Source: Ectothiorhodospiraceae bacterium (GTDB lineage Bacteria > Pseudomonadota > Gammaproteobacteria > Nitrococcales > AK92). Taken from it: a DNA stretch of 32,556 nucleotides. The position numbers were made by a program, and so were the translations under genes. This document shows, one piece after another, positions 1 through 32,556 of the stretch. Positions within the stretch are counted from its first letter, which is position 1; the number at the start of each line of letters is the position of its first letter. The notes beneath the pieces are model-generated. The model ran no database searches, had not been told where the DNA came from, and saw nothing but the letters and a program-made list of their open reading frames with translations. The stretch is from contig JAJUGG010000006.1 in NCBI GenBank assembly GCA_029268285.1, positions 1 to 32,556 on the forward strand, in the 5' to 3' direction.

Positions 1-148
1 GGTAAACCCCACCCGGAGCAAGACCAAATAGGGGAGCATTGGCGTGGCCCGCGTCGCTCCCGGGTAGGTCGCTAGAGGCGGACGGTGACGTCCGTCCCAG
101 AGGAATGGCTGTCCTCGACAGAACCCGGCTTATAGGCTGACTCCCTCG
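1..148 (+). ncRNA. rnpB: RNase P RNA, 3' portion (5' end outside window)
   Basis: This is the catalytic RNA of ribonuclease P, which removes the 5' leader from pre-tRNAs. The segment reads as the conserved 3' part of a bacterial A-type molecule: GGTAAACCCCACCCGGAGCA and AGACCAAATAGGG near the start, then GAGGAATGGCTGTCC and ACAGAACCCGGCTTATAGGC towards the end. The exact 3' end is estimated from similarity to the E. coli RNA tail. The upstream half lies before base 1. rnpB just upstream of mraZ is a known arrangement in Pseudomonas-like gammaproteobacteria. Confidence 0.95.
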
Positions 149-191
149 TATTCGCCCTATATTGAGGGCCGTTAATGGCCTTCCATTACGG

Positions 192-249
192 AAAAAGCCC
201 TTGGTTGAGAACGCATATGCGCTCTCAGTTAAGGGCTTTTCTCTTTTTT
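192..249 (+). terminator. Intrinsic terminator after rnpB
   Basis: AAAAGCCCTT (193-202) pairs perfectly with AAGGGCTTTT (231-240). The stem continues with TGAGA (206-210) against TCTCA (223-227) and a palindromic GCATATGC near the loop. A TCTCTTTTTT tract follows. It separates the RNase P RNA transcript from the mra promoter. Between it and 367 I see no gene. Confidence 0.9.
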
Positions 250-367
250 CTCCCTAAGCAAATGATTTCTCGGACGAATATGGCTTGTCGCCGTAAGGGG
301 ACAGGCTTGTCTTTTGTTAATGCTCGTAAGTGCTTGTTGGTAAAGCAAGATTTTGCTGAGAAGCCGC

Positions 368-397
368 TTGACAACATTGGGAGGCGCTACCTATAGT
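368..397 (+). promoter_or_regulatory. Sigma70-type promoter of the dcw cluster (Pmra)
   Basis: A perfect -35 hexamer TTGACA (368-373) is separated by 18 bp from a -10 hexamer TATAGT (392-397). Transcription should start near 404, just before the MraZ repeats. The spacer is 1 bp longer than ideal. No other convincing promoter was seen in the 308-nt stretch from 149 to 456, which otherwise holds the rnpB terminator and the MraZ operator. Confidence 0.8.
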
Positions 398-406
398 GTC
401 CCGAAG

Positions 407-450
407 TGGGACAAAGTGGAAGAAAATGGAGCGCTGGGGGACGGTAGGGG
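407..450 (+). promoter_or_regulatory. MraZ operator: five direct repeats with 10-bp period
   Basis: Five G-rich tetramers recur exactly every 10 bp: TGGG 407-410, TGGA 417-420, TGGA 427-430, GGGG 437-440, GGGG 447-450. E. coli MraZ is known to bind TGGGN boxes separated by 5 nt downstream of its own promoter, so spacing and position fit autorepression of the cluster. The last units are degenerate and merge with the G-rich ribosome-binding site of mraZ (446-453), so bound MraZ would also cover that site in the DNA. Confidence 0.75.
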
Positions 451-456
451 GAGCCT

Positions 457-912
457 TTGTTTCGGGGGGCTAGCCATCTGAGTCTGGACGCCAAAGGGCG
501 AATGTCGTTTCCGAGTCGTTATCGGGAGCGGCTGCAGTCCTATTGCAACGGCGATCTGGTCCTGACGGTGGATCCGCAAGGAGGCTGCCTGCTGGTCTAT
601 CCCTTTCCGGACTGGGAAGAGATCGAGCGCAAGCTGATGCGCCTATCCAGTTTCAATCCCCAGATTCGCGCCGTGCAGCGGCTCATCGTCGGCCACGCTC
701 AGGAAGTATCCATGGATGGCAGCGCGCGCATTTTGATTCCGCCGACCTTGCGCGAGTTCGTGAAGATCGAACAGAAGGTCGCCTTGGTCGGCCAGGGCAA
801 TAAGTTCGAGCTGTGGGACGAAGCCGCGTGGACTTCGCAATGCAACAGCTACTTGCTCGAAGTTCCGGAGAACCTCGAATCCATCGAGGAACTCAAGGAC
901 TTCTCGCTCTGA
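457..912 (+). CDS. mraZ: Transcriptional regulator MraZ
   Basis: MraZ is a nucleoid-associated, ring-forming DNA-binding protein that represses the dcw promoter. The 151-residue length is typical. Two SpoVT/AbrB-like halves are visible, each with a DxxxR motif: DAKGR at residues 11-15 and DGSAR at 87-91. The start is a TTG at 457, chosen because the conserved family N-terminus MFRGAS begins there and an AGGGGGAG ribosome-binding site (446-453) lies just before it; no ATG fits. A TTG start with close SD spacing may keep expression low. It is the first gene of the cluster, 7 nt before rsmH. Confidence 0.96.
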
Positions 913-919
913 GGGGGCT

Positions 920-1858
920 ATGGCACAGGCGCAAACACATCGGCCGGTCCTCCTCGCGGAGGCCGTCTCGGCCCTGGCCGTCAAGGCTGACGGCCTGTAT
1001 GCCGACGGCACCTTCGGGCGCGGCGGCCACGCTGCAGCGATCCTGGAGCGCTTAGGCGACCGGGGACGCTTGTGGCTGGTCGACAAGGACCCGCGCGCCA
1101 TTGCTACCGCGCATGAGCGCTTTGGTGCCGATGCGCGATGCGTGATTCACCACGGATCGTTCGCGCAACTACGCGACTTGGCGGAAGCCGAGGGGCTGCT
1201 AGGCCGCTTCGACGGCATCCTTCTCGACCTGGGGGTGTCTTCGCCGCAACTCGATGAAGCCGAGCGCGGCTTCAGCTTTATGCGCGAGGGCCCGCTGGAC
1301 ATGCGCATGGATACCAGCAGCGGCATGACGGCGAAGGAGTGGCTCTCGGTCGCATCGGCCGAGGAGATCGCGCGAGTGCTGCGGGAATACGGCGAGGAGC
1401 GCTTTGCGCGCCGCATCGCTCAGGCCGTTGTGCGACACCGGGACGAAGACAGATTGCCGGAGACGACCCGCGCGCTGGCGGAGCTGGTGGCCGAGGCCGT
1501 GCCCAAGCATGAGCGGCACAAACATCCGGCAACGCGCACATTTCAGGCTATCCGAATTCACCTGAATCGCGAACTAGAGGACTTGTCCCGGTTTTTGGAA
1601 GGCGCCTGTGATCTCCTTGCACCCGGCGGGCGGCTGGCGGTGATCAGCTTTCATTCGCTGGAAGATCGAATGGTCAAGCGATTCATCCAGCAGCGCTCGA
1701 GCGTGGGTTATCTGCCCCCCGGGGTGCCGGTGGCGCCGGAAGGGCTGCGTCCCACTCTGCAGCGCGTCGGCAAGGCGCTGCGCCCGGACGAGCAGGAGAC
1801 CCGCGATAACCCGCGCGCCCGCAGCGCGGTGCTGCGCGTAGCGGAGCGGCTGGCATGA
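920..1858 (+). CDS. rsmH: 16S rRNA (cytosine(1402)-N(4))-methyltransferase RsmH
   Basis: RsmH (MraW) transfers a methyl group from S-adenosylmethionine to N4 of C1402 in the decoding centre of 16S rRNA. The 312 residues match the family length. The N-terminus has [10 protein letters not shown] and the glycine-rich SAM loop [10 protein letters not shown] (about residues 30-39). Further family signatures are [21 protein letters not shown] and [14 protein letters not shown]. The ATG follows a GAGGGGG ribosome-binding site. Its end overlaps the ftsL start by 4 nt (ATGA), so the two are probably translationally coupled. Confidence 0.97.
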
Positions 1859-2124
1859 AGCCCCTGCTGCTCGTGAACCTGATTCTAGCGCTCGCGGTGG
1901 CCGCGAGCGCGGTGGGGCAGGTGTACACCAAGCACCAGTCCCGCCGCCTGTTCTCGGAATCGCAGGAGCTTATCCGAGAGCGAGATCGGCTGAATGTGGA
2001 GTGGAACATGCTGCAACTCGAGGAAGCGGCGTGGACCACGCATGGCCGTATCGATCGTCTTGCGCGCGAGCGCCTGCAGATGCGCCTGCCGGGACGTGAC
2101 GACATTGTGATTTTGAAACCCTGA
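1855..2124 (+). CDS. ftsL: Cell division protein FtsL
   Basis: FtsL is a small bitopic inner-membrane divisome protein that, with FtsB and FtsQ, relays activation to FtsW/FtsI. This 89-residue product has an N-terminal hydrophobic segment (about residues 4-22, [20 protein letters not shown]), then a charged heptad-like stretch (about 30-60, [20 protein letters not shown]) consistent with the periplasmic coiled coil. The C-terminus, [15 protein letters not shown], resembles the family's ending. Sequence conservation in FtsL is weak, so the call rests on this architecture and on its position between rsmH and ftsI. Confidence 0.93.
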
Positions 2125-2134
2125 GGATGTCGCC

Positions 2135-3850
2135 TTGCGCAACAGCCGACAAGACAAGCCGTACCAAGGGTCCCGCTGGAGGCCAGCGGTGCTCTTGCTC
2201 GTCTTCGCCGGATTGGCGACGGCTTTGCTGTGGCGCGCGCTCGACTTGCAGGTTCTGAACGAAGACTTCCTCCAGCAACAGGGCGCCGCGCGCTATCTGC
2301 GCGTCGTCGAGATGCCCGCGCACCGGGGCGCCATTACCGACCGTCACGGCCAGCCACTGGCGATCAGCTCGCCGGTGGATTCGGTCTGGGCCAATCCCGG
2401 CGAGCTGTTGGCCTCGGGCGAAAGCCTTGCGCCGCTCGCCCGCTTGCTGGGGCTTGACGCCGCAGCTCTGCACCGACGCCTGGAGCAGCGTGCTTCCCGC
2501 GAGTTCGTTTACATCAAGCGCCACGTCACCCCGGAGCTCGGCGAGCAGGTGCAAAGCCTGGGCTTGCCGGGGGTCGCGCTGCAGCGCGAGTATCGCCGGT
2601 TCTACCCGGCCGGCGAAGTGGCGGCACACGTCGTCGGGTTCACCAACGTCGACGACATCGGCCAGGAAGGCATGGAGCTCGCGTACGACGACTGGCTACG
2701 CGGCGACCCTGGCGCTAAGCGCGTGGTCAAGGACCGTCTGGGCCGCATCATCGACGACGTGGAATCCCTGCGCGAGCCGAAGCCGGGCGAGGCCTTGACG
2801 CTCAGCATCGACCGTCGCCTGCAGTACCTCGCGTACCGCGAGCTCAAGACCGCGGTGACGGAGCACGGTGCGCGTGCCGCGGCGCTGGTGATGCTGGACG
2901 CGCAGACGGGCGAAGTCCTGGCGATGGTGAATCAGCCCGCCTACAACCCGAATAACCGCGCCGAGATCAGCGGCGGGCGCTACCGTAACCGCGCCGTCAC
3001 CGACAGTTTCGAGCCGGCCTCCACCTTGAAGCCGTTTGCCGTGCTGGCAGCGCTGGAGAGCGGCGCCTATGGGCCGGATTCCATCATCAACACCAGCCCC
3101 GGCGTCATGCGCGTGGACGGCCATACCGTTCGTGATCCGCGTGATTACGGCCGTATCGATGTTGCCACGGTCATCGAGAAGTCGAGCAACGTCGGTGTCG
3201 CACGGATGGCCTTGAACATCGAAGCCGATGCGATCTGGGGCTTGTTGCTGCGTCTGGGCCTTGGCGCTCCCACAGGCACCACCTTTCCCGGCGAGGCTGG
3301 TGGCAGCATCTCCGGCATGCCGCCACGCAGCAGCATTGACCGCGCGGCGCTGGCGTACGGCTACGGTGTTGCCGTCACGCCCCTGCAGCTGGCCCAGGCT
3401 TATACGGTGCTGGCGGCGGACGGTATCAAGCGCCCGGTTTCTTTCCTCAAGCTTGATCAGGCGCCGGTCGGCGAGCGCATTCTCGATGCGCAGAGCGTGC
3501 GCCGGGTGCGCGGCATGATGGAGGCCGTCGTCTCCGATACCGGTACGGCAAGCCGCGCTCAGATTCCCGGCTACCGCGTGGCCGGCAAGACCGGTACGGC
3601 AAAGAAAGCGGTCGCAGGCGGCTACTCCGACAACCGCTATGTGGCACTTTTCGCGGGCATGGCGCCCGCCAGCGCGCCGCGTTTGGTGCTGGTGGTCGTG
3701 GTCGACGAGCCTGTAGAAGATTACTACGGCGGCAAGGTGGCCGCGCCGATCTTCGCCAAGGTCATGGGCGGTGCGCTGCGTCTTCTGAACGTGCCGCCGG
3801 ACGATGTTTCATCCCTACAGCACGCGCTTGCGACGAGGAGGGATGCATGA
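2135..3850 (+). CDS. ftsI: Peptidoglycan D,D-transpeptidase FtsI (PBP3)
   Basis: FtsI is the septal class B penicillin-binding protein that cross-links the glycan made by FtsW. The 571 residues comprise a short cytoplasmic N-terminus, one transmembrane helix (about 17-36), a pedestal domain starting at RGAITDRHGQPLA, and a transpeptidase domain. Catalytic motifs are present: STLK with nucleophile Ser296, SSN at 350-352 and KTGT at 485-488. The start is TTG at 2135, preceded by GAGG at 2123-2126; the ATG at 2127 is in another frame. The gene ends inside the murE start (ATGA). Confidence 0.96.
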   Translation: MRNSRQDKPYQGSRWRPAVLLLVFAGLATALLWRALDLQVLNEDFLQQQGAARYLRVVEMPAHRGAITDRHGQPLAISSPVDSVWANPGELLASGESLAPLARLLGLDAAALHRRLEQRASREFVYIKRHVTPELGEQVQSLGLPGVALQREYRRFYPAGEVAAHVVGFTNVDDIGQEGMELAYDDWLRGDPGAKRVVKDRLGRIIDDVESLREPKPGEALTLSIDRRLQYLAYRELKTAVTEHGARAAALVMLDAQTGEVLAMVNQPAYNPNNRAEISGGRYRNRAVTDSFEPASTLKPFAVLAALESGAYGPDSIINTSPGVMRVDGHTVRDPRDYGRIDVATVIEKSSNVGVARMALNIEADAIWGLLLRLGLGAPTGTTFPGEAGGSISGMPPRSSIDRAALAYGYGVAVTPLQLAQAYTVLAADGIKRPVSFLKLDQAPVGERILDAQSVRRVRGMMEAVVSDTGTASRAQIPGYRVAGKTGTAKKAVAGGYSDNRYVALFAGMAPASAPRLVLVVVVDEPVEDYYGGKVAAPIFAKVMGGALRLLNVPPDDVSSLQHALATRRDA

Positions 3851-5364
3851 CGGCTGCAATCGCTCTGACGGCTTCGCCGCGCCGCTTGTCCGAGTTGCTC
3901 ATGGGGCGGGTGCGAGTCAATGTCGCTCAGGATGTCGAGGTCAGCGGCCTGGCGTTGGACAGCCGCGACGTCGGCCCGGGCATGCTGTTCGCCGCCCTCA
4001 GTGGTACCCGAGGGCATGGGCTCGAGCATCTGGCGCAGGCTCTGGAGCAGGGTGCGGCCGCCGTGGCCTGGGAGCCTTCAGCTGGCGTCGACCCGGTTTT
4101 GGCCGAGCGTCAATGTGCTGAGCGCGGCGTGCCCTTGATCGCGGTTGAGCACCTGTCCAGCCGCCTTAGCGAGATGGCAGGGCGGTTTTACGACCTGCCG
4201 AGCCGCTACCTGCGGCTTGTGGGCGTGACCGGTACCGACGGCAAGACCTCCGTGAGCCAGTTCCTGGCGCAGGCGCTGAGTCGGCCCGGCCGGCCGTGCG
4301 GTGTGCTCGGTACCTTGGGTTACGGCCTCTATGGCAAGCTCGCGCCAGCCAGCCACACGACGCCGGACGCAATTCGCGTGCAGCGGCTGCTGGCCGAGCA
4401 GCGCGCCGCCGGCGCGCGTTTCGCGGCGATGGAGGTGTCCTCCCACGCCTTGGCGCAAGGGCGGGTGGCGGCGCTGGACTTCGACGTCGCCGTGCTTACC
4501 AACCTCACGCGCGACCACCTCGACTACCACGGTAGCGACGCCGCCTACGCGGCTGCAAAGACCCGCTTGTTCCAAATGCCCGGGCTGCGTCATGCGGTGC
4601 TCAATCAGGACGATCCCTTCGGCCGCCGTCTTGCCGATGAAATCGACCCCGATGTACGGCTCTGGCGCTATAGCTTGCGTCCCGACGCCGAGGCTGAGGT
4701 CGTGTGTAAGGCGTTGGAATGCGAACCGGAGGGTTTGCGCCTTCGCTATGCCACGCCGGTAGGCGAGTTCCAGATGACGCTACCGCTGTTCGGTCGCTTC
4801 AACGCCGCCAACGTCGCCGCCGTGCTGGCCAGCTTGCTTGCGCTGGGATTGGATCACGAAGCCGCCGCGCAAGCGATGCAGGAGCTTCGACCGGTGCCCG
4901 GCCGCATGGAACGCTTCAGTGCCCCCGGCGCTCCCACCGTGCTGGTTGATTATGCGCACACGCCGGCTGCCTTGGCGGCGGCCCTGGATGCCGTGCGCGC
5001 TCACAGCACAGGTCGCGTGTGGTGCGTATTCGGTTGCGGCGGCGATCGCGATGCGGGCAAACGTCCGCTGATGGGTCGAGCGGCAGTGGAAGGCGCCGAT
5101 CGAGTGCTCATCACCGACGACAACCCCCGTAGCGAAGCACCCGAGAGCATCGTTGCCGACATTCGTCGGGGGCTCTCCGGTGCCGAGGCGCACGTAATTC
5201 ACGACCGCACCGAAGCGATCCGCTACGCGGTGGCGCATGCCGATGCCAACGATACGGTCTTGATCGCCGGCAAGGGACACGAAACCTACCAGATCGTCGG
5301 CGCGCAGTGTCTGCCGTTCGACGACCGCGAGGCGGTTAGAGCCGCCTTGCAGGAGAGAAATTGA
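3847..5364 (+). CDS. murE: UDP-MurNAc-L-Ala-D-Glu:meso-diaminopimelate ligase MurE
   Basis: MurE adds the third stem-peptide residue to UDP-MurNAc-dipeptide in the cytoplasm, using ATP. The 505-residue protein has the Mur-ligase ATP-binding loop GVTGTDGKTS (126-135). The motif DNPR lies at 425-428, which in characterised MurE enzymes marks selection of meso-diaminopimelate rather than lysine, so the peptidoglycan should be of the Gram-negative DAP type. The ATG at 3847 overlaps the ftsI stop and has a GAGGAGGG ribosome-binding site. It overlaps murF by 1 nt. Confidence 0.97.
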   Translation: MTAAIALTASPRRLSELLMGRVRVNVAQDVEVSGLALDSRDVGPGMLFAALSGTRGHGLEHLAQALEQGAAAVAWEPSAGVDPVLAERQCAERGVPLIAVEHLSSRLSEMAGRFYDLPSRYLRLVGVTGTDGKTSVSQFLAQALSRPGRPCGVLGTLGYGLYGKLAPASHTTPDAIRVQRLLAEQRAAGARFAAMEVSSHALAQGRVAALDFDVAVLTNLTRDHLDYHGSDAAYAAAKTRLFQMPGLRHAVLNQDDPFGRRLADEIDPDVRLWRYSLRPDAEAEVVCKALECEPEGLRLRYATPVGEFQMTLPLFGRFNAANVAAVLASLLALGLDHEAAAQAMQELRPVPGRMERFSAPGAPTVLVDYAHTPAALAAALDAVRAHSTGRVWCVFGCGGDRDAGKRPLMGRAAVEGADRVLITDDNPRSEAPESIVADIRRGLSGAEAHVIHDRTEAIRYAVAHADANDTVLIAGKGHETYQIVGAQCLPFDDREAVRAALQERN

Positions 5365-6722
5365 TGCAGGCCCTGCGACTAGCCGACATTGCCCAGTACC
5401 TGCAGGCGCCGCTGAGCGCCGGCGGTGAGGCTGTGCAGGTCCTGGACGTTTGTACCGATACGCGCACGCTATCGGCTCAGGCCTTGTTCGTGGCGCTGGT
5501 CGGCCCGCGCTTCGACGGGCACGAGTTTATTGCCGCGGCGCGGGGTGCGGGCGCTGCTGCTGTGCTCGTGGAGCGCGAGGGCGACTGGCCGTTGCCGTAC
5601 ATCGTGGTGCCGGATACGCGCTTGGCCCTGGGGCGGATCGCACGCCTGGTGCGGGAGCGCAGCCGGGCGCGCGTGATCGGCGTAACCGGTAGCAACGGCA
5701 AGACCACGGTCAAGGAAATGTCCGCCTCCATCCTGGCGCAGGTAGGCCCGACCCTGGCCACCCAGGGCAACTTGAACAACGAAATCGGTGTGCCGCTGAC
5801 GCTGTTCCGGCTCGAGCCCGAGCACGCGTACGCCGTGATCGAAATGGGCGCGAGCGCGATCGGCGACATCGACTATCTTGCGACAATCGCGCAGCCCGAT
5901 GTGGGCGTCGTCACCAATGCCGGCCCCGCTCACTTGGAAGGCTTCGGTTCGCTGGAGGGGGTTGCGCGCGGCAAGGGCGAGATGTTCGCGGCTTTGGCGC
6001 CGGGAGCCGCGGCCGTGGTGAACGCAGATGACCAATATGCGCCGCTCTGGCGAGAGCTGGCCGGTAACCGCCGGGTGCTGGACTTCGGTCTCTCGAAGCT
6101 GGCGGCGGTGCGGGCGATCGCACCGTCGAGCGACGGCTTTACCTTGCGCACGCCTCAGGGCGAGGCGCGCGTACGCCTGCCGCTGCCTGGCAGGCACAAC
6201 GTTCTCAACGCGTTGGCGGCCGCGGCCGCCGCCACAGCGCTGGACGTGCCGCTAGAGCATATCGTCGCCGGGCTGGAGGCGGTGCCGACGGTGAAGGGGC
6301 GGCTGGCGCGCGTGCCGGCCGAAGGCGGCGCTTACGTGCTCGACGACAGCTATAACGCCAACCCCAACTCCCTGCGCGCGGGGCTTGAAGTCCTCGCGGC
6401 CGAACCCGTTGCGCGGCGCTTTCTGGTGCTGGGCGATATGGCGGAACTGGGCGCCGACGCCGAGGCTTTGCATGCCGCGGCGGGCGACTGGGCGCGGGAA
6501 GCCGGTGTCGAACAACTGTTCGCGCTGGGCGATATGGCACGCCTCGCTGCCGAGCGCTTCGGTGCGGGCGGGCGTGCGTTTACCGATAAACAGGACCTGA
6601 CCGAGGCGCTTCGCGCCGTACTCGCCGAGGACGTGGCGGTGTTGGTCAAAGGTTCACGCTGCATGGCGATGGAACAGGTCGTAGCGGAGATCTCGGCGCG
6701 TTCCAACGAGGCGGAGAGCTAA
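5364..6722 (+). CDS. murF: UDP-MurNAc-tripeptide:D-alanyl-D-alanine ligase MurF
   Basis: MurF attaches the D-Ala-D-Ala made by Ddl to UDP-MurNAc-tripeptide, finishing the cytoplasmic precursor. The ATP loop [10 protein letters not shown] lies at residues 106-115. The central-domain motifs [14 protein letters not shown] and [16 protein letters not shown] are diagnostic for MurF. I chose ATG 5364 (452 residues): AGGAGAG at 5351-5357 is well spaced for it, and the TTG directly before it (5361) would add only one Met. The start overlaps the murE stop by 1 nt (TGATG). Confidence 0.96.
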
Positions 6723-6723
6723 T

Positions 6724-7806
6724 ATGCTGTACTATCTCGCCGGCCTGTTGGATGACTGGTTCAGCGCGTTCAACGTGTTCCAGTACCTGACCTTCAGGGC
6801 GATTCTGGGCACGCTGACGGCGCTGCTGATCTCCTTTGCGCTGGGGCCGACTTTGATTCGGCGGCTGACGCTGCACCAGATCGGCCAGCAAGTGCGCGAC
6901 GACGGACCGCAGTCGCACTTGTCCAAGGCCGGCACGCCCACCATGGGCGGCGCCCTCACCCTTATCGCGGTCGCTATCGCGACCTTGGCGTGGGCGGATC
7001 TCGGCAATCGCTACGTCTGGCTGGTGCTGGGCGTAACGCTGGCATTCGGCGTCATCGGTTTCGTCGACGATTACAAGAAGCTGACCCTGCGTAACAGCAA
7101 GGGGCTCTCGGCGCGGGCCAAGTACTTTTGGCAGTCGGTGGTCGGGCTGGCCGCGGCGCTGATTCTCTACTACGGCGCCGATAACCCGGCGCAGACGTCG
7201 CTGCTGATTCCTTACGCCAAGGACCTCGCGATACCGCTGGGGATCATGTTCATCCCGCTCACTTACTTCGTGATCGTCGGCTCGTCCAATGCGGTCAACC
7301 TCACGGACGGCCTGGACGGCTTGGCCATTCTGCCGACTGTGCTCGTCGCCGGCGCGCTGGCTGTCTTCATCTATGCCGCCGGTCACGCCGTATTCGCCAA
7401 CTATTTGCAGATTCCCTACATCGCGGGCGTCGGCGAAGTGGTGGTGTTCTGCGGTGCGCTGGTCGGTGCAGGGCTCGGCTTTCTCTGGTTCAACGCATAC
7501 CCGGCGCAGGTCTTCATGGGCGATGTCGGCGCACTGGGGCTGGGCGCGGCCTTGGGCATTCTGGCGGTGCTAGCGCGTCAGGAACTGGTGCTGCTCATCA
7601 TGGGCGGCGTGTTTGTCATGGAAACGGTATCGGTGATGTTGCAGGTGGGCTCGTTCAAGCTCACCGGCAAGCGCATTTTCCGCATGGCGCCGCTGCATCA
7701 TCACTTCGAGCTCAAAGGATGGCCCGAGCCGCGGGTCATCGTGCGGTTCTGGATCATTACGGTAATCCTGGTGTTGATCGGCCTAGCGAGTCTGAAGATC
7801 CGCTGA
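6724..7806 (+). CDS. mraY: Phospho-MurNAc-pentapeptide transferase MraY
   Basis: MraY moves phospho-MurNAc-pentapeptide from UDP to undecaprenyl phosphate at the inner membrane, forming lipid I. The 360-residue polytopic protein (about ten membrane helices) keeps the key residues: the Asp pair at 115-116 in [16 protein letters not shown] at 192-200, the later [13 protein letters not shown] loop, and the HHHFE motif at 325-329. These positions agree closely with the E. coli and Aquifex enzymes. It starts 1 nt after murF and its stop overlaps the murD start by 1 nt. Confidence 0.97.
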
Positions 7807-9137
7807 TGACGAAACTGAACGCAACAAACGACGTGACGGTAGTGGTTGGTCTGGGCAAGACCGGCCTTGCCTGTTTGCGTCACCTGCACGCGCAGGGCCG
7901 CCCGGTCGCGGTGACCGACAGCCGGGCCGAGCCGCCGGGGTTGGCGGCTGCGCGTGAGTTGTTGCCGGACAGTGCGATAGCCGTCGGCGGCTTCGATGCC
8001 GAACGCCTTGCCCGCGCGGCCGAGATCGTAATCAGCCCAGGCGTGTCGCCCGAGGAGCCCGCGCTTGCCGCTGCAGCGGCCGCAGGCGTGCCGGTGCTGA
8101 GTGAAATCGAGTTGTTCGCACGGGTAGCGCGTGCGCCCGTTATCGCCATCACCGGCTCGAATGGGAAGAGCACCGTGACCACGCTGGTCGGCGCCATGGC
8201 CGAGCGTGCCGGTGTCGATGCCGCCATCGGCGGCAATCTCGGTACGCCGGCATTGGAGCTGCTGCGCACGCCCGAGCCGGCGCTATACGTGCTGGAGCTG
8301 TCGAGCTTCCAGCTCGAGCATACCGAGACGCTGCGCGCGGTGGCGGCGGTGGTGCTAAACATCAGCCCCGATCACATGGATCGCTACACCGACCTGAACG
8401 CCTACGCCACGGCCAAGGCGCGGATTTATCGCCATGCCGAGACTTCCGTGATCAACGCCGACGACCCTGCCGTGAGCGCCATGCGCGACGGCGTCCCGTT
8501 CAGCGTGGAAACGGCGCCGCTGCAGGGGTGGGGCTTGCTGGCGCGCCAAGGGCGCACCTATCTGGCACGTCACGGCGAGCCTCTGTTGGCGACCAGCGAG
8601 CTGCGCATTGCCGGGCGACACAACCTGGCCAATGCGCTGGCGGCGCTGGCTCTGGCCGAGGCGGCGGGGCTGCCGCTCGCGGCCTGTCTTGAAGCGCTGC
8701 GGGACTTCCAGGGGCTGGAGCACCGCACGCAGTGGGTGGCCGAGGCCAACGGCGTGCGGTGGTATGACGATTCCAAGGGCACGAACGTCGGCGCGACCTT
8801 GGCAGCCGTGGCCGGGCTGCCGGGCCGCCTGGTGCTGATTGCCGGTGGCGAAGGCAAGGATCAGGACTTTGCGCCGCTGCGCGACGCCTTACGCGACAAG
8901 GCGCGCGCGGTAGTGCTGATCGGCCGCGATGCGAGCTTGATTGAGGCCGCCTTGCAGGGCGTCGTACCGGTGCATCATGCCGCCGACATGGACGAAGCCG
9001 TGCGCCTTGCGGGAACTTTGGCGCAGGCCGGGGAGAGTGTTCTCCTGTCGCCCGCCTGCGCCAGCTTTGACATGTTCAGCGGCTACGAAGAGCGCGGCCG
9101 CGTGTTCCAACAGGCGGCAAGGAGGTGGGCATCGTGA
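7806..9137 (+). CDS. murD: UDP-MurNAc-L-alanine:D-glutamate ligase MurD
   Basis: MurD adds D-glutamate to UDP-MurNAc-L-Ala in the cytoplasm. The 443-residue product shows the N-terminal UDP-binding fold (VVVGLGKTGLACLRHL), the ATP loop GSNGKSTV at 117-124, the HNLANALAAL linker, and the C-terminal DDSKGTN and SPACASFDMF motifs. The frame is open well upstream inside mraY, but the ATG at 7806, overlapping the mraY stop by 1 nt, gives the normal N-terminus. It overlaps ftsW by 4 nt. Confidence 0.97.
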   Translation: MTKLNATNDVTVVVGLGKTGLACLRHLHAQGRPVAVTDSRAEPPGLAAARELLPDSAIAVGGFDAERLARAAEIVISPGVSPEEPALAAAAAAGVPVLSEIELFARVARAPVIAITGSNGKSTVTTLVGAMAERAGVDAAIGGNLGTPALELLRTPEPALYVLELSSFQLEHTETLRAVAAVVLNISPDHMDRYTDLNAYATAKARIYRHAETSVINADDPAVSAMRDGVPFSVETAPLQGWGLLARQGRTYLARHGEPLLATSELRIAGRHNLANALAALALAEAAGLPLAACLEALRDFQGLEHRTQWVAEANGVRWYDDSKGTNVGATLAAVAGLPGRLVLIAGGEGKDQDFAPLRDALRDKARAVVLIGRDASLIEAALQGVVPVHHAADMDEAVRLAGTLAQAGESVLLSPACASFDMFSGYEERGRVFQQAARRWAS

Positions 9138-10321
9138 ATGACGTGCTGCTAACACCCCCTGCTGCGCGCGCAGCGCGCCAAGCGCCGCTGTTGCCCAACC
9201 TCGATTATCGGCTGTTGGCAGCCATTGCCGCCGTGGCCCTGCTGGGGCTGGTGATGATGGCCTCGGCCTCGGTGTCGATTGCCGATCGCGCTTTCGGCGA
9301 CCCGCTGTTCTACTTCAAGCGGCAGGCCTTGTACCTGACGTTCGGCCTAGTGCTTGCGGCGCCGCTGCTGTGGATTCCGCTCAGCTATCTGCAGCGCCTG
9401 CGTTGGCCGCTGCTCGGTCTCGCCTACTTGCTGCTGGTCCTGGTGCTGTTGATCGGGCGCGAAGTGAACGGCGCCGTGCGCTGGATTTCGTTGGGCTTCA
9501 TCAACCTGCAGGTGTCGGAGGTGGCCAAGCTGCTGATCTTCGTCTACCTGGCAGGTTATCTGGTGCGTCAGGAAGCCGCTGTGCGCCAGACTTGGCAGGC
9601 TTTCCTAGTGCCGGTCGGCCTGATGCTCGCGGCGGCCGTCTTGCTACTAGCCGAGCCCGATTTCGGCGCGGCAGCGGTCATGGTGGCGACCGGGATGGGC
9701 ATGCTCTTTCTGGCCGGCGTGCCGCTGGGGCGCTTTGTAGTCCTCGGCGTGCCGGTGGTAGCGGCTGGCGTGGCGCTGGTGCTTACGTCGCCCTACCGCG
9801 TCGCGCGCCTGACGGCTTTCCTCAACCCCTGGGCCGATCCCTTCGATAGCGGTTTCCAATTGACCCAGTCACTGATTGCCATCGGGCGCGGCGAATGGTT
9901 CGGCGTCGGTCTAGGCGGCAGCGTTCAGAAGCTCTTCTACCTGCCGGAGGCGCACACCGACTTCCTGTTCGCCGTACTGGCGGAAGAGCTGGGCCTGATG
10001 GGCGTGGCCGTTACCGTGCTGCTGTATGCCTACATCGTCTGGCGCGCCTTCGACGTCGGCAACCGTAGCCTGCGCAGCGGCTTGCACATGGGCGCTTACA
10101 TCGCCTACGCAACAGGCCTATGGCTGGGGCTGCAGGTGTTCGTGAACATGGGCGTGAACATGGGCTTGCTGCCCACCAAGGGCTTGACCCTGCCCTTGAT
10201 GAGCTACGGCGGCAGCAGCGTCTTGATGACCCTGGCCTCGCTGGCATTGCTGGTGCGGGCCGATCACGAGCTTCGGGTGGCATCGGTGGCGGCGCGGCCC
10301 ACGCGCGGGAGGCGAGCATGA
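9134..10321 (+). CDS. ftsW: Septal peptidoglycan glycosyltransferase FtsW
   Basis: FtsW is the SEDS-family polymerase that, paired with FtsI, builds septal glycan from lipid II. The roughly 395-residue protein has about ten transmembrane segments and the family signatures FYFKRQALYL, GREVNGAVRWI, AEPDFGAAAVM, PEAHTDFLFAVLAEELG and GLTLPLMSYGGSS. I chose GTG 9134 because AAGGAGG (9119-9125) lies 8 nt upstream and GTGA overlaps the murD stop; a GTG at 9125 in the same frame would sit inside that ribosome-binding site. Confidence 0.96.
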   Translation: MNDVLLTPPAARAARQAPLLPNLDYRLLAAIAAVALLGLVMMASASVSIADRAFGDPLFYFKRQALYLTFGLVLAAPLLWIPLSYLQRLRWPLLGLAYLLLVLVLLIGREVNGAVRWISLGFINLQVSEVAKLLIFVYLAGYLVRQEAAVRQTWQAFLVPVGLMLAAAVLLLAEPDFGAAAVMVATGMGMLFLAGVPLGRFVVLGVPVVAAGVALVLTSPYRVARLTAFLNPWADPFDSGFQLTQSLIAIGRGEWFGVGLGGSVQKLFYLPEAHTDFLFAVLAEELGLMGVAVTVLLYAYIVWRAFDVGNRSLRSGLHMGAYIAYATGLWLGLQVFVNMGVNMGLLPTKGLTLPLMSYGGSSVLMTLASLALLVRADHELRVASVAARPTRGRRA

Positions 10322-11394
10322 GCGAGCGTCCCGTGATGATTCTCGCCGGCGGCACCGGCGGACACATTTTTCCAGCCCTCGCGGTGGCCGAGGTGCTGCA
10401 GGAGCGCGGCGTGCCGGTGGTGTGGATGGGCACCCGCGCAGGTTTGGAGGCGCGAGTCATTCCCGCGGCCGGTATTCCCATCGAATGGCTGGACGTGCAA
10501 GGCCTGCGCCGTAAGGGCTTGGGCGGTTGGGTGCGAGCGCCCTTCATGCTGATGCGCTCGACCGCGCAAGCTGTCGCAGCCATGCGGCGACACCGGCCGC
10601 GCGCCGTGCTGGGCATGGGCGGCTACGTCACCGGTCCCGGGGCGCTGGCCTGCCGTCTGCTCGGCGTTCCGTTGCTGTTGCACGAGCAGAATGCCATTGC
10701 GGGGTTCACCAATCGCAAGCTCATGCGCTTTGCCCAGCGCGTGATGACCGGTTTTGACGGCGTGTTTGCCGGAGCCAAGGTGGAAACGACCGGCAATCCG
10801 GTGCGGCGCGCCATCGCAGCCCTGCCGGAGCCAACTGCGCGGCGTCGCCCCGGCCAGCGCCTGCGCTTGCTGGTGTTGGGCGGCAGCCAGGGCGCGGCCG
10901 CTCTGAACGACACGGTTCCGGCCGCGCTGGCGCAACTCGAACGCGCGCTGAAGCCGGAGGTATGGCATCAGGCCGGAGTCCGCGGGCTGGAGGACGCAAA
11001 GCACGCCTATCGCCAGCACGGTCTGGACGATGCGCGGGTCACGGCCTTCATCGACGACATGGCGCAAGCCTATGCCTGGGCGGACCTCGCCATTGCGCGC
11101 GCAGGTGCTTTAACCGTCGCGGAACTTTCGAGCGCCGGCGTGCCGGCCATCCTGGTGCCGTACCCCTTTGCGGTGGACGACCACCAGACCGCCAACGCGC
11201 GGGCCCTGGTCGAGCGCGATGCCGCGGTGCTGATGCCGCAGGACCACTTGACGCCCGAGCGCTTGGCCAACGTGCTGCGCGAGCTACTCGGCGACCCTGA
11301 TCAATTATTGACGATGGCTGGGCACGCTCGCGAGCTCGGTCATCCCGAGGCGGCGCAGCGCGTTGCCGAGCTTTGCCTGGAGGCTGGACGATGA
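10318..11394 (+). CDS. murG: Undecaprenyldiphospho-muramoylpentapeptide beta-N-acetylglucosaminyltransferase MurG
   Basis: MurG is a peripheral membrane GT-B glycosyltransferase that adds GlcNAc to lipid I, giving lipid II. The 358-residue protein has the N-terminal glycine loop [14 protein letters not shown] (11-24), the lipid-acceptor-side [17 protein letters not shown], and the UDP-GlcNAc-binding C-terminal motifs LGGSQGA and [14 protein letters not shown]. The ATG at 10318 overlaps the ftsW stop (ATGA). Its own stop overlaps the murC start in the same way. Confidence 0.97.
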
Positions 11395-12839
11395 ACCCGA
11401 AAGCGACCCCTGCTTACGACCATAGCCGCATCGGCGCCATGGGACGGGTGCGACGGGTGCACTTTGTCGGCATCGGCGGTGCCGGCATGGGTGGCATCGC
11501 CGAGGTGTTGATTAACCTGGGCTACATCGTCTCCGGCTCGGATCTACGTGAGAACCCGATGACGCGGCATTTGGCTTCACTGGGTGCGACCATTCACTTC
11601 GGCCACCGCAGCGAAAACGTTCGCGGAGTGGACGCCGTGGTAGTGTCGAGCGCAATCGGTGACGACAATGCCGAGGTGGTGGCAGCGCGCGAAGCGCGGC
11701 TCCCGGTGGTGCCGCGCGCCGAAATGCTGGCGGAGCTGATGCGCTTCCGCTACGGCATCGCCGTTGCCGGCACTCACGGCAAAACCACGACGACCAGCCT
11801 GGTTGCGAGCATTCTCGCCGAAGCGGGACTCGACCCGACCTTCGTCATCGGCGGCCGCCTCAATCGCGCCGCTACCAACGCGCGCTTGGGCACGGGGCGT
11901 TTTCTCGTTGCCGAAGCCGATGAGAGCGATGCGTCGTTCCTCTATCTGCAGCCGATGATGGCGGTGGTCACCAACATTGATGCCGACCACCTCGGCACCT
12001 ACGGCGGCGATTTCCAGCGCTTGCGCGGTACCTTCGTCGAGTTCCTCCATCATCTGCCGTTCTACGGGCTTGCCGTGCTATGTCTGGACGATCCGGAAGT
12101 GCGTGATTTGCTGCCCCAGGTCTCCCGTCCGGTGCGAACTTACGGTTTCTCCCCGGAAGCCGATGTGCGTGCCCTGGATGTGCGCCAGAGCGGCGTGCGC
12201 ACGGCGTTTCGGGTGCAGCGCAAAGGCGCGAGCGAGCTCGAGATCGAGCTGAATCTGCCGGGGCGTCATAACGTGCTCAATGCCTTGGCGGGCATTGCAA
12301 TCGCCACTGAACTCGGGGTGGCGGACGCAGCCATCCAGCAGGCGTTGTCGGAGTTCCACGGCGTCGGGCGTCGCTTCCAGAGCTACGGCGAGATCGAGGT
12401 CCAGGGCGGACGCGCGCTGCTGGTCGATGATTACGGCCATCATCCGAAAGAACTCGCGGCAACCTTGGCGGCTGCGCGGGCGGGCTTTCCCAACCGGAGG
12501 CTGGTGCTGGCCTTCCAGCCGCACCGCTACACCCGCACCCGGGATCTGTTCGACGACTTCGCGCGCGTGCTGTCCGAGGTGGACGTGCTGTTGCTCACCG
12601 AGGTCTATGCAGCCGGCGAGGCGCCGGTTGCCGGAGCCGACGGTCGTGCCCTGGCGGCCGCCATTCGGGCCCGCGGGCAGGTGACGCCGGTATTTGCGGA
12701 GTCTCTGCAGGAACTGGAGGCGCTGTTACCCGACGTGGTGCGCGGCGGCGATCTGGTCTTGACCATGGGCGCCGGCAGCATAGGCGGGCTCTGCGCCAAG
12801 CTGCAGGCTCGCCACGGCACAGTGGAGGCCAAGCAATGA
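11391..12839 (+). CDS. murC: UDP-N-acetylmuramate:L-alanine ligase MurC
   Basis: MurC joins the first L-alanine to UDP-MurNAc, the entry step of stem-peptide assembly. The 482-residue protein starts with the UDP-binding [14 protein letters not shown] loop, then the ATP loop GTHGKTTTT (127-135), [32 protein letters not shown] and DDYGHHPKE, all MurC hallmarks. The ATG at 11391 overlaps the murG stop and has GGAGG upstream. The frame is open a few codons earlier, but those would lie inside murG. Confidence 0.97.
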
Positions 12840-13741
12840 TGGCGGCGGCATCTCACAAGGACGCCCTGCGCGGGGAGTTCCTCGACCGCAACCAAATGGC
12901 CCGGCACACCAGCTGGCGTGTCGGCGGCCCGGCGCGGATCTATCGCCCCGCGGACGTGGCCGACCTGTGCGTTTTCCTCGCGAGCTTGCCCGCGCAGGAG
13001 CCGGTGTACTTCGTGGGGCTCGGGAGCAATCTGCTGGTGCGCGACGGCGGCATCCGCGGCGTCGTCGTCCTGACCAACGGTACGCTTGGCGCCATCGAGC
13101 AGACCGGAGAGCGCGAGCTGCGCGTGGAGGCTGGGGCCGCCTGCGCCAAGGTGGCTCGTCGCTGCATTCGCGAGGGCTTCGGCGGCGGTGAATTCCTGGC
13201 CGGCATTCCAGGCAGCATGGGCGGCGCGCTCGCGATGAACGCTGGCGCGTTCGGCGGCGAGACCTGGGAGCGTGTGGTCAGTGTCGAGACTGTCGATCGC
13301 CAGGGCCGGCTGCGCCGACGCAGCCCGGATGACTACGAGATCGCTTACCGGACCGTGCGCGGGCCGGCGGACGAGTGGTTCGTCGCGGCGACCCTCCGCT
13401 TTGGCGTGGGCGACCCGGACGCCATGCGCGAGCGCGTCAAGGACTTGCTGGCACGGCGTGCTGCCACGCAGCCGATGGGCAAGCCGAGCTGCGGCTCGGT
13501 ATTTCGCAACCCGCCCGGCGAGCACGCCGCGCGCCTGATCGAGGCCGCCGGCCTCAAGGGCCTGCGCGAAGGTGGGGCGATGGTGTCCGATAAACACGCC
13601 AATTTCATCATCAATACCGGCGACGCCACGGCGGCCGATATCGAGAACCTGATCATACGAGTGCGCGACACGGTGGAGCAGCGCTTCGGCATTTGCCTGC
13701 AGCCGGAAGTCCGCATCGTCGGAGAGAACGTAGCGCTATGA
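12836..13741 (+). CDS. murB: UDP-N-acetylenolpyruvoylglucosamine reductase MurB (type II)
   Basis: MurB is the FAD-dependent cytoplasmic enzyme that reduces UDP-GlcNAc-enolpyruvate to UDP-MurNAc with NADPH. The FAD domain contains [14 protein letters not shown] and [20 protein letters not shown]. The catalytic serine is in SCGSVFRNP, and [17 protein letters not shown] is near the C-terminus. At 301 residues it looks like a type II enzyme, as in Bacillus, rather than the longer E. coli type I. The start could be ATG 12836 or ATG 12839; the first overlaps the murC stop. Confidence 0.95.
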
Positions 13742-14676
13742 CGCGGTTAGTGAACGAAGCAGACATCAAGCGCATGGGACGCGTCGCGCTGTTAATGGGG
13801 GGCTGGTCGGCCGAGCGCGAAGTCTCCCTGAAAAGCGGCGAGGCCGTCTTGCTTGCACTGAAGACCCTTGGCGTGGACGTCGAGGCGATCGACGTTAAAG
13901 AGCGTCGGCTGCCGGATCTCGCCGGCTTTGCCCGCGCTTTCATCATGCTGCACGGCCGTGGCGGCGAGGACGGCGTGATCCAAGGAGCGCTGGACGTGCT
14001 GGGCCTGCCCTACACCGGTACCGGCGTGCTCGGCTCGGCGCTGGGCATGGACAAGTTGCGCACCAAGCTGGTGTGGCGCGGCCAGGAGCTGCCGACTCCG
14101 GACTTTGCCACGCTGACCGCGCAGACCGACTTTGCCGCGGTGCTAGAGCGCCTCGGCGCGCCGGTCATGGTCAAGCCGAGCCGGGAAGGCTCGAGCATCG
14201 GCATGGCGAAAGTGGAGACGGCCGAGGAACTGGAACAAGCGTATCGCGCCGCTGCCGTCTACGACGACCAAATCATTGCCGAGCGCTGGATCCAGGGCGC
14301 GGAATACACCATCGCTATTCTCGGCGACCGCGCGCTGCCGGTGATCCGCCTTGAGACGCCACACAGCTTCTACGACTACGACGCCAAGTACCGCGCCGAC
14401 GATACCCGCTATCACTGCCCGAGCGGCCTCTCGGAGCAGGACGAGCAGACGGTGCAGCGCTTGGCGCTGGACGCCTTCCGCGCAGTCGAAGGGCGTGGTT
14501 GGGGCCGGGTCGATCTGATGCGGGATGAGCAGGGCGGCCTATGGCTATTGGAGGTCAACACCGTCCCGGGCATGACCGACCACTCCCTGGTACCGATGGC
14601 GGCGCGTGCCGCTGGGTTGAGCTTTGAAGCGCTGGTCTGGGAAATCCTCTCGACCAGCCTGGAGGGGGAGGGGTAA
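13738..14676 (+). CDS. ddl: D-alanine:D-alanine ligase
   Basis: Ddl is an ATP-grasp enzyme that makes D-Ala-D-Ala for MurF. The 312-residue product has the N-terminal GGWSAEREVSLKSG loop (Glu26 aligns with the substrate-binding Glu of DdlB), HGRGGEDGVIQGALD, the ATP-grasp segment PVMVKPSREGSSIGMAKV, and the metal/substrate-binding EVNTVPGMTDHSLVP near the end. ATG 13738 overlaps the murB stop (ATGA), with GGAGAG upstream. It lies directly before ftsQ, as ddlB does in E. coli. Confidence 0.96.
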   Translation: MTRLVNEADIKRMGRVALLMGGWSAEREVSLKSGEAVLLALKTLGVDVEAIDVKERRLPDLAGFARAFIMLHGRGGEDGVIQGALDVLGLPYTGTGVLGSALGMDKLRTKLVWRGQELPTPDFATLTAQTDFAAVLERLGAPVMVKPSREGSSIGMAKVETAEELEQAYRAAAVYDDQIIAERWIQGAEYTIAILGDRALPVIRLETPHSFYDYDAKYRADDTRYHCPSGLSEQDEQTVQRLALDAFRAVEGRGWGRVDLMRDEQGGLWLLEVNTVPGMTDHSLVPMAARAAGLSFEALVWEILSTSLEGEG

Positions 14677-15437
14677 TGGCTGCCTTGGCCGGCGATGTGA
14701 GGATGCGGATCGACGCTGAGCCGCGCCGCGGGCGCAAGTTCTGGCTGCTGCCGCCGCTGCTGGCGCTGCTGTTGTTCGCGGCATGGTCGGCCTGGGATTG
14801 GCTGACGGCGCCGGAGACCTTTCCGCTACGGGCGGTGCGCCTCGATGCCGCCGCTGCGAATGTCGGTGAGGCGGAGCTGCGCGCCGCCATCGCGCCGCAT
14901 CTTGACCGCGGCATGCTGGGGCTGGACGTCGCCGCGGTTCGCGCTTCGTTGGAGGCGTTGCCGTGGGTGGAGTCGGCGCGGGTGCGTCGCCACTGGCCGG
15001 CGACCTTGGCCATCGCGCTGACCCAGCGCGAGGCGGTGGCGCGCTGGGGCGAAGATGCCTTGCTCAGCGATGCTGGCGTGTTGTTCCGGCCGGCGCTGGA
15101 AACCTTCCCCGAGGGCTTGCCGCTCCTCGCAGGGCCGGCGGGCAGCGAGGCGATCGTGGCCGAGCGTTTTGCCCGCCTGCGTGGTTTGTTCGCACAAGCG
15201 GGCTTCGCCTTGACCGCCCTAGAGCTTGACCAGCGCCATGCCTGGACGGCGCAGCTGGACGGCACGGTACGGGTGCAGCTCGATAGCGACCCCGCCGAGC
15301 ACAGCGTGCGCCGCTTCGTGGCAGCGTATGCCGCAGTCGAGCCGCGCGGCGTGCTCGAGACGATCGATCTGCGGTATCCCAATGGATTCTCTCTGGGTTG
15401 GGCCAGTGCCCGCCCGGCTGACGGTAATAAGGAATAG
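14676..15437 (+). CDS. ftsQ: Cell division protein FtsQ
   Basis: FtsQ is a bitopic divisome protein bridging early and late division proteins through FtsB/FtsL. The 253-residue product has a basic cytoplasmic N-terminus (PRRGRK), one transmembrane helix (about residues 23-42) and a POTRA domain (about 50-120: FPLRAVRLDAAAANVGEAEL, then LPWVESARVRRHWPATLAI). The beta-rich domain that follows includes REAVARWGEDALLSDAG. The ATG overlaps the ddl stop by 1 nt after a very G-rich ribosome-binding site (GGAGGGGGAGGGG). Confidence 0.94.
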   Translation: MAALAGDVRMRIDAEPRRGRKFWLLPPLLALLLFAAWSAWDWLTAPETFPLRAVRLDAAAANVGEAELRAAIAPHLDRGMLGLDVAAVRASLEALPWVESARVRRHWPATLAIALTQREAVARWGEDALLSDAGVLFRPALETFPEGLPLLAGPAGSEAIVAERFARLRGLFAQAGFALTALELDQRHAWTAQLDGTVRVQLDSDPAEHSVRRFVAAYAAVEPRGVLETIDLRYPNGFSLGWASARPADGNKE

Positions 15438-15439
15438 GC

Positions 15440-16675
15440 ATGACCAAGAAAACGGATCGCAGCATGCTGGTTGGCTTGGATATCGGCACTTCCAAGGTGG
15501 TGGCCATCGTCGGCGAGGTGAACGAGCAGGGCGGCATCGAGGTGGTGGGGCTCGGCTCCAACCCCTCGCGCGGCCTCAAGAAAGGCGTGGTGGTCAACAT
15601 CGAGTCGACCGTGCAGTCCATCCAGCGCGCAATCGAGGAGGCCGAGCTCATGGCCGGCTGCCAGATCCATTCGGTGTATGCGGGGATTGCCGGCAGCCAT
15701 ATCCGCAGCCTGAACTCGCACGGCATCGTAGCGATTCGAGACAAGGAAGTGACGCAGACCGACGTCGAGCGCGTCATTGACGCTGCGCGCGCAGTCGCCA
15801 TCCCCGCCGATCAGCGCATCCTCCATATCCTGCCGCAGGAGTTCATCATCGACAGCCAGGAGGGCGTGCGGGAGCCGGTCGGCATGTCCGGCGTGCGCCT
15901 GGAAGCCAAGGTGCACATGGTGACCGGCGCGGTCAGCGCGGCGCAGAACATCGTCAAGTGCATCCGCCGCTGTGGCCTGGACGTGGACGACATCATTCTC
16001 GAGCAACTCGCTTCCAGCTACGCCTGCCTCACCGAGGACGAGAAAGAGCTGGGCGTTGCGCTGGTAGATATCGGCGGCGGCACTACGGATCTCGCCGTGT
16101 TCACCGAAGGTTCCATCCGCCATACAGCGGTGATTCCGATCGCCGGCGATCAGATCACTAACGACATCGCAGTCGCTCTGCGCACGCCTACGCAACACGC
16201 GGAGAGCATCAAGGTGAAATATGCCTGCGCGCTGTCGCAGTTGGCCGGCGTCGAGGAAACCATCGAGGTGCCCTCGGTAGGCGATCGCCCGCCGCGGCGG
16301 CTGTCGCGTCAGACCCTCGCCGAGGTGGTGGAGCCGCGCTATGAGGAGCTGCTCAACCTGGTGCAAGCCGAACTGCGTCGCAGCGGCTTTGAGGATCTGG
16401 TCGCAGCCGGCGTGGTGCTCACCGGCGGCAGCGCCAAGATGGAAGGCGTTATCGAGCTTGCCGAGGAAGTCTTCCACATGCCGGTACGCCTCGGCATGCC
16501 GCAGAACATGACCGGCCTCGCCGATGTCGTGCGCAATCCGATTTATTCCACCGGCGTCGGCCTGCTTCAGTTCGGTTGGTACAACCGGTCTCAGCACCTG
16601 CGGGAATTCGACAGCGGTGAAGGTTTGCCGGGTCTGGTAGCCCGGATGAAGAGTTGGTTTCAGGGCAATTTTTAG
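15440..16675 (+). CDS. ftsA: Cell division protein FtsA
   Basis: FtsA is the actin-like ATPase that tethers FtsZ to the inner membrane. The 411-residue protein has the actin-fold phosphate loops LDIGTSKVVAIVGE near the N-terminus and VDIGGGTTDLAVF (about 210-222), plus the adenosine-loop VVLTGGSAKMEGV. The C-terminus, LVARMKSWFQGNF, looks like the conserved amphipathic membrane-targeting helix. AAGGAATAG precedes the ATG, 2 nt after the ftsQ stop. Confidence 0.97.
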   Translation: MTKKTDRSMLVGLDIGTSKVVAIVGEVNEQGGIEVVGLGSNPSRGLKKGVVVNIESTVQSIQRAIEEAELMAGCQIHSVYAGIAGSHIRSLNSHGIVAIRDKEVTQTDVERVIDAARAVAIPADQRILHILPQEFIIDSQEGVREPVGMSGVRLEAKVHMVTGAVSAAQNIVKCIRRCGLDVDDIILEQLASSYACLTEDEKELGVALVDIGGGTTDLAVFTEGSIRHTAVIPIAGDQITNDIAVALRTPTQHAESIKVKYACALSQLAGVEETIEVPSVGDRPPRRLSRQTLAEVVEPRYEELLNLVQAELRRSGFEDLVAAGVVLTGGSAKMEGVIELAEEVFHMPVRLGMPQNMTGLADVVRNPIYSTGVGLLQFGWYNRSQHLREFDSGEGLPGLVARMKSWFQGNF

Positions 16676-16708
16676 CGCAAAACACACGATCGAGAAGGAG
16701 AACGCATC

Positions 16709-17860
16709 ATGCAATTCGAACTCGTGGACAATAGCCAAGAGGCTGTAATCAAGGTGATCGGCGTCGGTGGCGGCGGCGGCAACGCCGTGCAGCACATGGT
16801 GGCTGCCGATATCGAAGGCGTGGAATTCATCTGCGCCAACACCGACGCTCAGGCGCTCAAGAACATGGCCGCGCGCACCACGCTGCAACTTGGCGCCGGC
16901 ATGACCAAGGGCCTCGGCGCGGGCGCCAACCCCAGCGTCGGGCGCGAAGCCGCGATGGAAGATCGCGAGCGGATCGCCGAAGTGCTGGAAGGCGCCGACA
17001 TGGTCTTCATCACCGCCGGTATGGGCGGCGGCACCGGTACCGGCGCGGCGCCGGTGGTGGCCGAAGTGGCGCGCGACCTGGGCATCCTCACGGTGGCTGT
17101 GGTCACCAAGCCTTTTCCCTTCGAGGGCGCCAAGCGCATGCGTGTGGCCAGCGAGGGCATCGAGGAGTTGGCCAAGCATGTCGACTCGCTGATTACCATC
17201 CCCAACGAGAAGCTGCTGACGGTGCTGGGCAAGAGTCTGACGCTGCTGGACGCTTTCAAGGCGGCGAACGACGTGCTGCTGGGGGCGGTTAAGGGTATTG
17301 CCGAGCTGATCACGCGGCCCGGCCTGATCAATGTCGACTTTGCCGACGTTAAAACGGTGATGTCCGAAATGGGCATGGCCGTGATGGGCAGCGGCGTCGC
17401 TACCGGCGAAGGCCGTGCGCGCGAGGCCGCCGAGCGTGCCATCGCCAGCCCGCTGCTGGAAGACGTCGATATTGCCGGCGCCAACGGCATGCTGGTGAAC
17501 ATCACCGCCGGCCTCGATTTCTCGGTTGGCGAGTTCGAGGAAGTCGGTAACGCCATCAAGGAGTTCGCATCCGACAACGCGACCGTGGTTGTGGGTACTG
17601 TCATCGACCCCGAACTCTCCGACGAACTGCGCGTCACTGTAGTAGCCACTGGCCTGGGAAAGATGGGCATGGCGGAGGAAGAGACGCCGAAGCTTGAGCC
17701 GGTGGCCGTCAAGAAGGCGAGCGGCGAAGTAGACTACGGCAAGCTCGACCGCCCGACGGTGATTCGCAAGCAGGCGGCCAACGACCGCTACCCGCAGTCT
17801 GCTGACAGTGACATGGACTACTTCGACATTCCGGCCTTCCTGCGTCGGCAGGCCGATTAA
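16709..17860 (+). CDS. ftsZ: Cell division protein FtsZ
   Basis: FtsZ is the tubulin-like GTPase that forms the Z ring. The 383-residue protein has GGGGGNAV near residue 20, the tubulin signature GGGTGTG at 106-112, the T7 loop [11 protein letters not shown], and a C-terminal FtsA/ZipA-binding peptide [12 protein letters not shown]. The variable linker is short (about 35 residues). It follows ftsA after 33 nt and has the best ribosome-binding site of the cluster (AAGGAG at 16695-16700, 8 nt before ATG), consistent with FtsZ being made in the largest amount. Confidence 0.98.
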
Positions 17861-17912
17861 GTCAGTCCTTCTCGATCGTGCGCTAGAGGCAGGGATGGCC
17901 TCGTCGGGACCT

Positions 17913-17936
17913 GGGGGCGGCTCGCATGCCGCTCCC
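17913..17936 (+). terminator. GC-rich hairpin downstream of ftsZ, possible terminator
   Basis: GGGGGCGGC (17913-17921) and GCCGCTCCC (17928-17936) form a 9-bp stem with one G-U wobble and a 6-nt loop. No U-tract follows, so it is either a weak or factor-assisted terminator or an mRNA-stabilising 3' structure for the dcw transcript. Confidence 0.35.
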
Positions 17937-17974
17937 TTCGGCCCGATCTGTCGCCGATTAGAGACGGGTTATGA

Positions 17975-18075
17975 GCGTGTTTAGCAAGCGCATGTACGAG
18001 GGTAGTGTGAAAAAAGGCACCGTTTCGGAGGAATCCGCACGCTATTCTCGGTAATACGGTCGCTTGCTAAACGCG
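17975..18075. repeat. Inverted repeat pair between ftsZ and lpxC
   Basis: CGTGTTTAGCAAGCG (17976-17990) and CGCTTGCTAAACGCG (18061-18075) are inverted copies matching at 14 of 15 positions, 70 bp apart. The stretch 17861-18259 has no supported gene. A 27-codon frame begins at ATG 17971 within the left arm and ends just before the right arm, but it lacks a convincing ribosome-binding site. A hairpin (18106-18127, GAGGAAA against TTTCCTC) and a palindromic AAACGTTT (18141-18148) lie further on. Together this looks like a regulatory region for lpxC or a small structured RNA; I cannot decide which. Confidence 0.7.
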
Positions 18076-18259
18076 TTCAAGGACGCAACGCGACCCGTTT
18101 ACTGAGAGGAAAGCGGAACTTTTCCTCAAAAATGTGGACTAAACGTTTGCGCTGTTGCACCGCCGCATGCAAAATGCGCGAGCCACAGTACAATCAAAAA
18201 TGACTTCGAGTCTCATTTGGGACGACAAGTCGGCAAATAGCTTGGAGCACCTGCTCACG

Positions 18260-19168
18260 ATGATCCGCCAGCGCACCCTGAAGAACAGTATCCGTGCCAC
18301 CGGCGTCGGTCTGCACACCGGCGAAAAAGTCTATCTCACGCTACGCCCGGCAGCGCCGGATACTGGCATCGTGTTTCGCCGCGTAGACCTCGACCCGGTC
18401 GTCGAGATCAAGGCGCACCCCTGCAACGTCGGCGACACGCGCCTGTCGACTTGCCTGACGAATGGCGATGTGCGGGTGTCCACGGTCGAGCATCTGCTGT
18501 CGGCTATGGCGGGTTTGGGCATCGATAATGCCTATGTCGAGGTCAGCGCTCCGGAAGTGCCGATCATGGACGGCAGTGCCGGTCCTTTCGTATTCCTGAT
18601 TCGCTCTGCGGGTATCCAGGAACAGGCGGCGCCTAAGCGTTTCATCCGTATCAAGCGGCCGATCCGCGTCGAGGACGGCGACAAGTGGGCGAGTTTCGAA
18701 CCCTTCGAGGGCTTCAAAGTCGGCTTCACCATCGAATTCGACCACCCGCTGTTCAAGAGCACCGATCAGCATGCCGTGGTGGACTTCTCCTCGACCTCGT
18801 TCGTGAAGGAAGTCAGCCGCGCCCGCACGTTCGGCTTTATGCGCGATATCGAGTGGATGCAGGAGCGCCATCTCGCGCTTGGCGGCAGCCTCGACAACGC
18901 TATCGTCATCGACGATTACCGCATCCTCAACGAGGACGGGCTGCGCTATCGCGACGAGTTCGTAAAGCATAAGATCCTGGACGCCATCGGCGATCTGTAC
19001 CTGCTGGGTCATAGCCTCATCGGTCACTTCAACGGCTACAAGTCTGGTCATGCGCTCAACAACCAGTTGCTGCGCACGCTGCTCGTCGAGCAGGATGCCT
19101 GGGAAGAAGTGACCTTCGAGGACGACAGCCGCGCGCCGATCTCCTACGATCAGCCGGTCTTCGCCTGA
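18260..19168 (+). CDS. lpxC: UDP-3-O-acyl-N-acetylglucosamine deacetylase LpxC
   Basis: LpxC is the zinc deacetylase that commits UDP-3-O-acyl-GlcNAc to lipid A synthesis in the cytoplasm. The start at ATG 18260 gives [20 protein letters not shown], matching the family N-terminus, and 302 residues, the usual size; the frame is open for 35 codons upstream but that part has no LpxC counterpart. Zinc ligands are His78 ([11 protein letters not shown]), His237 and Asp241 (HKILDAIGD). A GGAG lies 12 nt upstream. Long C-terminal degradation tags as in E. coli are not obvious. The gap from ftsZ suggests its own promoter, perhaps with TACAAT at 18189-18194. Confidence 0.97.
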
Positions 19169-19174
19169 TTCTGC

Positions 19175-19197
19175 GGCGCGGCCAGCCTCGCCGCGCC
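19175..19197 (+). terminator. Hairpin immediately after lpxC
   Basis: GGCGCGGC (19175-19182) pairs perfectly with GCCGCGCC (19190-19197) around a 7-nt loop, 6 nt after the lpxC stop codon. There is no U-tract, so it may protect the mRNA end rather than terminate. Confidence 0.35.
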
Positions 19198-19252
19198 CCA
19201 TGCCGCCCATCGGATAAGCATCCATGGGGGAGCATTTTCCCTTTCTTATATG

Positions 19253-19290
19253 ACATGCCGGTGACAATGCTCACCGGCATGTTCGTTTCT
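19253..19290 (+). terminator. Intrinsic terminator of the lpxC transcript
   Basis: ACATGCCGGTGA (19253-19264) and TCACCGGCATGT (19271-19282) form a perfect 12-bp stem with a 6-nt loop, followed by TCGTTTCT. This is the best terminator candidate between lpxC and the converging dciA gene. Confidence 0.75.
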
Positions 19291-19306
19291 ATCCCCCGCG
19301 AAGGCT

Positions 19307-19372
19307 TTTAACCACAGCGATCCCGAGGGCGCGGAGAAAGGCGAAAGCCTTTGTTTGTCTGAGCTTCCGTGG
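19307..19372. repeat. Probable decayed dispersed repeat with imperfect inverted ends
   Basis: The stretch opens with TTTAACCACAG, contains GCGCGGAGAAAGG, a hairpin AAAGGC-GAAA-GCCTTT (19337-19352), and closes with CTTCCGTGG. This resembles the widespread non-coding element that reads AACCACAGAG...GCGGAGAAAGG...CTCCGTGG in many bacterial genomes, here degraded. The rest of 19291-19550 shows no gene, no clear promoter and no further structure. The resemblance is from memory and needs a genome-wide comparison. Confidence 0.4.
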
Positions 19373-19550
19373 GTGTAGCGATGTTTCCGGCTTTATGTGG
19401 CGTCTGCGGCGCCATTTGCGGCCGCGCCTGTCATTAGCGGAGCGAAGATGCGCGACTAAAAGTCGAACCGGCGCGGGCCTCAGCTTTGCGACGATGTCTT
19501 CGCTGTTCTTCGGGCTTCCGCGATGCCGTCGTCACGCTACCAATCGGCCC

Positions 19551-20021
19551 TCAGGGTTTGCCCTCGCCGTGGCGGGCAAGACGCTCCAGCGCTTCCCGTA
19601 GGCGGGGGTTATCGGAACCGACGCCGCGCGCCGCTTGTCTGAGACTCTGAATGGCTTGCGGCCCGAGCAAAGGCGGTTTCGGTGCCGGGCGTTTTCGGGT
19701 CGGCGGGGTGATTCGAATCTTGAGCTCGGTAATTTCGTTGATTCCGGTAATTTCTCGTGTGGCCTGGAGAATCACCATGCGGCTGTAGCGTAGGCGCGTT
19801 GCCCAGGCCGGGGACTCGGCAACCAGCACCAGCGTTTTACCGTCCAGGCGCCCCACCGCCCAATTGCCGCGCAGCGTCTCAGGCAGGGCATCGCGTAGAC
19901 GCTCACTCAGGCTCTCCAGTGCCCGTGCTTTTTGCAGCAAACCGCCGATTCCGGGAGAGCGAGGCGCCAGCAGGTGTCGCATGCTGATGGGGCCCTTGTC
20001 CGAGTTGCTGCCGTTGGCCAT
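19551..20021 (-). CDS. dciA: DciA/DUF721 family protein, predicted DnaB helicase loader
   Basis: DUF721 proteins have been shown in Pseudomonas and Vibrio to be DciA, the ancestral loader of the replicative helicase that replaces DnaC. The 156-residue protein has the family's conserved part at about residues 18-105: a helical LLQKARALESLSERLRDALP, then GRLDGKTLVLVAESPAWATR and RYSRMVILQ, followed by a basic, proline-rich low-complexity tail (PPTRKRPAPKPPLLGP). Position next to lpxC and divergent from secA is typical for this family. The ATG at 20021 has a weak AGG; Met14 (MRHLLAP) is an alternative start. Confidence 0.88.
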   Translation of the reverse strand: MANGSNSDKGPISMRHLLAPRSPGIGGLLQKARALESLSERLRDALPETLRGNWAVGRLDGKTLVLVAESPAWATRLRYSRMVILQATREITGINEITELKIRITPPTRKRPAPKPPLLGPQAIQSLRQAARGVGSDNPRLREALERLARHGEGKP

Positions 20022-20028
20022 TACGTAC

Positions 20029-20058
20029 CTGAAAATTTGAACCGTGTTGAGCTATAGT
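20029..20058 (+). promoter_or_regulatory. Putative secA promoter, overlapping a divergent dciA promoter
   Basis: CTGAAA (20029-20034) and TATAGT (20053-20058) are 18 bp apart on the plus strand; the -10 is identical to that of the mra promoter. On the minus strand TTAAAG, 17 bp, TACTAT gives a weak promoter for dciA, with its -10 overlapping the same bases. Both -35 boxes are poor, so this is tentative. Confidence 0.4.
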
Positions 20059-20185
20059 AAGCCCCTTTCGCGGGGACTTTAAGAGTCTCTAGCAAAACCC
20101 CCGGCATACGGGCGCCAGGGTTTCGTTAGGGGCTCCATGATAAGTTTTCGTTTTATGACGCTCAGCCACGCCTGTGGAGTTTCGA
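20059..20185 (+). promoter_or_regulatory. Structured 5' leader of secA with small overlapping ORF
   Basis: If secA starts from the TATAGT box, its mRNA has about 120 nt of leader. AAGCCCC (20059-20065) can fold locally with GGGGACTT (20072-20079). The same AGCCCCT (20060-20066) is also perfectly complementary to AGGGGCT (20128-20134), so the two pairings exclude each other. Between them AAACCC (20095-20100) pairs with GGGTTT (20118-20123). AGGGG at 20128-20132 precedes an ATG at 20137 opening a 38-codon frame that ends at 20253, overlapping the secA start in another frame. No SecM-like arrest peptide or signal sequence is seen. Confidence 0.4.
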
Positions 20186-22918
<2,733 letters not shown>

Positions 22919-22930
22919 GGAGCGCATTCC

Positions 22931-24148
22931 ATGGCTGTCGGGTATGAGGGCTTGCCGGAGCTGTATCCGGTCGAAGGGCTACGGCTGGGGACTACCAAAG
23001 CGGGCATCCGCAAGCCGAACCGGCGCGACCTGGTGATTTTCGAGCTGACCGGGGGCAGCCGCGCGGCGGCTGTGTTTACGACCAATCGATTTCAAGCAGC
23101 TCCGGTGCAGGTCGCCCGGCAGCATCTGGCGAGCGCGGCGCCGCGTTATCTGGTAATCAACACCGGCTATGCCAATGCCGGCACCGGCAGCGAGGGGCTG
23201 AAAGCCGCGCAGGAAACCTGTGCTGCCTTGGCGCAACTTGCTGGCTGCGATACCGAACAAGTACTCCCGTTTTCCACCGGCGTGATCGGCGAGCCGCTGC
23301 CGGTCGAGCGACTGGTGGCTGGCATGCCGGCCGCGCTCGAGGCTTTGAGTGCGACGGGCTGGGCCGAGGCGGCCGAAGGCATCATGACCACCGACACGTT
23401 GCCCAAAGGCGCCAGCCGCAGGGTGGTCATCGACGGCCAATCGTGCACCCTCACGGGCATCTCTAAAGGCGCTGGCATGATTCGACCCAACATGGCCACC
23501 ATGCTCGGCTTTATCGCCACCGATGCCGCAGTCTCCCAAGACTTGCTGCAACAGGCGGTGGCGCAGGCGGCGCGCGCTTCTTTCAATCGCATCACCGTTG
23601 ATGGCGATACCTCGACCAACGACGCCTGCGTGGTGGTCGCAACCGGTGCGCATCCTACGCTCAATATCGATGTATCGGGAGCGGCCTTTGATGCCTTCGT
23701 CGCTGCGCTGACGGAGGTTTGTACCGAGCTCGCGCAGCTTATCGTGCGTGACGGCGAAGGTGCCAGCCGCTTCGTCAGCGTCGAGGTCGAAGGCGGCCGC
23801 GATGAGGCCGAGTGCGAGGCAGTGGCCTATGCCGTGGCTGAGTCGCCGCTGGTCAAAACGGCTTTGTTTGCGGGCGACCCCAACTGGGGACGGATTCTGG
23901 CCGCTGTGGGGCGGGCCGGCATCACGGATCTGGACGTGGAGGGCGTGCAGCTTTTCATCGACGATCTGTGCATCGCCGAGCGCGGGGGCCGCGCCGCGGA
24001 TTACTCGGAAGAGGCCGCGGCCGAGCGTATGGCCAAGAACGAGTTGAGCATTCGCATTCTGCTTGGTCGCGGCAAAGCGCAGGCCACGGTTTGGACCTGC
24101 GACCTCTCCTATGACTACGTTCGGATCAACGCCGATTACCGCACCTGA
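22931..24148 (+). CDS. argJ: Bifunctional glutamate N-acetyltransferase / amino-acid acetyltransferase ArgJ
   Basis: ArgJ transfers the acetyl group from N-acetylornithine back to glutamate in the cyclic arginine pathway, and many homologues can also use acetyl-CoA. The 405-residue precursor cleaves itself before a conserved threonine: here Thr190 in [13 protein letters not shown]. Other motifs are [40 protein letters not shown] and [20 protein letters not shown] 22931 lies 12 nt after secA with GAGGAG upstream, so it may share the secA transcript. Its last 38 nt overlap the next gene. Confidence 0.97.
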
Positions 24149-25106
24149 GCCGGCGTCCGAGGTACTGCACGTCGCCGCTGCGGCGGTTTTCGATGCGGCC
24201 GGGCGTGTGCTCATTGCGCAGCGCCGGGTTGACGTCCACCAGGGCGGCCTGTGGGAGTTTCCAGGCGGTAAGCTGGAGCCGGGCGAGAGCGTGGAAGCCG
24301 CGCTCTCGCGCGAACTCTGGGAAGAGCTTCATATCCGACCGCGCCACGCGCGCCGCATGATTCGCGTACCGTTTCGCTACCCCGAGCGCCATGTGCTGCT
24401 GGATGTGTGGCGTGTCGATGCCTATGAGGGCGAGGCGATAGGAAGAGAAGGGCAGCCGATCCTCTGGGTCGAGCCGCGGGCGCTCGACGATTATGCCTTC
24501 CCTGCGGCCAACCTGCCGATTGTTAATGCCGTGCGCTTGCCGCAATGCTACCTCGTTACCGGCGCTTATCGCTCCGATTCCGATTTCCTCGAGCGCTTGA
24601 GCACGGCGCTCGCGCGCGGCGTTCGACTAGTGCAGTTGCGGGCGCCTAAGGCGTCCCCCGCGCTGCTGCGCGAGGCGGTGGCGCGTTGCCGGCGCGCCGG
24701 GGCGATCAGCCTCTATAACGGCACGCCCGATGAAGCCGTCGCGGTCGGTGCCGACGGGGTACACCTGTCGGCGGCTAGGCTGCGGGCACTCACAGGGCGG
24801 CCATCGCTGCGTTGGGTAGCCGCATCCTGCCACGATGCCGAGGAGTTGCGCCTGGCTGAGCAGCGTGGTGCGGATTTCGTCGTGCTCTCGCCCGTGCAGC
24901 CCACCACTTCCCATCCCGGAGCCGTTCCACTTGGGTGGTCGAGGTTTGCCGAGCTGGTACGCGATTACCCGGCGCCGGTCTATGCCTTGGGCGGAGTCGG
25001 CGAAGGCGAGCTTGGGCAGGCTCTACGCTGTCGCGCACAGGGCATTGCCGCGATCCGCGCCTTATGGGGCAGACAAGGAATAGAACCAAGGGAAAGCGAG
25101 CGTTAG
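24111..25106 (+). CDS. Nudix hydrolase fused to a ThiE/TenI-like domain
   Basis: The 331-residue protein joins two domains. The Nudix domain (about 18-135) resembles MutT, which hydrolyses oxidised nucleoside triphosphates such as 8-oxo-dGTP; its Nudix box runs from Gly53 (GKLEPGE) through RELWEEL to Ile75, with His74 replacing the usual Gly. The C-terminal domain (about 145-331) looks like thiamine-phosphate synthase/Ten[34 protein letters not shown] and [11 protein letters not shown]. The same fusion sits near secA/argJ in Pseudomonas; I know no established role for the ThiE-like half. The ATG at 24111 overlaps argJ by 38 nt and lacks a clear ribosome-binding site, but no better start exists. 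Confidence 0.9.
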
Positions 25107-25148
25107 CAGCAGCATGCAAGCGCCGTTAACGCCCGCCCGACGCTCCTC

Positions 25149-26252
25149 TTAATCCAATCGCGTCTGCGGTGGTTGCGCGTTGACTTCGATCAGCGGGCGA
25201 GGCGTGTCCTGAGTGCTTGGCGGCAGATGCGGCACCGTCACCTCCGGCATTTCGCCCGTAAGGGTGTGCAGGAAGGCGACGATATCGTCGATTTGCTCGT
25301 CGCTGAGGTCCCGCCCTAGCTGCGAGGTACCCATGATGGCCACAGCCTGGTGCAGATCCCAGACCTTGCCGGAGTGGAAGTAGGGTGCCGTGAGCGCAAC
25401 GTTACGCAAGGGCACGGCCCGGAACACGTACTCGTCGCTGGCCGTTTCGGTGACCTGGAAGCGCCCCTTGTCGCCCGACGGCAAAATATCGGACCCGGGG
25501 CGCTCGACCACACCGAACGGATAGTAGGCCTGGCCGCCGATGTTCTGGCCGCTGTGGCAGGCTACGCAACCTGAATCGATAAAGGTCTTCAGCCCACGCT
25601 TTTCTTTCTCGTTCAGCGCGCTGGTATCGCCCGCGAGGAAGCGATCGAAGGGCGCGTTGGGCGTGATCAGTGTGGCCTCGAACGCTTCGATGGCGCGCGC
25701 CATGTTATCGAAGCTCACCGCGTCGTCGGCATCGGGGAAGGCGGCTTCGAAGCGCTCGACATACTCGGGTATGGATTTTAGCGTCTGTACCACCCGATCC
25801 GGGCGGTTGTTCATTTCAACGCTGGCTTCGATCGGCCCTTTGGCCTGTTCCTTGAGGTCGGCAGCGCGGCCGTCCCAGAACTGCGCAACATTGAATACCG
25901 AATTGTAAACGGTCGGCGAGTTGCGTGGGCCGGCCTGCCAGCCGTGGCCGATCGAGGTTTCGACGTTGTCGTCGCCGCCCATGGCGAGGTTGTGGCAGGT
26001 GCTGCAGGCGATGATCTGGCTTGCCGACAGGCGCGGGTCGTAGAACAGCATCTGCCCCAGTTCGACCTTCTCGGGCGTCACTGGGTTGCCCTTTACCTCT
26101 GGTACTTCCGTCGGTATTGGCGCGAATAGGGTATTGGCTTGCTTGAGGAGTTGCGCATCGGTATCGGCGGCGCCTTGCGCCGAGGCGGCCTGTGGCAAGG
26201 TTGCAGACAGTAGCAAGCCGGCGATGGCAGGTATTAACGCTTTTTGGGCCAT
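25149..26252 (-). CDS. Di-heme cytochrome c peroxidase / MauG family protein
   Basis: The 367-residue product has an N-terminal signal peptide (hydrophobic core about residues 5-20, likely cleavage after ASA-Q) and two c-type heme sites, CSTCH (83-87) and CVACH (229-233). Bacterial di-heme peroxidases reduce hydrogen peroxide in the periplasm with electrons from small cytochromes or azurin. LGQMLFYDPRLSAS, GRNSPT-like GPRNSPTVYN, AQFWDGRA, FRAVPLRNVALTAPYFHSG and IMGTSQLGRDL fit that family; Met307 in the last motif is a candidate distal ligand of the high-potential heme. A Pro/Thr-rich tail closes it. GGGAG lies 10 nt before the ATG. It faces the Nudix gene, 42 nt apart. The 212 nt upstream show no convincing promoter. 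Confidence 0.92.
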   Translation of the reverse strand: MAQKALIPAIAGLLLSATLPQAASAQGAADTDAQLLKQANTLFAPIPTEVPEVKGNPVTPEKVELGQMLFYDPRLSASQIIACSTCHNLAMGGDDNVETSIGHGWQAGPRNSPTVYNSVFNVAQFWDGRAADLKEQAKGPIEASVEMNNRPDRVVQTLKSIPEYVERFEAAFPDADDAVSFDNMARAIEAFEATLITPNAPFDRFLAGDTSALNEKEKRGLKTFIDSGCVACHSGQNIGGQAYYPFGVVERPGSDILPSGDKGRFQVTETASDEYVFRAVPLRNVALTAPYFHSGKVWDLHQAVAIMGTSQLGRDLSDEQIDDIVAFLHTLTGEMPEVTVPHLPPSTQDTPRPLIEVNAQPPQTRLD

Positions 26253-26464
26253 GGCAATCAGTCTCCCGGGGTCTGGAGCAACGCTATTGGGCGCGCCGAA
26301 AAACTAGAGCCTTCCCGAATGAACCTGCGCCGCCACGATCTTGCGCGGTTGTGTCTGTGACGAACGGTTATACGCATAGGTTCAGCGGATTCGGATATGC
26401 TCCAAGAAAATCCCTATGTACGATGATGACGGCCAGCAGCGATATCAACGTTAAGGGTATAGCC

Positions 26465-27088
26465 ATGCATCAAGCGCACCCCCCAGCCGATTTGCCGCGC
26501 GCGCCGGCCTGTGCGCGCAACCGCGAGCCGATTCTGGCCGTGCTAAAGGCTTATTTGCGGCCGGGCGAACATGTGCTCGAGATAGGTAGCGGCACCGGCG
26601 AGCATGCGGTTTACTTTGCCGAGCAACTACCCGAGCTGACGTGGCAGCCCACCGAGCGGCCGGAGCATCTGCCCGGCGTTGAGGCGTGGGTGGAATGGGC
26701 GCGCTTGGGCAATCTTGCGCGACCGTTGACGCTGGATGTCACGGCGCGCTGGCCGGTAGAGCGGGTGGACGCCGTCTTCTCCGCCAATACTGCGCATATC
26801 ATGAGCTGGGAGGCCGTGGAGGCGATGTTTCTGGGTGTCGGTGCGGCGCTCAAGCCCGGCGGCTATTTCCTGTTGTACGGGCCGTTCAACTACGGCGGGC
26901 GTTACACCAGCGAAAGCAACCGGCACTTCGACGAGACACTGCGCCGCCGCGACCCCGCAATGGGCTTGCGCGACGTCGCGGATTTGGAGCGCTTGGCGCA
27001 GCGTGCAGGTCTCGAGCGGGTGAATGATCATGCTATGCCGGCCAACAATCGTGTGCTCGTCTGGCGGCACGTGTGGTCGGAATCCTAA
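26465..27088 (+). CDS. DUF938 family class I SAM-dependent methyltransferase
   Basis: The 207-residue protein carries the SAM-binding motif HVLEIGSGTGEHAVYFAE (about 36-53), then TWQPTERPEHLPG, DAVFSANTAHIMSW, LKPGGYFLLYGPFNYGGRYT and SNRHFDETLRRRDP, which mark the DUF938 family found across proteobacteria and some eukaryotes. The substrate is unknown. I start it at ATG 26465 with AAGGG about 9 nt upstream; the frame is open for another 91 codons upstream, but that part reads through the ccp promoter region and has no family counterpart. Confidence 0.88.
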   Translation: MHQAHPPADLPRAPACARNREPILAVLKAYLRPGEHVLEIGSGTGEHAVYFAEQLPELTWQPTERPEHLPGVEAWVEWARLGNLARPLTLDVTARWPVERVDAVFSANTAHIMSWEAVEAMFLGVGAALKPGGYFLLYGPFNYGGRYTSESNRHFDETLRRRDPAMGLRDVADLERLAQRAGLERVNDHAMPANNRVLVWRHVWSES

Positions 27089-27251
27089 AGCAGTTTCAGA
27101 ATTTGACGACTTGCCAAACGCAGAAGCCCGGGAGATAGTGGATTTGCCCAACGGTTGCAAAAGGCGACAAGCCACAACCGCCCCAAGCGCATGGATGTTT
27201 CGTGTCGGGGACGGGCGTTCTCGTCAACTGCCGGAAAATGGAGTGAGTGCA

Positions 27252-27524
27252 GTGGTCAAGTCGATCTATGTCGGTAATCTCCCTTACAGCGCTACGGAAG
27301 ACGAAGTACGTTCGCTGTTTTCCCTCTACGGCGCCGTACATTCGGTAAAGCTGATCAGTGATCGCGACAGCGGGCGACCGCGCGGCTTCGGTTTCGTCGG
27401 TATGTCCGATTCCGAGGCCGAGGAAGCCATTAACGCCATCAATGGCACCGAGATGGGCGGGCGCACGCTGCGTGTTAATGAGGCAAGGGAGAAACCGGCA
27501 CCGCGTCAACGCCGTGCAAGCTAA
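27252..27524 (+). CDS. Small RRM-domain RNA-binding protein
   Basis: The product is a single RNA-recognition motif of about 90 residues: RNP2 is IYVGNLPY and RNP1 is RGFGFVGM, with a short basic tail (PAPRQRRAS). Such bacterial RRM proteins bind single-stranded RNA, and in cyanobacteria some are cold-induced; a role here is not established. The start is probably GTG 27252, 8 nt after GGAG (27240-27243), giving MVKSIYVGN; GTG 27243 is an alternative. The 163 nt before it, after the DUF938 gene, are non-coding, and a strong terminator follows, so it may be its own transcript. Confidence 0.88.
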   Translation: MVKSIYVGNLPYSATEDEVRSLFSLYGAVHSVKLISDRDSGRPRGFGFVGMSDSEAEEAINAINGTEMGGRTLRVNEAREKPAPRQRRAS

Positions 27525-27585
27525 AGGTCCCGGAACCCCCCGAAGCGAACCTGCGTAAGCCGTCCGTTGCCGGCGGCCCGCAGCC

Positions 27586-27628
27586 ATGCGCCCGGACCTC
27601 TCCATGTGGGGCCGGGCGCATCATTTTT
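27586..27628 (+). terminator. Intrinsic terminator of the RRM gene
   Basis: ATGCGCCCGG (27586-27595) pairs perfectly with CCGGGCGCAT (27612-27621), followed by CATTTTT. This is one of the two strongest terminators in the window. Confidence 0.9.
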
Positions 27629-27765
27629 AAAAGCCCCTAATGATTGTCTCGGTTGATTCCTTACGCCGTCGCTCCCATTAGCCTTGCCTCGTTGCTGGCT
27701 TTTTGGCGTCCGCCGGCTCAGCCTTCTCGTGGCCGCGAAATAATTCTGGCGCGCATTTTGGATCG

Positions 27766-27774
27766 TGCTATAAG
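27766..27774 (+). promoter_or_regulatory. Extended -10 promoter of the GNAT/ATP-grasp genes
   Basis: TGC followed by TATAAG (27769-27774) is an extended -10 element; no good -35 is seen. Initiation about 7 nt downstream falls on the ATG at 27780, so the mRNA may have no leader. Confidence 0.5.
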
Positions 27775-27779
27775 AGCGC

Positions 27780-28268
27780 ATGAGTACAGCCTTCCGCCCC
27801 TCTCAAGACTACGCTATCCGCGCTGCAACCCCGCTTGACCTCGATGCCTTGATGCGACTGGAAGAGGCGTGTTTTAACAGCGACCGGATTAGCCGCCGCA
27901 GCATGCGCCAGATGCTCGCGCGAGCGCATGCGCGGACCTTGGTGTGCGAGTGGCAGGGGCGCCTGCTCGGCTATGTGTTGCTCTTGTTTCGGCGCGGCTG
28001 GGAAGGGGCGCGCATATATTCCATTGCAACAGCCGCGGAAGCGCGTCGCACCGGTGTGGCCGAAGCCCTGGTGCGCGCTGCGGAAGCCGAGGCGCGACAG
28101 CGGCAGTGCCGCTTCATTCGGCTGGAAATTCGTAAGGACAATCCGGGGTCGATCGGCCTGTTCGGCAAGCTCGGTTATCAACCTCGGGGTGAGTATCCCG
28201 CCTACTACGAGGACGGGCAGGACGCGCTACGTTTTCACAAAGAGCTCGTGTCACCAGATCAAGACTAA
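27780..28268 (+). CDS. GNAT family N-acetyltransferase
   Basis: The 162-residue protein has the GNAT fold of the RimI-like group: the N-terminal AIRAATPLDLDALMRLEEAC, the beta4 segment ARIYSIATAAEARRTGVA with the acetyl-CoA pyrophosphate loop RRTGVA, a following helix EALVRAAEAEARQRQ, and the C-terminal NPGSIGLFGKLGYQPRGEY. It would transfer an acyl group from acyl-CoA to an amine; the substrate is unknown. It lies 18 nt before the ATP-grasp ligase gene and is likely in one operon with it, so it probably modifies the same metabolite or protein. Only a weak AAGAG precedes its ATG. Confidence 0.88.
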   Translation: MSTAFRPSQDYAIRAATPLDLDALMRLEEACFNSDRISRRSMRQMLARAHARTLVCEWQGRLLGYVLLLFRRGWEGARIYSIATAAEARRTGVAEALVRAAEAEARQRQCRFIRLEIRKDNPGSIGLFGKLGYQPRGEYPAYYEDGQDALRFHKELVSPDQD

Positions 28269-28286
28269 GACGGTAAGCAGCAGTCG

Positions 28287-29783
28287 ATGAGCAACGTTTA
28301 CATCGTCATTGAGGATTCCAAGGACTGGAAGCCTTACTATCCCAGCGCCAACGTGGTGACCGCACAGGAATACCTGTTCGGGGAGCATAGCGAGGCGCCC
28401 GCGGGCACCCGAGTCATCAACCTGTGCCGCGGCTATAAGTATCTCTCGCTGGGCTACTATTGCTCGTTGCTGGCGGAGGCCCGCGGCCACCGGGTCATTC
28501 CGTCCGTGCGCGGCATCAACGATTTGTCGCGCAAGGCGATTTACAGCGTCGGCATCGAGGACCTGGACGCCTTGGTCGATCAGGGGCTGGCCGCCGAGGA
28601 CAATCCCGACACGGATACTTTTACGCTAGACGTTTTCTTCGGTCGCAGCGCCTATCCGCAGTGGGCGGAGTTCGCGCGGCAGTTGTTCGAGACTTTTCTC
28701 AGCCCGCTGCTGCAAGTGGAGTTCCGCCGCAGCGGCGGGCGTTGGCGAATCCGTAAGATTCGCAGCAAGGCGCTGCACAAGCTGGACGAGCGCCAGGAGG
28801 ATTTGTTCGCCGAGGCGCTGGATGCCTTCAGCCGCTATGTCTGGCGCAAGAAAGCGCGGCGCCCGTCGCGCTACGATTTGGCCATCCTCTACAACCCGGA
28901 CGAAGCCTTGCCGCCGTCCGACCGTCGCGCGCTGGCAAACTTCGTGCGCGTCGGTCGCAGCCTGGGCTTGGATGTCGAGCTGATTCAGAAGCGCGACTAT
29001 GCCTCGCTGGCCGAGTACGACGCGCTCTTCATTCGCGAGACCACGGCCGTTTCCAACCACACCTATCGGTTTGCCAAGCAGGCCGAGCGGGAGGGCTTGG
29101 TCGTGATCGACGATCCGACCTCGATCATGCGCTGCACGAACAAGGTCTACTTGGCCGACTTGCTGCGCAAGAACAAAGTGCCAGCGCCGAAGACGCGCAT
29201 TCTGCAGCGTGGCGACCTCAAGCGTCTGGACGCCGTGGTTACCGAGCTCGGGCTGCCCATGGTTCTGAAAATCCCGGACGGCTCGTTTTCGCGGGGCGTG
29301 ATGAAAGTCGGAAACGAGGACGAGCTGCGCGCGGCTGCCGCAGAGCTTCTGAAGAAATCGGATTTGATCCTCGCTCAGGAGTATCTGTACACCGAGTACG
29401 ACTGGCGCATCGGCGTGCTCAACAAGAAACCGATCTTCGCCTGCCAATACTTCATGAGCAAAGGCCACTGGCAGATTTACGAACACAAGCCTGGCGGCAG
29501 CGTGAAGGAGGGGCGATTCAAGACCTTTCCGACCGCAGAGGCCCCGCCGGCCGTAGTCAGGACCGCAGTCAGGGCGGCAGGACTGATCGGCGACGGGCTG
29601 TACGGCGTGGATATCAAGCAGAATGCGAAGGGCTGTTACGTCATCGAAGTGAACGACAACCCCAACATCGATGCCGGCGTCGAGGACAAGTACCTCAAGG
29701 ACGAGCTGTATCGCATCGTGCTGGAAGAGTTCATTCGCCGACTGGACCTGAAGCGCAAGCCTCACCGCGGCGGTGGTAGCTGA
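28287..29783 (+). CDS. RimK-like ATP-grasp ligase with RLAN N-terminal domain
   Basis: The 498-residue protein has an N-terminal domain (about 1-200) matching the RimK-like ATP-grasp N-terminal (RLAN) type: YIVIEDSKDWKPYYPSANVV, GTRVINLCRGYKYLSLGYYC. A RimK-type ATP-grasp domain follows (about 210-485): TTAVSNHTYRFA, DPTSIMRCTNKVYLADLL, PMVLKIPDGSFSRGVMKV with ATP-binding Lys328, ILAQEYLYTEYDWRIGVL, and the metal-binding EVNDNPN (454-460). ATP-grasp ligases activate a carboxylate as acyl phosphate and join it to an amine. RimK itself adds glutamates to ribosomal protein S6, but the RLAN group is predicted to make or modify peptides whose identity is unknown. SD signal before ATG 28287 is weak. 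Confidence 0.9.
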   Translation: MSNVYIVIEDSKDWKPYYPSANVVTAQEYLFGEHSEAPAGTRVINLCRGYKYLSLGYYCSLLAEARGHRVIPSVRGINDLSRKAIYSVGIEDLDALVDQGLAAEDNPDTDTFTLDVFFGRSAYPQWAEFARQLFETFLSPLLQVEFRRSGGRWRIRKIRSKALHKLDERQEDLFAEALDAFSRYVWRKKARRPSRYDLAILYNPDEALPPSDRRALANFVRVGRSLGLDVELIQKRDYASLAEYDALFIRETTAVSNHTYRFAKQAEREGLVVIDDPTSIMRCTNKVYLADLLRKNKVPAPKTRILQRGDLKRLDAVVTELGLPMVLKIPDGSFSRGVMKVGNEDELRAAAAELLKKSDLILAQEYLYTEYDWRIGVLNKKPIFACQYFMSKGHWQIYEHKPGGSVKEGRFKTFPTAEAPPAVVRTAVRAAGLIGDGLYGVDIKQNAKGCYVIEVNDNPNIDAGVEDKYLKDELYRIVLEEFIRRLDLKRKPHRGGGS

Positions 29784-29872
29784 CAAAATGCGCGGACGCC
29801 CCCACTCCCACAGCTTTGTGGCGGTGTAGGAGGCAGGGGCGGCGAGGTCGTCGCCGCGCCCGCTCGCTCGCA

Positions 29873-30895
29873 ATGCTCGATTCGCTGACGTCAGCCTTCG
29901 CAGCCTTCGGCGCGGCTGCGCTCGTTATCGCCGTAGCCGGCACCTATCTTGCGCGCTATGCCGATGAGCTGGCCGACCGAACCGGCCTCGGAGAAGCGAT
30001 CATCGGCACCTTCTTGCTCGCTTCAGCCACCTCTCTGCCGGATTTTGCCGCTACCTTGAGCGCGGCCGTCGATGCTCGTCCCGAACTCGCCATGAGCAAT
30101 GTCATGGGCAGCATGGCGGTCAATTTGCTGTTTCTCGGCATTGCCGACATCAGTTACCGTGAGGCCAATCTCGAGCACGCGGCCGCTTCTTCCTCCAACC
30201 TAGCGCAAGCGGCGCTGCTCATCGCGCTGTTGAGCGTTCCTCTGATCGCTGCTCAAGCGCCGGAGGTTGCGCTGTTCGGCGTTCACCCCGCGTCGCCGCT
30301 GATTGTGGCGGCTTATGTGTTTGGATTCGTATTGATCCGCCGGACCCAGGAATCCCCGATGTGGTTCCCGCGACGCACGCCTCTGACAGTCATCGATAGG
30401 CCAGCCTCGGAAGAACAGGCGGGCTCGGTCGCGCCTCTGTGGCTAAAGTTCCTGGCGCTGACCCTTGTGACGGCGCTCGCGGGCTGGCTGCTGATGGAAG
30501 CGGTTAAAACGATTGCCGATCGCACAGCGCTGTCGGAGAACGTCGCCGGGGGCGTGCTGACGGCCGTGTCCACATCCTCGCCCGAGCTGGTGACGACGCT
30601 GGCAGCCATCCGAGCAGGGGCGTTGACGCTCGCCGTCAGCAACATCATCGGCACCAACTGCTTCAACATTCTGGTGATTGCCGCCGCCGATCTGGCCTAC
30701 CGCCAAGGTTCGATCTATCACGACATCTCGTCATTGCAGGTGGTTTGGGGGCTGGTGGCAATTCTGATGACCGCCGTGTTGCTGCTGGGCATGGTTCGCC
30801 GCCAAGTGGGCGGCTTCGGCAACATCGGTTTCGAGAGCGTTGTCATCCTCGCGGTCTACACGATCACCGTCATACTGGTGATCTTGAACGCTTAG
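29873..30895 (+). CDS. CaCA family cation/Ca2+ antiporter
   Basis: The 340-residue membrane protein has two halves of about five helices, each with an alpha repeat: GTFLLASATSLPDFAATLSA with SNVMGSMAVNLL, and GGVLTAVSTSSPELVTTLAA with SNIIGTNCFNIL. This is the sodium/calcium exchanger fold. A hydrophilic loop (about 165-195) separates the halves. The first repeat has Asp where the second has the usual metal-binding Glu. ATG 29873 has no Shine-Dalgarno; TAGGAGG lies 45 nt away, and a stem (GCGGCGA against TCGCCGC) sits between. It follows the ATP-grasp gene by 89 nt, and its stop overlaps the converging YkgJ stop. Confidence 0.87.
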   Translation: MLDSLTSAFAAFGAAALVIAVAGTYLARYADELADRTGLGEAIIGTFLLASATSLPDFAATLSAAVDARPELAMSNVMGSMAVNLLFLGIADISYREANLEHAAASSSNLAQAALLIALLSVPLIAAQAPEVALFGVHPASPLIVAAYVFGFVLIRRTQESPMWFPRRTPLTVIDRPASEEQAGSVAPLWLKFLALTLVTALAGWLLMEAVKTIADRTALSENVAGGVLTAVSTSSPELVTTLAAIRAGALTLAVSNIIGTNCFNILVIAAADLAYRQGSIYHDISSLQVVWGLVAILMTAVLLLGMVRRQVGGFGNIGFESVVILAVYTITVILVILNA

Positions 30896-31155
30896 GATGA
30901 AACGCTTGCGGTGGCTCTCTCCAGGTAGGCAAGCAAAGACAAGGCCTCGGCCGCATCTTGGCCGCACATATCCGGCGCCGGTTTGAGCCGACTGCAGACG
31001 GCTGGGCGGCGGGGGTCGCCGAATAGTTTGCAGCGATTGTCCTCATCGAGCTGGACGCAACGCACACCCGCCGGCTTACCTTCAGGGTGGCCAGGTATCG
31101 GTGAGCTGATCGAAGGGGCGATGCAACATGCCCCACATCCTATCCTGCATTCCAT
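30892..31155 (-). CDS. YkgJ-family cysteine cluster protein
   Basis: The 87-residue protein begins MECRIGCGACCIAPSISSPI and continues PEGKPAGVRCVQLDEDNRC, LFGDPRRPAVC and MCGQDAAEAL. Its cysteines (CxxxCxxCC, then single Cys in GVRC, NRC, AVC, DMC) are those of the YkgJ/UPF0153 family, thought to bind zinc or an iron-sulfur centre; no activity is known to me. Length and start match the short family members, so I start at 31155 rather than at the in-frame ATG at 31260. It converges on the antiporter gene with a 4-nt overlap of the two stops. Confidence 0.88.
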   Translation of the reverse strand: MECRIGCGACCIAPSISSPIPGHPEGKPAGVRCVQLDEDNRCKLFGDPRRPAVCSRLKPAPDMCGQDAAEALSLLAYLERATASVSS

Positions 31156-31260
31156 GTGCGCAATTATAGGTTGACTAGGGTCGCCTAGAGACATTTCGGG
31201 TATCGCCGAACGGGCCGAAGGGGCGGTGCAGCAGGCATCGCGGCCGATTCTATATTCCAT
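31156..31260 (-). pseudogene. Decayed partial copy of the YkgJ N-terminus
   Basis: In frame with and directly upstream of the YkgJ gene, 35 codons begin MEYRIGRDACCTAPSARSAI. These align with the start of YkgJ (MECRIGCGACCIAPSISSPI): by my hand count 45 of the first 66 bases are identical. Two of the four clustered cysteines are lost (to Tyr and Arg). No stop codon separates the copies, so a 122-residue fusion starting at 31260 is possible, but decay of the cysteines argues for a remnant. Confidence 0.6.
31163..31168 (-). promoter_or_regulatory. Consensus -10 box upstream of the YkgJ gene
   Basis: On the minus strand a perfect TATAAT ends 7 nt before the ATG at 31155. Transcription would begin at or one base before the start codon, and no Shine-Dalgarno is present. 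No convincing -35 is seen 17 bp upstream. Confidence 0.45.
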
Positions 31261-31430
31261 CGTACGAGTTTGGCCGTTTTTTGCGGCGCTGGCCTTCGGG
31301 CGGTCACAGGGGGGCGCCCTGTTGACGGCTTTACCGCCAGCTCAGCAAAACCGTGTGTGGGTGTGTGAGGACGACTGCGGTAGGGGCTTACGCTCATGAG
31401 TGGTATGCGGAGCTCGCGTCCAACTGACGG

Positions 31431-32498
31431 TCACCGCCGAGGCAGCCGGAACCAAACGGTGGTTCCATGCCCGGGGGTGCTGTCGATCCCGATCCTGCCG
31501 CCCATGGCGGTGACGGCGCGATATGCCACGTGCAGGCCGATTCCTGCGCCGCTTTGTGGTCCTGGCTGCACGGTTCCGAGTAGCCCCGCCTGCCTATCCG
31601 GCGCAATGCCGGGTCCGGAGTCCTTTACTTTGAAGATGACGGACTCGTGCTCCTCCTCGGCTTCTACTCGCACGAATCCTGACGAGGTGTATTTAACCGC
31701 GTTCTCCACTAGGTTACCCATAACGTCGACGAAGAGGTTGGGGTCGATCTCCATCTCTAACGCCCGGTTGACGTCGGCCTCCAGACGCAACGCTTTTTGA
31801 TGGGCATCAGCCTGCCGGTCGTCCAGGGCCTGATCTATCAAGCGAGCGGGATAGATCAGTTGCGGGCGAACTGGTAGTTCATGGGGTTTAAAGCGTTCCA
31901 GGCGCATGACGCTGTCGACCATATAGGACAAGCGCTTCAGGTTGCGTTGGATCTGATCGGACAGCGGAGGGGTGATCTGACCTTGGCGTTCCAGTAGGTG
32001 CAACTGCATGATCAGTGTGGAGAGGGGTGTTCGCATTTGATGAGTGAGGCCGGCGAGGTATGTAGAGCGTTCTTGGCGCATCTGTTCGCGGCGGCGAGCC
32101 TCGTAGCGTCGAACCGATTCGGCGGCCAGTTCGAATAGGGCCTGATGCAGATAGGTCAGTTCATCGAAGCTCGGCTCCAGCGCGCGCTCCCGTATCCACC
32201 GGCTAATGATATCGAGCGCCAGGCCGTACTCCTGAACCACTTCCTCAATTGGCATGTCTTGGTCAACGCGCGCCTCGGGGTCGAGTCGCTCGCTGATTTG
32301 CCAGATCTGTGTCGGTGGTTCCGCCTGTTCTAGGTTCTGCAGTTGATCGCCAATCAGCCGAAGCTGCGGCGACAGATGGTCTTTTAGCGCAGCTTCCTGA
32401 ATCTCCGGATGAGGGTGCTGGGAGCGGCGCCAGGCCTCGTACCAGCGCTGTGTAATTTCTTCATGCTGTGTTAGTAAGGCTCGGCCGAGGCGGGGCAT
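31431..32498 (-). CDS. Soluble sensor histidine kinase with RsbRD-like N-terminus
   Basis: The 355-residue protein has no transmembrane segment. Its first about 130 residues are helical and resemble the N-terminal domain of RsbR/RsbRD-type proteins (ALLTQHEEITQRWYEAWRRS, EEVVQEYGLALDIISRWIRE). The H-box is GLTHQMRTPLSTLIMQL (His about 153), the N-box NLVENAVKYT, G1 DSGPGIAPD and G2 GAGIGLHVAY, then GGRIGIDSTPGHGTTVWF. The kinase should autophosphorylate and pass phosphate to a response regulator. The residue after the phospho-His is Gln, not the usual Glu or Asp. AGAGAGG precedes the ATG. In the 170 nt between it and the YkgJ remnant (31261-31430) I see no gene. Confidence 0.88.
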   Translation of the reverse strand: MPRLGRALLTQHEEITQRWYEAWRRSQHPHPEIQEAALKDHLSPQLRLIGDQLQNLEQAEPPTQIWQISERLDPEARVDQDMPIEEVVQEYGLALDIISRWIRERALEPSFDELTYLHQALFELAAESVRRYEARRREQMRQERSTYLAGLTHQMRTPLSTLIMQLHLLERQGQITPPLSDQIQRNLKRLSYMVDSVMRLERFKPHELPVRPQLIYPARLIDQALDDRQADAHQKALRLEADVNRALEMEIDPNLFVDVMGNLVENAVKYTSSGFVRVEAEEEHESVIFKVKDSGPGIAPDRQAGLLGTVQPGPQSGAGIGLHVAYRAVTAMGGRIGIDSTPGHGTTVWFRLPRR

Positions 32499-32500
32499 GG

Positions 32501-32556
32501 CTAACCTCTCTTCTGCCTTTGGGTCGACGGCGGCACTGAATCCTGCGCTATGGGTA
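32501..32556 (-). CDS. Possible 3' end of a gene upstream of the kinase (truncated by window)
   Basis: On the minus strand an open frame entering from the right edge ends in TAG 2 nt before the kinase ATG, reading ...PIAQDSVPPSTQRQKRG. Only 18 codons are visible, so the frame could be open by chance. The tight spacing would suit a co-transcribed partner such as a response regulator, but nothing in these residues identifies one. Confidence 0.3.
   Translation of the reverse strand, partial: PIAQDSVPPSTQRQKRG

Follow-up and report, generated by a model that had tools for sequence, protein, structure and literature searches.

A two-gene GNAT and RLAN ATP-grasp ligase locus without the usual C39 peptidase, a candidate source of an N-acylated small peptide

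Introduction

In an Ectothiorhodospiraceae bacterium, a gene for a GNAT acetyltransferase stands directly ahead of a gene for a RimK-like ATP-grasp ligase with an RLAN N-terminus. What might these two genes make together, and which of the genes found around their relatives belong with them? Roughly one in five of the genomes that we sampled from the phylum has an RLAN ligase, with no product found for any such enzyme. In the literature searched, we found no substrate, product, phenotype or experimental paper for RLAN proteins, and the sole paper found for DUF3335, the C39-like domain of their usual neighbor, was a classification. Iyer and colleagues reportedly predicted in 2009 (Mol Biosyst 5:1636) that RLAN ligases with GNAT/C39 proteins are peptide makers. 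With two genes and no peptidase, the locus described here is among the most compact forms on a chromosome, which makes it a good place to find the reaction.

By the window we mean the whole stretch of DNA analysed (32,556 nucleotides; contig JAJUGG010000006.1 of assembly GCA_029268285.1). It is contig C6 of a host genome of 3.10 Mb in 320 contigs that is 92% complete.

Results

A GNAT gene precedes an RLAN-RimK ligase gene

27780..28268, + strand: GNAT N-acetyltransferase, 162 aa, RimI/Ard1-like, without a C39 domain (PF00583, nearest structures, motifs)
28287..29783, + strand: RLAN-RimK ATP-grasp amide ligase, 498 aa (PF14401, PF08443, model, fold match)
28362..28817, + strand: RLAN domain, aa 26-177, N-terminal to the complete RimK-like enzyme (PF14401)
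28872..29756, + strand: predicted complete RimK/LysX/ArgX-like ATP-grasp unit, ~aa 196-490 (catalytic K286, K328, R374, D442, E454, N456; fold match)

An earlier, sequence-only reading of this DNA had placed a GNAT gene 18 nt ahead of an RLAN/RimK-like ligase gene, and its coordinates, strand and spacing were all correct: the GNAT ORF runs from an ATG at 27780 to a stop at 28268, and the ligase ORF from an ATG at 28287 to a stop at 29783. The GNAT matched Pfam PF00583 (1.3e-17), while the ligase matched RLAN (PF14401; 1.1e-49 over aa 26-177; 168.3 bits vs a cut-off of 25) and RimK (PF08443; 6.8e-10 over aa 285-462). With its RLAN domain, intact ATP-grasp residues and adjacent family-type GNAT, the pair qualifies as a member of the RLAN amidoligase system (PF14401).

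A scan for promoters and terminators gave nothing above chance and no full sigma-70 site. The sequence TATAAG ends 5 nt upstream of the GNAT start codon (window 27769-27780) and, given this position, the GNAT-ligase message could be leaderless. By eye, a GC-rich inverted repeat that leads into a run of T, with a loop too long for the scan, was seen after the gene for an RRM protein (window 27586-27629); this repeat is likely the terminator of that gene, dividing it from the GNAT operon.

Downstream, a CaCA antiporter gene begins at an ATG at 29873, 89 nt past the ligase. The sequence-only reading had this spacing right and suggested that the antiporter might belong to the unit. Among the loci compared, no CaCA gene lay near the pair in any locus outside the host genome, and we rejected the antiporter as a member. 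The flanking genes scanned matched only the Na_Ca_ex, RRM, DUF938, CxxCxxCC and histidine kinase families; a PF05618 (RimB/RloA-type) protease was not found among them, and by that sign the locus is not an Rlo/Rim operon.

The ligase is predicted to contain a complete RimK-like enzyme

Across an alignment of 38 ligases spanning Gammaproteobacteria, Alphaproteobacteria, Bacteroidota and others, K286, K328, R374, D442, E454 and N456 were invariant, as were the motifs CTNK (283-286), DWR (372-374) and HWQ (394-396). An intact Lys328 and EVNDNPN motif had been noted earlier, and both are as described (E454-V-N456-D-N-P-N), with K328, E454 and N456 among the invariant positions. A fold search with a predicted model of the whole ligase (mean pLDDT 86.9) returned a match list filled by ATP-grasp structures, in which residues 196-486 superposed on RimK/LysX/ArgX (Z 27-28; rmsd 2.3-2.8); the best structural matches were RimK, including a RimK complex with RpsF, and LysX/ArgX. 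As modelled, residues 196-486 are a complete RimK/LysX/ArgX-like enzyme, to which RLAN is an added N-terminal domain. Membership of the GAK system was rejected, the match to its ATP-grasp family (TIGR04356) being far below cut-off (24.7 vs 300 bits).

The GNAT resembles N-alpha-acetyltransferases

With a predicted model of the GNAT (mean pLDDT 93.3), the fold search ranked RimI and Ard1 first, and the nearest solved structures were RimI, Ard1 and Naa10. A family profile search placed double-GNAT N-terminal acetyltransferase entries and archaeal Ard1 at the top, followed by Naa10 and RimI. The window GNAT is homologous to the GNATs of its relatives (56% identity to the closest). Its CoA loop reads R89-R-T-G92-V-A94; E116, Y142, Y143 and then A149 were invariant in 40 aligned sequences, in which the YY-x-D-x-x-x-A motif as a whole was invariant or nearly so, and alignments showed this region to be common to the GNAT, SSO0209 and Ard1. 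The motifs and the profile and fold rankings point to an amino-acid or peptide alpha-amine as the probable acceptor.

Most relatives have a Tyr at GNAT position 128, which, going by RimI, is likely the general acid. The window GNAT has Phe128 instead, as do 5 of 39 aligned relatives (6/40 with the window's own), a caveat that counts against the peptide-making model discussed below.

The GNAT-ligase pairing is conserved across genomes

A phylum sample of 299 genomes was profile-searched for RLAN and DUF3335. RLAN was found in 56 and DUF3335 in 46, with 45 holding both (Fisher p ~1e-41, shared ancestry ignored). By coordinates, DUF3335 adjoined RLAN in 43 of the 45 shared genomes (exceptions G045 and G232), and a GNAT alone stood beside RLAN in all ten sampled RLAN genomes without DUF3335, the window's own excluded. 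The sequence-only reading had claimed that RLAN ligases are linked with GNAT proteins and had tied its fate to a conserved linkage; the phylum sample bears the claim out. Across all fetched loci (whose counts include near-copies from Marinomonas and some genomes twice), the link persisted with the GNAT upstream on the same strand, upstream on the opposite strand or downstream. Because the pairing is conserved across phyla, chance does not account for it.

There were exceptions. At L164 (genome G232), RLAN had no adjacent GNAT and a GNAT-C39 protein lay on another contig; L057 had no adjacent GNAT, with the end of a C39 domain 5.5 kb upstream at the locus edge; and on the P. aeruginosa plasmid pZYPA1927 (L159) no GNAT lay within ~5 kb of the RLAN-RimK gene. 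These RLAN genes without an adjacent GNAT count against a model in which GNAT and ligase make a peptide together. The plasmid gene (L159:4911-6500) is near genes for a glutamate/aspartate ABC transporter, pagP, an SDR and an aminotransferase.

The C39 peptidase appears to be a recurrent accessory

Most relatives encode a single protein in which a DUF3335 (C39-like) domain comes after the GNAT. The C39 domain of these relatives keeps the conserved Cys and His, and the C39-type cysteine peptidase looks active. No DUF3335 was found in the window GNAT (162 aa) or elsewhere in the 92%-complete host genome; the wider Peptidase_C39_2 family gave four hits in this genome, three of them above cut-off. 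DUF3335 was missing from 11 of the 56 sampled RLAN genomes (about a fifth), and we treated the GNAT-C39 fusion as usual rather than universal and not as defining for the RLAN system.

The closest loci differ in this respect. A sister genome (L041; ligase 75% identical) carries the GNAT-C39 fusion, and in another locus (L042; ligase 72% identical) the GNAT ends at a stop codon and what is left of C39 is broken up across other frames (tblastn; L042:5008-5969). Between the GNAT and ligase genes of the window no trace of C39 was found. In large genomes with two RLAN copies, one copy can be paired with a GNAT-C39 protein and the second with a lone GNAT (L163 and L160 of G101). Extra DUF3335 genes unlinked to RLAN were seen at L133 and L131 (genomes G236 and G313), where a linked copy is present in the same genomes.

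On a ligase tree of 76 rows, the fused/unfused label needs 9-13 changes, with a few labels resting on short loci and L042 counted as fused. Because of these changes, the C39 peptidase is probably an accessory that has been lost or gained repeatedly, on some ten occasions, with the GNAT retained.

GCS2 replaces the GNAT in one clade, and phage-like contigs carry a bare pair

At six loci, a GCS2 carboxylate-amine ligase was found in place of the GNAT. In Roseivirga, a related Cytophagia MAG, Denitrovibrio and a Myxococcales MAG, genes for C39, RLAN ligase and GCS2 stand in a row without a GNAT, and a protein of the N-formylglutamate amidohydrolase family follows the row in all but the Myxococcales locus. 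Loci of this kind include L088:5273-9406, L103 and L083, with the amidohydrolase in L088 and L103. The exchange thus extends over Bacteroidota, Deferribacterota and Myxococcota, and the ligases of the GCS2-type loci group as a single clade in the tree (100 SH-aLRT). The GNAT and GCS2 modules are thus alternatives around one ligase, and the exchange suggests that both may work at one and the same end of a shared type of molecule; the amidohydrolase hints at possible N-acyl-glutamate-like chemistry. The host genome has one GCS2 match, unlinked and at a contig end.

On four viral contigs, the GNAT gene overlaps an ATP-grasp gene of the RLAN-ligase clade, and both RLAN and C39 are absent:

L153:4555-5867, L155:4541-5861, L156:4532-5939 and L157:4621-5882: overlapping GNAT and RLAN-less ATP-grasp genes on phage-like contigs

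The aligned ATP-grasp proteins from these pairs retain their catalytic residues. Because the phage pairs keep both genes without RLAN and C39, they suggest that GNAT plus ATP-grasp may be the functional core. Several other viral contigs carry the ligase alone, and these ligase-only copies count against the GNAT-ligase peptide model.

The L153 pair is surrounded by baseplate, tail and integrase genes; it sits between the tail genes and the integrase, a typical cargo position. Elsewhere, an RLAN-less ATP-grasp ligase without a GNAT lies between the terminase large subunit and portal genes (L152:4977-5912), and on an 83-kb viral contig a ligase has only the first ~80 aa of RLAN (L158:4989-6149), a domain that most phage homologues lack. 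With the L153 ligase as query, no match was found among GenBank phages or PHROG families. In the GNAT tree, the phage GNATs fall near those of Cysteiniphilum/Thiotrichales, on long branches and with weak support.

Discussion

We give about an even chance to the view that the two genes are a small operon making an N-acylated (N-acetylated) small peptide. The ATP-grasp half would turn a carboxylate into an acyl phosphate and then couple it to an amino acid's amine; our first guess for this amino acid is an acidic one, such as glutamate, because the nearest relatives of the enzyme are ligases of glutamate or aminoadipate. The GNAT would place an acetyl group on an alpha-amine, either that of the peptide or that of the amino acid used as substrate, RLAN would probably bind a substrate or partner, and the C39 peptidase of most relatives would supply an optional turnover or transfer step that is missing here. 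N-acetyl-peptide chemistry is precedented by Ngg, a single GNAT-family protein that N-acetylates one glutamine and joins another to give an N-acetyl dipeptide (PMC8070244). The sequence-only reading, in which the ligase makes an amide and the GNAT acylates it, fits the family relationships and the catalytic residues, which are all kept; from these we infer the reaction, substrates, step order and product of the pair. As a whole that reading stands in part, having missed both the C39 domain fused to the GNAT in relatives and the GCS2 version.

The main rival to N-acetyl-peptide synthesis is protein modification, which we regard as possible yet rather unlikely. Here the ligase would add amino acids to the end or a side chain of a specific protein, much as RimK does on S6, the GNAT would cap the tail or target, and C39 would remove it. 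Since RimK and LysX/ArgX modify either the C-terminal ends of proteins or a carrier protein, the ligase fold would suit a protein substrate just as well; the best fold matches of the ligase are RimK (including its complex with RpsF) and LysX/ArgX, whose carrier-protein substrate is LysW. The Cys and His kept in the relatives' C39 domain also favor this idea, phage copies found by terminase and portal genes could have proteins of the phage or its host as targets, and Rim and Rlo loci couple a RimK-like ligase to a peptidase (excerpt of PMC12239564). However, no conserved target gene stands beside the pair, the ligase scores far under the RimK equivalog cut-off (NF007764; 31.9 vs 331 bits), and the host genome has a separate, genuine RimK-domain protein (contig C7; 225.7 bits). 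These last two facts bear equally on the proposal that the pair are housekeeping duplicates, with the GNAT a RimI modifying ribosomal protein S18 and the ligase a RimK modifying S6. While RimI and RimK are indeed the closest families, the GNAT too falls below its cut-off (TIGR01575; 70.6 vs 86.4 bits) and a true RimI is encoded on contig C3 (126.9 bits); this identity was rejected and is nearly refuted, leaving it extremely improbable. A housekeeping reaction, which the sequence-only reading had named as fatal to its case, was thus not what we found.

Two further possibilities were weighed. The GNAT could be a self-protection or detoxification enzyme that inactivates something toxic made by the ligase, whether its product or a by-product, rather than a biosynthetic step. 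GNATs that acetylate toxic metabolites are known beside biosynthetic genes, and weak profile matches to the AAC and ArsN families lean this way, but profile and fold searches put peptide N-alpha-acetyltransferases first and the YY-x-D-x-x-x-A motif hardly varies, making this role improbable. We consider it very improbable that the locus is a graspetide-like RiPP system, in which the ATP-grasp enzyme would cross-link a precursor, C39 cut its leader and the GNAT acetylate its N-terminus, as in microviridins. Microviridin-type pathways do pair ATP-grasp ligases with a GNAT or C39 peptidase; yet the 18 and 89 nt of non-coding DNA flanking the ligase are too short to hold a precursor gene within the operon, clustering of neighbors across lineages (ORFs of at least 80 aa) gave no precursor-like gene, and the ligase groups with RimK/LysX.

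The comparison separates parts that look like core (GNAT and ATP-grasp) from parts that look optional (C39, RLAN). A bolder extension of N-acylated peptide synthesis, which we advance tentatively and hold doubtful, is that GNAT and ATP-grasp form a self-contained module for a new N-acylated peptide metabolite or modification, with C39, RLAN and GCS2/N-formylglutamate amidohydrolase as interchangeable add-ons and the bare pair of temperate phages as cargo altering host or virion. The phage version is the least-known part of the picture. What may be new here is that the peptidase has been lost repeatedly, that the loci with GCS2 in exchange for the GNAT make up a single clade, and that temperate-phage-like contigs hold the bare pair.

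Among known systems, RimK, the S6 glutamate ligase (PDB 7qyr, 5zct), shares the ATP-grasp fold and catalytic residues (Z 28 over 196-486), whereas the window ligase has the extra RLAN domain, 22% identity and a separate RimK in its genome. LysX/ArgX (PDB 3vpd, 3vpb) likewise share fold and catalytic core but lack RLAN, and no LysW partner was seen near the pair. The GNAT has the fold and the LE(V/I)R and YY...A motifs of RimI/Ard1 N-alpha-acetyltransferases; unlike them, it is ligase-linked, and it falls below the RimI cut-off in a genome with its own RimI. NAGGN synthetase (Ngg, TIGR03103, with AsnO) resembles the pair in combining GNAT and ATP-dependent ligase chemistry, which in Ngg gives an N-acetylated dipeptide, but Ngg is a single protein with an amidotransferase partner. 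Membership was rejected: the window has two separate genes, the GNAT scored far below the TIGR03103 cut-off (30.7 vs 569 bits), and the ligase was absent among the matches listed. Rlo/Rim operons (RloA-RloB-RloC, RimB-RimK) also join a RimK-like ligase to a peptidase; theirs is retropepsin-type rather than C39, and the excerpt of PMC12239564 mentions no RLAN or GNAT. Closest is the RLAN ATP-grasp/GNAT-C39 neighborhood (PF14401 + PF11814), predicted for peptide synthesis by Iyer et al., 2009, as cited in excerpts of PMC10318531 and PMC12239564, the former of which credits the DUF3335-GNAT fusions to the same work. The window shares its RLAN domain, RimK-type ATP-grasp and GNAT alongside, and differs in having the usual C39-like (DUF3335) fusion neither at the locus nor elsewhere in the host genome. 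The RLAN/GNAT/C39 association was thus already predicted, and the window locus is a peptidase-less member of it.
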